Positions 1 through 64,000 of a DNA stretch of 64,000 nt are shown here, in pieces. Origin of the DNA: Candidatus Schekmanbacteria bacterium RIFCSPLOWO2_02_FULL_38_14. Lineage in GTDB: Bacteria > Schekmanbacteria > GWA2-38-11. Position numbers and translations under genes: made by a program. The stretch is taken from positions 1-64,000 of the forward strand of contig MGDH01000008.1 in NCBI GenBank assembly GCA_001790855.1, read 5' to 3'. Positions within the stretch are counted from its first letter, which is position 1, and every line of letters begins with the position of its first letter. The notes under the pieces were generated by a model. The model did not search any database. It was given only the letters and a program-made list of their open reading frames with translations, and had not been told where the DNA came from.

Positions 1-2
1 AG

Positions 3-101
3 GCTATAAAAGCTGCAATAGATTCTATAGCAGGCAATTTAGAAATTAAAAGTTTTTTTGAAAAAAATAAAGGGATAAAAATAAAGAGAGTCTATGACTA
101 A
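3..101 (+). CDS. C-terminal end of a probable VapB-type antitoxin (cut by window edge)
   Basis: An open frame enters from the left edge and stops at TAA 99-101, giving about 32 residues that end in a charged tail (ending KIKRVYD). Its stop overlaps the ATG of the PIN toxin at 94 by 8 bases, the usual antitoxin-toxin coupling. The visible part is too short to assign an antitoxin family, so the role is inferred from position only. Confidence 0.45.
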   Translation, partial: AIKAAIDSIAGNLEIKSFFEKNKGIKIKRVYD

Positions 102-510
102 AAAAATATTGGATACAAATATTTATATAGATCTCTTTATAAACCCTGATTTGTATCAGGACATTTTTGTTTCTGAAGGACCTGTTTGTCTGTCATCTGT
201 AGTGGTAATGGAACTTCTGGCTGGCGCACATTCAAAAAATGAGAAAAATAAAATAAAAAATCTTATTGATTTATTAAAACGATTAGGAAGAGTCATTACT
301 CCTTCTGAAAGAGATTATGAGCAAGCAGGAGAAATACTTCTCAGGCTCCAAAGCCTAAAGGGATATGAGCTTAGGAAGTGTGATTCTATTTCTCATGATT
401 GTTTAGTTGCAGCATCTGCAAAAGGTATTGGTGCTATTGTTTATACGCAAAACAGGAAAGACTTTCAGGCAATACAAGATGTTTTTAATTTTAAAGTAGT
501 TTTCGTTTAA
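94..510 (+). CDS. vapC: VapC-like PIN-domain ribonuclease toxin
   Basis: A 138-residue PIN-domain protein, the normal length for VapC. PIN toxins are Mg-dependent RNases that cleave tRNA or rRNA and are neutralised by a cognate antitoxin. The acidic pocket is visible: D7 in the LDTNIYID opening, E40 in VVMELLAG, and an Asp in the SHDCLVAASA segment, followed by the typical C-terminal TQNRKDF. It overlaps the preceding frame, which probably encodes the antitoxin, so the two are translationally coupled. The catalytic residues are intact, so it could be active. The target cannot be told from sequence. Confidence 0.85.
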   Translation: MTKKILDTNIYIDLFINPDLYQDIFVSEGPVCLSSVVVMELLAGAHSKNEKNKIKNLIDLLKRLGRVITPSERDYEQAGEILLRLQSLKGYELRKCDSISHDCLVAASAKGIGAIVYTQNRKDFQAIQDVFNFKVVFV

Positions 511-840
511 TTATAAGTTATGGCATTAAAACCTTGAATTAATAAAAGGGTACCTCTCTTTTAAACTCTCCCTGAAAAATTATTATATCTAAACTAACGG
601 TTCCTGTTTGCAGACAGACAGTAAAATTATTTTTCCTGACAAAAAATCCCTCCGCCTGATAACTCCTGTTTTCTTAAATTGTTTTTACCATTACAGGTTT
701 TAGAAATTACGGTAATATTATTACATCTGCAAGAAAATCCTTTGTTTTTTGGAAGGAAGATAGTATATTGTTACCAGTAATGTAACTTTACATTCAGATA
801 TAAATTTGTTCAATATGTTAAAATAATTCAAAGGCATATT
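511..840. other. Intergenic region without a recognisable gene
   Basis: About 330 AT-rich bases with no supported ORF. The only structure noticed is a 7-base inverted repeat, AATGTAA-CT-TTACATT, at 779-794, some 46 bases upstream of the TTG start of the broken PIN gene. It could be an old toxin-antitoxin operator, but that is speculation. Confidence 0.5.
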
Positions 841-1315
841 TTGAAGAAGATAAAATATTATCTTGATACAACAATATTTAACTTCGTTTTTGTTGAAGAT
901 GAAGGTGATATAGAAAAACCGAGTATCACTAAGAAATTTTTCAATGACCTGCCTCAGATTGCTGAAGGAGTATATATCTCTGATGAGGTAATCAGAGAAA
1001 TTAGCAGGGCATCTGAACCAAGAAAATCCCAATTGGAAGAATTGGTAAGAAAAACTGATCCTCTATTCCTCGAAATTGATATAGAGGCAGAGGAATTAGC
1101 AGAACGTTATCTCAAAGAGGGAATCATCCCTGAACGGTATAAGTGATGCACTTCATATAGCTGTTGCTGTAGTAAATGAAATTGAGGTAATCGTCAGCTG
1201 GAATTTCGAGCATATAGTAAAACTAAAAACAAGAGTTATGGTTAATGGAGTAAATAGGTTATTGGGGTATCACGATATAGAAATTTGTACTCCTGAGGAG
1301 GTAGTAGAATTATGA
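841..1315 (+). pseudogene. Frameshifted PIN-domain gene
   Basis: The first frame (TTG start at 841) encodes a PIN-like N-terminus with KYYLDTTIFNFVF and reads to TGA 1144-1146. From about 1142 the next frame continues the same family without a gap: SDALHIAVAVVNEIEVIVSW, then NFEHIVKLKTR, then a conserved tail ending TPEEVVEL with TGA at 1313-1315. One extra base, or loss of two, near 1138-1143 explains the break. The intact protein would be about 157 residues, and its second catalytic Asp (SDALHIA) lies beyond the shift. The final TGA overlaps the ATG of the small gene at 1312. It could also be a sequencing or assembly error. Confidence 0.75.
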
Positions 1316-1497
1316 AGGATTTAAAAGGATTAAAAGAAATCCATGAGATAATGGAAAAGATTCATGATGAAGAGAAAGGATTGACTGCTGAGCAGAGGGT
1401 GAAAAAGATTAGAGAAGAATCTGATAAATTCATGAGGGAACGCAAACTAAATTTAAAGCGAGTCAAATCGAAAAAACTAAAACATATTGCGGTATAA
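1312..1497 (+). CDS. Small charged protein, probable partner of the PIN gene
   Basis: A 61-residue, Lys/Glu-rich, probably all-helical protein (MKDLKGLKEIHEIMEKIHDE...). Its ATG overlaps the TGA of the frameshifted PIN gene (ATGA), so both belong to one translational unit. I recall small ORFs of this kind behind such PIN genes and infer an antitoxin-like role, but no domain can be named. Because the toxin is broken, this may be an orphan antitoxin. Confidence 0.6.
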   Translation: MKDLKGLKEIHEIMEKIHDEEKGLTAEQRVKKIREESDKFMRERKLNLKRVKSKKLKHIAV

Positions 1498-1704
1498 TTA
1501 GTCCCTTTTTTAGAAAATGAAAAGAACTACAAGCATGCCACTTAGAATAATCGTGGAATCATAACACTGGATTCTGACTTTACTAATGGTCATCCCATTT
1601 TCTCCTTAACTTCTTGCTATAATAATATTTATCTTTGAATGGTACGCTTGTTGTTATTTCAAATAAAAGAGGTAATTAACTTGTACAGATACCATTAAAT
1701 TTCC

Positions 1705-1733
1705 TTGACGTGAGGGAGAAGTACAGTTAGATA
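1705..1733 (+). promoter_or_regulatory. Candidate sigma-70 promoter for cobO-ileS
   Basis: TTGACG at 1705-1710 (5 of 6 to consensus) is followed after 17 bases by TAGATA at 1728-1733 (weak -10). The cobO ATG lies 23 bases downstream. No cobalamin riboswitch is visible in the short leader. Confidence 0.4.
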
Positions 1734-1756
1734 AATAGAAAATTATTCAAATTTTT

Positions 1757-2296
1757 ATGAAAAAAGAAAAGTTAACACGGGGTCTTATTCAGGTTTATAC
1801 CGGCAATGGCAAGGGAAAGACAACAGCTGCCTTTGGACTTGCTTTGCGGGCTGCGGGCAGGGGACTGAGGGTCTTCATTCTCCAGTTCATGAAGGGAGGA
1901 GATTATGGAGAGGTCAAGGCGGTAAAATTACTTAAGCCTTACATAACTATAAAGAAGACAGGGCTTTGTACTTTTGTTAACAAGAATAATCCAACAAGGA
2001 AAGATATAAAACTTGCAGGAGAGGGATTGAAAACTGCTTTAAAGACAATTGAAGATGGAAAATACGATGTGGTTATTCTTGATGAAATTATCTGTGCTGT
2101 TGACTTTAAGCTTCTGGATTTGAAAAAGGTACTGAATCTGCTTGAAAAGAAACCTCCTTTTGTTGAGCTGATTTTGACAGGAAGGAATGCGCCAAAGGAG
2201 ATAATGGATATGGCAGACCTTGTTACAGAGATGAAAGAGATTAAGCATTATTACAGGAATCTTAAGATTGGAGCAAGAAAAGGAATAGAGTTATAA
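1757..2296 (+). CDS. cobO: Cob(I)yrinic acid a,c-diamide / corrinoid adenosyltransferase
   Basis: A 179-residue BtuR/CobO/CobP-family enzyme that transfers the adenosyl group of ATP to the cobalt of a reduced corrinoid. The P-loop GNGKGKTTAAFG lies near residues 16-27, the Walker-B-like VVILDEI near 104-110, and the C-terminal segment LTGRNAPKEIMDMADLVTEM is diagnostic of the family. Length is normal for CobO. It lies 3 bases upstream of ileS and is surely cotranscribed with it. No other cobalamin genes are present, so it may serve corrinoid salvage or repair. The start at 1757 has no clear Shine-Dalgarno sequence. Confidence 0.93.
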   Translation: MKKEKLTRGLIQVYTGNGKGKTTAAFGLALRAAGRGLRVFILQFMKGGDYGEVKAVKLLKPYITIKKTGLCTFVNKNNPTRKDIKLAGEGLKTALKTIEDGKYDVVILDEIICAVDFKLLDLKKVLNLLEKKPPFVELILTGRNAPKEIMDMADLVTEMKEIKHYYRNLKIGARKGIEL

Positions 2297-2299
2297 GAA

Positions 2300-5092
2300 A
2301 TGGAAAAAATTGATTACAAGAACACTTTAAATCTTCCAAATACCTCCTTCCCGATGAAGGCTAATCTTGCACAGAAAGAGCCAGATTTTCTTGCAAGATG
2401 GGATAAAAATAAGATTTATACAAAGCTGCGGCAAAAATATTCCGGCACCAAGAAATATATTCTTCACGATGGTCCCCCTTATGCAAACGGGCATATCCAT
2501 ATAGGAACAGCTCTGAATAAAATTCTTAAGGATATTGTTGTGAAGATTAAGGCTATGGAAGGTTATGATGCAGTATATGTGCCTGGATGGGACTGTCACG
2601 GGCTTCCAATTGAGCACGAGGTGGACAAAAGCCTCGGGAAAAAGAAAGCCTCACTCTCTGTGGTTGAGATTAGAAAGATGTGCCAGGAATACGCAATGAG
2701 GTTTGTTAATATACAGAGGGAGGAGTTTAAGAGGCTCGGAATACTTGCAGACTGGGAAAATCCCTACCTTACGATGTCTCCTGAATATGGTGCGGCAATT
2801 ATCAGGGAGCTGGGAAAGTTTTTTCAAAACGGAGGCGTATATCGCGGCAAGAAGCCAATCTACTGGTGTGCTTCCTGCAAGACCGCTCTCGCAGAGGCAG
2901 AGGTTGAGTATGAGGAGCATACCTCGCTTTCGGTTTATGTAAAATTCCCTGTTGTGAAGGAAAAGAGCGGAGTCTTAAAGAATATTAAAAAGGATAAAAT
3001 CGATTTCCTCATCTGGACGACGACTCCATGGACACTGCCTGCAAACCTTGCAATATGCCTTCATCCTGATTTTATCTATTCAGCAATTGAAGTCAGCGGA
3101 GAGGTGATGGTTGTTGCCAGGGAACTTGTAAAGGATGTAGTGAGAAAAATGGGGAAAATAGACTATCATACTCTCGGTGAATACAAGGGGACAGAACTTG
3201 AAGGGATAAGGTGCCAGCATCCTCTGTACAAAAGAGAGTCTGTTGTAATTTTTGGTGAACATGTGAACCTTGAGCAGGGAACAGGATGTGTCCATACTGC
3301 TCCGGGGCACGGCGCAGAGGACTACGATATGGGACTGAAGTACGGGCTTGAAATCTACAACCCTGTTGATGATGAGGGAAAATTTACAAAAGATATAGAA
3401 GAGTTTGCAGGGATGAAGGTTTTTGAGGCAAACTTTCTGATAAAGGATAAGCTCAGGGAGCTTGGTTCCCTGATATTTGAAGAAAAAATCAAACATTCCT
3501 ATCCCCATTGCTGGAGATGCAAAAACCCGGTAATTTTCCGCGCTACGGAGCAGTGGTTTATTTCCATGGAAACCAATGGCCTCAGGAAAAAAGCCCTCAG
3601 TGAAATCAGGAAAGTAAAATGGATTCCGCCATGGGGTGAAAACAGAATTACAGGAATGATTGAGAACCGTCCGGACTGGTGTATCTCAAGGCAGAGGTCG
3701 TGGGGGGTTCCGATAACAGTGTTTTACTGCACCTCATGCAATGAGATTCTTGCAAGCGGAGAGGTTTTTGAAGCAGTTGCAAGGGTTGTTGAAAGGGAGG
3801 GAACAGGGGCTTGGTTTTCAAAAGAGGCTCAGGAGATTTTACCGCAGAATGTTTCCTGTAAAAAATGCAACGGAAAAAGCTTCAGAAAGGAAACGGATAT
3901 TCTTGATGTCTGGTTTGATTCAGGGACAAGCCACGAGGCGGTTCTTGCAAAAAGAAAAGAACTTTCCTTGCCTGCTGATATGTACCTTGAGGGAAGCGAC
4001 CAGCACAGGGGATGGTTTAACAGCTCTCTTCTTATTGCTGTAGCAAATCGTGGCGCATCTCCGTTTAACGCAGTTCTGACACACGGCTATGTGGTTGATG
4101 GCGCCGGAAAAAAGATGTCAAAATCTGCCGGCAATGTTATTGCTCCTCAGGAGATAATAAAGAAATACGGCGCAGAGATTTTAAGACTATGGGCATCTTC
4201 TGTTGACTACAGGGATGATATAAGAATATCAAATGAAATCATAGAAAGGTTGTCAGAGGCATATCGTAAAATCAGAAATACCTTTAAATACCTGCTGGGA
4301 AACCTTTATGATTTTGATTTTAAAAAAAACAGGGTCTCCTGCAGTGAAATGGAGGAGATTGACAGATGGGCACTCCATCACCTCCAGAAATTAATAGAAC
4401 GGGTGAGAAGCGCCTTTGATGAATTTGAGTTCCATGTATTTTTCCATATGTTCCATAATTTCTGCTCTGTCCATATGAGCTCCTTCTACCTTGATATAAT
4501 AAAGGACAGGCTTTACACATCAAAACCTGATTCAAGGGAGAGACGCTCTGCGCAGACAGCCCTTTATTTAATCCTTGACTCAATGGTCAGGCTTATGGCT
4601 CCAATCCTTTCCTTTACCGCAGAAGAAATCTGGGGATATCTTCCGGGCAACTCAATGAGGGAAGAGAGCGTTCATCTTTCTCTTTTCCCTGAGGTTAAGA
4701 ATGAATATGTTGACCAAGAGCTGGCAGCAAGATGGGAGAATATAATCCTTTTGAGGGAAGAAGCAGCAAAAAAACTTGAAACGGCAAGAAGGGAGAAACT
4801 CATAGGTCACTCGCTTGACGCACTGGTTGAGATAAAGGGAAAAGGGAAAAACTTTCAGTTCTTCAAAACTTACCAAAACCAGCTTCACACAATCTTCATA
4901 GTGTCGCAGGTTATTTTAAAGGAAGAGGATGTTGATGAAGACTCCTTTGAGAATGAAGCCCTGAGGGGTTTGAAAATCTCTGTTTCGAGGGCAAAAGGGG
5001 AAAAGTGCGACAGGTGCTGGATGTACAGCGAAAGCATTGGCGAAAAAAGAGAGCATCCAACAGTATGTTCAAGGTGTGGCGGGAATCTGTGA
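2300..5092 (+). CDS. ileS: Isoleucyl-tRNA synthetase
   Basis: A 930-residue class I aminoacyl-tRNA synthetase that charges tRNA-Ile in the cytoplasm. The HIGH-type signature sits in [11 protein letters not shown] (HIHIG at residues 65-69) and KMSKS is exact at 605-609. The editing (CP1) domain contains [10 protein letters not shown] and [12 protein letters not shown]. The C-terminus keeps a zinc-finger module with CDRCW and CSRC pairs, as in the bacterial-type enzyme. Full length and intact. It starts 3 bases after cobO and converges with lptD, leaving 27 bases between stops and no obvious terminator hairpin. Confidence 0.98.
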
Positions 5093-5119
5093 TAAAATTT
5101 CAAGTTTCCGGACTGAATT

Positions 5120-7651
5120 TTACAAACTCAGCGGTCCGATTGCTCCGAGGCTTTCAAGCTCTATTACAAGCCAGAAGAACTGGTCATTTCTTATTTCATC
5201 ATCAAAAGTCATCTTGGAATGTCCTTCCCTGAAATATTCTCTTACTCCATAGAGCGCTTCAACTGACCAGCACTGGCTTGAATATTTTGTGCGAATGGCA
5301 AATTCACGCTGGCTCAGGCTGAAGAGGTCACTGTCAAGAGATTGTTCTGAGGAATAGAACCTTCCGAGGTATCCAAGCTCCCAGCCGTTTGGAATGTTAA
5401 GGTCAAGCTTCAAGGTGGTGAAGGTATTACGAAGAGGAGTCTGGATTCTGGATGACGGGTTATAATCCGGTTCATACCAGTCAAGAGCCTGGTTTTTTTC
5501 AGGGTCTGTCCATCGCATGGAAAGTGAGGCATTAAGTTTTGTTCTGAAAAATTCACGCTCAAAGTTGATATTTCCTATAAATCTGTCAAGGGCTCCGTCA
5601 GTGGGGTCAAAGAAGGAGTTAAGGTTAAATACAAGATATTTATATGGATAGAGCTCCAAATCAAAGTTTAGATCAGAAAAGGCTTTTTTCTGCACATCAA
5701 CCCTGCTCTGACTGAGGATTTTGTTGCCAAAACGCCCCTCTCTTACAATTCTGTCCCTTGTACTTTTTTTATCCTTCATAAAGTCATAATACTGGCTTAT
5801 CTTAATGGTTGCTACCTCCCTTGCTGTTTCATTTCCATTTCCGGCATCTTTGAATTTTGCATAAAAACGGTTGGTGATTGAGTAGGAAAGAAACTCTCTC
5901 CCCTTAATATAATCCAGAGAATCTGTCTGTATTATAGTGCTCTGGTCAACGCTTGGAATATACTGATATTCAACAACAGGTTCAATTACGTGCTTTAGTT
6001 TGCTGATATCCAGAAAATTAAATCCAAGGGTTTTATAAATTCTCGGGGCATCAAACCTTAAGGAGAAGTCAAAAAGTTCTCTTGATAATGCCGAGTCCCC
6101 GCTGAAATCTGTTCTCTTGCCTGTACTGTCGGCTTTACCCTGAAATTCCTCGCTCCTGTTCCTGCTCGACTGAAGCCTGTGGGTATAATAGGTTTCTCTT
6201 ATCCCTATTGCTGGGGTAAGGGTCATAAAATTTTTATAACTTAAAGGCAGTAAGATGCTGGGGTGTATATCCAGTCTTTCGGTAATAAATGAGTTTTTTG
6301 TATCACCGTCAAAGGTGTAGTCATTTGTATCTTTACTGCTTTTTAATGACGCAAAGGAAGCTTCAAGGTGAAACTGAAAAGGCATTAGTTCCGAGAGTTT
6401 TTCAAAGTCTTTGAAAATACCGTTTCTGCCAAAAACAGGCTGGGCAATGCTTATGAATTTCAGTTCAGGAAGATGCTGGTATATGCTTTCAATACTTGCT
6501 TCTCTTGAACCTTCTGGGTCTACTGCCTGCGACTTGATTCTGTCCTCATAGCCGCTTATGTTTAAAAGAAAGGCATTTTTCTCCCATGTTTTTGTAAGCG
6601 AAAAATAAGAATCAGACTTAATATCAGACTGTTTTGTTCTTTCTTCAAATGTTTCCTTAAAATCCCTGTTAAAGTTTTCATCGCTTCTTAAATCAACCTT
6701 TAAAATCATTCTCAGGTTTTCAGGAAAACTTTGCTGGTGGAAGGCAAAGAAATTCCACCTTGCTTTTTTTCCTGTTGTTCCGCTTTCATTACTGTAACCT
6801 GATCGGGTATCTATTATATATCCATTGACAGCGCCTGAACTTTCCTCGTCAATTACATACCTGAAGTTTCCCTCTGCGCCTACTCCTCTTTTTCCCTGAT
6901 AGTCGATATTGAAGGTTGCATCAGCATAATCAGTCAGCGCCCAGAAGAATGGCTGGTACCAGCGGAATCCGTTTCTTGTGCTGGAACCGATTTTTGGAAA
7001 TAAAAGTCCGGTAGCGCGTTTGGTTTTTATTGGTACAAGGAGATGGGGGAAATAGAATACCGGAACTTTTTTTATTGCAAATGAAGCATCCTTGGCATGA
7101 AGCATTCCTTCTACTTCTGCTGTTGCCTCTGAGGTTTTAATAGACCATTCAGGGACCGGCTTCTGACAGGCTGTGTAATATCCGTTTATAATTTTATATT
7201 TATCAACTCCGAGCCTTCTTATCTCAACCCCTGTGAGGTAATAGGTTGGCTCAAGAAATAATTCACCATTATAGATTACCCCAATCTGTGTTTTGATGTT
7301 AAGGTCCATAGATTCACAGAAAAGCACTGATGAGCCATCTTCGACAACCACATTGCCTGTCGCTTTTACGTTTCCTGTTTCAAGGTTATATTCAGCCCTG
7401 TCTGCCTGAAGGCTCATGCCGCGGTACTGTATGTCCACTGAGCCTTCACCTATAAGGAGGTTCTCATCTTTTCTGTAATCTAAATTCTCAGCGTAAAAAT
7501 CAACCGGTATGGTATCATCTTTGCCCATTGCTTTTATTCTGTCAGAAATCTTTTCTGAAGCGAAATCAGCTGTCTTTTCTGCAAAAGAAATGACAGTGAG
7601 GCTTTTCAGAATCAGAAGCATTAAAAATATGTAAAGGAAATTTTTTCTCAT
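5120..7651 (-). CDS. lptD: LPS-assembly outer-membrane protein LptD
   Basis: An 843-residue outer-membrane protein that inserts lipopolysaccharide into the outer leaflet, normally with the lipoprotein LptE. It has an N-terminal signal peptide (about residues 1-24, MRKNFLYIFLMLLIL core) and an LptA/OstA-like periplasmic domain (about 45-150, with AENLDYRKDENLLIGEGSV and RADRAEY-like beta-jellyroll repeats). A long LptD barrel follows, with the family segment VPVFYFPHLLVPIKTKRATG near 190-210 and an aromatic-ending strand-rich C-terminus. It lies 12 bases downstream of folC on the same strand. Its presence implies an LPS-bearing outer membrane. No lptE was recognised in the window. Confidence 0.95.
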   Translation of the reverse strand: MRKNFLYIFLMLLILKSLTVISFAEKTADFASEKISDRIKAMGKDDTIPVDFYAENLDYRKDENLLIGEGSVDIQYRGMSLQADRAEYNLETGNVKATGNVVVEDGSSVLFCESMDLNIKTQIGVIYNGELFLEPTYYLTGVEIRRLGVDKYKIINGYYTACQKPVPEWSIKTSEATAEVEGMLHAKDASFAIKKVPVFYFPHLLVPIKTKRATGLLFPKIGSSTRNGFRWYQPFFWALTDYADATFNIDYQGKRGVGAEGNFRYVIDEESSGAVNGYIIDTRSGYSNESGTTGKKARWNFFAFHQQSFPENLRMILKVDLRSDENFNRDFKETFEERTKQSDIKSDSYFSLTKTWEKNAFLLNISGYEDRIKSQAVDPEGSREASIESIYQHLPELKFISIAQPVFGRNGIFKDFEKLSELMPFQFHLEASFASLKSSKDTNDYTFDGDTKNSFITERLDIHPSILLPLSYKNFMTLTPAIGIRETYYTHRLQSSRNRSEEFQGKADSTGKRTDFSGDSALSRELFDFSLRFDAPRIYKTLGFNFLDISKLKHVIEPVVEYQYIPSVDQSTIIQTDSLDYIKGREFLSYSITNRFYAKFKDAGNGNETAREVATIKISQYYDFMKDKKSTRDRIVREGRFGNKILSQSRVDVQKKAFSDLNFDLELYPYKYLVFNLNSFFDPTDGALDRFIGNINFEREFFRTKLNASLSMRWTDPEKNQALDWYEPDYNPSSRIQTPLRNTFTTLKLDLNIPNGWELGYLGRFYSSEQSLDSDLFSLSQREFAIRTKYSSQCWSVEALYGVREYFREGHSKMTFDDEIRNDQFFWLVIELESLGAIGPLSL

Positions 7652-7663
7652 AAACCCTTTTCT

Positions 7664-8998
7664 TTAGCGTCCTAAATAAAAATACCCCTCTTTGCTCTCC
7701 TTATAGTTTTTCCGGTTGCTGTTTTCTTTTTTTTCAAATTTTTTAAGAATATCAGCAACAAGAAAAGTAGAACCGGTAACGCAGATTAAGTCATTTTTTT
7801 CTGAAAGTTTTTGAGCGAGTTCCAGCGCTTTTACCGGGTTTGCCATTGCTATTACCCTGTTATCATCAGCGAAAAAAGTTTCTTTTATCTTTTCAGGGTC
7901 AAGTGAGCGCGGATGGTCAGGTTTTGAAAGAATTATGTTTTTTGCCAGAGGCTTCAGGGTTTTTAATATTTCAGCATAGTTTTTGTCAGACAGGGCAGCG
8001 TAGACAAAATTAACAGGCATATCTTTCAGGGCATCACTTTTCAGAAATTCACAAAGCTGCAGAATTCCTGAGATGTTATGGGCACAGTCAAAAAGCATTT
8101 TTCCGGGGCTTTGGATAAATTCAAGCCTTCCGCGCCAAATTACATTTTTCAATCCTTCTCTGATATTCTGCCTGTTGACTTTATATCTCAACTCGGAAAG
8201 CTTCAGGGCTGCAAATACAGCAAGGCTTGCATTCTTTGCCTGATGTTTTCCGCACAGAGGAGTTTTAATATTTTTGAAATCTGCAAGTGGAGAGGTGAAG
8301 TCAAAGGATGTTCCATGGAAATCTGTATTTACTGATGAAAAGGAAAAATCTTTTCCGGATAAAAAGATTTTTGACTTTCTATCATCACAAATTTTTTTAA
8401 AAAGATTTTGAATATCATCAGATTCCTCAGAAGCGATTAGTGTTCCACAGGGCTTGATTATCCCTGCTTTTTCAATTGCAATTTCTTCCAGGGTTTTTCC
8501 AAGGTATTCAGTATGGTCAAGCCCAATATTTGTGATTACTGACAGCAGGGGGTTTGCCACATTTGTTGCATCAAGCCTTCCGCCCATTCCCACTTCAAGG
8601 ACCGCAATGTCAACCTCTTCCTGCGAGAAATATATTAATGCAACTGCTGTGATGAATTCAAAAAAAGAAAGAGGCTCAGGCAGATTTTTTTTAAGACCGT
8701 CAACAAGATTATCCAGTTTCTGGCGGCTTATTTTTTCGCCATTTATCGTGATTCTTTCACGCAGGTCAAAGAGATGAGGCGATGTGTAGAGACCTATTTT
8801 ATATCCTGATTGCCTGAGAATGCCTGCAAGCATTGAAACTGTTGACCCCTTGCCGTTTGTGCCTGCAACAAGGACAGAATCAAAACTGTCCTGAGGGTTT
8901 CCATATACAGAAAGGCTTTTCTTTATGGACGCTAAATCAAGCCTTATTCCCATTTTCCCAAGGCTGTAGAGATATTGTATAGTGTCATCTTTCTTCAT
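7664..8998 (-). CDS. folC: Bifunctional folylpolyglutamate / dihydrofolate synthase
   Basis: A 444-residue Mur-ligase-family enzyme that adds glutamate to dihydropteroate and to folates. The ATP-binding loop VAGTNGKGSTVSML is near residues 43-56. The family signatures HTEYLGKTLEEIAIEKAGIIK (near 160-180) and FDCAHN (near 300) are present, as is the C-terminal ligase domain with KPDHPRSLDPEKI. Length is typical. Transcription probably starts just upstream at the TTGACA/TATAAT pair of 9011-9037, so the mRNA would have a very short leader, and no Shine-Dalgarno sequence precedes the ATG. It forms an operon with lptD. Confidence 0.95.
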   Translation of the reverse strand: MKKDDTIQYLYSLGKMGIRLDLASIKKSLSVYGNPQDSFDSVLVAGTNGKGSTVSMLAGILRQSGYKIGLYTSPHLFDLRERITINGEKISRQKLDNLVDGLKKNLPEPLSFFEFITAVALIYFSQEEVDIAVLEVGMGGRLDATNVANPLLSVITNIGLDHTEYLGKTLEEIAIEKAGIIKPCGTLIASEESDDIQNLFKKICDDRKSKIFLSGKDFSFSSVNTDFHGTSFDFTSPLADFKNIKTPLCGKHQAKNASLAVFAALKLSELRYKVNRQNIREGLKNVIWRGRLEFIQSPGKMLFDCAHNISGILQLCEFLKSDALKDMPVNFVYAALSDKNYAEILKTLKPLAKNIILSKPDHPRSLDPEKIKETFFADDNRVIAMANPVKALELAQKLSEKNDLICVTGSTFLVADILKKFEKKENSNRKNYKESKEGYFYLGR

Positions 8999-9010
8999 AG
9001 TTTATAGAAA

Positions 9011-9037
9011 ATTATATGAATTGATATTGGTTGTCAA
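9011..9037 (-). promoter_or_regulatory. Promoter candidate for folC-lptD
   Basis: On the minus strand, perfect TTGACA (9037-9032) and perfect TATAAT (9016-9011) are separated by 15 bases, shorter than the optimal 17. The -10 ends only 12 bases from the folC ATG, predicting a leader of about 6 nucleotides. Confidence 0.55.
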
Positions 9038-9129
9038 ACTTAAACTTTAGCATAAAAGACTGCTTCCTTTTTAATTAAATAGATGATATTATAAAACATC
9101 CATGAGCACAGATTTAACTTTTATTACAA

Positions 9130-9243
9130 ATGAGAAAGACAAAAGTTCACAACTATGAAAAACAAATTAACCAGATGGTTTATAAGCTTTATGGCTTAAC
9201 AGAGGAAGAAATTAAAATTGTAGAGAATTTTGGTAATAAATAA
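9130..9243 (+). pseudogene. C-terminal stub of an N6-adenine DNA methylase
   Basis: A 37-residue frame ending in YGLTEEEIKIVENFG, preceded by INQMVYKL. This matches the characteristic C-terminal tail of Eco57I/TaqI-like restriction-modification methylases (VYxLYGLTEEEIxIVE). Stops close the frame upstream and no methylase body is present, so this is a relic. It directly precedes a helicase relic, consistent with decay of a restriction or defence locus. Assignment rests on the tail motif only. Confidence 0.5.
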
Positions 9244-9246
9244 ACT

Positions 9247-9405
9247 ATGGAATACACACCTGAACAATTAGATATTTTAAAACATGACCCTGAAAAACAT
9301 GCTTGTATTTTAACAGGTCCAGGAACAGGAAAAAGTTTTACAATTATTAGTTATATTGGCAAAGTCCGCGAGCAACACAAAGATAAAAATATAAGACTTC
9401 TATAA
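9247..9405 (+). pseudogene. N-terminal stub of a UvrD/Rep-type (SF1) helicase
   Basis: A 52-residue frame from ATG 9247 to TAA 9403-9405. It begins MEYTPEQLDILKHDPEKHA and contains a perfect Walker A, LTGPGTGKSFTIISYI, as in the UvrD-like ATPase N-terminus. The frame ends abruptly after about 50 residues and no other helicase motifs follow, so the rest is deleted. It starts 3 bases after the methylase stub. Confidence 0.6.
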
Positions 9406-9740
9406 GAAAAAGGGGACGGTTCTCTTTTTATTTTGAGCGAGTATAAATATCTTACTTTGCACCATGCTAAACTTAACTGTAACTGATAGAGCAGGTGCAG
9501 GTTAAAGTAATTTAAAAGGGGAATTAGGTGACGTTGGTGCAGAGAGTGCATTCATTTCTAAGTCCCTTTAATATTTCATCGCAGGATTTATCCACTCCTC
9601 CTGAAGAGGCTATTCTGTTAATGCAGGAAGTTGTTACGCCGAGATAGCGTGCATCGCAAAAGCTTTCTCATTGCATCTGACTGCGAGCATCGCTCAGGCA
9701 GGTCTGACTGCGGTAACTTTCCGGCACTAAGTCCCATCAC
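9406..9740. repeat. REP-like / transposon-scar sequence without a gene
   Basis: Directly after the helicase stub comes AAAAAGGGGACGGTTCTC, a sequence type I associate with REP-associated (Y1) transposase loci. At 9626-9724 an imperfect inverted repeat (GGAAGTTGTTACGC against GCGGTAACTTTCC) encloses two direct copies of TCTGACTGCG. No transposase gene remains. I read the stretch as repeat debris. The two parts may be unrelated. Confidence 0.35.
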
Positions 9741-9809
9741 TGTTAGTTGTCAAACCTAAAAGAGATTTCTGAAAGAAAAATCATTTTCAGTAAAAAATAC
9801 AGAGAGTTC

Positions 9810-9839
9810 TTGACAATGGGGGTTTGGTGAAAATATAAT
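9810..9839 (+). promoter_or_regulatory. Consensus sigma-70 promoter of the pilM operon
   Basis: Perfect TTGACA at 9810-9815 and perfect TATAAT at 9834-9839, 18 bases apart, ending 30 bases before the pilM ATG. This is the closest match to a housekeeping promoter in the window and predicts strong constitutive transcription of pilMNOPQ. Confidence 0.8.
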
Positions 9840-9869
9840 AAAGATAAAATATTTAAAAAAGAAAACAAA

Positions 9870-10916
9870 ATGCTTTTTTCAGAGAAACAAGTTGTCGGAC
9901 TTGATATAGGGTCAAGTTTAATAAAAGCCTTCCAGATTGCTGAAACCAAAAAAGGGTTCCGGCTTTTAAAATTTGCCGTAAAGGATGTTGTTCCTGATGC
10001 AATTGTTGACGGCGCAATAATGGATTCAGCCTCTGTTGTTCAGGCAATCAAAGAAATCTTAAAGGAGATGAAAATAAAAAAATCCTTGGTCTCAACAGCA
10101 ATTGCAGGTCATTCAGTTATTGTTAAGAGGATAAATGTAAACAAGATGACTGAGGATGAACTTCGTGAGGCAATAAGCCTTGAAGCTGAGCAGTATATCC
10201 CCTTTGGCATTGATGACGTTAATATGGACTTTCACATCATTGGAGACTCAAAGGCAATTGAAGGGCAGATGGAGATAATACTTGCTGCTGCAAAAAAGGA
10301 ACAGATAAATGAATATTCAAACCTGATAAGAGAGACAGGCCTGATGCCGGTGATTGTTGATTTAGCGGCTTTTGCTCTTCAGAACTGCTATGAGGCGAAC
10401 TATGAGGAGGAAGACGGCAAGACAATTGCCATTGTGAGCATAGGGGCTTCTTCAATTAATACAAATATTTTAAAAAACAGGATTTCCTCATTTGTAAGAG
10501 ATATTCCGCTGGGAGGGAAACAATATACAGAAGCAATACAGAAGGAACTGCAGCTGAGTTTTTCAGAGGCTGAGAAGCTCAAAAAGAGCAGCAGCCCGCA
10601 GGGCGGAGTTCCGCCGGAGATTGAAGGGATTTTAAACGGAGTCAGCGAAGAAATATGCCAGGAAATAAAAAGGTCATTTGATTTTTTCAAAACCCAGACA
10701 TCAGAAGCTGATGTAGATAAAATTTATCTGTGCGGAGGCTCTTCCAAGGTTTTTGGTTTGGATAAGATTCTTTCATCGAGGATAGGTATTGAAGTAAGCA
10801 TGCTTGATCCTTTCAGAAGGGTTAAGATTGATGAAAAAAGCAAAGATTTTCAGCTTCTGAAGGAGATAGCCCCAATGTCAGGAATCGGGGTAGGGCTTGC
10901 AATAAGAAAGTTTTAA
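9870..10916 (+). CDS. pilM: Type IV pilus inner-membrane platform protein PilM
   Basis: A 348-residue actin-like (FtsA/PilM fold) cytoplasmic ATPase-like protein that binds the N-terminal peptide of PilN and anchors the pilus alignment complex. The ATP-fold phosphate loop GLDIGSSLIKAFQI is at residues 10-23. The central AISLEAEQYIPF and second nucleotide-binding segment KIYLCGGSSKVFGLD are conserved. Normal length. It is the first gene of pilMNOPQ, with 5 bases to pilN, about 30 bases downstream of a consensus promoter. Confidence 0.95.
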   Translation: MLFSEKQVVGLDIGSSLIKAFQIAETKKGFRLLKFAVKDVVPDAIVDGAIMDSASVVQAIKEILKEMKIKKSLVSTAIAGHSVIVKRINVNKMTEDELREAISLEAEQYIPFGIDDVNMDFHIIGDSKAIEGQMEIILAAAKKEQINEYSNLIRETGLMPVIVDLAAFALQNCYEANYEEEDGKTIAIVSIGASSINTNILKNRISSFVRDIPLGGKQYTEAIQKELQLSFSEAEKLKKSSSPQGGVPPEIEGILNGVSEEICQEIKRSFDFFKTQTSEADVDKIYLCGGSSKVFGLDKILSSRIGIEVSMLDPFRRVKIDEKSKDFQLLKEIAPMSGIGVGLAIRKF

Positions 10917-10921
10917 AAGAT

Positions 10922-11554
10922 ATGATAAAGATAAACCTTCTCCCATATCCTGAAGAATTAAAAAAAGCCAGGGCAAACACTGAGATTTCTATTTTCTTTG
11001 CTGTTTTGCTTGTTATCTGTCTTGGACTTTTTCTTTTTCAGAAAAGCAGGAGAGCGGTTGTAAATCAGCTTATGGCTAATATATCAGAGATAAATGCGAA
11101 TGTTGACAAGCTGAAGGATGTTGACCCGATACACACCGAAATTATAACTGAAAAAGACAAAGTCAAAGTAAAGCTTGATGCAATAAATGCTGTGACAAAG
11201 GCAAAACGCAACCCTATAAAGCATCTTGATGAATTGACAGCAATTACTCCTGATACTGTCTGGCTTGTAAAATTTTCTCTCCACGGAAGCAATATTTCAA
11301 TGGATTGCAAGTCTATGAGCTATTATGACGTATCAAGATTTTACAACAATATCGTGGATTCAAAATGCTTTAATATAGACAAATTTCCTTCTGTCGCTGA
11401 AGGTGAAAAATTCGGAGATAAACCAATTTATCAGTTCAGCCTTTCCTGTATTGCAGAATGGATGGTTTTGGAGGAGCCTGCCCGTGCACCTGAAGACGCA
11501 AATAAAAAAGGTAATGCAGTAGCAGGACAAATTCCGCAGGGCAATAAATCTTAG
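10922..11554 (+). CDS. pilN: Type IV pilus assembly protein PilN
   Basis: A 210-residue bitopic inner-membrane protein. The opening MIKINLLPYPEE is the signature INLLPxR-type PilM-binding peptide. One membrane segment follows (about residues 24-42, ISIFFAVLLVICLGLFLF), then a periplasmic coiled coil and an alpha/beta domain that pairs with PilO. The C-terminal 30 residues are polar and poorly conserved. It sits between pilM and pilO with 5- and 7-base gaps. Confidence 0.92.
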   Translation: MIKINLLPYPEELKKARANTEISIFFAVLLVICLGLFLFQKSRRAVVNQLMANISEINANVDKLKDVDPIHTEIITEKDKVKVKLDAINAVTKAKRNPIKHLDELTAITPDTVWLVKFSLHGSNISMDCKSMSYYDVSRFYNNIVDSKCFNIDKFPSVAEGEKFGDKPIYQFSLSCIAEWMVLEEPARAPEDANKKGNAVAGQIPQGNKS

Positions 11555-11561
11555 GGGAAAA

Positions 11562-12143
11562 ATGGCAAAGCTATTTGGAAGAGAGCTTAATATAGAGTTT
11601 ATGACAAGAATGCCGCAGAAACAGAAATTACTCGTCTTTGCAGGAACAATAATACTCATAGTAATTCTTTACCTCTGGCAATGGTATTTTCCAGTGAGAG
11701 AAGAAATTACAAACTATGAGAACCAGAAGGTAGAGTTGGAAAAGAAGCTTGAATCGCTCCAGAAGGTTCAAAAAGAGATTGATAAGTTTAAGGCAGAGAT
11801 AGCGGCATTGACTTCTCAGTATCAGAAGCAGAGCGAGATTCTTCCTCCCGAGGAAGAGTTGCCAACGCTATTAATCTCAATTGCAGACCTTAGCAAGGAA
11901 ACAGGAGTTATGATAAAGGCTTTTACGCCCGGCGCTCTCCAGAATCTTGGGAATTACCAGGAAATGGGAGTTAATCTCAAGTTATCAGGGAACTTTCATA
12001 GTCTTGCGACTTTTATAGACAGGATTGGCAAATTGAAGAGAATAGTCAATGTTGAGAACGTAACGTTCGGAGAGCCTGCCCTGAACAATGGCAAAATTCT
12101 GCTTAACTCAGAATGTGATTTAAAGATTTTTTCAAGGCCTTAA
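11562..12143 (+). CDS. pilO: Type IV pilus assembly protein PilO
   Basis: A 193-residue bitopic inner-membrane protein. It has a short cytoplasmic stretch, a membrane helix at about residues 23-43 (LLVFAGTIILIVILYLW), a coiled coil (about 50-95, rich in Lys/Glu/Gln heptads) and a ferredoxin-like periplasmic domain that contains LPTLLISIADLSKETGV. PilO dimerises with PilN and contacts PilP. GGGG lies just upstream of the ATG. Context and architecture make the call firm. Confidence 0.92.
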   Translation: MAKLFGRELNIEFMTRMPQKQKLLVFAGTIILIVILYLWQWYFPVREEITNYENQKVELEKKLESLQKVQKEIDKFKAEIAALTSQYQKQSEILPPEEELPTLLISIADLSKETGVMIKAFTPGALQNLGNYQEMGVNLKLSGNFHSLATFIDRIGKLKRIVNVENVTFGEPALNNGKILLNSECDLKIFSRP

Positions 12144-12198
12144 AATAAAACTTGGAGATCAGGCTTTAGAATTTAAAGTCTAAATATAGGGATAGGTT

Positions 12199-12729
12199 TT
12201 GCAGTATAATAAAATTACTATAACACTAACTTGCTGGGCTTTTTTTTTATGCGGGTATGTTTTTTCTGCTGAGCAGACTCAGCCCTTAGATTTGAAAAAA
12301 GAGGCTCAGAATACAATTAATAAAGCTGAAGAGAATAAAATCTTATATTATTATAATCCAGCAGGGAAAAGAGACCCTTTCAAATCGCCGCTTGATGAAA
12401 TTAAGGAGCAATCCGCAGTCGTTGAGACAGGAGAGGTTTTGGAAGGGATTAGAAAATTCAGCATCAGCACATTAAGGCTTACAGGGATTATGTCAAAAGG
12501 CTCAGATAGTATTGCTATTGTAAAAGCACCTGACGGAAAGAGCTATTCCCTAAAAAAGGATTCAAGGGTTGGGCCAAACGGAACAGTTAGAGAAGTACAC
12601 AGGGACAAGGTGGTAATAGAAGACAAGTATAGGATTGATGAAAAAGATTATACGGGGAAAACGACGACTAAGACGATTTCAAATAAGATTATTTTATCCC
12701 TGCAACAAAAAGAAGGAGGGAAGAATTAA
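12199..12729 (+). CDS. pilP: Type IV pilus assembly protein PilP
   Basis: A 176-residue periplasmic protein with an N-terminal signal sequence (about residues 1-24, TLTCWAFFLCGYVFSA). It links PilNO to the secretin PilQ. The hallmark segment YYNPAGKRDPFKSPL is near residues 50-64, followed by the small beta domain (LRLTGIMSKGSDSIAIVKAPDGKSY and later VIEDKYR). The start is TTG at 12199, preceded by AGGGATAGG. No recognisable lipobox is seen, although many PilP proteins are lipoproteins. Its stop TAA abuts the pilQ ATG (TAAATG). Confidence 0.9.
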   Translation: MQYNKITITLTCWAFFLCGYVFSAEQTQPLDLKKEAQNTINKAEENKILYYYNPAGKRDPFKSPLDEIKEQSAVVETGEVLEGIRKFSISTLRLTGIMSKGSDSIAIVKAPDGKSYSLKKDSRVGPNGTVREVHRDKVVIEDKYRIDEKDYTGKTTTKTISNKIILSLQQKEGGKN

Positions 12730-14667
12730 ATGCTGCCAAGTCAAACAAGAGTTTTTATATCTGTTTTCTTTTTTACAGCACTACTTGGTTGTGCAATGAA
12801 AACTCCAAAGGATGAGATGTCTTCTTTTGGAAAAATTTCTGAAAGAAAATTAATTACGGACATGTCTTTTGAAGATACTCCCACAAACACTATTATCAGA
12901 TTAAAATCCAATGGTGTTTTGTCTTACAGTTCCTATATTCTTACCAATCCAACAAGAATTGTCATAGATATAAACGACACGATACTTATACCCGGAATAA
13001 AAGATGAACTTGAAATAGATAAGGGGCTTGTAAAAAAGGCAAAACTGCGGGAAGAAAAACAGCCTGCGGAGATGACAAGGCTTGAGATTGAAATGGAGGA
13101 GATTGCACCGCGCAGGATTGAAATGGCAGGAGAAGACCTGGTTGTGGATATTGAAAACCCGAAAGAGAGTGAAAGCGTAAAGGAGGATTTAGAGGCAATA
13201 AAGGAATCTCTTAGAAAAGGAGTTGATGAAAAACTTGGAGAAATTGAAGCAGGAGAAGAGAGTGAAGCAGGTGAAGGGGCTGAATATGCAGAGGAAGAGG
13301 AAACTCAGGAGGCAGGGGATGAACCGCAGGTAAAAGAAGAGATGAAATATAAAGGTGAAAAAATATCCTTTGATTTTCAGGATGCCAGCGTTGAAGATGT
13401 GATAAGGCTGATTGCAGAAGTCAGCGGAATGAATTTTGTCATAGAGAAGGGAGTTACAGGAAAGATTAATGTAAAACTCAATAAAATTCCCTGGGACCAG
13501 GCATTGGATTTGGTTATGAAGATAAATGACCCTCAGCTTGTTACACTGGTTGATGAAGGAATATACAGAATTATGACGCGGGATAAGAGCAAAAAAATGC
13601 GGATGGATAAGGCTGAGGAAACCAAGGCAAGAAGAGAGGAGGAAGAGGATGCAGTGGCAATTCTTCCTCTCACGACAAAAACCTTCAGGCTGAGCTATGC
13701 CAAGGCAAAGGATATTGAAAATAATGTCAGGAATTTTATGTCCTCAAGAGTGAAAAGCGGAGATGCGCTTATTACCATAGATGATAGGACAAACTCTGTC
13801 ATAGTAAAGGATGTAGAGAAAAACATCAGAGAGATGGAGGATGTAATCAGTAACCTTGACAAACCGACACCTCAAGTAAAGATTGAGGCAAAGATTGTTG
13901 AAGTAGCTGACAAGCTTGAAAGAGCCCTTGGCATCCAGTGGGGGGGAAGGTATATTGCAAGTCCTGTAACAGGAAATGCAACAGACCGCGAATTTCCAAA
14001 CACAATAAGCCTTGGCGGCGCTCCTATAAATCCTGATACCAAAAGTTTCCTTAATCCCTCACCCGGAAATACCTGGCTTGCCAATTTTCCGGTAGAAAGA
14101 GCTGCGTCAGGGATTGGTCTCCTTCTTGGAAATGTAAACAACACACTCAACCTTGAAGTCCGCCTGTCAGCCCTTGAGGCTGAAAACAAGGTAAAAATAC
14201 TTAACAAGCCTGAGCTTCTTGTTGTTGATAATGAGAAGGCAACAATCCAGGTTGGCAGACAGCTTCCAATGGTCACGGTGGATGAACAGGGAAAGCAGAG
14301 CATTGCATGGAAGGATGTGGGCATAATCCTTGAAGTAACACCGCAGATAACCGCAGATAAGAGCATATTTATGAAAGTCAAGGTTGAAAAATCTGAAAGG
14401 GGAGAGGAAGTAGCAATAACTACAGGAAAACATTTTTCTATAGATACAACCAAAAGCGAGACAATGGTGATGATAAGGAATGGAGATACAACAGTAATAG
14501 GAGGACTTTACTTTACTAGTAAAACAAATTCAAATCAAGGGACTCCGTTTCTGTCAAAGGTTCCAATTCTTGGCAATCTGTTTAAAGGAAGCTCAAAGAC
14601 TGAAGACAGAAGAGAGCTTCTTATATTTTTGACTCCAAAGATTGTTGAGCAGTATGCTGGCAGTTGA
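12730..14667 (+). CDS. pilQ: Type IV pilus secretin PilQ (lipoprotein form)
   Basis: A 645-residue outer-membrane secretin, the pore for the pilus fibre. A signal peptide ends in lipobox LLGC (Cys near residue 21), suggesting lipidation. Domains in order: one AMIN-like peptidoglycan-binding domain (about 45-140), an acidic Glu-rich linker (about 150-205), an STN/N0 domain (about 212-285, ISFDFQDASVEDVIRLIAEV), an N1 KH-like domain (about 315-390), and the secretin domain (about 395-640) with VGRQLPMVTVDEQG and the terminal VIGGLYFTSK...VPILGNLFK signature. Only one AMIN domain is evident, where many PilQ proteins have two. Strong ribosome site AGGAGGG upstream. Confidence 0.95.
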   Translation: MLPSQTRVFISVFFFTALLGCAMKTPKDEMSSFGKISERKLITDMSFEDTPTNTIIRLKSNGVLSYSSYILTNPTRIVIDINDTILIPGIKDELEIDKGLVKKAKLREEKQPAEMTRLEIEMEEIAPRRIEMAGEDLVVDIENPKESESVKEDLEAIKESLRKGVDEKLGEIEAGEESEAGEGAEYAEEEETQEAGDEPQVKEEMKYKGEKISFDFQDASVEDVIRLIAEVSGMNFVIEKGVTGKINVKLNKIPWDQALDLVMKINDPQLVTLVDEGIYRIMTRDKSKKMRMDKAEETKARREEEEDAVAILPLTTKTFRLSYAKAKDIENNVRNFMSSRVKSGDALITIDDRTNSVIVKDVEKNIREMEDVISNLDKPTPQVKIEAKIVEVADKLERALGIQWGGRYIASPVTGNATDREFPNTISLGGAPINPDTKSFLNPSPGNTWLANFPVERAASGIGLLLGNVNNTLNLEVRLSALEAENKVKILNKPELLVVDNEKATIQVGRQLPMVTVDEQGKQSIAWKDVGIILEVTPQITADKSIFMKVKVEKSERGEEVAITTGKHFSIDTTKSETMVMIRNGDTTVIGGLYFTSKTNSNQGTPFLSKVPILGNLFKGSSKTEDRRELLIFLTPKIVEQYAGS

Positions 14668-14703
14668 AAAAATGTTTATGGCTTTGATATAGGAGAATAT
14701 ATT

Positions 14704-15369
14704 ATGAAAATACGTTTATTCCTTTTGGCATTGATTATTGTTTCAGTGGGTTTTCTCTTTTCTTCAGATAAGATTGCATATAGCGGTAATAATGAGACAG
14801 GGTCTGAGATAAATATTGATGATGTTATTACAAAGGATTTCGGGGAGAATGATGGGTCAAATGTTGATGTTTTCAGAGTCTCGGATTGTGACGGAGATGA
14901 AACTACTAACGACCGTGAAGGTTTTTCAGATGTTACTGCTACACTTACGATTTCAAATGCAAGCAGGCCAAATTTTTCTGAGTCAACATCACACCCTGTA
15001 AGGATTTACAAATATAAAGTCAGCTTCCAGAAAATCGGAAGCTCGGTAAAAAAAAGCAAGATGCCTGATATAAAGGGTTTTTTAAGAAACATATCTTTTA
15101 CAGTACCTGCTGGTGATGTTGATGAACCTGCTACTAAGGATTTAAAGGTAACAATATTTTCAAAAGCAATGAAGGAAGCCTTTGCAGACCAGTATATAAA
15201 AAAATTTGGAGAGAATCCAAGCGAGACTGGGATTATAAAATATCTTGATTATAATGTAAAAATAAAAATATTTGGCAGAGAAGTTACTGAAGAAAAGAAC
15301 AGCGCGGGGGCTTCTGGCGAAACCACTATAATCCTCACTGAAGTAAATAACTGCGTAACAAGCGAATAA
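14704..15369 (+). CDS. Exported protein of unknown function downstream of pilQ
   Basis: A 221-residue protein with a clear signal peptide (about residues 1-27, LFLLALIIVSVGFLFSS). The mature part begins with an acidic stretch holding a calcium-loop-like SDCDGDETTNDREG near residues 60-73. It is then beta-rich (TATLTISN, VRIYKYKVSFQKIG) with a lysine-rich middle. No family is recognised. It follows pilQ by 36 bases with a good AGGAG site and precedes the large Ig-like/FN3 protein, so it is probably cotranscribed with both. It may be a periplasmic or surface accessory of the pilus or adhesin; that is inference. Confidence 0.7.
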   Translation: MKIRLFLLALIIVSVGFLFSSDKIAYSGNNETGSEINIDDVITKDFGENDGSNVDVFRVSDCDGDETTNDREGFSDVTATLTISNASRPNFSESTSHPVRIYKYKVSFQKIGSSVKKSKMPDIKGFLRNISFTVPAGDVDEPATKDLKVTIFSKAMKEAFADQYIKKFGENPSETGIIKYLDYNVKIKIFGREVTEEKNSAGASGETTIILTEVNNCVTSE

Positions 15370-15395
15370 TAATAACAAATAGGAGGGGAAAAAAT

Positions 15396-18300
15396 ATGCT
15401 CTCTAAATCTAAAAATATAAGTTTCTTTATTATTGCAATTATCTTTTTTATGTCAGGGCTATTTTTCTTTGAAAGCTCTTTGTATGCGCAGACCCAGAAA
15501 TATATATTGAATCTTAGTGTTAAACCTAAAATCATCAAAGGTGATGGTAGCGATGAAGCGACAATGACCGCAAAGGTAACAAATTTTAAAAAGATTCCTG
15601 TTTCAGGCGTAACAGTATTATTTTCAATTATATCGGGAGAAGGAACCCTCTCAGAAGAATCTGCAACTACAGATGATGATGGGATTGCAACCACAAGCCT
15701 TACAAGCACAACAGCGGGGAATCTTTATGTGCGGGCAAACATTGAAGATGCCAGATTAAGGGGTAAGAGAGTTGTGAGAATAAGAATCACAAAGTCGCCT
15801 ACAACAAGTACTTTTAACCTGACTCTTTCAGCAGAGCCCACGAGCATACAGGCAGACGGAGAGAGCGCATCAACCATAAAGGCATTACTGCGCAATAATG
15901 TGAATAATCCAGTTGTAGGCGTGCCAGTAACATTTGAAACAACTCAGGGAATAATTACAGGCTTTGCTGTGACAGATACCTCAGGTATTGCAACTGCAAC
16001 ACTTACAAGCGATACTACTGCGGGAACTGTAACTATTACAGCTAAATATAAAGGCACTAGCAAAACTACCACTGTTGAGTTTACTGAGATTACTGAGTCT
16101 GTAACTATGACTGTTAAGGCTAATCCAAAAACCATTCAGGCAGACGGAGCCAGCACCTCAACAATAACTGTTCTGTTGCGCAACAGCAAAAACAACCCTG
16201 TGCAGGGAGCCACAGTTTCTTTTGAGGCAGACCACGGAGTGATTCCGTCTTCTGCAGTAACAAACAGCTCAGGAGTGGCAACTGTTGCGCTTACAAGCGA
16301 TGATTTTAATGGCGATGTGACTGTGATTGCAAAGTATAATGATATTGAAAAACCAGTTACAGTTAAGTTTGTTGTTGCAGGGCTTTTTAAGCTGTCGCTT
16401 TCCCTTTCAACCAATACAATACCAAGCGATGGCACAACTGCAACCATAACAGCAATCCTTACTGATTCAGCCAACAACCCTATTGTGGGTAAGACAGTTA
16501 AATTTTCAAATGCCCTTGATGTTGATGGAGACGGAACAATTTCTGCCGGGGATACTCTTGATTATGCAACTCTATCAGCTTCAACAGGCACTACTGATTC
16601 TGACGGAAAGGTAACAGGTATAACTGTTACATCTTCAAATACAGGCACAGTAGTTATAAAGGCTGAGGTTGATGAAGTTGTTGACAATGAAATACTTAAA
16701 ATTGTTGCGCCATCTGAGGTTAAGAGTGTTGCAGTAACTACTGATGATACAAAAATACTTGTTGGCGGAGAGACAACCACAATTACAGCTACTTTCCAGA
16801 ATGTACCTTCAGGCACAGCTACTTTTACCACTACTTTAGGTTACTTTACAAGTTCCACAGTAATCCCAATTGATGTCGTAATAAATTCAGGTATTGCAAC
16901 AGCAACCCTTGCATCAGGGAATAAGACAGGTGTTGCTGAGATAAAGGTTTCAGCGTTGGTAGATGCAACAACAGGTGAAAGGATAGAGGGAAGCGTATTT
17001 GTCAAGATTTCTGCAAACACTGCAGCTACAATTGAACTCTCTTCAAGCCCGAATAATATTCCAATAAATGTTGGTGAGTCAACAATAACAGCAAGGGTAA
17101 GGGATGCAAGCGGAAACCCGGTTTCAGGAGTGCTTGTAGGGTTTGAAATAGTAAATAGCCCGGGCGGAACAGGTCCAAATGACACAAGCCAGCTTTCTGC
17201 TGCCTCTGCTATTACAGATGATGATGGAATTGCAACTGTTACATTTATTGCAGGAGCTTTAGAAACACCAACCTTTAACGGAGTAAGGATTGATGCGTTT
17301 TTAACTGATGATACAAGCATTAAAGACACAACATATCTGACAATATCAGGAAAGCCGTCATTCATATCAATAACATATTCTGAAGCTCCAACTATTAATG
17401 AAGATGATTCTTTGTCTGTTCCTGTAACAGCGCTTGTATCTGATATCCACGGAAACCCTGTTGCAGACGGAACCCCTGTTTCCTTAGGACTTGTAATCAC
17501 AAGGCTGGCACGCGCAGGAGATGGAGCAGTTATTGGAGATTTTTCTGGGAGCGAGATTCTTAATTCAGAGGATATAAACCAGAACAGCGCGCTTGATTCA
17601 GGCGAGGATATCAATAACAACGGATTCCTTGATTTTATAGAGGATGTAAACGGCAACGGGCTTTTAGATGACGGTGAGGACTTAGACGGAAACAACAAGC
17701 TAAACAGGAGTGAAACTCTTGAGGAGGTTGGTGTGCTTATTACTCCGGCTAGTGCCACTACAGAGAATGGGGTTGCTAAAGCAGAGTTGAAGTACGGGCA
17801 GAGTCTGATGGAAAAGTATCAAGTTCTGATTACTGCAGAGGCAGGCGGTGTGATAAACAGCCAGTACTTGGTCCTCCCACATACTCTCAGGGAAATACAC
17901 ATAGAAGGCACAACAGACAAAACAAAATTAGTTCCTACTGACCAGACAGCCTTTATTGTTTCAGACACAACTAACAACGCAATTCCTCCTGCAGGTCCTA
18001 CTGAGCTCACAGCAATACTGATTTCTGCAGGGCGCGTATCCCTTGATTGGACTGATAACAGCAATAATGAAACGGGTTTTGAGATTGAAAGAAGCACAAC
18101 CTCAGGCTCAGGATTTGTCCAGATTGCAGATAGCTCTGATGTTGGACCAAATACTACAAGCTTTATTGATTCAACTGCATCTGTTGGGACAATATATTTT
18201 TACAGGGTAAGGGCTGTTAATACAAATGGCAATTCAAGCTATTCAAACGAGGCATCAACTCTGGCTGTAAAGATAAATCCTCCAAGCAGCCTTGCTGCAT

Positions 18301-19148
18301 ATGGTGCTTCATCAAACCAGGTTCTTCTTGTATGGACAGATAACAGCGATAACGAATCAGGATTTATTATTGAGAAGGCATCCTTTGACGGAACTTTTAT
18401 AAATGCATTTGAAGAAATTGCAAAGGTTGGGAAGGATGTAACCTATTACAGGGATGGAAAAATTTCTCCGGCTTTTACATATTTTTACAGGGTTAAAGCC
18501 TTTTCTGAAACAGATGCATCCCTTTACTCCAATGAGGCAAGCCACAGGCTTGCAGCTTTTGCTCCGAGCAATCTTATTGCCACTGTATTCTCTGCAACCC
18601 AGAACGACCTCACATGGAATGATAACAGCAGTAATGAAACAGGATTTGAGATTGAAAGAAGTGAAAGTTTCTGGAGCGGTTTTGCCAAAATAGGGACAAA
18701 CACAGCAAACGATACGACATATTCTGATACAACAGCAGTTGCTAATACTACTTATTATTATCGAGTAAGGGCAACAACATCAGGTGGAGGTGTCTCAGGG
18801 TATTCAAATGTAATAAGCCCAACAGGTCCAACAATTAATCCTCCAAGTGGTTTAGTAGCAACCGGATATTACTCTGCTGGACCACCCGTGGTTCGCGGAA
18901 CAACGCTTACATGGACAGATAACAGCACCAATGAAGTAGGATTTGTTATAGAAGAAAAAACCTTGAATTCACCATATTACACAGAGACACTCTGGGTTCC
19001 TGCAACTCTTCCTGCAAGTGGGACAGGGGCAATGACTATTACGGTAGTAGGTCTTTCAGAAGCTTCACAGCATTTCTACCGGATAAGGGCATTTAATGGC
19101 TCAACAGTATCAGATTACTCAAATGAGGACGGGGCTGTAGTTCCGTAA
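15396..19148 (+). CDS. Large secreted Ig-like (Big_1/invasin-type) and fibronectin type III repeat protein
   Basis: A 1250-residue protein with a signal sequence (about 1-32). About seven invasin-like Ig domains fill residues 33-860, each with the pattern ADG(x)S-T-I-A-LLR-N-NPVxGxxV-F and SGIATATLTS. Inside the seventh (about residues 725-770) are four DxNxNxxLDxGED-type loops resembling EF-hand, dockerin or thrombospondin-3 calcium loops. Four FN3 modules follow (about 865-1250), each with WTDNSxNETGFxIExS and YxYRVRAxN...YSNEAS. No membrane anchor, LPXTG or PorSS tail was recognised. It probably acts at the cell surface as an adhesin or stalk. A strong AGGAGGGG site precedes the ATG and a terminator follows. 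Confidence 0.85.
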   Translation: MLSKSKNISFFIIAIIFFMSGLFFFESSLYAQTQKYILNLSVKPKIIKGDGSDEATMTAKVTNFKKIPVSGVTVLFSIISGEGTLSEESATTDDDGIATTSLTSTTAGNLYVRANIEDARLRGKRVVRIRITKSPTTSTFNLTLSAEPTSIQADGESASTIKALLRNNVNNPVVGVPVTFETTQGIITGFAVTDTSGIATATLTSDTTAGTVTITAKYKGTSKTTTVEFTEITESVTMTVKANPKTIQADGASTSTITVLLRNSKNNPVQGATVSFEADHGVIPSSAVTNSSGVATVALTSDDFNGDVTVIAKYNDIEKPVTVKFVVAGLFKLSLSLSTNTIPSDGTTATITAILTDSANNPIVGKTVKFSNALDVDGDGTISAGDTLDYATLSASTGTTDSDGKVTGITVTSSNTGTVVIKAEVDEVVDNEILKIVAPSEVKSVAVTTDDTKILVGGETTTITATFQNVPSGTATFTTTLGYFTSSTVIPIDVVINSGIATATLASGNKTGVAEIKVSALVDATTGERIEGSVFVKISANTAATIELSSSPNNIPINVGESTITARVRDASGNPVSGVLVGFEIVNSPGGTGPNDTSQLSAASAITDDDGIATVTFIAGALETPTFNGVRIDAFLTDDTSIKDTTYLTISGKPSFISITYSEAPTINEDDSLSVPVTALVSDIHGNPVADGTPVSLGLVITRLARAGDGAVIGDFSGSEILNSEDINQNSALDSGEDINNNGFLDFIEDVNGNGLLDDGEDLDGNNKLNRSETLEEVGVLITPASATTENGVAKAELKYGQSLMEKYQVLITAEAGGVINSQYLVLPHTLREIHIEGTTDKTKLVPTDQTAFIVSDTTNNAIPPAGPTELTAILISAGRVSLDWTDNSNNETGFEIERSTTSGSGFVQIADSSDVGPNTTSFIDSTASVGTIYFYRVRAVNTNGNSSYSNEASTLAVKINPPSSLAAYGASSNQVLLVWTDNSDNESGFIIEKASFDGTFINAFEEIAKVGKDVTYYRDGKISPAFTYFYRVKAFSETDASLYSNEASHRLAAFAPSNLIATVFSATQNDLTWNDNSSNETGFEIERSESFWSGFAKIGTNTANDTTYSDTTAVANTTYYYRVRATTSGGGVSGYSNVISPTGPTINPPSGLVATGYYSAGPPVVRGTTLTWTDNSTNEVGFVIEEKTLNSPYYTETLWVPATLPASGTGAMTITVVGLSEASQHFYRIRAFNGSTVSDYSNEDGAVVP

Positions 19149-19165
19149 ATAATTTTTTTCAAAAG

Positions 19166-19198
19166 GAGAGAGCGGGGATTAAATTTCCCGCTCTCTTT
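19166..19198 (+). terminator. Intrinsic terminator after the pil/adhesin operon
   Basis: A 10-11 base-pair GC-rich stem, AGAGAGCGGG pairing with CCCGCTCTCT around a short AT loop (arms about 19167-19176 and 19187-19196), followed by a T-rich stretch. It lies 18 bases after the stop of the large surface protein. Confidence 0.75.
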
Positions 19199-19413
19199 CT
19201 ATTTTCTCTTTGTTTTCCCTGCCACTAAAATAAACCTTGCAACAAAAGCAGGATTTCCTTTAATATCAGATACACTTGACAGACATTCCTTATAAAATGC
19301 TTTGTAAAAGTTATACGATAGTACTTTTTTCTTTCAATTTAATAGAATTTTTTGATATATTATTTCAATAAATAAAATTGATAATAGCATAAAAGAAGGA
19401 TTGCAAAGAAGAT

Positions 19414-20574
19414 ATGCTCCGCTACTTAACATCAGGTGAGTCCCACGGGAAATTAATAAATGCAATTCTTGAAGGAATTCCTTCAGGGCTTGAGCTTTCT
19501 GAGGAGGATGTAAACATTGACCTCAGGAGAAGACAGTCAGGCTATGGCAGGGGAGAGAGGATGAAGATAGAGCGGGATGAGGTGGAGATAACCTCAGGAG
19601 TCCGTTTTGGAAAAACAATGGGAAGCCCAATTTCCATGATAATCCGCAACAGGGACTGGGAAAACTGGAAGAATGAGATGTCAATAATCAGGCGCAATAA
19701 AGGGATAAATATGGTTACAAGACCAAGACCCGGACATGCTGACCTTGCAGGAGGAATCAAGTATAACGAAATAGATTTACGTAATATTTTTGAAAGGTCA
19801 AGCGCAAGGGAAACCGCATGCAGGGTGGCTGTTGGGGCTGTTGCAAGAAAAATTCTTGCAGAATTGGGTATAAAAATTTTAAGCCACGTGATAAGCATAG
19901 GAAATATTCGGGCGAAAAACATTCCAAGAAACCCTAACTCAATCGTTCACTTGGCAGAGAGATCAGACCTTCGTTGCGCTGATGCAGAAGCTGAAAGGAA
20001 AATGAAGGATGTGATAGACAAGGCAAAAAACAAAGGAGATTCAGTAGGGGGGATATTTGAGATAATTGTGATGAATCCTCCTGTTGGTTTAGGAAGCCAT
20101 ACCCAATGGGACAGGAAGCTTGATGGAAAATTAGCCCGGGCTTTAATGAGCATTCAGGCAATAAAAGGAATAGAGACCGGTATGGGTTTTAGAACTGCCG
20201 ACCTTTTTGGCTCACAGGTCCATGATGAGATATATTACAGGAAAGACAAAAGAGGCTTTTACAGGAAAACAAATAATGCCGGAGGAATCGAAGGCGGAAT
20301 ATCAAACGGAGAGGATATTGTTTTGAGGGCGGCTATGAAACCAATTCCGACATTGTTAACTCCGTTAAGATCAGTTGATATTATTACAAAAAAGCCTTTC
20401 AAAGCCTCTGTTGAAAGGTCTGATGTGTGCGCAGTTCCTTCTGCAGCGGTTGTGGGAGAGGCTGTTGTTGCCTTTGAAATGGCTGATGCTGTGCTGGAGA
20501 AGTTCGGAGGAGATAGTTTAAAAGAGATGAAAAGAAATTTCAATAATTACAGGGAGTATATTAACAGGCTGTGA
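19414..20574 (+). CDS. aroC: Chorismate synthase
   Basis: A 386-residue enzyme that converts 5-enolpyruvylshikimate-3-phosphate to chorismate with reduced FMN, the last step of the shikimate pathway. All three family signatures are visible: [18 protein letters not shown] near residues 8-25, a middle block [19 protein letters not shown] (about 130-148), and the C-terminal [16 protein letters not shown] (about 337-352). The R-rich phosphate-binding [12 protein letters not shown] is present. Slightly longer than the E. coli enzyme. Start ATG 19414 has a weak AAGGATTG upstream. Neighbours aroQ and aroF are nearby but not in the same operon. Confidence 0.97.
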
Positions 20575-20578
20575 GCAG

Positions 20579-21136
20579 ATGAGATTATTTTTAGCTGTTA
20601 TAATTTTTTTACTTTTGTTACCTCCAAATGTGTCAGCAAATATATATAAGTTTGTTGACGAGGAAGGGATTATTCATTTTATTGACACCTATGATGCAAT
20701 ACCTGAGAAATACAGAGAGAAAAAAGTTGAAGAAGTAGTCAGCAGTGATGAAAAAGTGGATGAAAAAATAAAAGAAAAAAAATCCAAAGAATCTGTTTCA
20801 AAGGATTCTAAAGAAAAAGACAAGGCTTTATCTGAACCTGAAAAGAAAAAGACAGAAGCAGAAATAATAAAGGATTGGGATGAAAAAGTATCCAAGCAGA
20901 AGGAAAAATTAAAGGAAACAAAAAGAAAGCTTGATGAGGCAGAGAGGTCTAAAAACCGCACCACAAGCTCTTATTCAAGGAAACAATATTCAAATGCTGA
21001 CAGAAAAGCAGCAGAAGATGACTATGATGCCGCTAAGAAAGATTATGAAAGTATCCAGAAGGAATGGGATGAGCTTGGAGAAAAAGCAAAAAAAGAAGCG
21101 CCTTATCCATGGTGGCGCCAGAATTTTTACAAGTAG
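20579..21136 (+). CDS. DUF4124-type exported coiled-coil protein
   Basis: A 185-residue protein with a signal peptide (about 1-21, LFLAVIIFLLLLPPNVSA). A DUF4124-like motif NIYKFVDEEGIIHFIDTYDAIP (about 22-43) is followed by a very Lys/Glu/Ser-rich region (about 45-160) predicted to be helical and coiled, then a short PYPWWRQNFYK tail. DUF4124 proteins are periplasmic and of unknown function. Its ATG lies 4 bases after the aroC stop, so it is translationally coupled to it. No functional link to chorismate synthesis is evident. Confidence 0.75.
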   Translation: MRLFLAVIIFLLLLPPNVSANIYKFVDEEGIIHFIDTYDAIPEKYREKKVEEVVSSDEKVDEKIKEKKSKESVSKDSKEKDKALSEPEKKKTEAEIIKDWDEKVSKQKEKLKETKRKLDEAERSKNRTTSSYSRKQYSNADRKAAEDDYDAAKKDYESIQKEWDELGEKAKKEAPYPWWRQNFYK

Positions 21137-21205
21137 AATCCTTTCGTTTTTTTATTTTAATCCTGAATATTTCCTCTAAGCCTTAATTCTGTAACCTTTC
21201 TATGG

Positions 21206-22273
21206 TCAGATTTCAAATATATGAGGGATATTATTTGTAAGCACTTTACATCCTGATTCTGTTACATAGACCATATCTTCTATCCTTACGCCTCCAAAAC
21301 CGGGGATATATATTCCCGGTTCAACTGTGAATACCATTCCCTCTTTGATTTTTTCCTTTACCTTTTTGCTTATTCTTGGTTCCTCGTGAACATCAAGCCC
21401 GACCCCGTGTCCCAAGCCATGGCCAAAGTATTTGTCAAAGCCATTTTTTTTTATATAATTTCTTGCTGCATCATCAATTTCTTCACAAGTTTTTCCGGGC
21501 TTTATATTTTCTATGGCAATACTCTGGGCATCCCTGACAATGTTATAAATCTGCTGCTGTTTTTTATCTGGTTTTCCAATTATAAAAGTTCTTGTAACAT
21601 CAGAATGATAACCATTATAGGAACAGCCAAAATCAATTATTACAAATTCTCCCTTTGATATTTTTTTATCTGAAGCAACTCCGTGAGGAAGGGCAGACCT
21701 TTTTCCTGATGCAACTATTAAATCAAAAGATAATTTCTGTGCGCCGAGTTTTTTTAGCTGGTATTCAAGTTCAAGAGCTATCTCTCTTTCTTTAAGTTTT
21801 TTCCTTAGCATTGGAAGAACAGGCTTTAACCCTTTTTCAAGAATTGAGACTGCTTTCCTTATACATATCATTTCGCCTTCATCTTTTACAATTCTCAGTA
21901 TTTCAATAACGCCTGTGGTTGGAATGAGTTTAACAGGGGATAAGGCTTTTTTAAAGTTTTTATAAACAGAGAATGGCATATAAGAAGCCTCAAAACCAAG
22001 ATTTTTAATCCTTTCCTTTTTACAGAAATTTTTAATTGCTTCGTTTTGATTTTTAAATTCTTCGATTTTAAACCCTGAGACTTCTTTTTTAGCCTGTGTT
22101 GTGTAACGGAAATCAGTAAAGAAGAAGTTTTTTTTAGGGGACATTATAATAAAACCAGAAGAGCCTGTAAAATTTGAGAGATACCTGACATTGATAAGAT
22201 TTGTGATAAGTAATCCGTCAAGGGGCGGCTTTATAAAGGACTGTAGGGCTTTGGCACGGGCGGTTGTTTTCAC
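21206..22273 (-). CDS. M24B aminopeptidase (Xaa-Pro peptidase, PepQ/PepP-like)
   Basis: A 355-residue cytoplasmic metallopeptidase that removes N-terminal residues preceding proline. The N-terminal creatinase-like domain (about 1-125) is followed by the pita-bread domain with all five metal ligands visible: the two Asp in FVIIDFGCSYNGYHSDVTRTF, the His in GHGLGHGVGLDVHE, and the two Glu in FTVEPGIYIPG and GVRIEDMVYV. The start is GTG at 22273 with AAGGA seven bases upstream. In many bacteria this gene sits next to aroQ and efp. Here aroQ is 170 bases upstream on the same strand with a repeat between. Confidence 0.92.
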   Translation of the reverse strand: MKTTARAKALQSFIKPPLDGLLITNLINVRYLSNFTGSSGFIIMSPKKNFFFTDFRYTTQAKKEVSGFKIEEFKNQNEAIKNFCKKERIKNLGFEASYMPFSVYKNFKKALSPVKLIPTTGVIEILRIVKDEGEMICIRKAVSILEKGLKPVLPMLRKKLKEREIALELEYQLKKLGAQKLSFDLIVASGKRSALPHGVASDKKISKGEFVIIDFGCSYNGYHSDVTRTFIIGKPDKKQQQIYNIVRDAQSIAIENIKPGKTCEEIDDAARNYIKKNGFDKYFGHGLGHGVGLDVHEEPRISKKVKEKIKEGMVFTVEPGIYIPGFGGVRIEDMVYVTESGCKVLTNNIPHIFEI

Positions 22274-22308
22274 TTATTGTTCCTTCGATGATTTGCTTAT
22301 GTCCCTAA

Positions 22309-22382
22309 AAATGTAGAAACAGGTCTTCAGACCTGTTAATCTATTGAATAACTAACACACCTGAAGGTGTGTTTCTACATTT
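22309..22382. repeat. Palindromic repeat with two inner hairpins
   Basis: Perfect 12-base terminal inverted repeats (AAATGTAGAAAC at 22309-22320 and GTTTCTACATTT at 22371-22382). They enclose two smaller palindromes, AGGTCTTCAGACCT (22321-22334) and ACACACCTGAAGGTGTGT (about 22355-22372). The RNA or single strand would fold as a cloverleaf-like cruciform. It lies between the M24 peptidase and aroQ and looks like a REP/BIME- or MITE-type element. Confidence 0.75.
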
Positions 22383-22442
22383 CCTGCTTAATATAAAAGT
22401 CGGTATTAAAAAAAACCTTGGCAATTACTATTCTTTCAAAAA

Positions 22443-22883
22443 TTACTTTGATTTAAGATAATCTATTGCAGCGCTGAATGCGAGGATGTAAGACTTGCTT
22501 CCAAACCCTGTAATTGTTCCTACTGCAATATCTGAGATTAAAGATTTTTTTCTGAACTCTTCTCTTTTGAAGATGTTAGACAGGTGGGCTTCAATAAACG
22601 GGATTTTTGTGGACAGCAAAGCATCCCTGATACAGACAGAGGTATGGGTCAGTCCTCCGGGATTAAGTATTATGAAATCAATCTTTTTTAAGCCTTCCTG
22701 TATTGCATCCACAATTTCTCCCTCGTGGTTTGACTGAAAGAATTTAATATTCATTCCAGCCTCTTTGGCGATTTTTGAAAGAGATGAATTGATATCCTTG
22801 AGGGTTTCTTTTCCGTAAACCTCAGGCTCTCTTGTTCCTAAAAGATTTAAATTTGGGCCATGGATTACGAGGATGGTTGGCAT
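22443..22883 (-). CDS. aroQ: Type II 3-dehydroquinate dehydratase
   Basis: A 146-residue enzyme that dehydrates 3-dehydroquinate to 3-dehydroshikimate, normally as a dodecamer. The active-site region [16 protein letters not shown] opens the protein. [31 protein letters not shown] and the C-terminal [11 protein letters not shown] are typical of AroQ. I place the start at ATG 22883. The longer open frame to 22958 would begin upstream of the promoter found at 22926-22954 and adds an unrelated hydrophobic leader. The ribosome site AGGAAGG lies 11 bases before this ATG. Confidence 0.95.
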
Positions 22884-22925
22884 AGGGTTTGAATCCTTCC
22901 TATATTGAGTAAATATATATTTTAA

Positions 22926-22954
22926 ATAATACCAGCAGAGAACCTCTATGTCAA
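22926..22954 (-). promoter_or_regulatory. Sigma-70 promoter of aroQ
   Basis: On the minus strand, TTGACA (22954-22949) and TATTAT (22931-22926) are separated by exactly 17 bases. The predicted transcription start is near 22919, about 35 bases before the aroQ ATG at 22883. Confidence 0.7.
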
Positions 22955-22982
22955 GCAATCTGATTTTTTCTTTACTTCTATC

Positions 22983-23010
22983 TTGACATCTTAAAACGAT
23001 AAACTATTAG
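22983..23010 (+). promoter_or_regulatory. Candidate promoter of aroF
   Basis: Perfect TTGACA at 22983-22988, 16 bases, then TATTAG at 23005-23010 (4 of 6). It lies 78 bases upstream of the aroF ATG and back-to-back with the aroQ promoter. Confidence 0.45.
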
Positions 23011-23088
23011 TATAAAACATTAAACTGAAAAATTAGTCTGTTGAGAAAGAACAGTAATTAGCAAAGGAACGGAAAAGGTAATAAAAAA

Positions 23089-24105
23089 ATGATTATTGTA
23101 ATGCGGTCTCATGCAAGTGAGGCAGAGATTGATGAGGTTATAAAAAAAATTGAAAAGATGCACTACAAAACTCACATAATCAAGGGGGTTGAAAGAACTG
23201 TAATCGGGGCTGTGGGCGATGAAAGGGGAAAAGAGAGACTCCAGTCTCTTGAATCAATGCCGGGGGTTGAAAAGGTTATGCCGATTCTGCAGCCTTATAA
23301 GCTTGCGGGCAGAGAATTCAAACACGATGATTCTGTAATAGATGTTGGGAATGTTAGAATTGGCGGCAAGGAAATAGTTGTAATTGCCGGACCCTGTTCT
23401 GTTGAAAGCAGGGAGCAGATAATAGAGTCTGCTGAAATTGTAAAAAAGGCAGGAGCAAAGATTCTGCGCGGTGGAGCTTTTAAACCAAGAACCTCTCCTT
23501 ACAGTTTTCAGGGGCATGAAGAAGAAGGGCTTAAAATGCTTGCTATCGCCAGAGAGAAAACAGGGCTTCCCTTTGTTACAGAGATAATGGATACCGTAGA
23601 TATTGATACGGTTGCAGATTATGCGGATATGTTGCAGGTAGGTGCAAGGAATGTACAAAATTTTGCCCTTCTTAAAAAACTCGGAAAGATAAAGAAACCG
23701 ATTCTCCTTAAAAGAGGAATGATGACAACTATTATAGAATTCCTGATGAGTGCGGAATATATATTGTCAGAAGGAAACCCAAATGTCATTTTATGCGAAA
23801 GGGGAATAAGGACATTTGAGACAGAAACAAGGAATACCCTCGACTTAAGCGCCATACCTGTTATTAAGAGCAAAAGCCACCTTCCAATTATAGTTGACCC
23901 AAGCCATGCTATTGGCAACTGGAAATTTGTAGCGTCAATGTCAAAGGCATCAATTGCGGCTGGAGCTGACGGGCTTTTAATTGAGGTTCATCCAAGGCCT
24001 GAAGAGGCTTTTTCTGACGGGGCCCAATCGTTAAAACCTGAGAAGTTTTCAAGACTGATGGAAGAACTCAAGACTTTGATAATAGCCTGCAATAGAGCTT
24101 TCTGA
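23089..24105 (+). CDS. aroF: 3-deoxy-D-arabino-heptulosonate 7-phosphate synthase (type I-beta)
   Basis: A 338-residue enzyme that condenses phosphoenolpyruvate and erythrose-4-phosphate, the first shikimate step. The N-terminal 70 residues (MIIVMRSHASEAEIDEVI...) form the ferredoxin-like regulatory domain of the Thermotoga-type enzyme, which mediates feedback inhibition by Tyr/Phe. The barrel follows, with IAGPCSVESREQI (about 99-111), RGGAFKPRTSPYSFQG (about 126-141), LKRGMMTT and the C-terminal DPSHAIGNW. The regulatory domain distinguishes it from KDO8P synthase. It stands alone on the plus strand and is followed by a palindromic repeat. Confidence 0.95.
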   Translation: MIIVMRSHASEAEIDEVIKKIEKMHYKTHIIKGVERTVIGAVGDERGKERLQSLESMPGVEKVMPILQPYKLAGREFKHDDSVIDVGNVRIGGKEIVVIAGPCSVESREQIIESAEIVKKAGAKILRGGAFKPRTSPYSFQGHEEEGLKMLAIAREKTGLPFVTEIMDTVDIDTVADYADMLQVGARNVQNFALLKKLGKIKKPILLKRGMMTTIIEFLMSAEYILSEGNPNVILCERGIRTFETETRNTLDLSAIPVIKSKSHLPIIVDPSHAIGNWKFVASMSKASIAAGADGLLIEVHPRPEEAFSDGAQSLKPEKFSRLMEELKTLIIACNRAF

Positions 24106-24144
24106 AAAACCTGACTCCAACCATTATGAATAACGTCCCACCTC

Positions 24145-24239
24145 TGTCATTGCGAGCAAAAAGCGAAGCAATCTCGTTTTTTTTGAGATTGCCACGTCGC
24201 CTGCCTGCGGTAGGCAGGCTTACGCTCCTCGCAATGACA
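24145..24239. repeat. 95-bp palindromic repeat, copy 1 (TGTCATTGCGAG family)
   Basis: Begins TGTCATTGCGAG and ends with its complement CTCGCAATGACA. Inner arms GCAATCTC and GAGATTGC close on a short T-rich loop. The right half also holds an inserted small palindrome, CCTGCCTGCGGTAGGCAGG. Copy 2 at 26045-26139 has the same length and ends. The two bracket the PilX-like gene. Confidence 0.9.
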
Positions 24240-24295
24240 CAAAAGGATAGTTTTTTCAGAGGTATGTAAGAAAAGTGGCTTATGTATCTGAGGCT

Positions 24296-26008
24296 TTACT
24301 GAACCTCTCGCCAGCTTATTATCTTTGGGGGTTGTGGGATTACAGTTTTTGTTGAACCGGGAAGGCCTGGGGGTAGATTATTTGCAAGCGCAGGGACCTG
24401 AAATAATGTAGGGCTCTTTATTCCCAAGTTTATATAATTTGATACAAAGGTTCCAGCCACATCATTCTTTTTGGCAGAAACTATTTCATTTTCTGCAAAA
24501 AAAGCTGCTGCTACAGTGAGGTCACTGTCAGAATCTTTTAAGGCTATTTCAATTTTATCCTTTGCAACAAATCCGAGTGTTTCTCCACCGGAGGTTGCGA
24601 AGGACTTGCTTCCTGAAGGCATGACACTGTTATGAACCTTTACCTTGCCTGAGCCTCCTGTTAAATCAGAATTTGCAAAAATTGTTGAACCAACAGTAGT
24701 TGTTCCATTTATAGTGGTAGGGTCAGTGATATAGGTTACAATGGCACCATCAGTTCCGTTTCCAATGTCCAAATTACCATCAACAGTTACTATTCCTTTT
24801 ACTTGCAAAGTTTTTGAAGAATTGGTCCATGACATTAAATGCTGGTTTCCGTTGGAGTCTGTACGAGTTATAGTGAAATCTCCTGTACTCGTATTTGCAG
24901 ATACAGTGGTTCCAGAATATTTTGATTCAATCTCACTCTTTTTTGCAGAAAGGGTTGAAGCTGCTCCATTAGTAAAATCTATATCAAGGCTTGGAATATG
25001 AAGGGAATTAGTTGTAAGCCAGTTCTCATATGAAACCCCTGAAGATATTTGGTCGCTCAGAGAAGGCATTTTTATCTGGCTTTGGTAAGATACTGGAATT
25101 GTATCATTATATACTCCGGATTTATCTGTAAAAACCTGATTAACATCATTAGGGTTCACATAACCATCTGTAATGTACACTCCATCCATTGTATCTTTGT
25201 AAGCAGTAGTTGCTTCAGGTGAACCAATCTTGGAGTCTCCTTCAAGCGATACCTTCCCGTGTTTTATCCTCAACACGCTATTCAGGCTCTGTGGAGAAGT
25301 TGCAAGGTCAGGTATTTTATCCAGCAAACCACTCACTAACCCATCATAATTATTTCCAATCCTTGCCTTTCCGCCCATCTCCAGTATTTCCAGGTCCACT
25401 GCTGTATCTGCATACCCAACTGTTTGCACTCCGCTTGCATTCTCTCCAAGAAGGTGAACAGAGCCGCTGATTATAACCTTTCCTTTAACCATTTTTCCTG
25501 CCTGTCCGCTTCCTGAGAAAATAGCATTGTTCCAGACAGAAACATCTTCCGGCATATATCCTTCAACCAAAACCTCAATTACCTTTTTTGCCCCAAACAG
25601 AGTGCTGCTTTCAGACCTGATATAAATTCTTCTGTTTGTGTCAACCGCAGGGTCAGGAGTTCCTGCTTCATCATTATCATCCTTTATTTTTATTACATAA
25701 TTCCCTGATGATAAAAAACTTACCCAAGGATTTAGTGAAGTTGCTCCGGAAAGCAGGGACGTGAAGCTGGCATTTGAATTTGTCCAGCTCATAGTTGTTG
25801 TTTTTAGCTGGGCAAGTGCGTGCTGGATTCCGCTTTCAGCTCCATAGAAAGCCTTATTTGCTTCCTCGTGGTTATCGCTGACCTTTAGTTCAACTATATT
25901 AATTGTGATGGCAAGTGTAGCAAACAGGGTAAGCACAATCAGAATGACGAGTGAAGCAATTAGCGCTGCACCTTGGTTAGAAATTATAATCTGCTCCTTG
26001 AAACTCAT
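24296..26008 (-). CDS. Large PilX-like pilus assembly protein
   Basis: A 570-residue protein whose first 75 residues match the PilX N-terminal domain: QGAALIASLVILIVLTLFATLAITINIVELKVSDNHEEANKAFYGAESGIQHALAQL, with one membrane helix at about 14-36. The rest is polar and beta-rich (repeated Ser/Gly/Asn-rich strands such as GKVSLEGDSKIG and GNLDIGNGTDGAIVTYI), like secreted beta-helix proteins. It probably acts as a minor pilin-like or tip component. A strong GAGGTGG site precedes the ATG. It is separate from the minor-pilin operon at 46-50 kb and lies alone between two copies of a palindromic repeat. Confidence 0.75.
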   Translation of the reverse strand: MSFKEQIIISNQGAALIASLVILIVLTLFATLAITINIVELKVSDNHEEANKAFYGAESGIQHALAQLKTTTMSWTNSNASFTSLLSGATSLNPWVSFLSSGNYVIKIKDDNDEAGTPDPAVDTNRRIYIRSESSTLFGAKKVIEVLVEGYMPEDVSVWNNAIFSGSGQAGKMVKGKVIISGSVHLLGENASGVQTVGYADTAVDLEILEMGGKARIGNNYDGLVSGLLDKIPDLATSPQSLNSVLRIKHGKVSLEGDSKIGSPEATTAYKDTMDGVYITDGYVNPNDVNQVFTDKSGVYNDTIPVSYQSQIKMPSLSDQISSGVSYENWLTTNSLHIPSLDIDFTNGAASTLSAKKSEIESKYSGTTVSANTSTGDFTITRTDSNGNQHLMSWTNSSKTLQVKGIVTVDGNLDIGNGTDGAIVTYITDPTTINGTTTVGSTIFANSDLTGGSGKVKVHNSVMPSGSKSFATSGGETLGFVAKDKIEIALKDSDSDLTVAAAFFAENEIVSAKKNDVAGTFVSNYINLGIKSPTLFQVPALANNLPPGLPGSTKTVIPQPPKIISWREVQ

Positions 26009-26044
26009 AAAACCACCTCATAAGAGTAACCGAGAATCCCTTTT

Positions 26045-26139
26045 TGTCATTGCGAGCGACCGATAGGGAGCGTGGCAATCTCTTTATTTGCAAGAAAAAT
26101 TATGAGATTGCTTCGTCGCTATTGCTTCTCGCAATGACA
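26045..26139. repeat. 95-bp palindromic repeat, copy 2 (TGTCATTGCGAG family)
   Basis: Same termini as copy 1 (TGTCATTGCGAG and CTCGCAATGACA) and the same inner arms (GCAATCTC and GAGATTGC), here around an A/T-rich loop of about 20 bases. It is exactly 1900 bases from copy 1, on the other side of the PilX-like gene. Confidence 0.9.
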
Positions 26140-26175
26140 TTCTTGATCAGCCTGTCATATGTTTTTCGACATTTT

Positions 26176-26664
26176 CTATAATTTCATTATATCTTCAAGC
26201 CTCAGTAGTTTCTTCTTAATCTCAATTCCAGATGAAAAACCTCCAAGGCTCCTGTCTTCTCTTATTACCCTGTGGCACGGGATTATGACAGGTATCGGAT
26301 TTTTGCCTACTGCATTGCCAACAGCACGGCAGGCTTTTGGTTTTCCAATTTTTGCCGCAATCAACTTATATGTTGATGTACTGCCATAAGGTATTTCAAG
26401 CAATGCATCCCAGACCTTTTTTTCAAATTCTGTCCCGCTTAAAAAATCAAAAGATATAGAAAAGGTTTTCCTTTTCCCCTGAAAATATTCTTTTAGCTGC
26501 TTTAGACAATTTTTAAGCAAAGATGTTTCATATTTTTTTTCTATAACTTTCCATGGATTACCGTGAAGAGGTGAAATTGAAATACCACATATACCTTTTT
26601 CTGTTCCCTTAATATAAATCTTTCCAATAGTAGAGTTAAAACAGGTAAAATAAATTTTATTCAT
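26176..26664 (-). CDS. ogt: Methylated-DNA--protein-cysteine methyltransferase
   Basis: A 162-residue Ogt/Ada-C-family suicide enzyme that removes methyl groups from O6-methylguanine. The acceptor motif IPCHRVI is near residue 127-133, preceded by KACRAVGNAVGKNPIPV and followed by GGFSSGIEIKKKLLRLE. A helix-turn-helix DNA-binding segment (FEKKVWDALLEIPYGSTSTY) is complete. The N-terminal domain is short, as in stand-alone enzymes. It is followed on the same strand by the palindromic repeat, and the ATP-grasp gene ends 19 bases upstream. Confidence 0.95.
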   Translation of the reverse strand: MNKIYFTCFNSTIGKIYIKGTEKGICGISISPLHGNPWKVIEKKYETSLLKNCLKQLKEYFQGKRKTFSISFDFLSGTEFEKKVWDALLEIPYGSTSTYKLIAAKIGKPKACRAVGNAVGKNPIPVIIPCHRVIREDRSLGGFSSGIEIKKKLLRLEDIMKL

Positions 26665-26683
26665 AATATTTTTTTAAAAACTA

Positions 26684-27898
26684 TTAAAACAACAATTCGT
26701 TAAAAATAGAAAGAGGTCTTATTAAAAATGGTACTATATCATCTGACTGAAAATCAAGGTACACTAATTTCTCATCAAAAAAAGAGGCAAAAAAATCTCT
26801 TAGGGCTTCAATCCTTGATAAAGAAATATCAGGCCACCATTTGGGAATTCCTCTTAATCTTAAGAAAAGGTTTAAAAGATCACCCCAAAAAAATCTTCCC
26901 TTAAGACCTACCTTGTAAAATGTCTCTGAAGAGTCTACAGGCATATCATTGACGCTTTTGAAATATAAGAATGGCATGTCCACTCCTGAAAAGATAGAGA
27001 GAGGAAGAGAGCCCCAGAATCTTCCATTAATCTCAAGAAGATAAATTTCTCCATCTTTCCCTGTTTTGAACTCAAGCATGGCAGGGCCTGACCATTCAAG
27101 GGCTCTCATCAGAGGTAAAGCCTGAGTTTTCAAGGTATCATTTAGAGCTATGCTTTCTGCCAATGCACTTGGTCCTCCTATTGGCCTTGTCTGCCTTATC
27201 CGTTTATAGGCAAAAAGAGCAATTGGATTGCCATTCTTGAAGATTCCAGATATTCCAATGATTGTTCCTGCAATAAACTCCTGAACCAGGAGTTTATGAA
27301 GCCTTGTCTGAAAAACTTTAAGTTTTGATAATAATTCCTCTTCAGAATTTGAATAAATCGTATTACTTCCCCCAATGACTCTGTCTCCGATAATATCCGC
27401 ACTGCAGCAAGCCTTTATCGCCACAGGGAAATTAATCCCTGCATTTTGAAGCAAATTTGATTGCCATTGATCATTATTCAGGAATATTGTTTTAGGTGTT
27501 TTAATGCCAAGGCTCTGGGCAAGTTTCTGGGTCTCAAATTTATTCATTGCGGTTTTGATATGCTTATCCTGAGCCAGAAAAGTCTTTGCCTTTAAGTCTG
27601 CCCTGTGCTCTGAGATTACTATGAGAGTCTTATCAGCTACTGGAATCAACATATCAGGAGAATAATTATCAATTGCTTTCTTTATATCTTTTAAGAATCT
27701 CTCTATGCTTTTCTTCGGGCTTGTATAGATAAACTTTTTCGCCACAGATTTTGAATAAAAACTCATATCTGTGGCTCTTTCTCCGCCAACTATTATTTCA
27801 AACCCTTTTCTTGCCAATGATCTGGCGACAGAGAGAGTCGCATAGGTGTTTGCATCAGTCAGTATTATTTTTTTCATGGCTTTTATTTGTAGTTGCAA
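26684..27898 (-). CDS. ATP-grasp carboxylate ligase-like protein
   Basis: A 404-residue ATP-grasp protein. These enzymes activate a carboxylate with ATP and join it to an amine or thiol. The N-terminal Rossmann-like part (KKIILTDANTYATLSVARSLARKGF) is followed by the ATP-grasp core with FPVAIKACCSADIIGDR, LVQEFIAGTIIGISG and the metal-binding MLEFKTGKDGEIYLLEINGRFWGSLPLS. The substrate is unknown. Its place at the head of the glycan region suggests it decorates a sugar or peptide. The frame starts at TTG 27898 with AGGA upstream. ATG 27877 (MKKIILTD) is an alternative start. Confidence 0.82.
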   Translation of the reverse strand: MQLQIKAMKKIILTDANTYATLSVARSLARKGFEIIVGGERATDMSFYSKSVAKKFIYTSPKKSIERFLKDIKKAIDNYSPDMLIPVADKTLIVISEHRADLKAKTFLAQDKHIKTAMNKFETQKLAQSLGIKTPKTIFLNNDQWQSNLLQNAGINFPVAIKACCSADIIGDRVIGGSNTIYSNSEEELLSKLKVFQTRLHKLLVQEFIAGTIIGISGIFKNGNPIALFAYKRIRQTRPIGGPSALAESIALNDTLKTQALPLMRALEWSGPAMLEFKTGKDGEIYLLEINGRFWGSLPLSIFSGVDMPFLYFKSVNDMPVDSSETFYKVGLKGRFFWGDLLNLFLRLRGIPKWWPDISLSRIEALRDFFASFFDEKLVYLDFQSDDIVPFLIRPLSIFNELLF

Positions 27899-27973
27899 AA
27901 CATCCTGTTATAAATTAGATTTAATTATCTCAGATTAAGGTCTATTTTCCAAATATAAAATTTATCTCTTTTT

Positions 27974-29521
27974 ATGAATCACTCTAACAGGCTTATAAAA
28001 AATATTCTTAGCAATTATGCAGGAGTTCTGATTCCTTCAGCAATCCTTCTCTTCCTTACACCATTCATGATTAAGAAACTTGGAGTTGCGGCATACGGAA
28101 TCTGGATTGTTGCAAACTCTCTCAAATCCTATTTTCAGGTCATGGAGCTTGGCATCAGAACTTCAGTAATAAAGTTTATATCACAATACCATGCAGCAGA
28201 TGAGAAAAAGAAAATTGAAGAACTCCTGTCCACTTCATTTTATGTGTTTTTGCTAATAGGAATAATCTCACTATTTGCATTAAAAATTATTGCCAATTTT
28301 TCTCCTGACATTTTTAAAATCCCTCCTGATTTTTCTCAGACAATAAAAACCATCATTGGTATTTTTGGGATAAATGTGGCTATTGTGTTTTTAAACAGAA
28401 TCCTTGAAGGAGCTCTTGTGGGACTTCAAAGGTATGACCTCATAAGCCTCCTCAATATCCTCTCAGAAGCCCTGAATGCTGTATTGACGGTTTTGCTGCT
28501 CTTGTCAGGGTTTGGCATCATCTCTCTTGCTCTTCTCAGCCTGTTTGTAAGTGTTTCAGTTTTTTTTATACAATTAACTATCCTGAAAGCATATTATGGC
28601 TTTGGGATTAAACTCAGCAGATTCAGATGGCAAACTATTAAAAGCATCCTCGATTTCAGTTTTTTCTCTTTTATCCTGGAAATTGCTTCCAAAGTAACAG
28701 CCAAGATGGATAGCCTCATAATCGGGATATTCATGCCTGTAGCTGCAATAACTAATTATATAATCGGGGTGAAACTGGCAAGTATTGCTGAAAAGCTGAC
28801 AGATCCCATGGTTGATATCTTCTTTCCCTTTTCCTCAGAGCTTTCAGCAAATAGAGACAGGGAGGGTCTTCAGAGATTATTGATCGAAGGCACAAGGAGT
28901 TCAGCCCTCATTGCCTTTCCACTGGTAGCGTTCCTTTTTTTATCAGACAGGGCTGCAGTAGCTTTATGGGTTGGAAAGGAATACCATAAAAGCGTTATAA
29001 TACTTGATATATTTCTGATGATATCTGTATTTACAACTCTTGAGGCAACTGCAAGCAGAATTTTACTCGGGATTGGAAAATTGAGGTTTACCGCAGCAGT
29101 GTCCATTATTAGCACTCTTGTCAATCTGTTTTTAAGCCTGATTCTGATAAAATCCTTAGGCCTCAAAGGGGTTGCTCTTGGAACTTTAATCCCGCTTTCT
29201 ATAAGCAGTTTATTTTTAGTAATCCCTTATACCTGTGCCATGATAAACCTGTCTGTAAAAGAGTTAATCAAGCGTTCCTTGATCCCACCGCTAATACCAA
29301 TTGTTCCTGTTTTTTTCTTCCTGATTTTTTTAAATAACCTTTTAGGCCTTGAAGGCATTAATAAACTTTTTGTGAATGCCGCAGTAATATTCCCTTTTTA
29401 TTTTATTATATTTTTTAAATTCTGCCTGTCAGGAGAAGAAAGAGGTTTTTATGCAGATATGCTCAGGGATTTTTTGAAAGGAAAGAGAATTTTCAGGTTC
29501 TTTTCAGGAGAAGGTTTTTAA
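27974..29521 (+). CDS. Wzx-like polysaccharide flippase
   Basis: A 515-residue membrane protein of the MOP/MATE exporter superfamily with about 14 hydrophobic segments. The opening NILSNYAGVLIPSAILLFLTPFMIKKLGVAAYGIW is typical of Wzx O-antigen and exopolysaccharide flippases, which move undecaprenyl-linked repeat units across the inner membrane. It is divergent from the ATP-grasp gene and its 3' end overlaps the convergent GT2-deacetylase gene by 29 bases. It is the only flippase recognised in the region and probably serves the neighbouring glycosyltransferases. Confidence 0.88.
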   Translation: MNHSNRLIKNILSNYAGVLIPSAILLFLTPFMIKKLGVAAYGIWIVANSLKSYFQVMELGIRTSVIKFISQYHAADEKKKIEELLSTSFYVFLLIGIISLFALKIIANFSPDIFKIPPDFSQTIKTIIGIFGINVAIVFLNRILEGALVGLQRYDLISLLNILSEALNAVLTVLLLLSGFGIISLALLSLFVSVSVFFIQLTILKAYYGFGIKLSRFRWQTIKSILDFSFFSFILEIASKVTAKMDSLIIGIFMPVAAITNYIIGVKLASIAEKLTDPMVDIFFPFSSELSANRDREGLQRLLIEGTRSSALIAFPLVAFLFLSDRAAVALWVGKEYHKSVIILDIFLMISVFTTLEATASRILLGIGKLRFTAAVSIISTLVNLFLSLILIKSLGLKGVALGTLIPLSISSLFLVIPYTCAMINLSVKELIKRSLIPPLIPIVPVFFFLIFLNNLLGLEGINKLFVNAAVIFPFYFIIFFKFCLSGEERGFYADMLRDFLKGKRIFRFFSGEGF

Positions 29522-31217
29522 AATATTTTTTGATGCAAACCCCAGTTTTGACTTTAGATAAAAATTCCAGAAACCCATCGGACCTGAATATCTCTACCCT
29601 TTTTAATTCAAAAAAATCATCCTGTGGTTTTACCATGCCCTGTTTTACAGAAAAGGCTGCTAAATACCCTGCCTCTTTTGCAACTCTTTTTGCTTCCTCA
29701 TCGTATTTGCCATAGGGGTATGAAAAGAACCTTACTTCTTTACCAAGCTCTTTCTCTATTATTTGTTTAGAAAGAGTTATTTCTCTGAAGAGTTCTTTTT
29801 CAGAGAGCCTGTTGAGTTTTTTATGGGTCAGGGAATGAGATTCAAATTGTATGGTTTCTTCTTTTACCATACGAATATTATCAAATGATGCAAGAGGGTA
29901 AAGCGAGTCTTTATATTTTTCATCCCAGTCATTCCTTTTACCTGCTTTTTCCGCAACTATAAAAAATGTAGCTTCAATCCTGTACTTCGCTAAAACTGGC
30001 AGGGTATTCTCAAGAGTCTCCTTAAAGCCGTCATCAAAGGTGATGGCTACAGGCTTTGCGGGAAGAGGTTCTCCATTTTTCAAGAACTCAATGAGTTTAT
30101 TCAGCGAAATGGAATTAAACCCACTTTGCTTTAGATAAAGCATCTGCTTTCTGAAAGATTCTCCGGGAATCGAGTATTCCTTAAGGTCCAAACCCCTTCC
30201 TTCTCCTATCCGATGATAGGCTAAAATGGGTATCATATTATTCTTGTATCTTAAAAGGTTATCTCCATTTTTTTCTGCCTCATTCTTTACACCTATCCAG
30301 AATGAATAGTCTAAGATAAACCTCAAAAGGGGAAAGCGGAAAAAACTTAACGGTAAGTGAATAGTTAAATTTATAAGCTCAAGTATAACTTTCAATAGAA
30401 AAGAACTATCATCAAGCCTTAATAGAAACTCCCTTAGTATCCTCTTTAGAAATGGACCTTTATGATATTTACCAAGATCATATTTCCAGATAGATTCAGG
30501 ATGTTTTTTGCGCATAAGAACTGCAGCTCTTCCCTGACAGTGTGCTTTGGCAATGCTTTCTTTGAAACCTTTCTGATAGAGGTGATAACCGATTGCTTTG
30601 GGATTAAAGATGAATCTTCCTCCTGCTTTTTCAAAACGATATGCAAATTCTCCATCCTCATTTGCAATCCTTCCTAACTCATCATCAAACATTCCGAGTT
30701 CTAAAAAAATATTTTTTCTGATTGAAAAATTTCCACCCCTTACATCATTTGCACTAACAGTTTCATGATGCGTTGCCATTCGTTCGTATTCTCTTTTAAA
30801 AGAATATTCAAAAAAAGATGCCATTGGCTCCTTCAGAATACTCTCATCACTCCTTATATATCCTATTACTGCTTTTTTTCCTTTTTCTAAAGTATGGGAT
30901 AAAAGATGTTCTTTTATTAATTCACTTGAAGCAACTATATCATCATCAAGGAAAAGAAGTATTTCTCCCTGAGCTTGAGTTGCTCCATGATTCCGTGCAG
31001 CGGAAAGTCCGGCATTCTTCTGTCTAACAAATTTGAAGTTATAAGAAGTTTTAATGGTGTTTAAAATCAAAGAGGTATCATCTGTGGAGCCATCATCTAC
31101 AACTATTATTTCATAATCACACTTTTCCTGAGTTTGACCTAAAAGAGAATTTAAGATTTTTTTTAGGAACTGACTGCGGTTATAAGTCGGTATAATAACG
31201 CTTATTTTTATTGGCAC
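29493..31217 (-). CDS. Fusion of GT2 glycosyltransferase and NodB-type polysaccharide deacetylase
   Basis: A 574-residue two-domain protein. Residues 1-300 are a GT-A family 2 transferase (ISVIIPTYNRSQFLKKIL at the start, DDG near 42, LLFLDDDIVAS near 90-100 for metal/nucleotide-sugar binding, and NEDGEFAYRFEKAGG near 185). Residues about 330-560 are a CE4 deacetylase with ILAYHRI, AITFDDG (about 390-395), the metal-binding HSLTHKKL (about 460) and SYPYGKYDEEA. Such fusions suggest one protein both adds and de-acetylates an N-acetylated sugar. No membrane segment of the chitin-synthase type is apparent. It lies 3 bases downstream of a second GT2 gene. Confidence 0.88.
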   Translation of the reverse strand: MPIKISVIIPTYNRSQFLKKILNSLLGQTQEKCDYEIIVVDDGSTDDTSLILNTIKTSYNFKFVRQKNAGLSAARNHGATQAQGEILLFLDDDIVASSELIKEHLLSHTLEKGKKAVIGYIRSDESILKEPMASFFEYSFKREYERMATHHETVSANDVRGGNFSIRKNIFLELGMFDDELGRIANEDGEFAYRFEKAGGRFIFNPKAIGYHLYQKGFKESIAKAHCQGRAAVLMRKKHPESIWKYDLGKYHKGPFLKRILREFLLRLDDSSFLLKVILELINLTIHLPLSFFRFPLLRFILDYSFWIGVKNEAEKNGDNLLRYKNNMIPILAYHRIGEGRGLDLKEYSIPGESFRKQMLYLKQSGFNSISLNKLIEFLKNGEPLPAKPVAITFDDGFKETLENTLPVLAKYRIEATFFIVAEKAGKRNDWDEKYKDSLYPLASFDNIRMVKEETIQFESHSLTHKKLNRLSEKELFREITLSKQIIEKELGKEVRFFSYPYGKYDEEAKRVAKEAGYLAAFSVKQGMVKPQDDFFELKRVEIFRSDGFLEFLSKVKTGVCIKKYFKNLLLKRT

Positions 31218-31220
31218 TTT

Positions 31221-32228
31221 TCAAACTCCATTAATCAGATTAATAAAACTCTCTTTACTTCCGCAAGCTTTTCTTAGCCCCTTTAAATAGTAAAATTCCC
31301 TTGTCAGAACCTGTATTTTCCCAAACAGGGTCCCCTTTAGCCCCATCTTTAATGCTATTTGCATGAGGCTTTTTAAAAAATAAAAGTTTATGGATAAAAA
31401 ATCTGGAAGTGATATAAAAAGTTTTTTAAAAAACATTATCTTTTTTGAATTCTGATAATATTTGGAAAACCTCAGTTGTTGTTTCATCTCACCATGCTTT
31501 AAATAGAATTTCAAATCAGCCTTGCCAACTGAAAAGAAATCCTCACAGTATTTTTTGAAATCCTTGTCATAATATTGATAACCTAAGGCTTTCGGGTTAT
31601 ATACAGGCGATACTCCTGATTTGAGAAGTCTTAAGGCAAGTTCCCTGTCCTCCTCTCCATAAGAATTGAATGTTTCATCAAATCCTCCTAACCTTAAAAA
31701 TAACTTTTTGTCAATGGAAGCATTGGCAAAATATATATCTTTAAAGGAAAATTTATATCCTTCTTTTTCAAGTTTTGAAAATTGCTCATCTGACCATTTC
31801 TCCAAACCTGCTTTTAAGAAATTTTCAGGAGAGGAGGGATGTACTCCGATCTTTCCAAGGAGTATCATAGGTTCCTTGCGCTTATGCTGTGCATGCTCTG
31901 ACAGGAGTTCTTTATCTGCTATTATATCATCATCAAGAAAGAGGGCTATTTTTCCTATTGCCTCCTTTGCTCCCTTATTTCGTGCTGAGGAGGCACCACT
32001 ATTTTTCTGGTATAGAAACTTTAATCTAAAATCAGGAGAAAATTTGGCAAGTATCTCCATGGTATTATCAGTTGAGCCGTCAACTACTACAATTACCTCA
32101 AAAAGTTCTTTTCGGTATGTCTGCAGAGCGAGTGCTTCAAGAGAGGATAAGAGTATTTTCCCCCTGTTATAGGTAATTATCACCACAGACAGTAACGGTT
32201 CGGTTTTCAGGTCTGACATGGAGTTCAT
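31221..32228 (-). CDS. Family 2 glycosyltransferase
   Basis: A 335-residue GT2 enzyme, probably cytoplasmic or membrane-associated. It opens with LLSVVIITYNRGKILLSSLEAL, has VVDGSTDNTMEIL and the DDD metal-binding motif in IALFLDDDIIADKELL near residues 93-108, and the acceptor-side GSYGEEDRELALRLLKSG-like segment near 200. The C-terminal 100 residues are Lys/Phe-rich with a possible amphipathic helix. It shares an operon and close similarity in its first 120 residues with the downstream GT2-deacetylase, suggesting duplication. Confidence 0.88.
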   Translation of the reverse strand: MNSMSDLKTEPLLSVVIITYNRGKILLSSLEALALQTYRKELFEVIVVVDGSTDNTMEILAKFSPDFRLKFLYQKNSGASSARNKGAKEAIGKIALFLDDDIIADKELLSEHAQHKRKEPMILLGKIGVHPSSPENFLKAGLEKWSDEQFSKLEKEGYKFSFKDIYFANASIDKKLFLRLGGFDETFNSYGEEDRELALRLLKSGVSPVYNPKALGYQYYDKDFKKYCEDFFSVGKADLKFYLKHGEMKQQLRFSKYYQNSKKIMFFKKLFISLPDFLSINFYFLKSLMQIALKMGLKGTLFGKIQVLTREFYYLKGLRKACGSKESFINLINGV

Positions 32229-32298
32229 TTTTTTAAAAGTTGTAAAATCCTTTTTAACATATTATTATATTTTCAACTCTAATATTTCTTAAAAAATC

Positions 32299-33135
32299 AT
32301 GTTTAATGTTGTTTCAGAAGAAGATATTTACCTCCACTTTGAAAAATTCTTTGCTGACAGAGAAGTACTCAGGAAGAGGATAAAAAACTGGATTCCTGAA
32401 AATTGTAACATCCTTCTTGACCTTGGCTGCAAGAACGGAGCTATTACCTATTCTTATTCCAATAGCTCTCAGCGGGTCATAGGCATTGATAAAAACTATA
32501 AATACCTCTCATCAATTGACAGGAAATATCCTGATATAACCTTTATCAATGGTGATGCCTCTTCTCTTCCGTTTAAAGACTCCTGCGCAGAGGTTATTGT
32601 ATCAACTGAAATTCTACAATATATTCCGAAAATTGAAAAGATATTTTATGAGGCTTACAGAGTTTTAAAACCCGGAGGCATTTTCATTATTTCTTTACCT
32701 CAAAAAGGAATTCTTTCCAAATACTTAAAAATTTTAACTTACGATAATTTGAGAACTTATTTTAGAAAGGAAGGTAAAAATTCCAGAAAAGAGTTAAACT
32801 TTCATTTGCACTCTTTTAAAGATATTGAAAATCTCTCAAGAGATATGTTTAATGTTAAGGTGCATGAAGAAAAAGGGTTTCTGCTTTATCCGATTTCCTA
32901 TGTCTTTATTGAGGTGTTAACCTGGTTAACCTCTGTGCTTTTGCCGGATACTAAAAAACAGGAAAGGAGTTTAATAATATTCTTATACAGTAAATTGTTA
33001 TTTTCTTCCTTCAGACTTCTCTTCTGGTTCATTGGACTTTTGATGATTATTGATTCAAATTTAAGTTTCTGGAAATTTTCATATTCTCTCATCGTTTCGT
33101 TACAGAAAATATTGCCAGAAAAAGCTGGAGATTAA
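32299..33135 (+). CDS. SAM-dependent methyltransferase with C-terminal membrane segments
   Basis: A 278-residue class I methyltransferase of the Methyltransf_11 type. Motif I is LLDLGCKNGAITYSYS (about 37-52), the acidic ribose contact is VIGIDKNYKYL, and motif IV is VIVSTEILQYIPK, with a following RVLKPGGIFIISLP. Residues after about 190 are hydrophobic (YPISYVFIEVLTWLTSVLL and FRLLFWFIGLLMIIDS), suggesting membrane attachment near lipid-linked substrates. It is the first gene of a plus-strand run of glycan genes to 38.9 kb, divergent from the GT2 at 32228. Confidence 0.82.
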   Translation: MFNVVSEEDIYLHFEKFFADREVLRKRIKNWIPENCNILLDLGCKNGAITYSYSNSSQRVIGIDKNYKYLSSIDRKYPDITFINGDASSLPFKDSCAEVIVSTEILQYIPKIEKIFYEAYRVLKPGGIFIISLPQKGILSKYLKILTYDNLRTYFRKEGKNSRKELNFHLHSFKDIENLSRDMFNVKVHEEKGFLLYPISYVFIEVLTWLTSVLLPDTKKQERSLIIFLYSKLLFSSFRLLFWFIGLLMIIDSNLSFWKFSYSLIVSLQKILPEKAGD

Positions 33136-33144
33136 GAGGATAAA

Positions 33145-34239
33145 TTGAAACTGAATCTTAAATATTTAAAGGGATTTATTGGATATAAACTTTTTGATGG
33201 AAAGGCTTTGCCTCCCTCATCCATCTCCTTTAATCTTACATCTAAATGCAATTTAAAATGTGAGATGTGCTGGCAATATAGAGATGGAGGAATTTTCAAA
33301 AAAGAATCTCCTCTGCTTTTGGAAGGAGAGATGGAATTTCAAGATTTGAAAAAAGTTGTAGACGATATTTCAGGTTCTTTAAAAAATATAACGCTCTGGG
33401 GTGGTGAGCCAATGCTTCACCCTGACTTTGCTCAATTTACAGGTTATATAAAAGAGAAAGAGAAATACTTAAATATAATTACTAATGGTTCCCTTCTTAA
33501 AAGATTTGCAAAATCTTTAGTAGAAATGAAAGTCAATAACATAGTAGTTTCTATTGATGGCCCTCAGGAAATTCATGACGAAATCAGAGGAGTCAAGGGG
33601 AGTTATCAAAGGACAATAGAGGGAATTGAGACAATCAAGGATTTTAAATATAATTATAGCGAAAACCTCCCAAGAATTGAGATAAACTTTACTATTTCAG
33701 ATTTAAACTTTGACAGGGTTGCTGATACTGTAAAGATTCTTCAAGGGTTAAATATCAATTCCATAACCATTTCCCATCTCTGGTTTGCTGATAAAGATAT
33801 GTATGAGAAAAATGAAAAAATTTTTAAAGATGAATTAAAAACAAGCTCTCCCTATTTTCATGCTTTTATCCGGGAAACTTCAGGGGTTAATTTAAAAATC
33901 TTAACTTCTGAAATAGCCAAGGTCAAAGAGACAAGATGGAAAATTCCTATTATATTTCTGCCAGATTTAGATAACAAAGAGATTTTTCAATATTACAGCA
34001 ATCCCGGGAATAGCTTCAGGTTCATATACTGCCTTGTTCCATGGAGAACTGCATGTGTTCTTCCCAACGGGGATTTAACTCCCTGCGGTGACAGGCCTGA
34101 TTTCATTGTGGGAAATCTTAGAAAAGAAAGGTTCAGCCAGTTATGGAATAATGAAAAGTTCAGGTCATATAGAAGAGCATTGAAAGGACACAAACTTTTT
34201 CCTATGTGCAAGCGCTGCTGTGAGTTGTTTCTCCAATGA
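33145..34239 (+). CDS. Radical SAM protein with SPASM-type C-terminal cluster domain (1)
   Basis: A 364-residue radical SAM enzyme. The [4Fe-4S] motif CNLKCEMC (CxxxCxxC) is near residues 33-40 within SFNLTSKCNLKCEMCWQY. The GGEP motif occurs as LWGGEPML near 92. The C-terminus carries the SPASM/twitch Cys set (C in YCLVPWRTACVLPNGDLTPCGD and MCKRCCEL). The TTG start at 33145 is supported by AGAGGATAAA upstream. It ends in an ATGA overlap with the next GT2 gene. No precursor-peptide gene was found beside it, so a small-molecule or sugar-modifying role within the glycan cluster is more likely than peptide maturation. Confidence 0.85.
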   Translation: MKLNLKYLKGFIGYKLFDGKALPPSSISFNLTSKCNLKCEMCWQYRDGGIFKKESPLLLEGEMEFQDLKKVVDDISGSLKNITLWGGEPMLHPDFAQFTGYIKEKEKYLNIITNGSLLKRFAKSLVEMKVNNIVVSIDGPQEIHDEIRGVKGSYQRTIEGIETIKDFKYNYSENLPRIEINFTISDLNFDRVADTVKILQGLNINSITISHLWFADKDMYEKNEKIFKDELKTSSPYFHAFIRETSGVNLKILTSEIAKVKETRWKIPIIFLPDLDNKEIFQYYSNPGNSFRFIYCLVPWRTACVLPNGDLTPCGDRPDFIVGNLRKERFSQLWNNEKFRSYRRALKGHKLFPMCKRCCELFLQ

Positions 34240-35162
34240 AAAAAATATCTATAATAATAGCAACAAAAAACAGACCTCATCTTCTGAAAGAATCTCTTTC
34301 TTCAATTATCTCTAATACTATCCTGCCTGATGAGATGATTGTTGTGGACCAGGGAGACGGAAGCATGGCAGGGGATATAGTTGAGGCTCTCAAAATAAAT
34401 TATAAGAACCTGCTTTATTTTAAAGATTCCCGTGTTGGAAAGTCAAAGGCATTAAATTTTGGAATCAGAAAGAGCAGAGGAGATATTATTGGCTTTACAG
34501 ATGATGACTGTATAGTTTCAAAGGAATGGATTTCAAGCTTCAGGGCAGAGGCTGAAAGTTCTCCTGATTTTTCCGCTATTACGGGCAGGACTCTGGCTGA
34601 ACAGGGATTTGAAACAAAAGAATTCTTAAATCTTGTAAGATCAGAGAAAAGAAAGGAGGCTGTGGCTCGCAAAAACCCGTGGGAAATAGGGTGCTCTGGG
34701 TGTAATATGTTTATCAAAAAAGAATTTCTGGTTAATATAGACTATTTTGATGAAGATTTTGGAAGTGGCGCCCGCTTTAAAGCTGCTGATGACGGAGATA
34801 TAATTTACAGAATTCTCAGGGCAAAGGGAAAGGTCATCTATTCCCCAAGAGTCATTGTCTATCACAAGGCATGGCGTGAAAGGGAGGATAACATCAGACT
34901 GAGGTCTAACTATGCCTTCAGCCTTGGTGCATTTGCAGGAAAATACCTTTTCATGGGAGATGTCTATCCATGCTGGTTTGTTTTTTGTAAATTTCTGCAA
35001 AAAGCCAGAAGACTTGCAATAGGGTTTTTGGTTTTTGATAAAAACAGAATTTCAGATGGCTATTCTCATCTGAAGGGAATAGCCATAGGGTTTTTAAAAA
35101 TATTGCTTTATAATTTTAAAAATGGAAGAAAAAATATCAGTAATTATCTGTACAAAAAATAG
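34236..35162 (+). CDS. Family 2 glycosyltransferase
   Basis: A 308-residue GT2 enzyme: KKISIIIATKNRPHLLKESLSS at the start, VVDQGDGS near 38, DIIGFTDDDCIVSKEW near 85-100 as the DDD metal site, and an EIGCSGCNMFIKKEFL acceptor segment near 150. The ATG overlaps the stop of the radical SAM gene (ATGA). It is clearly paralogous to the next gene (same TDDDCIxSKxWI and NPWEIG motifs), pointing to tandem duplication. It probably builds successive linkages of the same glycan. Confidence 0.87.
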   Translation: MKKISIIIATKNRPHLLKESLSSIISNTILPDEMIVVDQGDGSMAGDIVEALKINYKNLLYFKDSRVGKSKALNFGIRKSRGDIIGFTDDDCIVSKEWISSFRAEAESSPDFSAITGRTLAEQGFETKEFLNLVRSEKRKEAVARKNPWEIGCSGCNMFIKKEFLVNIDYFDEDFGSGARFKAADDGDIIYRILRAKGKVIYSPRVIVYHKAWREREDNIRLRSNYAFSLGAFAGKYLFMGDVYPCWFVFCKFLQKARRLAIGFLVFDKNRISDGYSHLKGIAIGFLKILLYNFKNGRKNISNYLYKK

Positions 35163-36006
35163 ACCCGATGCTTTGGGTGTATGCCTGGATTCTATACTTG
35201 CCAATACACTTCTTCCCTTTGAAATTCTTGTTATAGACCAGAGTGAATTTCCGGATTCTAAGGAAATAGTCAGAAAGCTTGGAGGAAGGACTCTGCCTGT
35301 AATTCATATGGAAAACCACCTAAGAGGAGTTTCATCTTCAAAAAACCTTGGCATAAAATATAGCCATGGAAACATTATTGCCTTTACTGATGATGACTGC
35401 ATAGCTTCAAAAAACTGGATTAAAAATGCAGTAAAGGAATTTTCAATGAATCAGAAAATCCACTGTATTGTCGGCAGGGTACTCCATCAGAGTACCATGG
35501 ATGAAAGTATGGTATCAGAGGATGGAATGGAAGGACAGTTATTCCATGACAGAGTAAATCCCTGGGAAATAGGACCTTCAGGGGGAAATTTATTTATCAG
35601 GAAGACTGTTTTTGATAAAATTGGAATATTTGACCCCCTTTTTGGACCAGGAGAAATCTTTAAAAGCGCAGAGGATGCTGATATCATTTACAGGATATGT
35701 AAAGCTAAGATTGTTATAAAATTTTCACCCTCTGTAGTAATTGCCCATAACAGGCCGAGAAGCGGAGAGGCAAATGATGAAAGGATATTTCACTATGGTA
35801 CGGGTCTTGGTGCTTTCGCGTTAAAGCATGTCTCATTTAATGACCTTCTTCCATTGAGAATATTTTTAATTAGATTTTTAACAGAACTAATAAGGACTTT
35901 AACAGGAGCTTTGCTATTGAAAAAAGAAATGGCAAAAACGGGATATTTGTGGGTTAAAGGATTTACACATGGCTTTCAGTTATTTCTGAAAGAAAGGAGA
36001 AAATGA
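35122..36006 (+). CDS. Family 2 glycosyltransferase
   Basis: A 294-residue GT2 enzyme, paralogue of the preceding one: ISVIICTKNRPDALGVCLDSIL, VIDQSE, IIAFTDDDCIASKNWIKNA (about 84-102), then NPWEIGPSGGNLFIRKTVFDKIG. It overlaps the previous gene by 41 bases and the next by 4 (ATGA), so translation of the run is coupled. The C-terminal region is hydrophobic and basic, suggesting peripheral membrane association. Sugar specificity cannot be told. Confidence 0.85.
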   Translation: MEEKISVIICTKNRPDALGVCLDSILANTLLPFEILVIDQSEFPDSKEIVRKLGGRTLPVIHMENHLRGVSSSKNLGIKYSHGNIIAFTDDDCIASKNWIKNAVKEFSMNQKIHCIVGRVLHQSTMDESMVSEDGMEGQLFHDRVNPWEIGPSGGNLFIRKTVFDKIGIFDPLFGPGEIFKSAEDADIIYRICKAKIVIKFSPSVVIAHNRPRSGEANDERIFHYGTGLGAFALKHVSFNDLLPLRIFLIRFLTELIRTLTGALLLKKEMAKTGYLWVKGFTHGFQLFLKERRK

Positions 36007-36905
36007 AAGAACAAAAGCACATCACAATTACAGTAATTATACTCCATGGACATCCAAAAGGAATGCTCATAAAGTCCCTTGAATCTGTATTCAAGTCAAC
36101 TCACAAAAGCTTAAAAATTGCAGTTATAGATAACGGTTCAAAAGATGAGTCATTAGGATTAATACAGAAGAATTTCTCTTCTGTTCAAATCCTCTCTTCA
36201 AGTAAAAATCTTGGAATTGCATCAGGAAGGAATTTGGGTTTGAGCAGATTATTAGATACAGAAACTGACTATTTTTTTTTAATGGATAGCGATATCATAC
36301 TTCATGAGGAATGCCTTGAGGAATTATTAAAGGTGATGACATCTGATAGCAGGATTGGTATTACTGCTCCTGTCATTTTTAAAGAAGATGGCAGATTCCT
36401 TTCTCTTGGAGGGAGGTATATTAAATTTATGAGCCAGCCATTTTTGTTAGGTTATGGAAAAAAAAATTCAAAGAAGAGGATAAACTTTTTCAAAAAAGAA
36501 ACTGACTATGTTACAGGGGCAATTTCACTCATAAGAAAAGATGTTTTTAAAAAAGCAGGGATATTTGATTCAAGGTTTGATCCATACGGGTTTGAGGATA
36601 TAGACTGGTCAATAAGGGTAAAAAAAGCAGGGTATAATATTTTAATTGCAGGGAAAGCCTTTGCAACTCATAAAGGAGAATTTTCTTTCTTTAATCAAAC
36701 TCCGGAAAAATTATATGAGACTACAAAGAAAAGATTCTTTTTAGCAAGGAAACATCTTCCAAATCTATTATTCTTTCTGGTGTTTTTACCGTTCTTTTTT
36801 TTGCGTGGAGTTCTTCTGACAACTATTATATATTTATTTAAGGGAAAATTAAACCTCATCAGAGCAACTGCTAAAGGAATGGCTCATGGTCTTGGAAAAT
36901 TTTAG
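36003..36905 (+). CDS. Family 2 glycosyltransferase (rhamnosyltransferase-like)
   Basis: A 300-residue GT2 enzyme of the WbbL/rhamnosyl type: ITVIILHGHPKGMLIKSLESVF, AVIDNGSKDESL, NLGIASGRNLGLSRLL, FFLMDSDIILHEECL (DSD metal site near 95) and DPYGFEDIDWSIRVKKAGY near 200. A C-terminal membrane segment LPNLLFFLVFLPFFFLRGVLL lies at about 257-277. Its start overlaps the upstream GT2 stop and its end overlaps the GT-C gene by 20 bases. Confidence 0.85.
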   Translation: MKEQKHITITVIILHGHPKGMLIKSLESVFKSTHKSLKIAVIDNGSKDESLGLIQKNFSSVQILSSSKNLGIASGRNLGLSRLLDTETDYFFLMDSDIILHEECLEELLKVMTSDSRIGITAPVIFKEDGRFLSLGGRYIKFMSQPFLLGYGKKNSKKRINFFKKETDYVTGAISLIRKDVFKKAGIFDSRFDPYGFEDIDWSIRVKKAGYNILIAGKAFATHKGEFSFFNQTPEKLYETTKKRFFLARKHLPNLLFFLVFLPFFFLRGVLLTTIIYLFKGKLNLIRATAKGMAHGLGKF

Positions 36906-38856
36906 CAAAACCCAAAATAACTCTAAGTATCTGTTCATAATTGCTTTTGTTATATTTCTAATTTCCCTTTCCTCATTATACTTTACCCTTTCAGATATAG
37001 GAGCCGTTGTTGATGAAATAGGAACATACAGAAAGTCCTCAGTTTCTTTTGTCAACTGGATTGAAGTTGCTTTAAATGCTATCTTTAATGGAGACTTCAG
37101 CAGTTTCATCAGTAAGGAAGTAGTTGAGAAATATTTCCCAGATAAATATTTTTACCATCCACCTTTTTCAAATTTTCTTAGCGGCATAACATGGTATATT
37201 TTTCATGACTCTTTAGGAGAGTTCAAAGCATATCGTCTTGCACCTGCTATTCTATTTTCTATTTCCACATCCCTTCTTTTTCTCTGTGTTGCAAAGTACT
37301 ATAGTGTTTTAGCCGGTATATTTACCTCTCTATCTTTTATATTTATACCACCTGTGTTTGGATATGCTCATTTATTTACCATAGATAGCCCTATTGCAAT
37401 TATGTGGTTTTTAACTGCTTACTGCTTTTTAAGGGGAATTGAAAGCCCCATGTGGAGTGTTATTCTGGGAATTGTATGGGGTTTGAGCTTGAACACTAAA
37501 GTGCATGCCTATTTTATTCCTGTATCACTTTTTCTGTGGAGTTTCATATTTGCCAAGAAAAAATTTCAAAACAATTTTTTTTCAATGTTTTTTATAAGTC
37601 CGGTTGTTCTCTACCTGACTAACCCTTTTTTCTGGTATGATTTTGTTCACAAGTTTTTTATTTTTTTCAGAAAAATGACAACGAGAGAAACTTTTGAATT
37701 CATCCCTACTTCTTTTTTGGAAAGTATCTACGACTTTTCTCTCCCCTGGTATTATCCATTTTATATGGTATTGATAACAATCCCGCCATTGATTGTAATA
37801 TTTTTTCTTTCAGGCACTTTAATTTCTTTAGGCAGAGAACCTTTTTCTCTTCTTAAAAAAGATAAAGAAGAATCGGGTATTGGTTCTTTCTTTATTTTGA
37901 ATGCTCTCGTTCCTTTGATTCTGACTGCCCTGCCTGTAACCCCTGATTATGACGGAGTAAGGCTTTTTTTGCCAGCATATTACTTTCTCGCTGCCCTTGC
38001 TGGAGTTGGTTTTTATTATTTGGAAGGGGCGATATTGAGATTCAATCATGGGAGAATGGCATCTGTTGTGATTCTGCTGATATGCCTTTTGCCTTCAATC
38101 TATTCTCTTATCTCCATCCATCCTTTTGAGCTTTCCTATTACAACAGCTTTATTGGAGGGGTAAAAGGCGCTACAGAGTCAGGATTTGAGACCACTTACT
38201 GGAATGATGCTTTTACACCAAGGGTTGCTTCAGACTTTAACCAGTTATTTAAAGGGAAAATCTTTTCTAAAAGAAATGGTTTGTATATGAGTTTTGATTA
38301 TTACCATAGCTTGGGTATTCTGAGAAAAGACATAAAATATTCTGAAGCAGATTATGATTATTATATTTTGTATTTCAGGCAGGGGTGGTTTAATGAAGAA
38401 GATTGGATGTATGCAAAATATATGAGTCCTGTGTATACTGCGGAGGTTGAAAGAACTCCGTTGATTTCTATTTACAAACCCATCCCTTTTTTGGCCATGC
38501 AGATTTCCTCCCTGAATTCAAATATCCCCTTTATGAAGAGGAATTTCGTAGGAGTGTTAAATTGCCTTCTTAAGGTTTCTAAACGAGGTATCTATAAGTT
38601 TGGTATACTTTCAGACGGAGAATTCAGTTTATCAATAGATGGATACAAAATTCTAAGCCATGGTTCTGTAGGAAAAAAATCTTTCAAAGAAAAAGAGGTT
38701 AATTTAGCCACAGGGTTTCATACCTTGGATATAGAGAGCAGAGATTTAAACAATTTTTATTTAGCATGGCTTACTCCTGATGGCTCAAAAGGACTTATAG
38801 GGCAGAAGAATCTTTTAGCTGTTAAAGCCATCCCTCATTCATATACCAGGCAATAG
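36886..38856 (+). CDS. GT-C (GT39/ArnT-like) membrane glycosyltransferase with C-terminal PA14-like domain
   Basis: A 656-residue polytopic protein with about 10-11 membrane helices in the first 430 residues. The first periplasmic loop carries the acidic pair DEIGTYRKS, and a later HPPFSNFLSGITWYIFHD block resembles ArnT/PMT (GT39) enzymes that use polyprenyl-phosphate sugars on the periplasmic side. Residues about 555-650 form a separate beta domain (GIYKFGILSDGEFSLSIDG, TGFHTLDIES, LAWLTPDGSKG) like PA14 carbohydrate-binding modules. A second GT-C gene with the same tail is encoded convergently at 39809-41848. The substrate is unknown. Confidence 0.8.
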   Translation: MVLENFSKTQNNSKYLFIIAFVIFLISLSSLYFTLSDIGAVVDEIGTYRKSSVSFVNWIEVALNAIFNGDFSSFISKEVVEKYFPDKYFYHPPFSNFLSGITWYIFHDSLGEFKAYRLAPAILFSISTSLLFLCVAKYYSVLAGIFTSLSFIFIPPVFGYAHLFTIDSPIAIMWFLTAYCFLRGIESPMWSVILGIVWGLSLNTKVHAYFIPVSLFLWSFIFAKKKFQNNFFSMFFISPVVLYLTNPFFWYDFVHKFFIFFRKMTTRETFEFIPTSFLESIYDFSLPWYYPFYMVLITIPPLIVIFFLSGTLISLGREPFSLLKKDKEESGIGSFFILNALVPLILTALPVTPDYDGVRLFLPAYYFLAALAGVGFYYLEGAILRFNHGRMASVVILLICLLPSIYSLISIHPFELSYYNSFIGGVKGATESGFETTYWNDAFTPRVASDFNQLFKGKIFSKRNGLYMSFDYYHSLGILRKDIKYSEADYDYYILYFRQGWFNEEDWMYAKYMSPVYTAEVERTPLISIYKPIPFLAMQISSLNSNIPFMKRNFVGVLNCLLKVSKRGIYKFGILSDGEFSLSIDGYKILSHGSVGKKSFKEKEVNLATGFHTLDIESRDLNNFYLAWLTPDGSKGLIGQKNLLAVKAIPHSYTRQ

Positions 38857-39805
38857 TTTCCTTTATTCCTGCTTCAATACCTGTTTTTGGGTAATATCCA
38901 AGCTCTCTTTTGGCTTTTTCAATGTTGGTATAGTGAGACTTTGTAAAAAACATAAGCCTTCTTCTTGTAAGGAGTGGAGCAGTTTTTAAAAGCCCTGAGA
39001 TTTTTTCAAGGCTATATGCCATCAGGTAGAAGAGAGAATAGGGAATGAGAGGAGTTTTAAAAACCCTCCTTCTAAGATTTTTTGCTATTGTTTCAAACAA
39101 GACCTTGACACTGACTTCCTCAGGTCCGCCAATATTATAAATTGAAACACCATTTTGTTTCATTAAAGAAGCCAGCACTATTCCTTCAGCAGCATCATCA
39201 ATATATGTTGGGAGAAAAACAGCTTCCCCTTTTCCGGGAATAAAAGCCATGCTCTTCATGATTGTATTAAAGAGAGGGAGTTTCTGCCTATCACCGGGTC
39301 CATAGACAAAGTCAGGTCTTACTATGGTAAGAGGAAGCCTTGACTCTTTTGAGGTTTTAATGAGAAATTCCTCTGCTCTGATTTTCGAGCCCTCATATGC
39401 ACCCCGCGCTGAATACTCCTCTTCCTCTGTCACAGGATAATTCTTCCCTATCCCGCACACACCGGGGGTACTGCAAAATACGAAATGTTTTACTTTTTCT
39501 TTTAATGCCTCTAAAATTAAATTTTTAGTCCCTGTAAAATTTACTTTATAGAGCTCTGCTGGAGTTGTATTCCAGTCTTCCATCTTCCCTGCCAAGTGAA
39601 TCACAATGTCTATCTCTTCAGCAGAACCCTTCAGAGAATCCGCATCAGTAACATCACCTGTTCTGAAAGAGATTTTCCCCAAACTCTCCCTGAGCCTGTT
39701 TTTTGTTCTTGAAAGGATTACTACTTCATGACAGGAGCCAGCCAGCTTTTCTGCCACTCTGTTTCCAATAAAACCTGAACCACCGGTTACTAATATCCTG
39801 CTCAT
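38822..39805 (-). CDS. NAD-dependent epimerase/dehydratase (extended SDR)
   Basis: A 327-residue Rossmann-fold enzyme. The NAD loop VTGGSGFIGNRVAEKL is at residues 6-21. The catalytic Tyr-Lys is in AYEGSKIRAEEFL (about 134-146), with FCSTPGVCGIG supplying the Ser/Thr. VRPDFVYGPGDR is near 162. It is closest in feel to GalE-like or 3-beta-HSD-like SDRs that act on nucleotide sugars or lipids. Its end overlaps the convergent GT-C gene by 35 bases and the next GT-C gene ends 3 bases upstream of its start, so it is cotranscribed with that gene. Confidence 0.88.
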   Translation of the reverse strand: MSRILVTGGSGFIGNRVAEKLAGSCHEVVILSRTKNRLRESLGKISFRTGDVTDADSLKGSAEEIDIVIHLAGKMEDWNTTPAELYKVNFTGTKNLILEALKEKVKHFVFCSTPGVCGIGKNYPVTEEEEYSARGAYEGSKIRAEEFLIKTSKESRLPLTIVRPDFVYGPGDRQKLPLFNTIMKSMAFIPGKGEAVFLPTYIDDAAEGIVLASLMKQNGVSIYNIGGPEEVSVKVLFETIAKNLRRRVFKTPLIPYSLFYLMAYSLEKISGLLKTAPLLTRRRLMFFTKSHYTNIEKAKRELGYYPKTGIEAGIKETIAWYMNEGWL

Positions 39806-39808
39806 TTT

Positions 39809-41848
39809 TTATAGAGGCTTTAAAATAACTTTTTCTATTAGAAGATTCTTTTTGGAGACTTTTTCCCTTTTTCCATCAGGTTTTTCCCAGAATAGACCTG
39901 ATGGAAAAATACTGTTTCTGGAAATTTTAACAGATATATTTATAAAATGATATCCTGTGTCAAACATTATCCCTTTTTTATAAAAGCTTGAATTGTTTAT
40001 TCCTCCATCTGGCTGGAAAATTTTCTTTTCGTCTATTTCCATCTCTAATCCCTCTCCAGAAAAAGCTAAAATATAGTTTCCATTTTGTGATATTTTCAGC
40101 AATCCTTTCACTTCAAGAGACCATTTTTCATTCTTATCCCTTTTTGAGAAAAGCTCTGTCAAAATATCTTCCCTGAAAAAAGGAGTTTTTTCGCTTGGTA
40201 AAAAAGAAGCAAGGGTTGAATCCTCGGTTACGTAATAGAGAACTCCTTTTTTATTTTCTCCATTCCATTCCATAATTGGATAAAGATAAGGATATTTGGA
40301 TTTGTGGTAAAGGAGTGTTTCCAGTTGAGGCCTGGACTTCATCTCCAGATTGCTGAAATAAATAAAGCTTGCTTTCTTTTTTAAAGCAAACTTTACCAGT
40401 TCATCAACTGAGGACACTAAAGGGATTTCCCTATATCTTACACCCCCATAAAAAGTTATATTAGGAGAACGGCAGATGAGTAGATTATCTTCATGTGAGA
40501 TAAATTTTAGAAAGTCTCCAAAATAAAGAATTTCTGTTGGAAGCCATGATGCTCTCTTTTGATTAAAAGCTATTGCATCTTTAGAAGAGTAGATAATAAG
40601 AAGCAGAAAAGCTATTATCCTTAGAAATAAAAAGGATTTTTCGCTCAAGTGTTTGTTAAAAACATTTAAGAAAAGATGAGCTGCAAAATAGATAAAAAAT
40701 GGAATAAGGAAAATAAAATATCTGTCTTCATAATGGATAAAAAGCATAATTAAATAGTAGCTTGCAGCAAATAGGAAAATAAATATCTCTTTTTTTGAGA
40801 GTTTGCCACCAATTGCTCCAATAAGAAAGTATGCTATTCCTAAAACTGTGACGTACTTTAAAGATTGAGAAAAGAGCAGTGAATTTATCTGATTGTTAAA
40901 ATGAGAAAAAAAATGTTCGAGGAGTTTGTATGAAAAGGATACAGGATTATAAAAAAAAACATCTGATGCTGAATGAAAATTATCTGCCAGGTATTGCCAG
41001 TAAAAGTCCTTATTAATATATCCTTCATATATAAAATCATAAGCGAGATTTCTGTAGGAGCGGTTAAAAAAGGGATTACCCGTTTTAAGATATAAAAAGA
41101 TATGCCATGGGGCTATTGTCAAGAAAAAGGAGGCAAGATAGAAGCTGAGCTTCTTGGTTTTTTCCCTGAATCCTTCCTTTTCTTCATCCAGAAAGAAGAG
41201 ATATAGAATTACAGGGAGGAGAAGAAAAATTCCATTATATCTTGTGAAATATGCATAGCCTGAGAAAAAACCTGCGAGTAAAAGACGATAGGTTTTTGAA
41301 ACCTTCTCCGTGCAGAGAGAATTTATTGCTGCAAAAACAAGAAAGAGAAAAAACATGTCAGTTCCAACTGTATAGCTTGAAATAATGAAAAAATTATTTG
41401 CCATGGTTCCTAAAATTATTAAAATTCCTGTTAATGGATTAAAGGAGCTGGAGAAGATTTTGTAGATTAAAAACAGAGAAAGGGCTGAGAAGATTACAGA
41501 AATGATTTTCCCTGATACAAAAATATCTCCTGTTGCAAAAGTAACCAAAGCTAAAATAAAATGATACCCTATCCCTTTTAAATCATAAAATTCTATTGAC
41601 CAGAGGTTACCATTTAAAATTTTTTTTGCATCAGGTGCATACCAGTTATAAAAATCATGCTCTACATTCATTTGCTGACCAACAGGATAGTGGTAGTATG
41701 AATAGGTTGCTATTAATAAAAAATAGATTAATATGAAAGCTAAAGCTATAAAGTTAAAAAATTTTGTTGAAAACAGGGGGATAGTTTTTCTGTGATTTTT
41801 ATCCATATTTAGGTGATACCCAAGATTTTTCAAAGTTATCAGAGGCAT
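39809..41848 (-). CDS. GT-C (GT39-like) membrane glycosyltransferase with C-terminal PA14-like domain (2)
   Basis: A 679-residue polytopic protein. The first loop after helix 1 has VEHDFYNWYAPDAKKIL with acidic residues as in GT39 enzymes, followed by GYHFILALVTFATGD and about 10 further helices to residue 420. Residues about 575-675 repeat the PA14-like layout of the gene at 36886: GLLKISQNGNYILAFSGEG, an MEIDEKKIF strand, TGYHFINISV, GLFWEKPDGKRE. Sensor-like or glycan-binding tails on transferases may hold the acceptor. ATG 41806 (MDKNHRK) is an alternative start. Confidence 0.8.
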   Translation of the reverse strand: MPLITLKNLGYHLNMDKNHRKTIPLFSTKFFNFIALAFILIYFLLIATYSYYHYPVGQQMNVEHDFYNWYAPDAKKILNGNLWSIEFYDLKGIGYHFILALVTFATGDIFVSGKIISVIFSALSLFLIYKIFSSSFNPLTGILIILGTMANNFFIISSYTVGTDMFFLFLVFAAINSLCTEKVSKTYRLLLAGFFSGYAYFTRYNGIFLLLPVILYLFFLDEEKEGFREKTKKLSFYLASFFLTIAPWHIFLYLKTGNPFFNRSYRNLAYDFIYEGYINKDFYWQYLADNFHSASDVFFYNPVSFSYKLLEHFFSHFNNQINSLLFSQSLKYVTVLGIAYFLIGAIGGKLSKKEIFIFLFAASYYLIMLFIHYEDRYFIFLIPFFIYFAAHLFLNVFNKHLSEKSFLFLRIIAFLLLIIYSSKDAIAFNQKRASWLPTEILYFGDFLKFISHEDNLLICRSPNITFYGGVRYREIPLVSSVDELVKFALKKKASFIYFSNLEMKSRPQLETLLYHKSKYPYLYPIMEWNGENKKGVLYYVTEDSTLASFLPSEKTPFFREDILTELFSKRDKNEKWSLEVKGLLKISQNGNYILAFSGEGLEMEIDEKKIFQPDGGINNSSFYKKGIMFDTGYHFINISVKISRNSIFPSGLFWEKPDGKREKVSKKNLLIEKVILKPL

Positions 41849-41880
41849 TAGTATTTGTCAAATAGGCAGGAGGAGGAAAA

Positions 41881-43014
41881 GTGAAAGGCTTTTCCCATTT
41901 ACCATTTAAGTTTTTAAATTACAGGCTTTCAAGAGCAGGGCTTCTGTCTCCATCTCTTCCAATAAATCTTACCTTTTCAGTAACAAACATGTGTCAGTCA
42001 AGGTGCAGGACATGCAATATATGGAAAATCTCAAGTAACCGGAAATCATATGACACTGAAGAGCTTGAGCTTTCTGAAATAGAAAAGATTTTTAGATCAA
42101 TGGGAAAAATATTCTTTTTTAATATAAGTGGTGGGTGCCCATTCCTGAGAAAAGACATGCCTGAAATAATTTCTCTTGCCATAAACTTTCTTAAACCCTC
42201 AATCATCCATATCCCAACCAATGCTATTGAGCCTGATTTAGTAGAGAATGGGGTATTAAAGATTTTAAAGGTTTTGGGAGATAGTGGCAGGAAAACAGAG
42301 TTATCATTGAAACTTTCCCTTGATGGAGTTGGCATAGACCATGATGATATAAGGGGTGTGAATGGTAATTTTGAAAATTTGAGAATACTAATTGCAAGGC
42401 TGTTCAAATTGAAAGAGAAATACAGTAATCTTAATCTTGGATTTAATACAATAGTATCAAAAATAAATGTGAAAAAACTTGCTGGTATTATAGATTTTGT
42501 TGATTCTTTTCCAGTTGATTCCTATGTCATTGAAATAGCCGAGAAGAGAGCAGAAATGGATAATGAAGATGATGATATAACTCCTGAAATTTCTGATTAC
42601 AGGGATGCGGTTAATATGTTTATAGGGAAGAGTCTTCTCCGTCTTCCTCATCTCCCATTTCTGGGAAGAGTTACTGAAAGCCTCAGGATTGTTTATTACA
42701 GAAATTCAGTTGAAATTTTAGAGAGAAAAAAGCAGATTCCCAAGTGCTATGGAGGGATTTCCAATGCCCATATCTCTTCAACAGGTGAGGTTTGGCCATG
42801 TGCTGTTTTGGGGAATAAAATGTCGCTTGGAAATCTAAGAGAGGTTGATTATGATTTTGGAAAAATCTGGAATTCAGGCAAAGCAAAGAAAATAAGGAGT
42901 TTTATAAAATCTAATGGATGTTTCTGCCCTCTTGCAAATCAGGCATATTCAAATATTCTCATGTCTCCTGTTCAATTTTTAAAGGCTCTAAAATATTTTT
43001 TAGCTCAGCCCTGA
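41881..43014 (+). CDS. Radical SAM protein with SPASM-type C-terminal cluster domain (2)
   Basis: A 377-residue radical SAM enzyme with CQSRCRTC (CxxxCxxC) near residues 38-45. The usual GGEP is replaced by SGGCPFLRKD near 86, as in some divergent members. SLDGVGIDHDDIRGVNGNF is conserved. The C-terminal cluster ligands include CYGGISNAHISSTGEVWPC and CFCPLANQ. The start is GTG at 41881 behind an excellent AGGAGGAGG site. Sequence similarity to the other radical SAM gene (33145) is in the family motifs only. No peptide substrate gene is adjacent. Its 3' end overlaps the convergent GT4 gene by 15 bases. Confidence 0.84.
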   Translation: MKGFSHLPFKFLNYRLSRAGLLSPSLPINLTFSVTNMCQSRCRTCNIWKISSNRKSYDTEELELSEIEKIFRSMGKIFFFNISGGCPFLRKDMPEIISLAINFLKPSIIHIPTNAIEPDLVENGVLKILKVLGDSGRKTELSLKLSLDGVGIDHDDIRGVNGNFENLRILIARLFKLKEKYSNLNLGFNTIVSKINVKKLAGIIDFVDSFPVDSYVIEIAEKRAEMDNEDDDITPEISDYRDAVNMFIGKSLLRLPHLPFLGRVTESLRIVYYRNSVEILERKKQIPKCYGGISNAHISSTGEVWPCAVLGNKMSLGNLREVDYDFGKIWNSGKAKKIRSFIKSNGCFCPLANQAYSNILMSPVQFLKALKYFLAQP

Positions 43015-44145
43015 AGAATCTTCTCCTATTTCTTCAACTGCTTCAATAAGTCTGTTCCATGAGAATCTGCTGATTTCAGAACCGATGTTAGTTTCAAAGC
43101 TTTTGGATTTTTCTTCTTTAAAAAATTTTATCACTCCTTCTGCAAGGGCTTTTTCGTCTCTTGGAGGGACAAGAATTCCTGTAACCCCGTCTTTAACAAC
43201 ATCTGGAATGCCACCAATTTTAGTTGAAATCAAAGGTTTTCTGAATCCATAGGCAATCTGTATAACACCACTTTGAGAAATCTGAGTGTAAGGAAGAACT
43301 ACAACATCTGATGAAGTAAAATAGCTTCCGACCTCCTCATTGGGTATATATTGATTTATTATCCTGATATTTTGCGTGACTCCAGTTTCTTCTATTAACT
43401 TTTTATATTTATTTTCATCTTCATAAAACTCTCCAGCTATTAAAAGATAGCAATCCTTTATTTCCTTTAATATTTCAGGCATGGATTTTATAAGATACTT
43501 TAACCCTTTGTACTCACGCACATATCCAAAAAAGAGAATGAGTTTATCAGTTGGTTTCAAGCCAAAGTATTCTTTCAGATTCTTATGACCATTATTGCTA
43601 TATATATCACTAAAAACTGAATAAATCGGGTGAGGGATTACTTTTAGCTTTGCATCCTTTTTTATCAGTTTTAGTCCTTCTTCATCTTTTTTCGAATGAA
43701 GTATAAACCATGAAGCATTATAAAAAGCTAATTTTGAAAAGATGTTGTCAGTTATGCTCTTTTCCGGAGGGATTAGGTCATGAACAATAAAAATAATTTT
43801 GGTAAACTTTTTAATGAAAAAACTTATAAAGCTATAGCAGGGGCCAAAAAAAGGAGTCCACCAGTTGAATATTGTAATCTGAGGCTTAAAGTCCTTTATC
43901 TCCTTTATCACTTTTATCCATGAAAAGGGATTTAAGGAGTCAATAATGGCATGGCTTTCAGCCTTTAAAGGTTTCAGGCTTATATCCTTCTGGGTTTTTC
44001 CGGGGAAAAGGAGTTCAGGATATTGACGGCGAAAGGATAAAAATTTTACATCATGCTTTTTTGAAAGGGAATTGAAAGATAAAGTTGAGTAGTGAGAAAT
44101 ACCCCCTCTGAATGGATGAGTAAGCCCTATTAGAACTATTCGCAT
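43000..44145 (-). CDS. Family 4 glycosyltransferase
   Basis: A 381-residue GT-B enzyme. The N-terminal GLTHPFRGGISHYSTL is the acceptor-side glycine loop. The C-terminal half has ILFFGYVREYKGLKYLIKSMPEI (about 205-227) and the donor-binding EX7E-like region VVLPYTQISQSGVIQIAYGFRKPLI...GGIPDVVKDGVTGILVPP typical of Glycos_transf_1. It is the last gene of the minus-strand run that begins with the minor pilins at 50479. Sugar specificity is unknown. Confidence 0.9.
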   Translation of the reverse strand: MRIVLIGLTHPFRGGISHYSTLSFNSLSKKHDVKFLSFRRQYPELLFPGKTQKDISLKPLKAESHAIIDSLNPFSWIKVIKEIKDFKPQITIFNWWTPFFGPCYSFISFFIKKFTKIIFIVHDLIPPEKSITDNIFSKLAFYNASWFILHSKKDEEGLKLIKKDAKLKVIPHPIYSVFSDIYSNNGHKNLKEYFGLKPTDKLILFFGYVREYKGLKYLIKSMPEILKEIKDCYLLIAGEFYEDENKYKKLIEETGVTQNIRIINQYIPNEEVGSYFTSSDVVVLPYTQISQSGVIQIAYGFRKPLISTKIGGIPDVVKDGVTGILVPPRDEKALAEGVIKFFKEEKSKSFETNIGSEISRFSWNRLIEAVEEIGEDSSGLS

Positions 44146-44173
44146 TGAAATAAACTTCCTTCTTTCTCTTTCC

Positions 44174-45658
44174 TCACGACTCTTTCTTTCTTACCACTGA
44201 GTAAATCCTACAGTATGGATCAGTGTATTCAAGTCGTAAATACGGATTCTTATCTGCAAACCTTATAAACTCTGCATGAGAAGAATCTGTAAAAAGGAAA
44301 GGAGTTTTAAAATCTTTTAAAAGTATATCATATAGATTTCCACTTATTTGTCCAGAGTTAATGAGATCCCATTTTTTAAAAAGTTTTTCATTATATAAAT
44401 ACATAAAAGCCGGATCTAATCCTACCAGATACCTGTTTTTAGAGTTGTAAAAGAAAAGCTCTGGGAAATCATCCCAATCAGTAGTATAAACTGTTGAGCC
44501 TGGTGTATGAGTCTCAAGCCATAAAGCTGCACCTTTATATCTATCAACTGGCCTTCTGTCAACTATCAACTCCTCTTGTGCCATACCATATTGATATACT
44601 CCAAAAAATATTAAAAGGGCTATTAGAACAAAAGAGAAAAGTACCTTTTCATATATTCTAACTTTATATCTACCGGAGAAAAATTTTCCCTGTAAATCTT
44701 TAATTGAAAAAGCTGAAGCAATCATAGCAAAAGGTGTAAAAAATTCTATAAATCTTCTTGACCTTAAAGTCATTAGCAAAAGGGATATTGATATAAGGAT
44801 AAGAGTTATAGTTTCACAACTTATTCTGTTTTTAGAACGTTTTAGAAGAATAATTGAAAATATAAATATTAGAAATAGAGGAAAGGAGTCTTTAATGAGC
44901 AGGAAAGGCTCATAACCGAGCCATTCACCACCACCTTTTATGACACGGCTGATGCCAGCTTTGGTAATTTGAATAAAAATAAACTTTAAATTGAAAGAGA
45001 AATAGAGGTTTATTATTAAACCAGCAGTTGAACCTATCAATGGGAATAAAATTGTTTTTATTTCAACATCTCTTTTTACTAAGAAATTTCCAATAAAAGC
45101 TAAGATAGCAAAGAGGATCATTAGTATAAAGCCTCCATAAAGCCATACAAAAAAGAATGATAATAAAATAATTTGAAAATATTTTTTCTTAAAGGTCATA
45201 TAAAGCCCTGCGAACAAAAATATTAAAGCAATCGCTGGTGCTCTTGGAAGGCACATTCTAAACAAAAAAGGGTGAGATGATGATAATAAAAGAAGTGACC
45301 ATATTATTGGAAATTTAACATCAAATTTTTTCAGGAATAAATAAAATGCAAGAACCATAAGGCTCGGGAAAAAAACTGCTGATAGTTTAGCTCCCTCGAT
45401 AAGTCCGAAATACGTAAAAGGAATTAAGAGGAAATGATAAAGAAAATGATGATCCACATAATGCTCTTTCAAATCAGTCATCTGGAGCCAGTGGAATTTT
45501 TTGATGATTCCGTGGGTCTTAATAATTTCAGCCATTTTGATGTGGTAATAGCCATCATATCCCGGGATGTTTGTGGTTGTAAATTGAAGGTTGTAAAAAA
45601 AGATAAGAATAAGGGAGAAAAAAAGCAGAGGGATTAATATTTTTTTAAATCCAGTCAT
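44174..45658 (-). CDS. GT-C superfamily membrane protein, STT3/AglB-like (possible oligosaccharyltransferase)
   Basis: A 494-residue polytopic protein with about 11 membrane helices. The first external loop reads PGYDGYYHIKMAEIIKTHG, close to the D-x-Y-Y-H entry motif of AglB/STT3 enzymes. A second loop has HPFLFRMCLPRAPAIAL. The C-terminal soluble part contains YTTDWDDFPELFFYNSKNRY and GLDPAFMYLY, which recalls the WWDYG region of oligosaccharyltransferases but is not identical. A plain GT39-like transferase is the main alternative. Its ATG abuts the TAA of the TPR lipoprotein, and it belongs to the operon that starts with minor pilins, which makes glycan transfer to pilins a plausible role. 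Confidence 0.6.
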   Translation of the reverse strand: MTGFKKILIPLLFFSLILIFFYNLQFTTTNIPGYDGYYHIKMAEIIKTHGIIKKFHWLQMTDLKEHYVDHHFLYHFLLIPFTYFGLIEGAKLSAVFFPSLMVLAFYLFLKKFDVKFPIIWSLLLLSSSHPFLFRMCLPRAPAIALIFLFAGLYMTFKKKYFQIILLSFFFVWLYGGFILMILFAILAFIGNFLVKRDVEIKTILFPLIGSTAGLIINLYFSFNLKFIFIQITKAGISRVIKGGGEWLGYEPFLLIKDSFPLFLIFIFSIILLKRSKNRISCETITLILISISLLLMTLRSRRFIEFFTPFAMIASAFSIKDLQGKFFSGRYKVRIYEKVLFSFVLIALLIFFGVYQYGMAQEELIVDRRPVDRYKGAALWLETHTPGSTVYTTDWDDFPELFFYNSKNRYLVGLDPAFMYLYNEKLFKKWDLINSGQISGNLYDILLKDFKTPFLFTDSSHAEFIRFADKNPYLRLEYTDPYCRIYSVVRKKES

Positions 45659-46591
45659 TTACATTTCATTAAAACCTTTTTTTATTTCTAACAATTCATT
45701 CTTTGCTCTTTTTTGAAAAATATTGTCAGGATAATCTTTTATAATATTTTTAAGACTACTTTCAGCTTTTAGGCGAAACTCCTTTGCCCTGTTTAAATCA
45801 TCAAAGGACTGCAGTTCGGCTAACTTTATATCCTGAGCCATTTCTTTAATACCCTTCCAGTTTTCTAGAAATCTCTTCAGTGATTCGTATCTTTCTTTAT
45901 ACATGAGTGCCCTCTTCTTCAAGAAGATAGCTATCCTCAGAGAAGCTTCAGCAGATATTTCATTTTTGCCATATTCATTTATAACCTTCCTGTATTCTTC
46001 TATTCCTTTTTCAGGATTATCCAAAAAATTGATATAAATATCTCCTATTTTCATATGAGCCTTGGCATCAAAAATACTTTTTGGGTCTTCATTTATTACG
46101 TTTTGAAGCTCTTTAATGCTGCTTTCATAGTCTTTTTTGATTAAAAAAAGAACAGCCAAATGATATCTAATTTCATCAGCTAATTCTTTACCTCTGTTCT
46201 CATCAATTATCTTTTCAAGCTCTTTAACAGCAGTTTTGAAAAATATATCTTTACTGTCTGTGCTGTTTCCAGCAAGGAAGTTTGCCAGAGTGGTATCCCC
46301 TATTACCCATCGGAGGTTAGATTTTAACTCAAGTGCAACCTGAAGATTCTTTAAAGCCTTATTGTAGTCTTTACGGTTAAGATATGAGTATCCTAAATAA
46401 TAATAGACTCTGGCATTGTCTGAATACTTATTGTTCAGTTCATTTAACTTTGAAATAGCAGAGTTGTACTGCCTTGAATTCAATAGATTAGCTACATTCT
46501 GTAGTTCCTCTTTGCTTGGCTTTGAACAGCAGAATAAAAAAATAGATACAATAAATAAAAAGGTAACTTTTAAGAATGAGGATTTTTGCAT
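45659..46591 (-). CDS. TPR-repeat outer-membrane lipoprotein
   Basis: A 310-residue protein starting at ATG 46591. A longer frame from GTG 46624 adds 11 charged residues before the signal peptide and is less likely. The signal sequence FLKVTFLFIVSIFLFCC ends in a lipobox-like LFC-C near residue 21. About six tetratricopeptide or Sel1/YfiO-like repeats follow, for example ARVYYYLGYSYLNRKDYNKAL and AKAHMKIGDIY-type helices. PilF/PilW-type TPR lipoproteins assist secretin assembly, so a pilotin-like role is possible in this operon, but that is inference from context. Confidence 0.75.
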   Translation of the reverse strand: MQKSSFLKVTFLFIVSIFLFCCSKPSKEELQNVANLLNSRQYNSAISKLNELNNKYSDNARVYYYLGYSYLNRKDYNKALKNLQVALELKSNLRWVIGDTTLANFLAGNSTDSKDIFFKTAVKELEKIIDENRGKELADEIRYHLAVLFLIKKDYESSIKELQNVINEDPKSIFDAKAHMKIGDIYINFLDNPEKGIEEYRKVINEYGKNEISAEASLRIAIFLKKRALMYKERYESLKRFLENWKGIKEMAQDIKLAELQSFDDLNRAKEFRLKAESSLKNIIKDYPDNIFQKRAKNELLEIKKGFNEM

Positions 46592-46624
46592 AACAAAATA
46601 TAAATCCCTAAGTTCCTCTCTCAC

Positions 46625-46783
46625 TCATTCATGCCAGTTTTTTACTTTTGTACTAGGTGTATAGGGAGGAGTCCCGCCACTGTTGACATTAGTATTGGAA
46701 TTAGTGGATGCTGAGATTATCTCAGTTCCTAAAATACCTATCACTACAATTGCCAGTCCCAGAATTACTAATTTCTTAAACAT
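46625..46783 (-). CDS. Small exported or membrane peptide of 52 residues
   Basis: A short gene between the PilX-like and TPR genes, on the same strand. ATG 46783 follows a textbook GGAGGTGA ribosome site. The product has a signal or membrane helix (MFKKLVILGLAIVVIGILG) and a Ser/Thr/Asn/Pro-rich polar tail ending KNWHE; TGA at 46625-46627. No family is recognised. The ribosome site and operon position argue that it is real. It could be a small pilus-associated protein. Confidence 0.65.
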   Translation of the reverse strand: MFKKLVILGLAIVVIGILGTEIISASTNSNTNVNSGGTPPYTPSTKVKNWHE

Positions 46784-46817
46784 ACAATCACCTCCAGTCA
46801 TTGTTTTTTAGAAAAAA

Positions 46818-47891
46818 TTACCATTGTCCATGGTTATATGAAGTCCATAGACCTGTAACCGCATCACCATTGCCTGCTGATTTTGTTAGAGTACTTATAT
46901 CCACCAGTTCTGCTTTATAAATTTGCCCTGTGGCAATACTTAAAGTTGTTATTGTAGATGTTATATAGTCGCTTCCAACTTTAGTGACTACCGGCTCTAA
47001 CCTGCTAACTCCTGCAACAGCAGTTCCATAAGGGGTATAAAGTTCACCACGTAGCGTTGTCCCGCCCTGCAGTATGAAAGTTTTGTTTACATTATTAATA
47101 ATAGGTTCTCCAACAATATCCCAGTCTTCGGTAGCGAGATTATTGTCACGGTCTTTGTATATTATTAATGCCTTGTTTTGGTCATGGGTCTCATAGGCAT
47201 TAGTACAAATTCCTGTTATTTTGCCAAGAGTCGCCGGCTCAATCCCATAATCATATCCATTGCCTCCAATTACTACACTATTGTAAGAGTAGTTGTCAAT
47301 ATTTAAAGTAGAATTTGAAGAATCTTTAAAAGTTTGAAAAACCAAAAGATTATCTTCGAATTGTACTTCAATATCTCCATTGACTTTTTTAGGGTTTTCA
47401 CCTTCAAACATTGATTCAACTGCCGGGAAAGTAATTTTTGTAGGATCTGTCCAAAACCATTTGGGCCTATTAAGGGTTATAAGGGCATTACTCCCACTGA
47501 TTGTTATCCTCTTATAAAGTGGCCAGTTTCCTTCAGCATTGGAAGAACTCAAAAGAGTTAAGAGACTGCTATCTTTATACCATGTAGTATCTACCCAATT
47601 TAACGGATTTGTAATAGTTGTCCGGGGAGGAGTTGAAGTTGAACCTACTTCGTAGATTTGGCTTGTTTCTGAGAAATTATTACCCGCAGAAGAAGTGAGA
47701 CTTGACCTTACTGCCTCCATTCCTCCTTCAGCGATATAAAGGGCTTCTGTCGCTGTCCTTACATTACCTGATATTTTAATTTCAGTGGTAGAGGTAATCA
47801 ATATAGCAAGCCCCAAGACGGTTATAGAAACCAGAATCAAAAGAGCAATAACAAAAGCTGCTCCTTTTTCAGAACCAAGATTTAACTTCAA
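46818..47891 (-). CDS. pilX: PilX-like minor pilus assembly protein
   Basis: A 357-residue protein with the PilX N-terminal signature: KGAAFVIALLILVSITVLGLAILITSTTEIKISGNVRTATEALYIAEGGMEAVRSSL, with a membrane helix at about 11-32 and the conserved Glu-x-I-x-N region. The rest is an extracellular beta-rich domain. The TTG start at 47891 is supported by GGGAGG 8 bases upstream. It lies downstream of the pilW-like gene and upstream of the 52-residue peptide, the standard order of minor-pilin operons (fimT/U-pilV-pilW-pilX). It shares only the N-terminal region with the larger PilX-like protein at 24296-26008. Confidence 0.82.
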   Translation of the reverse strand: MKLNLGSEKGAAFVIALLILVSITVLGLAILITSTTEIKISGNVRTATEALYIAEGGMEAVRSSLTSSAGNNFSETSQIYEVGSTSTPPRTTITNPLNWVDTTWYKDSSLLTLLSSSNAEGNWPLYKRITISGSNALITLNRPKWFWTDPTKITFPAVESMFEGENPKKVNGDIEVQFEDNLLVFQTFKDSSNSTLNIDNYSYNSVVIGGNGYDYGIEPATLGKITGICTNAYETHDQNKALIIYKDRDNNLATEDWDIVGEPIINNVNKTFILQGGTTLRGELYTPYGTAVAGVSRLEPVVTKVGSDYITSTITTLSIATGQIYKAELVDISTLTKSAGNGDAVTGLWTSYNHGQW

Positions 47892-48002
47892 TCCTCTTGC
47901 CTCCCTTATAGCTACTATTTTATTTTCGTTAATTTTACTCTTAAACTATAATTTTTGTCCACAGTTTTTATCTGAAAATCTTCCTTCAAATTCCCTTTAA
48001 TT

Positions 48003-48085
48003 CCCCTTTGCTAAAGGGGAGAATTTTAAGTTCCCCTTTGAAACCTGCCTGCCGGCAGGCAGGAAGGGGGATATAGGGGGATTTT
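48003..48085. repeat. Hairpin repeat cluster between pilX and pilW
   Basis: A CCCCTTT/AAAGGGG hairpin at 48003-48019 is followed by another TTCCCCTTTG run and a perfect 20-base palindrome (CCTGCCTGCCGGCAGGCAGG, 48044-48063), then AGGGGGATATAGGGGG. A near-copy of the palindrome is embedded in the repeat at 24145-24239. It looks like a modular REP-type element lying inside the minor-pilin operon and could attenuate transcription. Confidence 0.7.
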
Positions 48086-48094
48086 TCACATAAT

Positions 48095-48952
48095 TCAATC
48101 AGCTAAGTTTCTCAGCATTACATCTGTCTCAAGCCTTGTCCTGTGATAATTTAATTCGTTTGATGGATAAGGGATTCCTGTGTCATAATTTCCTGAGCTT
48201 GTATATCCCTTTTCGGTTTTTGATGTTCTGCCTACAAGAAGTATGCCAATACTTCTTATTTGTGTTGTGTCAAGAAGGTTGACTCCTGTATATGGCGATG
48301 GCAATGGATCTGGAATACTAACATTGCTCCCATCGTAATATTTAAACTGGAGATAATCCAAGTTATTGCAAACCGGGTCATTGCCACCTCCATCTATTTC
48401 CCTTGTGAGTTCCTTGTCAGTGGTATCTATTGTATAGGTTACGGTATTGACCACATGTATTGTGCTACCTGCTGGATATGTACTTGACAGAGCTGAGGTT
48501 ACGGTTAAAGACCCTGTGGCTGTACTAGAGATAGTAGCTTGGCTCCATTTCGCTCCATCAGTTATATAAATTGTCTTACCGATTCCAAAATCCACGCTTG
48601 AATTTACAGAGAGTACTGTTCCGGATGCATAATCACTTGATAATTCTGTATGTACATCTGAGCGATTGGCTAAGAAGGTAATGGAATTTTCTGTAGCATT
48701 AGTAATTCTTATTATGGTGCTTGGAGATGTGGCAGAGGGAACACCATAACCTGTTATCCTGAGGTCTCTGCTGAGGGCGTCCGTTGCTACTCGCAAATTC
48801 TGCTGCATCTCTGTTAACTGGTCCTGAAGGTTATAGCTTTTCTGCTGATAATCAAAAAATTGATAAATAAAAACTACTAATATGCTGCTTAAAAGCACCG
48901 CTATCATCATTTCTATGAGGGTAAAACCATTTATATTTTCCCTATTAAACAT
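48095..48952 (-). CDS. pilW: PilW-like minor pilin (type IV prepilin signal)
   Basis: A 285-residue prepilin: NINGFTLIEMMIAVLLSSILVVFIYQFF carries the G-F-T-L-I-E processing site for PilD, about 8 residues from ATG 48952. The longer frame to 49033 adds 27 residues encoded by the palindromic repeat (MMNYEIASGLKSLAMTV) and is an artefact of the insertion. The C-terminal domain is beta-rich with YTIDTTDKELTREIDG. A GIY-YIG-bearing repeat separates it from pilV, so its native promoter or translational coupling may be disturbed. Confidence 0.85.
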   Translation of the reverse strand: MFNRENINGFTLIEMMIAVLLSSILVVFIYQFFDYQQKSYNLQDQLTEMQQNLRVATDALSRDLRITGYGVPSATSPSTIIRITNATENSITFLANRSDVHTELSSDYASGTVLSVNSSVDFGIGKTIYITDGAKWSQATISSTATGSLTVTSALSSTYPAGSTIHVVNTVTYTIDTTDKELTREIDGGGNDPVCNNLDYLQFKYYDGSNVSIPDPLPSPYTGVNLLDTTQIRSIGILLVGRTSKTEKGYTSSGNYDTGIPYPSNELNYHRTRLETDVMLRNLAD

Positions 48953-48986
48953 AAGGCTATTGGATGGTTTCGTTCTCGATTTTACC

Positions 48987-49452
48987 GTCATTGCGAGGGA
49001 CTTTAGTCCCGAAGCAATCTCATAATTCATCATATAAATCTTTCCATTCTGGATTCATATTTTTAATCAATCCAATTTTCTTATCTCTTGAACCTGACTT
49101 AATCTGTTTTTCTCTCAAAATAGCGTTTTCTATATCATCAAATACCTCATAATAAACCAATTTATTAACATTATATTTCTTCGTAAATCCTTGATGGATT
49201 TCTTTATTCCCTTTAGTACAATTTTTATGCTCATAAACCCTTCTTATTAAGTCATTTGTAACTCCTGTATAAAGAACCGTATTCCATTCATTAGTCATTA
49301 TATAAATGTAATATTGCTTTCCCACGAGATTACAGAATTTCTCCTGAGCCTTAAAGAATGAGATTGCGGAGCTTGTTCCGAGCAATGCGAAGGAATCTGC
49401 TCCGGGTTTGCTTCGGCTTTGCCTCGCAACCGCTTTGCTCCTCGCAATGACA
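48987..49452. mobile_element. Palindromic element carrying a GIY-YIG nuclease gene (copy 3 of TGTCATTGCGAG family)
   Basis: The left half 48987-49023 (GTCATTGCGAGG...GCAATCTCAT) and right half 49358-49452 (ATGAGATTGC...CTCGCAATGACA) are the two arms of the repeat seen gene-free at 24145-24239 and 26045-26139. The 334 bases between the inner 10-base arms replace the loop and hold the GIY-YIG gene. The right half is longer than in copies 1 and 2 and contains extra CTTCGGCTTTGCCTCGC-type sequence. The whole unit lies between pilV and pilW. Confidence 0.75.
49020..49325 (-). CDS. GIY-YIG single-domain endonuclease
   Basis: A compact nuclease of about 101 residues if GTG 49325 is the start. The open frame extends to TTG 49385, but the extra 20 residues come from repeat sequence. 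Motifs: YYIYIMTN, VLYTGVTNDLIRRVYEHK (the second YxG half with the catalytic Arg), KLVYYEVFDDIENAILREKQIK and the tail NPEWKDLYDEL. This is the UvrC-like/YhbQ-type stand-alone family. The stop codon TGA lies inside the repeat arm GCAATCTCAT. It probably cuts or nicks DNA; whether it mobilises the element is inference. Confidence 0.85.
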   Translation of the reverse strand: MGKQYYIYIMTNEWNTVLYTGVTNDLIRRVYEHKNCTKGNKEIHQGFTKKYNVNKLVYYEVFDDIENAILREKQIKSGSRDKKIGLIKNMNPEWKDLYDEL

Positions 49453-49505
49453 TCTTAACTAAATTATCCCAACTCTTTTTTATGAAAAAGCCAATTTTTA
49501 TTCCT

Positions 49506-49895
49506 TTACTGTGCTATTGCGGTCGTTAAACTCACACTGTGCGGTGTTGTTGAGATGAAAGGTTTCATCTCATACCATGTGACAGCAACAGTTATTGTCT
49601 TCATACCTGTCTGTGGTACACCTGACGCGACTGTTGTAGTCCTTGTAAATGCATTGTTTAATCCTATATTGGTTTCTGTCTGATTGGCGATGCTATCATA
49701 GTCGGTATTTTTCAACTGCTCAATTTTTTCCTGTGCGAGGTTTGTGGCGTAGGTAATTGCTTTGCTAAAGACATTACTCTTTATAATAGCTACATTTAAT
49801 GCAAAAAAACTTAATAACCCTATTGCCAATACTATCATGGCAACCATAACTTCAATGAGAGTAAATCCACCAGCATTTTTTTTAAATTTTTTCAT
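49506..49895 (-). CDS. pilV: PilV-like minor pilin
   Basis: A 129-residue prepilin starting at ATG 49895 (GGGAG five bases upstream; the frame from GTG 49907 overlaps the upstream stop). The leader MKKFKKNAG is followed by GFTLIEVMVAMIVLAIGLLSFFALN, the PilD cleavage site and N-terminal helix of PilV-type minor pilins. The remaining 95 residues form a small beta domain. It follows the GspH/FimT-like gene by 2 bases and was originally next to pilW, before the palindromic element arrived. Confidence 0.85.
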   Translation of the reverse strand: MKKFKKNAGGFTLIEVMVAMIVLAIGLLSFFALNVAIIKSNVFSKAITYATNLAQEKIEQLKNTDYDSIANQTETNIGLNNAFTRTTTVASGVPQTGMKTITVAVTWYEMKPFISTTPHSVSLTTAIAQ

Positions 49896-49897
49896 AT

Positions 49898-50479
49898 TTA
49901 CTCCCACGGAGGATTAATGCTTGATTTATACCTGTAAGATTTTATTCTTCCTGTTGTAATGACTGTTACTGCCTTCATGCGGTCCTTGCTACTTGCTGTA
50001 AGGTCCTGAGAAAGGATAAAATAAGCAGTCCCGTTATCGCTGGCAGTCCCATCTGTTTTGAAATAAAATTTAGGGGGATTTCCTGAAAAATTTACAGAAC
50101 TTGTAATTGCGCTTCCGCTGACCCCGATGGTTCCGGAAACATATCCAAATCGCACATCCGGGGAATCAGTGCCTATATTTACTGTCTTATATAATTCACT
50201 ACTGTCAGCAGTTCCATTATTATTATTATCATCATAAATACTATAGCGATTGTTGTTTATATCAAAAGTTATAATGTACTTATTATTTTCAGAAATAGCG
50301 CGGAACTTTGCCAGCATTAAATCAGAAAAAAGGTTTCTGGCAGCTCCGTTTACTCTTATGTTCCTAAGCATGGAGATTATTGATGGAGTAGCAATGGCTG
50401 CCATTACACCCATTATGGCAACAACAATAAGGGTTTCTAAAAGGGTAAATCCATAATCTCTTTTTTTAAAATGTTTCAT
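49898..50479 (-). CDS. FimT/GspH-like minor pilin
   Basis: A 193-residue prepilin and first gene of the minor-pilin operon. The leader MKHFKKRDYGFTLLETLIVVAIMGVMAAIATPSI carries the G-F-T-L-x-E processing site. ARNLFSDLMLAKFRAISENNKYIITFD matches the GspH/FimT N-terminal family, and a calcium-loop-like DDNNNNGTADSSE lies at about 87-99. The C-terminal domain is beta-rich. These proteins prime pilus assembly at the tip; FimT homologues also bind DNA during uptake. Confidence 0.85.
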   Translation of the reverse strand: MKHFKKRDYGFTLLETLIVVAIMGVMAAIATPSIISMLRNIRVNGAARNLFSDLMLAKFRAISENNKYIITFDINNNRYSIYDDNNNNGTADSSELYKTVNIGTDSPDVRFGYVSGTIGVSGSAITSSVNFSGNPPKFYFKTDGTASDNGTAYFILSQDLTASSKDRMKAVTVITTGRIKSYRYKSSINPPWE

Positions 50480-50556
50480 AATTAAAAATACATCAGATTT
50501 CTTGCAAAATCAAGAGAACTATTGGGGAACAGGAAACAGATTTTTTCATCATTATG

Positions 50557-50967
50557 CTATTTTTCGGGCTTTTCTTCTCTAAAAGTAGCCAATAAATTAA
50601 TCACAAAGAGCAGAATAGAGACAGCCATAGTTATCCCGAACAGCACCAGCAGGTAATCTGTTAATCTTCCTCCAAAATAGACTGAGATTGTATAAAAGGT
50701 TGCCATCCCAATAAGCCCTATGTTTGCGGTCCAGAACTGAATGTTTGCCATTGGTTTGCTGTAAAGTTCCTTGCCACGGAATCTTGGAAGGACATGGTAC
50801 CCTACTCCGAAAATCATCATTGATACAAAACCAAGAAGGTTAAAGTGGGAATGAACAAACACAAGGTTCTGATAGTTTGAATTATAAAGGAAAAGAACTC
50901 CCAGGATTGTTCCCAAAAGAAGATAGGTGAGAGATGCTTTTATAAACCTTACAACAAAGATATCCAT
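50557..50967 (-). CDS. Small haem-copper-oxidase subunit I-like membrane protein
   Basis: A 136-residue protein with about four membrane helices. The central FVHSHFNLLGFVSMMIFGVGYHVLPRFRGKEL is like the segment around the haem-ligand histidines of CcoN/NorB-type subunit I, but only a quarter of the protein is present. Such mini-proteins are annotated as cytochrome-c oxidase-like or as haem-binding sensors. It lies 55 bases downstream of a Crp/Fnr regulator on the same strand and is probably its target. Function in NO or oxygen response is inferred. Confidence 0.7.
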   Translation of the reverse strand: MDIFVVRFIKASLTYLLLGTILGVLFLYNSNYQNLVFVHSHFNLLGFVSMMIFGVGYHVLPRFRGKELYSKPMANIQFWTANIGLIGMATFYTISVYFGGRLTDYLLVLFGITMAVSILLFVINLLATFREEKPEK

Positions 50968-51022
50968 GCAAAACTCCTTTCTTTTTTATTAAAGGGTATT
51001 TCAATTTAATATGAGATATATT

Positions 51023-51709
51023 TTACCCTTCGATAATTTTTAACAGCTTGCCTATATTCAAAATTATTATTTTTCTTTCTGATGACTTGATAATTCCGTC
51101 TTTTGTCCATCTGCTCATTATCCTGATTGTAGTTTCAACAGTTGTTCCAACCATTTCAGCTATATCCTGTCTTGTAAGCAGCAGGCTGAGTTTTACAGTA
51201 TTTTTATCCTTTTCTCCAACCTTATCTGCCATTTTAACCAGCAGGCTTGCAATTCTTTTTTCAACTCTTTCAACAGCAAGATTTCTTATGGTATCAATGG
51301 CTTCTCTGAGCCTTCTTCCTAAAGTTCCAATAATTTTTCTTGCTATAACAGGATATTTTTCTAAAAGATTAAAAAAGTCCTTTCTTGATGTCATCATGAT
51401 TTCACAATCTTCCATTGCTTCAGCAGTAGCCGGGTAGGGACCACCATCAAATATTGAAACCTGGGCAAAGGCTTCACCGCTTGGTATCACTTCTAATAAT
51501 ACATTTTTTCCCGTTTCAGAATGTTTTATAATTTTTACCTTTCCTTCTTTTACTATGCAAAGATATTCCGAGGGTTCACCTTCAAAAAAAATGTATTCTC
51601 CCTTTGAATATTTTTTCTCGAAAAAGTTTTTTGCAATAATCCTGCAGTCTTCTTCAGGGAGTGATGAGAATAAAGAGTTTTTCTTCAAAAGTTCAAATTT
51701 TTCATTCAT
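51023..51709 (-). CDS. Crp/Fnr-family transcriptional regulator
   Basis: A 228-residue regulator. The cyclic-nucleotide-binding-like beta barrel fills residues 10-120 (GEYIFFEGEPSEYLCIVKEGKVKIIK; VIPSGEAFAQVSIFDGGPYPATAEA), followed by a long dimerisation helix and a helix-turn-helix with LTRQDIAEMVGTTVETTIRIMSRW (about 177-200). It lacks the N-terminal Cys cluster of FNR, so it is not an obvious Fe-S sensor. The effector is unknown. It precedes the small oxidase-like gene in an apparent two-gene operon. No good TTGAT-N4-ATCAA box was found upstream. Confidence 0.9.
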   Translation of the reverse strand: MNEKFELLKKNSLFSSLPEEDCRIIAKNFFEKKYSKGEYIFFEGEPSEYLCIVKEGKVKIIKHSETGKNVLLEVIPSGEAFAQVSIFDGGPYPATAEAMEDCEIMMTSRKDFFNLLEKYPVIARKIIGTLGRRLREAIDTIRNLAVERVEKRIASLLVKMADKVGEKDKNTVKLSLLLTRQDIAEMVGTTVETTIRIMSRWTKDGIIKSSERKIIILNIGKLLKIIEG

Positions 51710-51861
51710 GCCTTTAACTTATATTAAATTACTTTTTATTTCAATATGTTAATTGATTCTTTCTCAACAACTTAATTTATTTTAAGATTAAGAAATATCA
51801 TTTGATTTATGAAGGGCATATATATAACATAGCAAAAAGTAACAATAAAAGGAATAAACAA

Positions 51862-51972
51862 ATGCCCCGTATTTTCGACAATATCCAGCAACAACTTTTA
51901 CCAGCTCTTCAGGATACATTAAAAGTCGCAAACCGTGCAGACTTTGAGCATAAGAGAGGGAAAATAAAATAA
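51862..51972 (+). pseudogene. N-terminal stub of a phospholipase-D/SNF2-type helicase
   Basis: A 36-residue frame beginning MPRIFDNIQQQLLPALQDTL, which matches the conserved start of large PLD-domain helicases found in defence loci. The family would continue CVGYFNLRGW after RADF, but here it switches to EHKRGKIK and stops at TAA 51970-51972. This marks a deletion junction just 6 bases upstream of radC. Confidence 0.5.
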
Positions 51973-51978
51973 AAAATA

Positions 51979-52674
51979 ATGAGTAAAGATAAATCTTTCA
52001 CCATTCACGACCTGCCAAAACAGGAAAGACCAAGAGAAAGGCTTAAGAATCTCGGAGCAGAAGCACTTTCCTCCCAGGAACTTTTGGCATTGATTATTGG
52101 TCGCGGTATTCCAAAAAAATCAGTCATAAATATTGCACAGGAGTTATTGACAAAGTTTGGCAATATTAAAGCTATAAGTCAGGCAACTATAGAGGAACTA
52201 TCTCAAATAAAAGGGATAGGTTTTGCAAAGGCAGTACAAATAAAAGCCTGTTTTGAATTAGGCAAAAGACAGGATTTGGAACCAGAGATTAAAAATATTG
52301 ATATCTCAAATCCAGAAAGTTTGATAAAAGTTATCAGTGCAAGTATTCAGGATAAAGCAAAGGAACATTTCAAGCTTGTTCTTTTAAATGCACGGAATAA
52401 AATCATTGGTATATCTACTATATCTGTTGGCACATTAAACTCAAATTTAGTGCATCCGCGAGAAGTTTTTAAAGAAGCTATCGTCCATAGTGCTGCTTCA
52501 GTCGTTTTAGTCCATAATCATCCTTCTGGTGACCCTGAGCCTTCGGAAGATGATTTGACGATTACAAAAAGATTAGTAGAAGCTGGCAAAATTTTAGGGA
52601 TTGAGGTTACAGACCATATAATTATTACTAAAAATGGATTTTTTAGTTTTAAAGAGAGAGGATTATTGAGATAA
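51979..52674 (+). CDS. radC: RadC-family JAB/MPN-domain protein
   Basis: A 231-residue protein. N-terminal helix-hairpin-helix region (ERLKNLGAEALSSQELLALIIGRG and ELSQIKGIGFAKAVQIKACFELG) is followed by the JAMM metalloprotease-like domain: HPREVFKEAI and the metal-binding HNHPSGDPEPSEDD near residues 175-188. RadC proteins are often carried on genomic islands; their biochemical role is unresolved and the old repair assignment is doubtful. It lies at the left border of the restriction-modification island and 41 bases upstream of the ORF6N gene. Confidence 0.92.
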   Translation: MSKDKSFTIHDLPKQERPRERLKNLGAEALSSQELLALIIGRGIPKKSVINIAQELLTKFGNIKAISQATIEELSQIKGIGFAKAVQIKACFELGKRQDLEPEIKNIDISNPESLIKVISASIQDKAKEHFKLVLLNARNKIIGISTISVGTLNSNLVHPREVFKEAIVHSAASVVLVHNHPSGDPEPSEDDLTITKRLVEAGKILGIEVTDHIIITKNGFFSFKERGLLR

Positions 52675-52679
52675 ACTTG

Positions 52680-52698
52680 AAGTCACAAATTGTGACTT
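52680..52698. promoter_or_regulatory. Perfect palindrome, candidate operator upstream of the ORF6N gene
   Basis: AAGTCACAA-A-TTGTGACTT: 9-base perfect inverted repeats around one base, between radC and the ORF6N gene (ATG at 52716). A related TGTGA...TCACA repeat lies after the specificity gene at 56621-56637. It is likely a binding site for the adjacent DNA-binding protein. Confidence 0.55.
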
Positions 52699-52715
52699 TA
52701 GAATGGAAAGGGTAG

Positions 52716-53231
52716 ATGAAGACACTGATTCCATTAGAAGCGATTGAGAAAAAAATCTATTTGATACGTGGACAAAAGGTGATGTTAGATAAGGACCTTG
52801 CAGTTCTTTATTGTGTAAAAGCGATACGATTAAGAGAACAAGTTAAACGAAATATAAAACGTTTTCCTGAAGATTTTATGTTCCAATTAGATGAAAAAGA
52901 GATTGACATTATGGTATCGCAAAATGCGATACCTTCACGTAAATACCTCGGAGGGTATCAGCCTTATGTTTTCACAGAACAAGGAGTTGCAATGCTCGCC
53001 ACTGTTTTAAACAGTGAAAGAGCAATAAAAGTCAACATTGAGGTTATGAGAACATTTGTCAGGCTACGCCAGATGCTTGCTTCCAACAAAGAACTTGCCA
53101 AAAGGCTTGATGAACTTGAAAGTAAATATGATGCACAATTCAGGGTTGTCTTTGACGCTATCCGTCAGTTGATGACTCCACCTGAACCAAGACAGAAACA
53201 AATTGGCTTTCTCAAAGGCAAAGAGAAATAA
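52716..53231 (+). CDS. ORF6N-domain DNA-binding protein
   Basis: A 171-residue protein with an N-terminal ORF6N domain (residues 5-90: PLEAIEKKIYLIRGQKVMLDKDLAVLY, VKRNIKRFPEDFMFQL, YQPYVFTEQGVAMLATVLNS) known from phage antirepressors and from restriction-modification loci. A helical C-terminal tail follows. It stands 15 bases upstream of the nuclease-methylase gene in the same direction, and a palindrome precedes it, so a role as local regulator is likely. It has no enzymatic motif. Confidence 0.88.
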   Translation: MKTLIPLEAIEKKIYLIRGQKVMLDKDLAVLYCVKAIRLREQVKRNIKRFPEDFMFQLDEKEIDIMVSQNAIPSRKYLGGYQPYVFTEQGVAMLATVLNSERAIKVNIEVMRTFVRLRQMLASNKELAKRLDELESKYDAQFRVVFDAIRQLMTPPEPRQKQIGFLKGKEK

Positions 53232-53246
53232 AGGATAGTATTTACT

Positions 53247-55256
53247 ATGAAGAATATAACTTACACACCTCCAAAAGAAAGAATTGGCACAGAAGAAATC
53301 TTTGATCTGATTTTCAAAGATTCTTCTATAAAACATGGGTTACAAGAATTCTCAAAAGACATTCTAAAAAAAGTCAGTGCATTTGAAAAAGAAAATGGAA
53401 GATTTTATGTTCGTTGCTTAAAGAGAAATAAGGACATTTTTGTTTATGACAAAAATAAAAAAATGGGAAAGCCTGAGGAAGTTATACGTCAGCTTTGGCT
53501 AATAAAGCTAACTCAGGGATACAAATATCCAATAGACAGAATAGAGGTTGAGAAGTCAGTTCAATTTGGAAGGGAAGTAAGAACAAAAGCAGCAGATATT
53601 GTCTTATATAAAGAAGATAAAGTTACTCCATACATAATTTTTGAAGTTAAAGAACCTAATGCCAAGAAAGCCGAAGAACAATTAAAATCATATTTAAGTG
53701 CAGAGGGCTCAGAAGGTGGTGTTTGGTCTAATGGAATTCAAAAATTTATACTTTATCGCCCTTACCCTAAAGAATATGTAACTACCCTTTCAGATATCCC
53801 TGATGTCAATCAAACATGGGATGATCTTTTTGAAGAAAAAAGAACTTACGATGAATTGAAAGACAAGTTTGATTTATCTTTTATCATTTCCCGACTTGAA
53901 GAAATGGTTTTGGCGCAAGCTGGAGTAAACGTATTTGAGGAGGTTTTTAAATTAATCTATGCCAAGCTCTATGATGAAGACCAGGCAAGAAATGTTAGGG
54001 CAAAAGGAGAAGTTCATTTTAGACAATATAAGGAACCAAAGAAAACATACACTATTATTAATGATGAGCTTTTTAAAGGCGCAATTCAAGAATGGCAAGA
54101 TATTTTTAACCCTTTATCCAAGATTGATTTGACACCAGAACAGTTACAGATATGTGTTCCTTTCTTAGAAGACAAAAAATTCTTCGGATCAGGTAGAGAA
54201 GAGTTAGAAATTATAGACCGTGCCTTTGAACATTTGATTGCAGAAGTTTCAAAAGGTCAAAAAGGGCAGTATTTCACGCCTCGTAATGTAATTAAGATGT
54301 GCGTTAAAATACTTAATCCCATAAAGAATGAACATATCATTGACCCTGCTTGTGGTTCAGGTGGGTTTTTACTTCATACCATGTATTGGGTCTGGGATAA
54401 TGATTTAAAATCTGCTTCTGATGCTGCAAAACAAAAATACGCTAACCGCTATCTGTATGGAATTGACTTTGATGACAATATGCGCCGAATTTCTCAAGCC
54501 TTAATGCTTATTGCCGGCGATGGCAAACACAATATCTTCAAGCGTAATTCCTTAGATGGAAGAGACTGGATTGGTGAACAGGCAGAGGGAGCAAGGATAT
54601 CTTTAAAATCACTTTTGAGACTGTTTGAAAACTCCAAAGAGAATGAAGAAAATCGTAAGACTTATCGCTATCTCAATTTTGATATATTAATGACCAATCC
54701 TCCCTTTGCTGGTGAAATAACAGATTCTGCTCTGCTGCGTCAGTACGAATTTGCAAAGAAGAATGGAAAACTTAAACAAAAAGTTGAACGCCATTTACTT
54801 TTCATTGAGCGTTCTTTAGATGCACTCCGTCCTGGTGGAAGAATGGCGATTGTTTTACCTCAAGGAGTTTTTAATAATACTAATATGGAATGGATAAGAT
54901 TATGGTTTTTTGAAAAAGCACGAATCTTAGCGGTAGTTGGTTTAGAAGGAAATACCTTTAAACTTCCTGCTCCTGCCAAAGGCACAGGAACGAAAACCTC
55001 GGTTTTGTTTTTGCAGAAATGGGAAAAAGACCAAAAACCTTTAGATGATTATCCAATATTCATGGCTGTCTCTAAAAAATCCGGCAAGGATAATTCTGGA
55101 GAGTATATTTTTATAAACGATGAAGGAAAAAGAATAACTGCTAAAAATGGCATTTTTGAAGCACATGAGAGTTTAAAGCTTGATGATGATTTGAACGAGA
55201 TTGCAGAAGAATTCATAAAGTTTGCTGGAAAAGAAAAGTTTGAGTGGTGGAGATGA
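53247..55256 (+). CDS. Nuclease-methylase fusion of a BcgI-like (type IIB / type I-derived) restriction-modification system
   Basis: A 669-residue protein. Residues about 60-180 form a PD-(D/E)xK-like nuclease: D117 in AADIVLY and FEVK with E133 and K135. The helical HsdM N-terminal domain follows (about 210-320). The N6-adenine methylase core has DPACGSGGF (366-374, SAM binding) and MTNPPFAGE with NPPF at 484-487 (catalytic). No SNF2/SF2 helicase motor is present, unlike HsdR. This order resembles the BcgI A subunit, which cuts and methylates with a separate S subunit. It should recognise DNA through the next gene. Confidence 0.9.
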   Translation: MKNITYTPPKERIGTEEIFDLIFKDSSIKHGLQEFSKDILKKVSAFEKENGRFYVRCLKRNKDIFVYDKNKKMGKPEEVIRQLWLIKLTQGYKYPIDRIEVEKSVQFGREVRTKAADIVLYKEDKVTPYIIFEVKEPNAKKAEEQLKSYLSAEGSEGGVWSNGIQKFILYRPYPKEYVTTLSDIPDVNQTWDDLFEEKRTYDELKDKFDLSFIISRLEEMVLAQAGVNVFEEVFKLIYAKLYDEDQARNVRAKGEVHFRQYKEPKKTYTIINDELFKGAIQEWQDIFNPLSKIDLTPEQLQICVPFLEDKKFFGSGREELEIIDRAFEHLIAEVSKGQKGQYFTPRNVIKMCVKILNPIKNEHIIDPACGSGGFLLHTMYWVWDNDLKSASDAAKQKYANRYLYGIDFDDNMRRISQALMLIAGDGKHNIFKRNSLDGRDWIGEQAEGARISLKSLLRLFENSKENEENRKTYRYLNFDILMTNPPFAGEITDSALLRQYEFAKKNGKLKQKVERHLLFIERSLDALRPGGRMAIVLPQGVFNNTNMEWIRLWFFEKARILAVVGLEGNTFKLPAPAKGTGTKTSVLFLQKWEKDQKPLDDYPIFMAVSKKSGKDNSGEYIFINDEGKRITAKNGIFEAHESLKLDDDLNEIAEEFIKFAGKEKFEWWR

Positions 55257-56608
55257 TAACTTATTCAATCATTCAGAAATCTCAACTTGAGAGTGCAAAT
55301 AGGCTTGATGCAGAGTATTATCAGCCTGAGTATTTTATAGACTATTCAAAAGGTAATTGGAAACCAATTGGTAGCTTTTTAGAAATTTGTCAGTATGGTA
55401 TTTCTCAAGCTATGAACGAAAATGCTGTAGGATGCCCTATTTTTCGAATGGATGATATAAAAAATGCTTTTTTAATGGATGACGAAGTTAAGTATGTGGA
55501 AATTTCTAAAAATATTTTTACTCAATTCAAATTAGAGAAAAATGATGTTTTATTTAACCGGGTAAATTCAGAGGATTTTGTTGGTCGCACGGGTATTTTT
55601 AAATTAGATGGGATTTTTGTTTTTGCCTCTTACCTTGTTAGATTACGAGTCAAAAAAGAAGACTCTATACTTGCAGATTATTTGAATATTTTTCTAAATT
55701 CATCCTTTGGTATTAAACAAATTAGAAAATTTAGAAGGCGTGCAGTAAATCAGGCAAATGTAAATGCAGAAGAATTAAAACAGATTAGAATTCCTGTCTT
55801 TCCACAAAATATTCAAAAAGAAATTGAGCAACTAAGTAACGAGTCATGGAATAATTATGAATTATCCAAAGCCTTATACTCCCAAGCTGAAGATTTGCTT
55901 TTAGAAGAATTGGGTCTGAAAGATTTTAAACCAGAAGAAGATTTATCCTGTACTGTTAACCTCTCCGAAGTAAAGTCTGCTCACCGTGCCGATGCTGAAT
56001 ACTTTCAGCCGAAATATGAGAAAATAATAGAGAAAATCAAAAAATATGGTGCTGAAGTATTGCTAAATATTGTTGAAAATGTGCCTGCAAAATTTAACCC
56101 TCTTACACAACCAGATAAATTATTTAAATATGTAGAACTTTCAAATATAAACTCTTCAATTGGTATTATTGATGGATATTCTGAGGTTTCTGGCCAAGAA
56201 GCTCCCGGTAGGGCAAAAAGAGTTTTAAAGACAAATGATGTAATTGTTTCCAGTGTTGAAGGATCATTAGAAAAAGTAGCATTAGCGAATAAAGAGCAAG
56301 ATGGATTCTTAGCTTCAACAGGATTTTTTCAATTCCGAGGTAAAGAAATTTTACCTGAAGTTTTATTAGTTCTCGCAAAAAGTCTTGTTTTACAAATGCA
56401 ATTAGAAAAACAATGCGCTGGCACAATACTCACTGCTGTCCCAAAAGAAGCAATAAAAAATGTTTTTATTCCTATTCTTCCTAAATCCATTCAGCAAAAA
56501 ATTGCTGATTTAGTTCGGCAATCCCATGAAGCGCGCAGGAAAGCAAAAGAATTATTAGAGGAAGCCAAGCGAAAAGTTGAAGAGATGATTGAGAAAAAGT
56601 GCAATTAA
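55253..56608 (+). CDS. hsdS: Specificity (S) subunit of the restriction-modification system
   Basis: A 451-residue HsdS-like protein with two target-recognition domains separated by coiled-coil spacers: TRD1 about 1-190 (ending QIRIPVFPQNIQKEIEQL) and TRD2 about 240-420 (ending NVFIPILPKSIQQKIADLV). This indicates an asymmetric bipartite target. ATG 55253 overlaps the TGA of the methylase gene (ATGA); the GTG at 55244 is an alternative. The C-terminal Lys/Glu helix is complete. No separate HsdR gene follows, consistent with a two-gene system. Confidence 0.92.
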   Translation: MITYSIIQKSQLESANRLDAEYYQPEYFIDYSKGNWKPIGSFLEICQYGISQAMNENAVGCPIFRMDDIKNAFLMDDEVKYVEISKNIFTQFKLEKNDVLFNRVNSEDFVGRTGIFKLDGIFVFASYLVRLRVKKEDSILADYLNIFLNSSFGIKQIRKFRRRAVNQANVNAEELKQIRIPVFPQNIQKEIEQLSNESWNNYELSKALYSQAEDLLLEELGLKDFKPEEDLSCTVNLSEVKSAHRADAEYFQPKYEKIIEKIKKYGAEVLLNIVENVPAKFNPLTQPDKLFKYVELSNINSSIGIIDGYSEVSGQEAPGRAKRVLKTNDVIVSSVEGSLEKVALANKEQDGFLASTGFFQFRGKEILPEVLLVLAKSLVLQMQLEKQCAGTILTAVPKEAIKNVFIPILPKSIQQKIADLVRQSHEARRKAKELLEEAKRKVEEMIEKKCN

Positions 56609-56620
56609 CCTATGGATATT

Positions 56621-56637
56621 TGTGACTAGAAATCACA
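56621..56637. promoter_or_regulatory. TGTGA-N7-TCACA inverted repeat after the S gene
   Basis: TGTGACTAGAAATCACA has 5-base arms identical to the core of the palindrome at 52680-52698. It sits 13 bases after the specificity-gene stop. The shared half-sites suggest the same protein binds at both ends of the RM locus. Confidence 0.35.
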
Positions 56638-56764
56638 CATTTATTAAATAGCCAAATTTGAGCTAAACAAAAAAGTAGGGTGCATCCTTATAAAAAGAAG
56701 AACTGGACTTCATAATCAACTACGACATCAAATACAGAATGGGGCGGGAGAGTCAGGAGGAGGA

Positions 56765-56905
56765 GTGAGACAGGAAGAACTCAAAAAGCTGTTAGATGAA
56801 TTAAGAAATTTGCCAGTGGAAACGGAGTGGAAAACTCTAAAGAAGTTTCTGTTTGACAGTTTTAATCTAACTGTGGCCATAATAAGAAATGAGAGCATAA
56901 CTTAA
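56765..56905 (+). pseudogene. Short relic resembling an AlbA_4/Schlafen-type DNA-binding N-terminus
   Basis: A 46-residue frame (GTG start behind GGAGGAGGAG) reads RQEELKKLLDELRNLPVETEW, like the start of AlbA_4-domain proteins (xLPxETEWxEFK), then diverges before the expected EFK block and stops at 56903-56905. It may be a truncated defence gene or a small unknown gene. The similarity covers only about 20 residues. Confidence 0.3.
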
Positions 56906-56922
56906 TAATATTGAGGGGAATA

Positions 56923-57216
56923 ATGAAAACACTTGAAGAGATAAGGAATTTGCTGTTAAGGCATAAAGAACAACTAAGGAAAGAATATGGGGTAAAAGAA
57001 ATTGGCATATTCGGATCTTATATAAGGGGTGAACAGGACAAAAGCAGCGACCTTGATATTCTCATAGAGCTTGAAAAACCTATTGGGTTTGTGAAGTTCC
57101 TAAAGCTTGAGAATAGCTTATCTGCTTTGATAGGAATTAAAGTCGAACTTGTAACCAAAAAAGCCTTAAAGCCTTATATAGGACAACGCATTCTTCAAGA
57201 AGTTAGATATGTCTAA
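56923..57216 (+). CDS. mntA: MntA-type minimal nucleotidyltransferase antitoxin
   Basis: A 97-residue polymerase-beta-like nucleotidyltransferase. The catalytic signature is GIFGSYIRGEQDKSSDLDIL with G31-S32 and D43/D45. ATG 56923 is preceded by GAGGGGAA; the frame from TTG 56911 is less likely. MntA antitoxins add AMP units to a Tyr of the HEPN toxin. The toxin gene follows with an 8-base overlap, so the pair is translationally coupled. The motif is complete, so it should be active. Confidence 0.88.
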   Translation: MKTLEEIRNLLLRHKEQLRKEYGVKEIGIFGSYIRGEQDKSSDLDILIELEKPIGFVKFLKLENSLSALIGIKVELVTKKALKPYIGQRILQEVRYV

Positions 57217-57553
57217 AGAACGACTGTTACAGGATTATCTAAATGACATTATAGAATCCATCTCTGATATAAGAGAATTTATAAAAGGAATGTCATTTGA
57301 AGATTTTTCAAAAGATAAGAAGACAATAAAAGCTGTTGTGAGAAGTCTTGAAGTCATTGGAGAAGCAGCAAACAAAATCCCTCAGAATCTCAGAGATAAT
57401 TACCCTGAAACTTCCTGGCAGGAAATTATTGGAATGAGAAATCGACTTATCCACGAATATTTCGGAATAGATATTGAGATTCTCTGGCAGACAATAGAAG
57501 AAGACTTAGAACCCCTATATAAAACTGTCAAAAGAATAGTTTCTGATACCTAA
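57209..57553 (+). CDS. hepT: HepT-type HEPN ribonuclease toxin
   Basis: A 114-residue all-helical HEPN protein. The RNase motif Rx4H occurs as R77-N-R-L-I-H82 followed by E-Y84, the RX4HXY form in which the Tyr is the site AMPylated by MntA. Upstream KAVVRSLEVIGEAANKIP is a typical HepT helix. The toxin and antitoxin genes overlap. Its stop overlaps the next DUF2283 start by one base. Confidence 0.9.
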   Translation: MSKERLLQDYLNDIIESISDIREFIKGMSFEDFSKDKKTIKAVVRSLEVIGEAANKIPQNLRDNYPETSWQEIIGMRNRLIHEYFGIDIEILWQTIEEDLEPLYKTVKRIVSDT

Positions 57554-57750
57554 TGAAAATTACATATAACCCTGAAGTTGATATCCTGCGCATTATTTTT
57601 AGTGATGCACCTATTGAAGAAAGTGATGAAGAAAAGCCAGGAGTAATCCTCGATTTTGACAAAGATGGCAACGTTGTCGGCTCGGAAATACTGGATGCAT
57701 CACACCGCATGGAAAATCCACGCTCTGTCGAATATGCAGTAGCCGGTTAA
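57553..57750 (+). CDS. DUF2283 protein
   Basis: A 65-residue protein with the DUF2283 pattern: MKITYNPEVDILRIIFSDAPIEES, then EKPGVILDFDKDGNVVGSEILDAS. DUF2283 proteins are small and often lie beside toxin-like genes (e.g. DUF4258), and are suspected antitoxins. Its start shares one base with the HepT stop, so it may be a third member of the MntA-HepT operon or part of another toxin-antitoxin pair. Confidence 0.8.
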   Translation: MKITYNPEVDILRIIFSDAPIEESDEEKPGVILDFDKDGNVVGSEILDASHRMENPRSVEYAVAG

Positions 57751-57759
57751 GTTTATTGT

Positions 57760-57846
57760 ATGCTTACGGAAATGAGATCTAAAGACGGCACTATTAGAAC
57801 TGTTGGAAAGGGTCCATCTACACTTTGGGAATTAATAACTAACTAA
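57760..57846 (+). other. Tiny ORF after DUF2283 (28 residues)
   Basis: ATG 57760 to TAA 57846 encodes MLTEMRSKDGTIRTVGKGPS and a short TLWELITN tail. No ribosome site is obvious and no family is known to me. It may be the truncated partner of DUF2283 or noise. Confidence 0.2.
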
Positions 57847-58119
57847 AATATATTTTTTGCAAACAAATTTAAACGATTTTTAAACGATTTTAAACGATCT
57901 AAACAACTAAATCTATTTAATATCAATGAGTTATTATCGTTTAGATTGATTACGAAGCGAAAACGAATAGAGTAATAAACCGTTAAATAGGGTAATGAAT
58001 AAGGTAATATAGAAAATCAAAATCCTCTTAAGTTCTATCAAATAATATCTGAAGCAATGCCAATAAAAAATTTGGATATATTATTAAGATTATGTATTTA
58101 AAAGTAGAGGCAAAAAGGG
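57847..58119. repeat. AT-rich non-coding stretch with AAACGATTT tandem repeats
   Basis: Three direct copies of AAACGATTT or AAACGATCT start at 57871, 57882 and 57892, spaced 11 and 10 bases (about one helical turn). An inverted ATCGTTTAGAT follows near 57938-57948. No gene is visible. Helically phased repeats of this kind can bind a multimeric regulator. Confidence 0.5.
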
Positions 58120-58737
58120 ATGAGTATTAAACAGATTCATCAGAATAACTCTGATTATCCCTCTATCCTGAAAAAATATCTTGATGAGAATTCTCCAAAA
58201 GTAATTGCCTGTATTGGAAACCTCGACATCCTTAAAAAGAAAACCCTCGCTGTTTTCTGCTCAGTAAAATGCCCCGGCAATCTGATTTTACAAACCTATG
58301 ATTTGGCACAGCACTTAAGAGATGACGGGGTAACAGTCATTAGTGGCTTTCACTCACCAATAGAAAGAGAATGTCTAAATATTTTGCTGAGAGGAAAACA
58401 GTCAGTTATTATTTGTCCAGCACGCAGTATTGAAGGAATGAGGATAAAGAAAGAATTCAGAAAACCTATTGAAGATGGAAGATTGCTTCTTCTCTCCCAT
58501 TTTACTGATAAACAAAACCGAATTTCATCGCAAAGGGCTTTAGAAAGAAACCGTTTTGTTGCAGCAATTACAGACAGCATCTTTGTTTCATATGCTGCAA
58601 AGGAGAGTAAGACAGAAGGGTTTTGCAGGGAAATCCTTAAATGGCAAAAGCCACTTTATACGTTTGAAAGTGATGTCAACGCAAATCTCATTGCTCTTGG
58701 TGCAAAACCACTGAACCATTTAAAGCTATCTGAATAA
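58120..58737 (+). CDS. DprA/Smf-like Rossmann-fold protein (short form)
   Basis: A 205-residue protein resembling the central DprA/LOG fold: YPSILKKYL, LAVFCSVKCPGNLILQTYDLAQHL, VTVISGFHSPIERECLNILLRGKQSVIICPARSIEGMRI and QRALERNRFVAAITDSIFV. It lacks the N-terminal SAM and C-terminal winged-helix parts of competence DprA. Short DprA-like proteins occur in defence islands, where their role is not settled. It lies at the right edge of the island, behind the phased repeats. Confidence 0.75.
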   Translation: MSIKQIHQNNSDYPSILKKYLDENSPKVIACIGNLDILKKKTLAVFCSVKCPGNLILQTYDLAQHLRDDGVTVISGFHSPIERECLNILLRGKQSVIICPARSIEGMRIKKEFRKPIEDGRLLLLSHFTDKQNRISSQRALERNRFVAAITDSIFVSYAAKESKTEGFCREILKWQKPLYTFESDVNANLIALGAKPLNHLKLSE

Positions 58738-58844
58738 AGAGAATGAAGGCAATAGTTCAATAATTCAGGTCTCTTTTACAAAAGTATTTTTTGCTGTTGC
58801 ATTATATTATTATTTATAATAATCAAATTTAACAAAGATAAATT

Positions 58845-59456
58845 ATGAGAAAAATTATCCTTCATCTTTTTTTAAGTTTGTTGCTTTTTGCTATTTCTTT
58901 TCATGGAAAATCTGAATCAGAATCTGCCACTCTATCGGATATAGAGAAGGAACTTTTTGATAGCGGATTGAATTTTAAAACATTAGGCAGGTGGGATGAT
59001 GCTATTAATGAATTTAATAAAGTTCTGAATGCGAACCCTAAATCATCTGAAAGCTATTACCAGATTGGTATTATATATGATTATCAATTAAGGTATGATG
59101 AAGCAATAGGTTTCTTTCAGAAGGCATCAGAAACTGACAGCAAATATGCTTTTTTTGCAGGGCTTGATTATGAAAATCTTGGGAAATGGGATAATGCAAT
59201 ATCCTCATTTAAAAAAGTTTTATCATCTTACCCGGATTTTATAAAAGCAAGATTTCACCTTGGGCTTTCCTATAAAAAAAATGGAATGATTAATGATGCA
59301 ATTTCAGAGTTTAAGAACATACTAATTTATGAGCCGAACCACGGAGGTTCGGTTTATAATCTTTCGATAATTTATAAAGATTTGGGACTTCCAATCGAAG
59401 CTAAAAAAGAAGCTTTAAGATTTAACCAGATAACTTTTTCCGAATGGGAACCTTGA
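58845..59456 (+). CDS. Exported TPR-repeat protein
   Basis: A 203-residue protein with a signal peptide (MRKIILHLFLSLLLFAISFHG) and about four TPR units: LFDSGLNFKTLGRWDDAINEFNKVLNANP, SSESYYQIGIIYDYQLRYDEAIGFFQ, FAGLDYENLGKWDNAISSF and ARFHLGLSYKKNGMINDAISEF. It is probably a periplasmic scaffold protein. It precedes the VanZ-like gene by 3 bases. No functional link is evident. Confidence 0.85.
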   Translation: MRKIILHLFLSLLLFAISFHGKSESESATLSDIEKELFDSGLNFKTLGRWDDAINEFNKVLNANPKSSESYYQIGIIYDYQLRYDEAIGFFQKASETDSKYAFFAGLDYENLGKWDNAISSFKKVLSSYPDFIKARFHLGLSYKKNGMINDAISEFKNILIYEPNHGGSVYNLSIIYKDLGLPIEAKKEALRFNQITFSEWEP

Positions 59457-59459
59457 ACT

Positions 59460-59900
59460 ATGAGTAAAATAGGTTTAAACAGACATAGCGCAGAAGTTAA
59501 GACAGATAAAAGGAGCGAAAACAGATTCATCCTTTTTCTTAAATTATGGGGACCTGTTTTTATCTGGTGTTCATTGATATTTATTTTATCAAACCAACCA
59601 GATCTTACACTTAACCTTCCAGATGAACTGATTATGAGAAAATCTGCCCATGCTGTAGAATATGCAGTTTTAACCCTCCTGCTTTTCAGGGCGTTATATA
59701 ACTGGCAAAGAAAAGGCCCTGCTTTACAGATGCGTTTAAAAATAAACTGCATTATTCTTTCTATTGTTCTTGTTCTTTTCTTTTCCATATCTGATGAATT
59801 TCACCAGACTTTTATCCCCGGAAGAAATGGAACTCCTTATGATGTAATAATTGATAGCCTTGGAATGATGGTCGCAGGATTAATTTTAGCCAAAAAGTAA
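59460..59900 (+). CDS. VanZ-like membrane protein
   Basis: A 146-residue VanZ-like protein with three or four membrane segments. The family motifs are SNQPDLTLNLPDE near 44, MRKSAHAVEYAVLTLLLFRAL near 60-80, and FSISDEFHQTFIPGRNGTPYDVIIDSLGMMVAG at the C-terminus. VanZ in enterococci gives low-level teicoplanin resistance; stand-alone homologues in other bacteria are of unknown role. It is convergent with the FrhB-like gene, 6 bases apart. Confidence 0.87.
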   Translation: MSKIGLNRHSAEVKTDKRSENRFILFLKLWGPVFIWCSLIFILSNQPDLTLNLPDELIMRKSAHAVEYAVLTLLLFRALYNWQRKGPALQMRLKINCIILSIVLVLFFSISDEFHQTFIPGRNGTPYDVIIDSLGMMVAGLILAKK

Positions 59901-59906
59901 AAAGTT

Positions 59907-61151
59907 TTATTTCATTTCCGGCAAGAAGGTTCCGGATTTTTCTCTTTCCTGCTTGACTACTTCATAGAAGGAATCTCTTTTAACTGCCTGTATCAGACGC
60001 AGACGGTTTATCCCTTTAATGCTGCCTGAAGAGCCTTTTTCCATTGGAGAGCCACCAGGAAGATTAGTTGTTGCAAATCTTCCGGTTTTCAAGAATTCTC
60101 CATATCCAATAGAATCATATTTAAAAACATTAGCCTCAAGAAGTCCTTCAAGAATCTCGCTTTTTTCATCTTTAAGAGGTTGAACTTCTAAAATTTTGTT
60201 GTCTATCATTTCTTTTAATACTCTGTCAGCTTTTTCACTCCGGGATATTACATCATTCCATCCCCATTCCTCTATCATGCATTTCCCAAAAGTTATATCT
60301 GAAAGCTTTGCTGAATAAGATGGATAACACAAAAGGCAACCGAGATTCAGCGAGTCAAAATCACTTCCCTCTCCAAAGTCTTCTATCTTTTGTCCATTAT
60401 TAAGAATAGCAACTGATTTACCCTTCCAGTTATAAAATTTTTTCAACCCATCTTCTTTAAGCCCGACTCTTGAAAGCAGCCCGTCAACTCCGTCTTTTTT
60501 GAATGCAAAAAAACAATTCAACCCAATCACAAATTCTATATTTCCTACCAACTCCCTGCATTTTTCTTTTGAGACTTTTCCATATTTTGCTAAATACTGA
60601 GCTTTTCTGATTCCCTGAACATGACAGGGAGTGCCAACTATTGCGACTTTTTTCCCTTTAACAGGGAGTTTTGAAAGTATTGGATTCGCTGTTGGCTTTG
60701 TGTAAGCGCAGGCTAATATTTCTTCTTTTGTTGAGGCTTCCATTGACTTTGGATGCCCGCAGAAATCTAAGTTGTGTTCTTTGCCGGTAAGGAGCGCTTT
60801 ATCAATTAATCCTTTTTCAAGAAGATAAATAAGAAATGCTGTTGTGCTACCACCGCAATAGGTCTTTTCCCTCAAGGCGCTGTCAGACATTCTTGCAAGA
60901 AATATCTGATTATAGTTTCCAAGAAGTTCTTCACCAAAATTAATCTTGTTATCTTTTTTCAGGGAGTCAGCTATAAAGCTGAATGGCATGTCAACCCTTG
61001 GACAGACCTCTCTGCAGATACCACACAGCGTGCAATTATCTAAAATTCTTGGGAGAAAGCTATTATCAAGTTCAATAGCCTCTTCAGGACATGCTGAAAC
61101 ACATAAACCGCAGTTGCAGCAGGCATTCGAATCAACAACATCTTTAATCAT
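59907..61151 (-). CDS. FrhB-like Fe-S flavoprotein (coenzyme F420 hydrogenase/dehydrogenase beta-subunit family)
   Basis: A 414-residue protein starting at ATG 61151, which has a perfect AAAGGAG site 5 bases upstream. Two [4Fe-4S] ferredoxin motifs come first (CCNCGLCVSACP and CTLCGICREVCP), then FrhB N- and C-terminal domains with YCGGSTTAFLIYLLEKG, VAIVGTPCHVQGIRKAQ and GLNCFF. The family covers F420-dependent and polysaccharide-linked oxidoreductases; in bacteria without F420 it often acts on sugars or in electron transfer. No F420 genes are present here. Confidence 0.85.
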   Translation of the reverse strand: MIKDVVDSNACCNCGLCVSACPEEAIELDNSFLPRILDNCTLCGICREVCPRVDMPFSFIADSLKKDNKINFGEELLGNYNQIFLARMSDSALREKTYCGGSTTAFLIYLLEKGLIDKALLTGKEHNLDFCGHPKSMEASTKEEILACAYTKPTANPILSKLPVKGKKVAIVGTPCHVQGIRKAQYLAKYGKVSKEKCRELVGNIEFVIGLNCFFAFKKDGVDGLLSRVGLKEDGLKKFYNWKGKSVAILNNGQKIEDFGEGSDFDSLNLGCLLCYPSYSAKLSDITFGKCMIEEWGWNDVISRSEKADRVLKEMIDNKILEVQPLKDEKSEILEGLLEANVFKYDSIGYGEFLKTGRFATTNLPGGSPMEKGSSGSIKGINRLRLIQAVKRDSFYEVVKQEREKSGTFLPEMK

Positions 61152-61303
61152 TATTACTCCTTTCAAAGATGTAGATATTTGGGGAACCTAAAGCAAAATC
61201 AAACAGGCTTTGGATTCTTATTAGAAATCTTTATAACCTTTTTCAATAGTCAAAGCAAAGTTTTTATCTTTAAATAATTCTGAAAGGGAACTCTTTAGTC
61301 TTA

Positions 61304-61332
61304 TTGACATACGGTTTATTGAGTGTTAAAAA
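61304..61332 (+). promoter_or_regulatory. Candidate promoter of priA
   Basis: TTGACA at 61304-61309, a 17-base spacer, then TAAAAA at 61327-61332 (4 of 6). Transcription would start near 61339, leaving only a few bases before ATG 61347. This makes the upstream GTG (61323) an unlikely start. Confidence 0.5.
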
Positions 61333-61346
61333 GCCTAATACCTACC

Positions 61347-63842
61347 ATGAATACAGAATCAAAATTTATTGATGTTGCAGTTGATAGTCCGGTTTTCTCT
61401 CAATACCTTTATGCAGTTCCTGAGAGCTTAAGGCAGGAAATTGATATTGGTAAAAGAGTTCTTGTCCCATTTGGAAAGAAAATTATAACAGGTTACATAA
61501 CTGCATACAGCACAAAAACCCAGGCTTTTGAAATTAAAGAAGTCATTGATGTGTTGGATGACAAGCCGTTATTATCAGCACGGATGTTAGATTTATGCAG
61601 ATGGATTAGCAGATATTATTTTGCGCCTCTCGGTTTGGTTATTAAGTCAGTTCTCCCTGCAGGGATTAACATAAAGAGCCTGACAGTGGTAAAAATTTCA
61701 GGGGCAAGCGGCAAGGGGCAAGGAGGAATGGAACTGGAGTCAGAAGCTGAAAAGCTTGGCGAAACAGAAGAAAAGATTTATGAATTTGTTAAAAAAAAGG
61801 GCGAGGTTTCACTTTCCGGCATTCAAAGGGGATTAAAAATCAATCAGATATATTCTCCGGTAAAGAAATTGTGCTCTGCCGGATTGGTTGAAACATTTAT
61901 GAAGGTTAAAGGGCCAAGCACATATTCGATGAAAATCAAATATGTCCGCATTAATTTAAAAGAGGATTTTGAAGCTCTGATAAAAAAATTTAAAATTAAA
62001 GGGAGAAAAGGATATGAGGTTTTGAAATTAATTTCCGAGAAAGGGGAAATGCCTTTAAAAGACTTAATGTCAGAAACCTCTTCCGGTATTTCAACAATAA
62101 AATCCTTAAGGAAAAAGGGGATTCTGGAAATATGTGAAAAAAGAGTTTTGAGAGACCCTTACAAAGAGGTTGTTTTTACTAAAAGCGGACATCTGCAGTT
62201 AAACGACAGCCAAATCCTTGCATTGGAAGGGATTGTTAATGAGATTGACAGAAAGGAATTTTCAGGCATCCTGCTGCACGGTGTAACAGGAAGCGGGAAA
62301 ACTGAAGTTTATATTCAGGCTATAGGCAAAACAATAGAGCAGGGGAAAAAGGCAATTGTTCTTGTCCCTGAAATTTCTCTGACGCCTCAGATGGTTTCGC
62401 GTTTTAAGTCAAGATTTGGAGAAAGGGTTGCTGTGCTTCATAGCGCCCTTATGCCTGGTGAGCGTTTTGATGAATGGCAGAAGATATATAATGGAACAGT
62501 TGATGTTGCAGTTGGCGCACGTTCAGCCATTTTTGCACCCTTTGAAAATACTGGTCTGATTGTTGTAGATGAAGAGCATGACAGTTCATATAAGCAGGAA
62601 GAGGTCCCGTGTTATAATGCGAGGGATGTTGCGCTTGTAAGAGGCAAGCTGCAAAATTGCACTGTAATTTTAGGCTCGGCTACTCCATCTTTGGAATCCT
62701 TCTATAATGCAAGAATTGGGAAGTATAAATACCTGAGGCTTGAAAAGAGAATAGGTGATAAGCCTATGCCTGAAGTGGAGATAGTTGATATAAGAAAGAG
62801 TTTCAAAAGTGAGAGAAATAAGGATTTTTCAATATGTTCAGAAAATCTCATTGAATCAATAAAATCGGTTTTGAGAAAAAATGAGCAGGTACTACTGTTC
62901 ATAAACCGCAGAGGTTATGCAAATTTCATACAATGCACAGCTTGCGGTGAAAGCCTGAGATGCCCGAACTGCAGTGTAACATTGACATATCATAAAAAGG
63001 AAAAGAGACTTAAATGCCACTATTGTGATTATTCAATTTTTCTTTCTGAAACGTGCCCTCACTGCAACTCTTCTGCGATAAAAGAGATTGGTATTGGAAC
63101 ACAAAAATTAGAGGAAGAAATTAAAAAATTGTTTCCTGATGCACGCGTAGCGAGATTTGACAGGGATACAGTCAAGGGTAAATTCTCTCATCAGAAAATA
63201 CTTGAAAGGCTTGAGAACGGGGAGATTGATATTCTGATCGGGACTCAGATGCTCTCAAAAGGACATGACTATCCAAAAGTAACATTAGTCTGCGCAGTTC
63301 TTGCAGATTTAGACCTGAATTTTCCTGATTTCAGGGCAGCTGAAAAAGGGTTTCAGCTTCTTGTCCAGGTTTCAGGAAGGGCAGGAAGGAGTTTTTTTAG
63401 AGGGAAAAGCATTATTCAAACACTGAATCCTGAACATTACTGTATTGAGGCAGCCAAAGAGCATAACTATTTAAAATTTTTTGAAAGAGAGATTAATTTC
63501 AGAAAAAGGCTTAATTATCCGCCTTTTACAAGGATAGCAAATATTATCATTAAGGGTGATACAGATGCTGAAACCAAAACTGCAGCGGCGGAATTTAAAA
63601 GATTATTGCTGAAAGCAAGTGAAGACCAGAATATAGAAAGTTTAGATATTCTTGGCCCTTCACCAGCACTCCTGCACAGACTGAGGGCTAAATATCGATG
63701 GCAGATTATTATTAAATCAGAAAAAATAAGTTTTCTTCATTCAGTTCTTAACAAATGCAGGGATACCCTGCAGTTTACTCCTAAAAAGGAATTTAAAAGG
63801 GTTAGTATTCATATTGATATTGACCCAGCCAATTTAGTTTAG
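61347..63842 (+). CDS. priA: Primosomal replication helicase PriA
   Basis: An 831-residue SF2 helicase (from ATG 61347) that reloads the replisome at stalled forks. The N-terminal 3'BD domain opens FIDVAVDSPVFSQYLYAVPE, followed by a winged-helix region. Walker A is GVTGSGKT at 312-319 and the DEEH box is at 408-411. The zinc-binding insert has CTACGESLRCPNCS...CHYCD...CPHCN (about 528-575), then motifs V/VI with IGTQMLSKGHDYPKVTLV and QLLVQVSGRAGR. A slight insertion near residue 120-130 (GKGQGGMELESEAEK) enlarges it. Full length and intact. Confidence 0.96.
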   Translation: MNTESKFIDVAVDSPVFSQYLYAVPESLRQEIDIGKRVLVPFGKKIITGYITAYSTKTQAFEIKEVIDVLDDKPLLSARMLDLCRWISRYYFAPLGLVIKSVLPAGINIKSLTVVKISGASGKGQGGMELESEAEKLGETEEKIYEFVKKKGEVSLSGIQRGLKINQIYSPVKKLCSAGLVETFMKVKGPSTYSMKIKYVRINLKEDFEALIKKFKIKGRKGYEVLKLISEKGEMPLKDLMSETSSGISTIKSLRKKGILEICEKRVLRDPYKEVVFTKSGHLQLNDSQILALEGIVNEIDRKEFSGILLHGVTGSGKTEVYIQAIGKTIEQGKKAIVLVPEISLTPQMVSRFKSRFGERVAVLHSALMPGERFDEWQKIYNGTVDVAVGARSAIFAPFENTGLIVVDEEHDSSYKQEEVPCYNARDVALVRGKLQNCTVILGSATPSLESFYNARIGKYKYLRLEKRIGDKPMPEVEIVDIRKSFKSERNKDFSICSENLIESIKSVLRKNEQVLLFINRRGYANFIQCTACGESLRCPNCSVTLTYHKKEKRLKCHYCDYSIFLSETCPHCNSSAIKEIGIGTQKLEEEIKKLFPDARVARFDRDTVKGKFSHQKILERLENGEIDILIGTQMLSKGHDYPKVTLVCAVLADLDLNFPDFRAAEKGFQLLVQVSGRAGRSFFRGKSIIQTLNPEHYCIEAAKEHNYLKFFEREINFRKRLNYPPFTRIANIIIKGDTDAETKTAAAEFKRLLLKASEDQNIESLDILGPSPALLHRLRAKYRWQIIIKSEKISFLHSVLNKCRDTLQFTPKKEFKRVSIHIDIDPANLV

Positions 63843-64000
63843 GTTTTCGTTGTTTGGCTTATAGCTTTACAGCCCGGAATTATCTTTTCCCTGAAACAAG
63901 TTATGCCATTTTTGACAATAGCAAAAAGAAATTTTGTCACTATTGGCTTTTTCTGAAACTTATTCAGGCACAAAGAATCCCTCTGACTCGCAGTTTTTTT

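Follow-up and report, generated by a model that had tools for sequence, protein, structure and literature searches.

A GIY-YIG nuclease gene between the half-arms of a CGTC-tagged palindromic repeat: a probable REP/RAYT-like element

Few non-coding sequences are as common in bacterial genomes as short palindromic repeats. The GTAG superfamily of REPs is mobilised by Y1/HUH (RAYT) transposases. Another superfamily, the CGTC-tagged REPs, was described by Di Nocera et al. in 2013 (PMC3733652) and includes CGTC-1, which is dRS3 of Neisseria, as well as RPE-4 and RPE-6 of Rickettsia. These repeats were reported to have no dedicated transposase, and the enzyme was proposed as possibly lost. Since the survey was concerned with transposases and disregarded REPs lying within hypothetical proteins shorter than 120 aa, a 95-aa gene may have escaped it. 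For the GIY-YIG superfamily, a phylogenomic study of 2006 (PMC1564403) placed small stand-alone prokaryotic proteins in the Slx1 cluster, with palindromes unmentioned, and Penelope-like retroelements are described there as a mobile element using a GIY-YIG nuclease.

Here we describe a locus that joins both subjects. The most likely explanation is a CGTC-tagged, REP/RAYT-like element with a GIY-YIG nuclease instead of an HUH transposase, of which positions 48986-49452 would represent the gene-bearing, probably autonomous form. In this same likely reading, a single-domain nuclease of 95-100 aa recognises its two half-palindromes, and the dozens of gene-free dimers are non-autonomous relatives. 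In the open-access texts searched, we found no paper joining GIY-YIG with dRS3, REP, RAYT or REPIN, and the letters of the repeat gave only primer-like matches in unrelated papers. The repeats and the nuclease superfamily are known; the link between both appears to be new.

The element, its gene and its relatives in the source genome

The window, that is the whole stretch of 64,000 nucleotides analysed, comes from Candidatus Schekmanbacteria bacterium RIFCSPLOWO2_02_FULL_38_14 (contig MGDH01000008.1). With at most one mismatch, TGTCATTGCGAG matches six times in the window, compared with 0.16 expected in shuffles, and the matches form three inverted pairs of YGTCATTGCGAG. Two of the pairs are gene-free and the third encloses a GIY-YIG frame (Table 1); the tags are CGTC or TGTC. 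A sequence-only reading had claimed a GIY-YIG frame between the arms of a palindromic repeat, its stop inside an arm, and two gene-free copies elsewhere. Direct reading of the letters confirmed all of this; the stop codon, TGA, runs into the final two bases of the arm GCAATCTC at the inner end of half-arm 1. The inner arms of the occupied copy are 338 bp apart and not 334, the distance given in that reading. The open frame spans 49020-49385 with its likeliest start at the GTG at 49325. Half-arm 2 is irregular and, with 93 bp against the usual ~35, long; it is too irregular to satisfy the strict arm rule given below, and with one such arm the window copy may no longer be active. The claim that the element interrupts pilV-pilW stands for its placement between both genes, which are like the nuclease gene on the minus strand (pilV ends at 49506, pilW starts at ~48952), but neither gene is broken. 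The longest pilW frame begins with an ATG at 49033, and its additional part (48953-49033) reads through half-arm 1, so gene callers would add a false N-terminus encoded by the repeat; pilW itself probably starts at 48952.

Table 1 Features of the element and its surroundings, in positions of the window
Feature	Start	End	Strand	Remarks
pilW-like gene	48095	48952	-	Downstream of the element; bounds the insertion site
Half-arm 1	48986	49021	+	CGTC tag, ATTGC..GCAAT stem and CTC tail; 3' side of the GIY-YIG gene
GIY-YIG nuclease gene	49020	49325	-	GTG start, 101 aa; PF01541 match, E 6e-15
Half-arm 2 (inverted)	49360	49452	-	GAGATTGC ... CTCGCAATGACA; 5' side of the GIY-YIG gene
pilV-like gene	49506	49907	-	Upstream of the element; bounds the insertion site
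Gene-free dimer, same repeat (putative non-autonomous copy)	24145	24239		95 bp; ssDNA fold z = -6.6 vs shuffles
Gene-free dimer, same repeat (putative non-autonomous copy)	26045	26139		95 bp; ssDNA fold z = -6.2 vs shuffles

Pattern searches of the whole source genome (2.68 Mb, 43 contigs) found 115 half-arms of the form GTCATTGCGAG-N5..30-GCAATCTC and none for the reversed-pattern control. The sole other homologue of the gene in this genome (C38:51324-51581, 73% identical) lies between the same arms. We considered gene-free dimer loops as deletion remnants of a gene-bearing unit, which was not seen in this genome; the loops (L008, L010, L012, L014, L021 and L030) have another small palindrome in common, which resembles AGCTGTCAGCT and makes the repeats palindromes within palindromes. 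One dimer (L023, C7, ~28758) is nested in a larger palindrome, AACAGGTTGCTGAAAAAGGGTTT ... GGGTTTTTCAGCAACCTGTT, and the copies in another genome, G135 (L249-L251), are surrounded by the larger palindrome GGCGTTGTTGAATAAATAACCATGG. Such larger palindromes are possibly a preferred target. Insertion into pre-existing palindromes as a general rule was rejected: it is clear for some dimers, but only 10 of 132 exceeded the 99% shuffle threshold.

The protein matches PF01541 only, with no Y1 domain, no NUMOD-type module and no other Pfam match above cut-off. Residues Y8, Y19, G21, R29, H33 and E72 are invariant in alignments of 22 and of 40 diverse members, and the catalytic Tyr/Tyr, Arg and Glu of the GIY-YIG domain (Y8, Y19, R29, E72) are thus all kept. 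A median dN/dS of 0.08 between related copies indicates strong purifying selection, while stop codons mark 18 of 137 copies as pseudogenes. The predicted structure (pLDDT 89, pTM 0.81) has its nearest fold in the UPF0213 protein BH0048 (1zg2), followed by Slx1-Slx4 and UvrC. Slx1 is a nuclease of branched DNA, and with a model of Slx1-like fold, recognition of a folded arm by the present protein is plausible. The clade carries the signature GVTxxLxxR..EHK..GFTKKY..REKQIK. A C-terminal Asn, N91, is also invariant in both alignments; this feature was called absent from the Slx1 cluster in the 2006 phylogeny (PMC1564403), so the placement of the clade in the superfamily deserves a fresh look.

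Arms around GIY-YIG genes and their covariation with the protein

The phylum Schekmanbacteria is small, and four of its genomes were compared. Two related genomes have a homologue, and there too the gene is enclosed by inverted half-palindromes, but of other sequence, GTCATTCCCGCG..GCGGGAATCCAG. Scanning a three-protein alignment against GTDB contigs yielded 80 loci from many phyla with 51-72% identity, ranked by protein similarity and not by arms. Most of them show the same architecture in their flanks: the YGTC tag and the AT at the stem start are constant, and the continuation after AT varies (TGC, TCC, CCC, TCT, CCT, CGC and others), as in the arms GTCATTCCCGC..., GTCATCCTCGG... and GTCATTCTGAG.... 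Hence, the conserved feature is the architecture, consisting of a YGTC tag, a stem starting with AT and two inward-facing half-arms. GTC itself belonged to the search rule, and the base preceding it was T or C in 199 of the 214 arms; the first stem residues are A in 209 and T in 207 of them, both being favoured by the rule. The commonest tail is CCA (76/214), and CTC, belonging to the ATTGC type, was found in 61/214. A stem of 8-9 bp with a loop of 4-5 nt fits the ATTCCCGC-GAAA-GCGGGAAT type of the relatives (TCC/CCC types), unlike the ATTGC type of the window with its 5-bp stem and variable inner hairpin. Head-to-head dimers predominate, both among the window copies and with 132 dimers in the loci. 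The TGC type of the window is a variant of the CGTC-tagged REPs.

It had been set beforehand that homologues in relatives should have arms, and that homologues lacking these arms would speak against the idea. Arms are present, though GCAATCTC itself is often replaced by other stems; the test is thus misleading when read as one for GCAATCTC arms and holds at the level of architecture. A search of the homologue flanks for the window's own arm sequence alone was discarded as too narrow because relatives use other stems. Stem types ATGGC and ATACC were noticed around gene copies in genomes that also carry other types (L178 and L206 in G044 C22; L196 and L201 in G053), and a recognition code might be readable from such multi-type sets.

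The association between gene and arms is specific. Under the strict rule (GTCAT, an exact 3-nt continuation, its complement and ATC, inward-facing and within 150 bp), arms were found on both sides of 57 of the 82 GIY-YIG genes, compared with 6 of 287 other ORFs from these loci (p = 6e-40); among small other ORFs the count was 2 of 82. Arms just as frequent around unrelated genes, the second outcome that had been named in advance as refuting, were not seen. At a wider limit of 250 bp, one flanked "other" ORF is in fact a second GIY-YIG copy (L113). Independently of the tag, terminal inverted repeats above the 99th percentile of shuffles enclose 98/133 genes but only 6/320 control intervals. When the 80-locus set was enlarged to 137 copies by extra copies in the same genomes, plasmid records and the own phylum, both arms were recognised around 95 and at least one arm around 119; the remaining 18 had no recognisable arm. 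The five stem bases are identical between the two arms in 74 of 95 loci, where random pairing gives 23 (maximum 34 of 2000). In a second sample of 276 Gammaproteobacteria searched with a 22-row profile, both arms flank the gene in 19 and at least one arm in 23 of 29 loci, with degenerate or other palindromes at several of the rest. YhbQ-like GIY-YIG paralogues, which are weak matches of the same profile, have no arms (0/9).

More than 15 bacterial phyla show this pairing of nuclease family and repeat type; in phage records no homologue was found. Homologues occur in several of the CGTC genera named by Di Nocera et al. (2013), namely Neisseria, Sinorhizobium, Azospirillum, Novosphingobium and Bradyrhizobium. 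The copy in N. gonorrhoeae is located among dRS3 dimers and not simply inside one, and around the copy of Rhizobium K1/93 no arms were recognised. A complete Cytophagaceae genome (G040 C1:2098320-2099224, L202) holds two equal-scoring GIY-YIG copies in tandem, 620 bp apart.

Arms and proteins have evolved in a matched manner. On the protein tree of 118 rows, stem type requires 16 changes versus 28 in shuffles (minimum 24 of 300), and the nearest protein from another phylum shares the stem type in 43 of 62 cases (permuted mean 19, maximum 32). Due to the weak resolution of the tree (94 columns, 8 starred branches), the claim of covariation rests on these counts and not on single branches. Genomes with multiple copies contain different arms around different proteins, e.g. 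ATTGC together with ATTCC in one genome each of Omnitrophota, Planctomycetota and Chloroflexota, which a mere local repeat background cannot explain.

The number of repeats follows the gene as well. Among the 276 Gammaproteobacteria, at least five GTCATYCC..GGRATCC repeats were found in 38 of 59 gene-positive versus 26 of 217 gene-negative genomes (p = 4e-15). Of these 26, 12 have at least 20 repeats, so repeats persist or arise without the gene. Across 50 genomes, the median number of ATTGC repeats is 40 with and 6 without ATTGC-type genes, and for ATTCC repeats it is 12 with and 0 without ATTCC-type genes.

Occupied and empty sites, and the competing explanations

Empty sites at orthologous loci, another check fixed in advance, were found at two places. 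The gap between pilV and pilW measures 553 bp in the source genome, 65 bp in a genome of the same family (G001) and ~9 bp in two others (G002, G003), and no element lies there in these three. In Azospirillum lipoferum 4B, sufB-sufC is occupied by dimer, gene and dimer, whereas A. ramasamyi, A. oryzae and sp. B510, ~96% identical around the site, have a short spacer only. On Sphingobium plasmids, the unit occupies the spacer between fnrL and a regulator gene in seven records; TYG64 and TYG74 have a fused palindrome there, resembling what a deletion between the arms would leave, and other sequence is present in TYG72 and TYG65. Recent copies were seen in G135, where three copies are 95-96% identical over ~360-400 bp in different surroundings; their homology has a common right end at the GTC tag and varying left ends. 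Presence and absence at orthologous sites together with near-identical copies at different sites is a feature of mobile elements, and the neighbourhood of the gene differs in every genome examined. A target-site duplication of fixed length was not detected, as none of the lengths k = 3-9 was enriched at the tag border of 128 dimers; 2-bp repeats are in slight excess at one offset.

How far can these observations be explained otherwise? REPs are common between genes, and small genes could therefore often be flanked by chance, as is the case for trpC of the source genome (C8:74103-75195, L028), which we tried as cargo and rejected as chance background because two separate repeat units ~1 kb apart flank it. 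The rarity of arms on both sides of other ORFs, small ones included, the pairing of arms with the same stem and their covariation with the protein tree leave this explanation next to no credit. Nearly as improbable is a host-serving nuclease that trims or resolves REP cruciforms for genome maintenance and is kept by the REPs for regulation and not for mobility. It would agree with Slx1, a branched-DNA nuclease, being among the nearest folds and with the strong purifying selection. However, the distribution is patchy (59/276 Gammaproteobacteria), single genomes contain several divergent copies with different arms, pseudogenes occur, and there is no fixed gene neighbourhood while sites are occupied or empty; due to these properties the unit looks like a selfish element. 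We also regard it as quite doubtful that Y1/HUH (RAYT-like) transposases spread the repeats in trans with the GIY-YIG gene as passenger or hairpin resolvase. GTAG REPs are mobilised in this way, and in Gammaproteobacteria the presence of Y1 genes does correlate with CGTC repeats (54/172 vs 10/104). However, the GIY-YIG effect holds within Y1-positive genomes (32/44 vs 22/128), and the arm stem tracks the GIY-YIG protein tree. In addition, none of 20 Y1/HUH genes from repeat-carrying genomes is flanked on both sides even within 500 bp, compared with 94/123 GIY-YIG genes, in agreement with the statement of the 2013 survey (PMC3733652). The Y1 correlation (G043, G054-G328) stands beside this result.

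The main rival is a free-standing homing-type GIY-YIG nuclease that cut the loop of gene-free dimers of its own type and was copied in by repair, the repeats having spread otherwise. Homing nucleases of the GIY-YIG type are known, the gene occupies precisely the loop and often abuts an arm (downstream arm at most 10 bp from the last codon in 38 of 108), and the loops of gene-free dimers are not remnants of a gene-bearing unit. A nuclease targeting repeats would likewise co-occur with them and track their stem type, so the same covariation is predicted. This rival is disfavoured mainly by units that carried their arms to repeat-free sites: close relatives have no dimer at pilV-pilW or sufB-sufC, so the arms arrived together with the gene or shortly before. 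Likewise, the two genuine arm copies in genome G111 are the gene's own, which argues for a unit bringing its arms along. The protein is moreover a bare domain lacking NUMOD-like modules, and the Azospirillum gene is situated between two complete dimers and not in a loop. A homing-type nuclease that colonised the repeat, the second alternative of the sequence-only reading, is thus unlikely, and less likely than its first, a REP/RAYT analogue with a GIY-YIG nuclease, which the survey of homologues and its controls support.

Some findings count against the REP/RAYT-like explanation, namely the absence of a target-site duplication of fixed length, the varying left end of the G135 copies, the 18 copies among 137 with no recognisable arm, the repeats in gene-negative genomes, the Y1 correlation, the gene-free dimer loops that do not resemble deletion remnants, and the irregular arm of the window copy. 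From the evidence given above we infer that the GIY-YIG protein cuts and mobilises the element. We hypothesize that it binds a half-arm folded into a hairpin or cruciform, recognising the tag and the stem type, and that it would cut beside the GTC tag, whether within the element, in a structured target or in both. Host repair might subsequently copy the element into the break, by annealing or gene conversion into the nicked or broken structured site. GIY-YIG enzymes act by hydrolysing DNA, and strand joining is not known for them, so copying by host repair would be expected rather than direct strand transfer. Loosely consistent with repair copying are the missing target-site duplication and the dimers that occasionally lie nested in other palindromes.

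Implications and relation to known systems

Our findings suggest that a GIY-YIG nuclease is the missing enzyme spreading a very common class of bacterial repeats. With somewhat less assurance than for the element itself, we favour the view that the proteins of this clade are the enzymes dedicated to mobilising the CGTC-tagged REP superfamily, dRS3-like repeats among them, and that each protein is matched to a stem type. If true, more than 15 phyla would harbour a class of prokaryotic mobile DNA that has palindromic ends and relies on a hydrolytic GIY-YIG nuclease as its single enzyme, differing in mechanism from DDE, HUH and tyrosine/serine recombinase elements; should the nuclease prove to be the sole mobilising enzyme, this type of element would deserve its own class. 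While RAYT is known as the enzyme of the GTAG superfamily, the corresponding question for the CGTC superfamily becomes directly testable. A role would be assigned to a large clade now named only "GIY-YIG nuclease family protein", and its naturally matched nuclease-hairpin sets could be used to study how a 95-aa enzyme reads folded DNA.

Among the known systems, the CGTC-tagged REPs share with the present repeats the YGTC tag, the AT stem start, a CCA-like tail, head-to-head dimers, high copy number and a wide, patchy distribution. They differ in that no dedicated transposase was described for them, whereas a GIY-YIG gene lies between the units here (95 of 137 copies flanked), and in that the short stem of the window's ATTGC type is broken by a variable inner hairpin in contrast to their stem of 8-9 bp. 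The GTAG REP/RAYT systems (REPtrons, REPINs; TnpA-REP of the IS200/IS605 superfamily) resemble the element by short tagged palindromes, by dimers as non-autonomous units and by a single enzyme gene flanked by the same, type-matched palindromes, mobilisation being putative here; their enzyme is a Y1/HUH transposase, to which the GIY-YIG nuclease is unrelated, and their tag is GTAG instead of CGTC. With GIY-YIG homing endonucleases (I-TevI, I-BmoI and free-standing relatives), the protein has in common the catalytic domain and, by inference, a selfish spread by DNA cutting. However, it lacks NUMOD-type binding modules, occupies neither an intron nor a single conserved allelic site, and has inverted arms of its own that travel with the gene. 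Slx1-like stand-alone proteins (UPF0213/YhbQ, BH0048 1zg2) provide the closest solved fold, a single domain of ~95 aa, but YhbQ-like paralogues in the same genomes are armless and the present clade has its own signature. Compared with Penelope-like retroelements, the unit is bacterial, has no reverse transcriptase and measures ~450 bp as a whole. It differs from DDE-type IS and MITE in showing no target-site duplication of fixed length.

Follow-up and report, generated by a model that had tools for sequence, protein, structure and literature searches.

Characterised Type IIB restriction enzymes number 28 in REBASE, 16 of them with sequence (PMC11997821). The described enzymes of this kind that consist of an RM and an S subunit cut DNA on both sides of their site (PMC11997821, PMC3874165), and in one of them, BsaXI, cleavage is abolished by alanine at E73, D90, E105 or K107 (PMC11997821). 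Here, we have analyzed a window of 64,000 nucleotides from Candidatus Schekmanbacteria bacterium RIFCSPLOWO2_02_FULL_38_14 (contig MGDH01000008.1, positions 1 to 64,000), in which an RM gene is followed by an S gene. We consider it very probable that this pair is a free-standing Type IIB restriction-modification system of the BcgI/BsaXI-like, RM+S kind, a rare and compact form of defence in bacteria, and, judging from its sequence, the system is probably active.

The RM subunit is encoded on the forward strand at 53247..55256 and is 669 amino acids in length, with a predicted N-terminal PD-(D/E)xK nuclease, a helical connector and an N6-adenine methylase. An initial annotation had placed a nuclease and an N6-adenine methylase in this one polypeptide, and Pfam bears this out: HSDR_N_2 matches residues 76-185 (53472..53801, forward strand; E=3.5e-21) and N6_Mtase matches residues 322-653 (54210..55205, forward strand; E=7.8e-35). 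The residues and motifs that it had listed are present, with DPACGSGGF at 366-374 and NPPF at 484-487; D117, E133, K135 and both methylase motifs are invariant in all 11 near family members, the window RM counted. Overlooked at that stage were E102 and the HsdR-type motif Q145xxxY149 of the nuclease domain. The nearest solved relative spanning both RM domains is RM.BsaXI (2.1e-28 with the single sequence; 6.6e-69 with the profile). The nuclease domain is under as much selective constraint as the methylase, with pN/pS of 0.087 and 0.094, respectively, across the window RM and seven of its near relatives; with synonymous sites close to saturation, these values serve for domain-to-domain comparison only.

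Structure prediction of residues 1-200 had been set beforehand as a check on the nuclease assignment, and AlphaFold, run on residues 1-212 with a 61-sequence alignment, returned a PD-(D/E)xK fold (pLDDT 85.1, pTM 0.81). The prediction comprises a helix at 77-91, strands at 99-107, 110-121 and 128-134, and a helix at 139-153, and the order of helix, three strands, helix and strand is that of PD-(D/E)xK enzymes. E102, D117 and E133 lie on consecutive strands of the model, K135 ends the third strand, and Q145 and Y149 are located on the next helix. Foldseek matched the model to restriction-endonuclease-like 3ijm (1.2e-4), BsaXI (2.6e-4), Cas4 and BpuSI, with EcoR124I HsdR ranking lower at weak scores, and a profile of the domain alone matched BsaXI (4.9e-8) and HsdR 3h1t (7.4e-5), so that BsaXI is matched by both fold and profile. 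The proposal that D117, E133 and K135 are the PD-(D/E)xK residues agrees with their alignment to BsaXI D90, E105 and K107; equivalences were counted by hand along printed alignments, and the pairing of E102 depends on the alignment, being with E73 in two of three and with E75 in the third, the profile alignment over both domains. Given the model, the Foldseek and profile matches and the residues that match the BsaXI mutants, we confidently predict that RM residues 1-212 form a PD-(D/E)xK nuclease-type domain. An AlphaFold run on the full-length RM with 11 near-identical sequences reached a pLDDT of only 43.7, and this poor model was set aside. Against a BsaXI-like reading, the window RM lacks the knob and paddle that are specific to BsaXI; paddle residues also matter for BsaXI cleavage, and no other characterised Type IIB enzyme has a paddle (PMC11997821).

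The 61-sequence alignment (A5) had been pre-filtered for D117 and (E/D)xK, making conservation there a matter of construction, and our claims on conservation rest instead on an unfiltered set of 104 relatives. The nuclease domain is readable in 93 of these, 84 outside the clade of the MAD2 methylases and nine inside it, the tenth clade member, L109, being gapped at position 133. D117, E/D133, K135 and Q145 are kept in 84/84 of the outside relatives in the profile alignment, and position 102 is Q, N or K in nine of them. Relatives with a damaged nuclease site number ten and all belong to the single MAD2 clade. FastTree gives the clade of ten a support of 88, and its larger subclades reach 94 to 100. 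Every tested protein above the MAD2 cut-off falls in this clade (L030, L035, L055, L109 and L119), and L125 and L138 belong to it though they score below the cut-off. A kinase lies downstream of S at L030 and L138. An early alignment had suggested that the nuclease sites of L030 and L035 were fully dead; this was dropped, as the profile alignment leaves D-x-K, and only the loss of QxxxY is claimed. The L119 locus (3725-9326) has two RM-type methylases in tandem ahead of a single S; the nuclease site is dead in one, which is MAD2-like, and the other has HSDR_N_2.

The window pair is distantly similar to MAD2 and MAD5, a resemblance that would suit a module that methylates, has an inactive nuclease domain and guides other effectors, as in the more recent methylation-associated defence system (MADS). 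We regard this as highly improbable for the window. MAD2 is the nearest named NCBIfam model for its RM, at 270.6 bits against a cut-off of 720 (proteins that pass score 760-1021 bits), and no kinase was found among the neighbors tested, from RadC to a DprA-like gene. Furthermore, the Q145/Y149 pair is absent from all ten MAD2-clade members and ExK from most, whereas the window RM retains all six residues (E102, D117, E133, K135, Q145 and Y149). Since all ten damaged-site relatives fall in the MAD2 clade, MADS probably descends from this RM-S family, and the pattern is most simply explained by the nuclease having decayed once, in the lineage of MADS. On balance, we lean towards a scenario in which MADS arose once from the BcgI-like family, the MAD2 lineage losing the nuclease site by decay, retaining the methylase-S guide and gaining other effectors, with the window as a free-standing sister whose nuclease is active. 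The family thereby ties candidates for cutting on both sides to MADS, whose version of this domain appears dead.

The best PADLOC match of the RM is a type I methyltransferase model, and some annotations likewise call it a type I M subunit. If so, the pair would be a type I methylase (M2S) with its HsdR encoded elsewhere and the N-terminal domain a docking or structural remnant, and the window genome (43 contigs, 99.4% complete) does contain one HsdR. The HsdR in question lies on contig C14, as one gene of a complete R-M-S operon, and the only HSDR_N_2 domain found in the genome is that of the window RM. Contig C18 of the same genome (3294-3386) carries what is probably the remains of a type I methylase, an N-terminal piece of HsdM containing a stop. 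The initial annotation had reported no HsdR motor, and this holds for the window, in which the sole ResIII-type helicase (62193-62690) was ruled out as an HsdR candidate because it is PriA, and for the flanks of the 104 relatives, whose ORFs gave no match to 11 diverse HsdR queries; at least 3 kb was available on each side at 62/104 loci, and a search by sequence might overlook a very divergent HsdR. Of the 11 genomes with near-clade members, three gave no match to a SWI2/SNF2-type HsdR helicase. One of the three is a closed chromosome of 680,436 bases, in which the ResIII matches are RecG, UvrB, topoisomerase and T2SSE proteins; its S gene is split and the start of its RM ambiguous. Across the same 11 genomes, an HsdR-type helicase lies within about 8 kb on the same contig for 12/20 canonical HsdM genes compared to 0/11 RM genes (Fisher p=0.0014, from a tally made by hand). 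The catalytic nuclease residues are also kept family-wide except in one clade, and we find a type I M2S assignment very unlikely. With a nuclease fold predicted and no HsdR pairing with RM-S found elsewhere in the genome, the original BcgI-like RM+S reading is supported.

The specificity subunit S lies on the forward strand at 55253..56608 and is 451 amino acids in length, with two TRDs and two conserved helical regions. The earlier claim of a two-TRD S subunit following RM stands, with two Methylase_S stretches (E=2e-13, Pfam) at the expected coordinates, but its start at GTG 55244 does not. Relatives start with the same MITYSII, which makes ATG 55253 the most likely start; S and the RM stop then overlap as ATGA. 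The solved S subunits 5ybb_D and 3okg_A match at about 7e-25. Identity to relatives is mostly 50-93% over residues 1-30, about 211-270 and about 421-450, compared to 0-41% over TRD1; for TRD2 it is mostly 57-87% with L021, L023 and L024 and far lower with the other relatives. Variable TRDs together with conserved S regions give the pattern expected from TRD exchange. Prediction of a target site from TRD1 was dropped, its match to EcoKI TRD2 being weak (3.4e-14).

For the RM+S system, stoichiometry, cleavage itself, cut position and target sequence are what we infer. Two RM subunits would assemble on one S subunit as (RM)2S, with each of the two TRDs reading one half of a bipartite target in the DNA. 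One adenine would be methylated at N6 by each RM, so that both strands are marked, and at an unmethylated site the N-terminal PD-(D/E)xK domains would cut at a fixed short distance, needing neither ATP nor translocation. The cuts would probably flank the site and excise a small fragment; by analogy with the described RM+S enzymes, we think cleavage on both sides likely. An enzyme of the same composition that cuts one side only, or nicks, would be Type IIG-like and not IIB, and the family has single-chain members of 787 amino acids (L029) and 816 amino acids (L034) with little space for a second TRD, the usual Type IIG layout. The window S carries two TRDs and described RM+S enzymes cut both sides (PMC3874165, PMC11997821), making a one-sided cutter or nickase unlikely here. 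Picosynechococcus carries a natural single-chain R-M-S fusion of 1179 amino acids, which would need no S from another gene, and the surroundings of the single-chain family members gave no HsdR.

The RM-S system spreads horizontally. Ten near RM relatives are 69-86% identical, and the phyla with near relatives include Nitrospirota, Thermodesulfobacteriota, Omnitrophota, Caldisericota and Patescibacteria. At about 41-45% identity there are relatives on plasmids, among them an RM+S pair from a Klebsiella plasmid; E. coli has this same pair next to two DUF262 genes, apparently within an integrative element. At three loci (L126, L105 and L144), RM-S pairs adjoin lambda-type portal genes and are carried by phages or prophages; viral scans with the queries A1, L025 and L034 gave no matches. 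Cargo lies between RM and S or just past S at L016-L024, including DUF3800 (three loci), NYN, DUF5677 and a spore-photoproduct-lyase match, with several genes having no Pfam match; the window copy has no cargo between RM and S. Family members usually carry no label beyond N-6 DNA methylase or type I M. Characterised Type IIB enzymes are few, whereas this family is widespread, reaches across phyla at 70-86% identity, has signs of TRD exchange and, if its enzymes cut, would be a source of new both-side cutters.

An ORF6N-domain protein (52716..53231, forward strand; ORF6N 1.1e-32 in Pfam, PDC-S05 1.4e-55 in PADLOC) is encoded 15 nt upstream of RM and probably shares its operon; ORF6N remnants also lie upstream of RM in L015 and L017. 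Preceding it is a RadC of a distinct clade (51979..52674, forward strand). The same RadC clade (62-80% identical) is found immediately before RM, or separated from it by one gene, in the window, L018, L020 and L024, spanning several phyla, and is also found unlinked to RM in three genomes (G004, G005 and G006). The other full RadC of the window genome (contig C22) is just 38% identical to the window RadC. RadC with RM-S is a recurring association, in which RadC is at most a putative part of the module. Upstream of RM at L021 (116-1087), an N-terminal portion of RadC is apparently joined to a separate domain, and the next genes are cargo and a split S. Between RadC and ORF6N in the window (52682-52696) lies a perfect palindrome, GTCACAAATTGTGAC, absent from the other loci searched and a possible operator. 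Downstream of S, a Nucleotidyltransferase (NTP_transf_2) and HepT-like pair (56926-57553) is a probable MNT-HEPN toxin-antitoxin.

Among known systems, the window pair shares with BsaXI (Type IIB, RM + S; PDB 8w0p) an N-terminal PD-(D/E)xK domain, a helical connector, an N6 methylase, a separate two-TRD S and matching catalytic residues. Identity across the nuclease domain is about 20%, and the BsaXI RM has 916 amino acids with knob and paddle whereas the window RM, at 669, is without that extra length. The archetype BcgI and Helicobacter pylori HpyUM032XIII share the RM + S layout and the lack of a motor (PMC3874165, PMC4450513); both are compared with the window pair by layout. MAD2 and MAD5 of MADS are a homologous RM-type methylase and S subunit placed side by side, but loci of the MADS clade have a kinase in several cases examined and a degraded nuclease site, neither of which is a feature of the window. 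Type I systems (HsdR, HsdM and HsdS) share an HsdR-type nuclease domain with QxxxY, an HsdM-like methylase and an HsdS-like S; unlike these, the window pair has no translocase/ATPase, and its nuclease is fused to the methylase.
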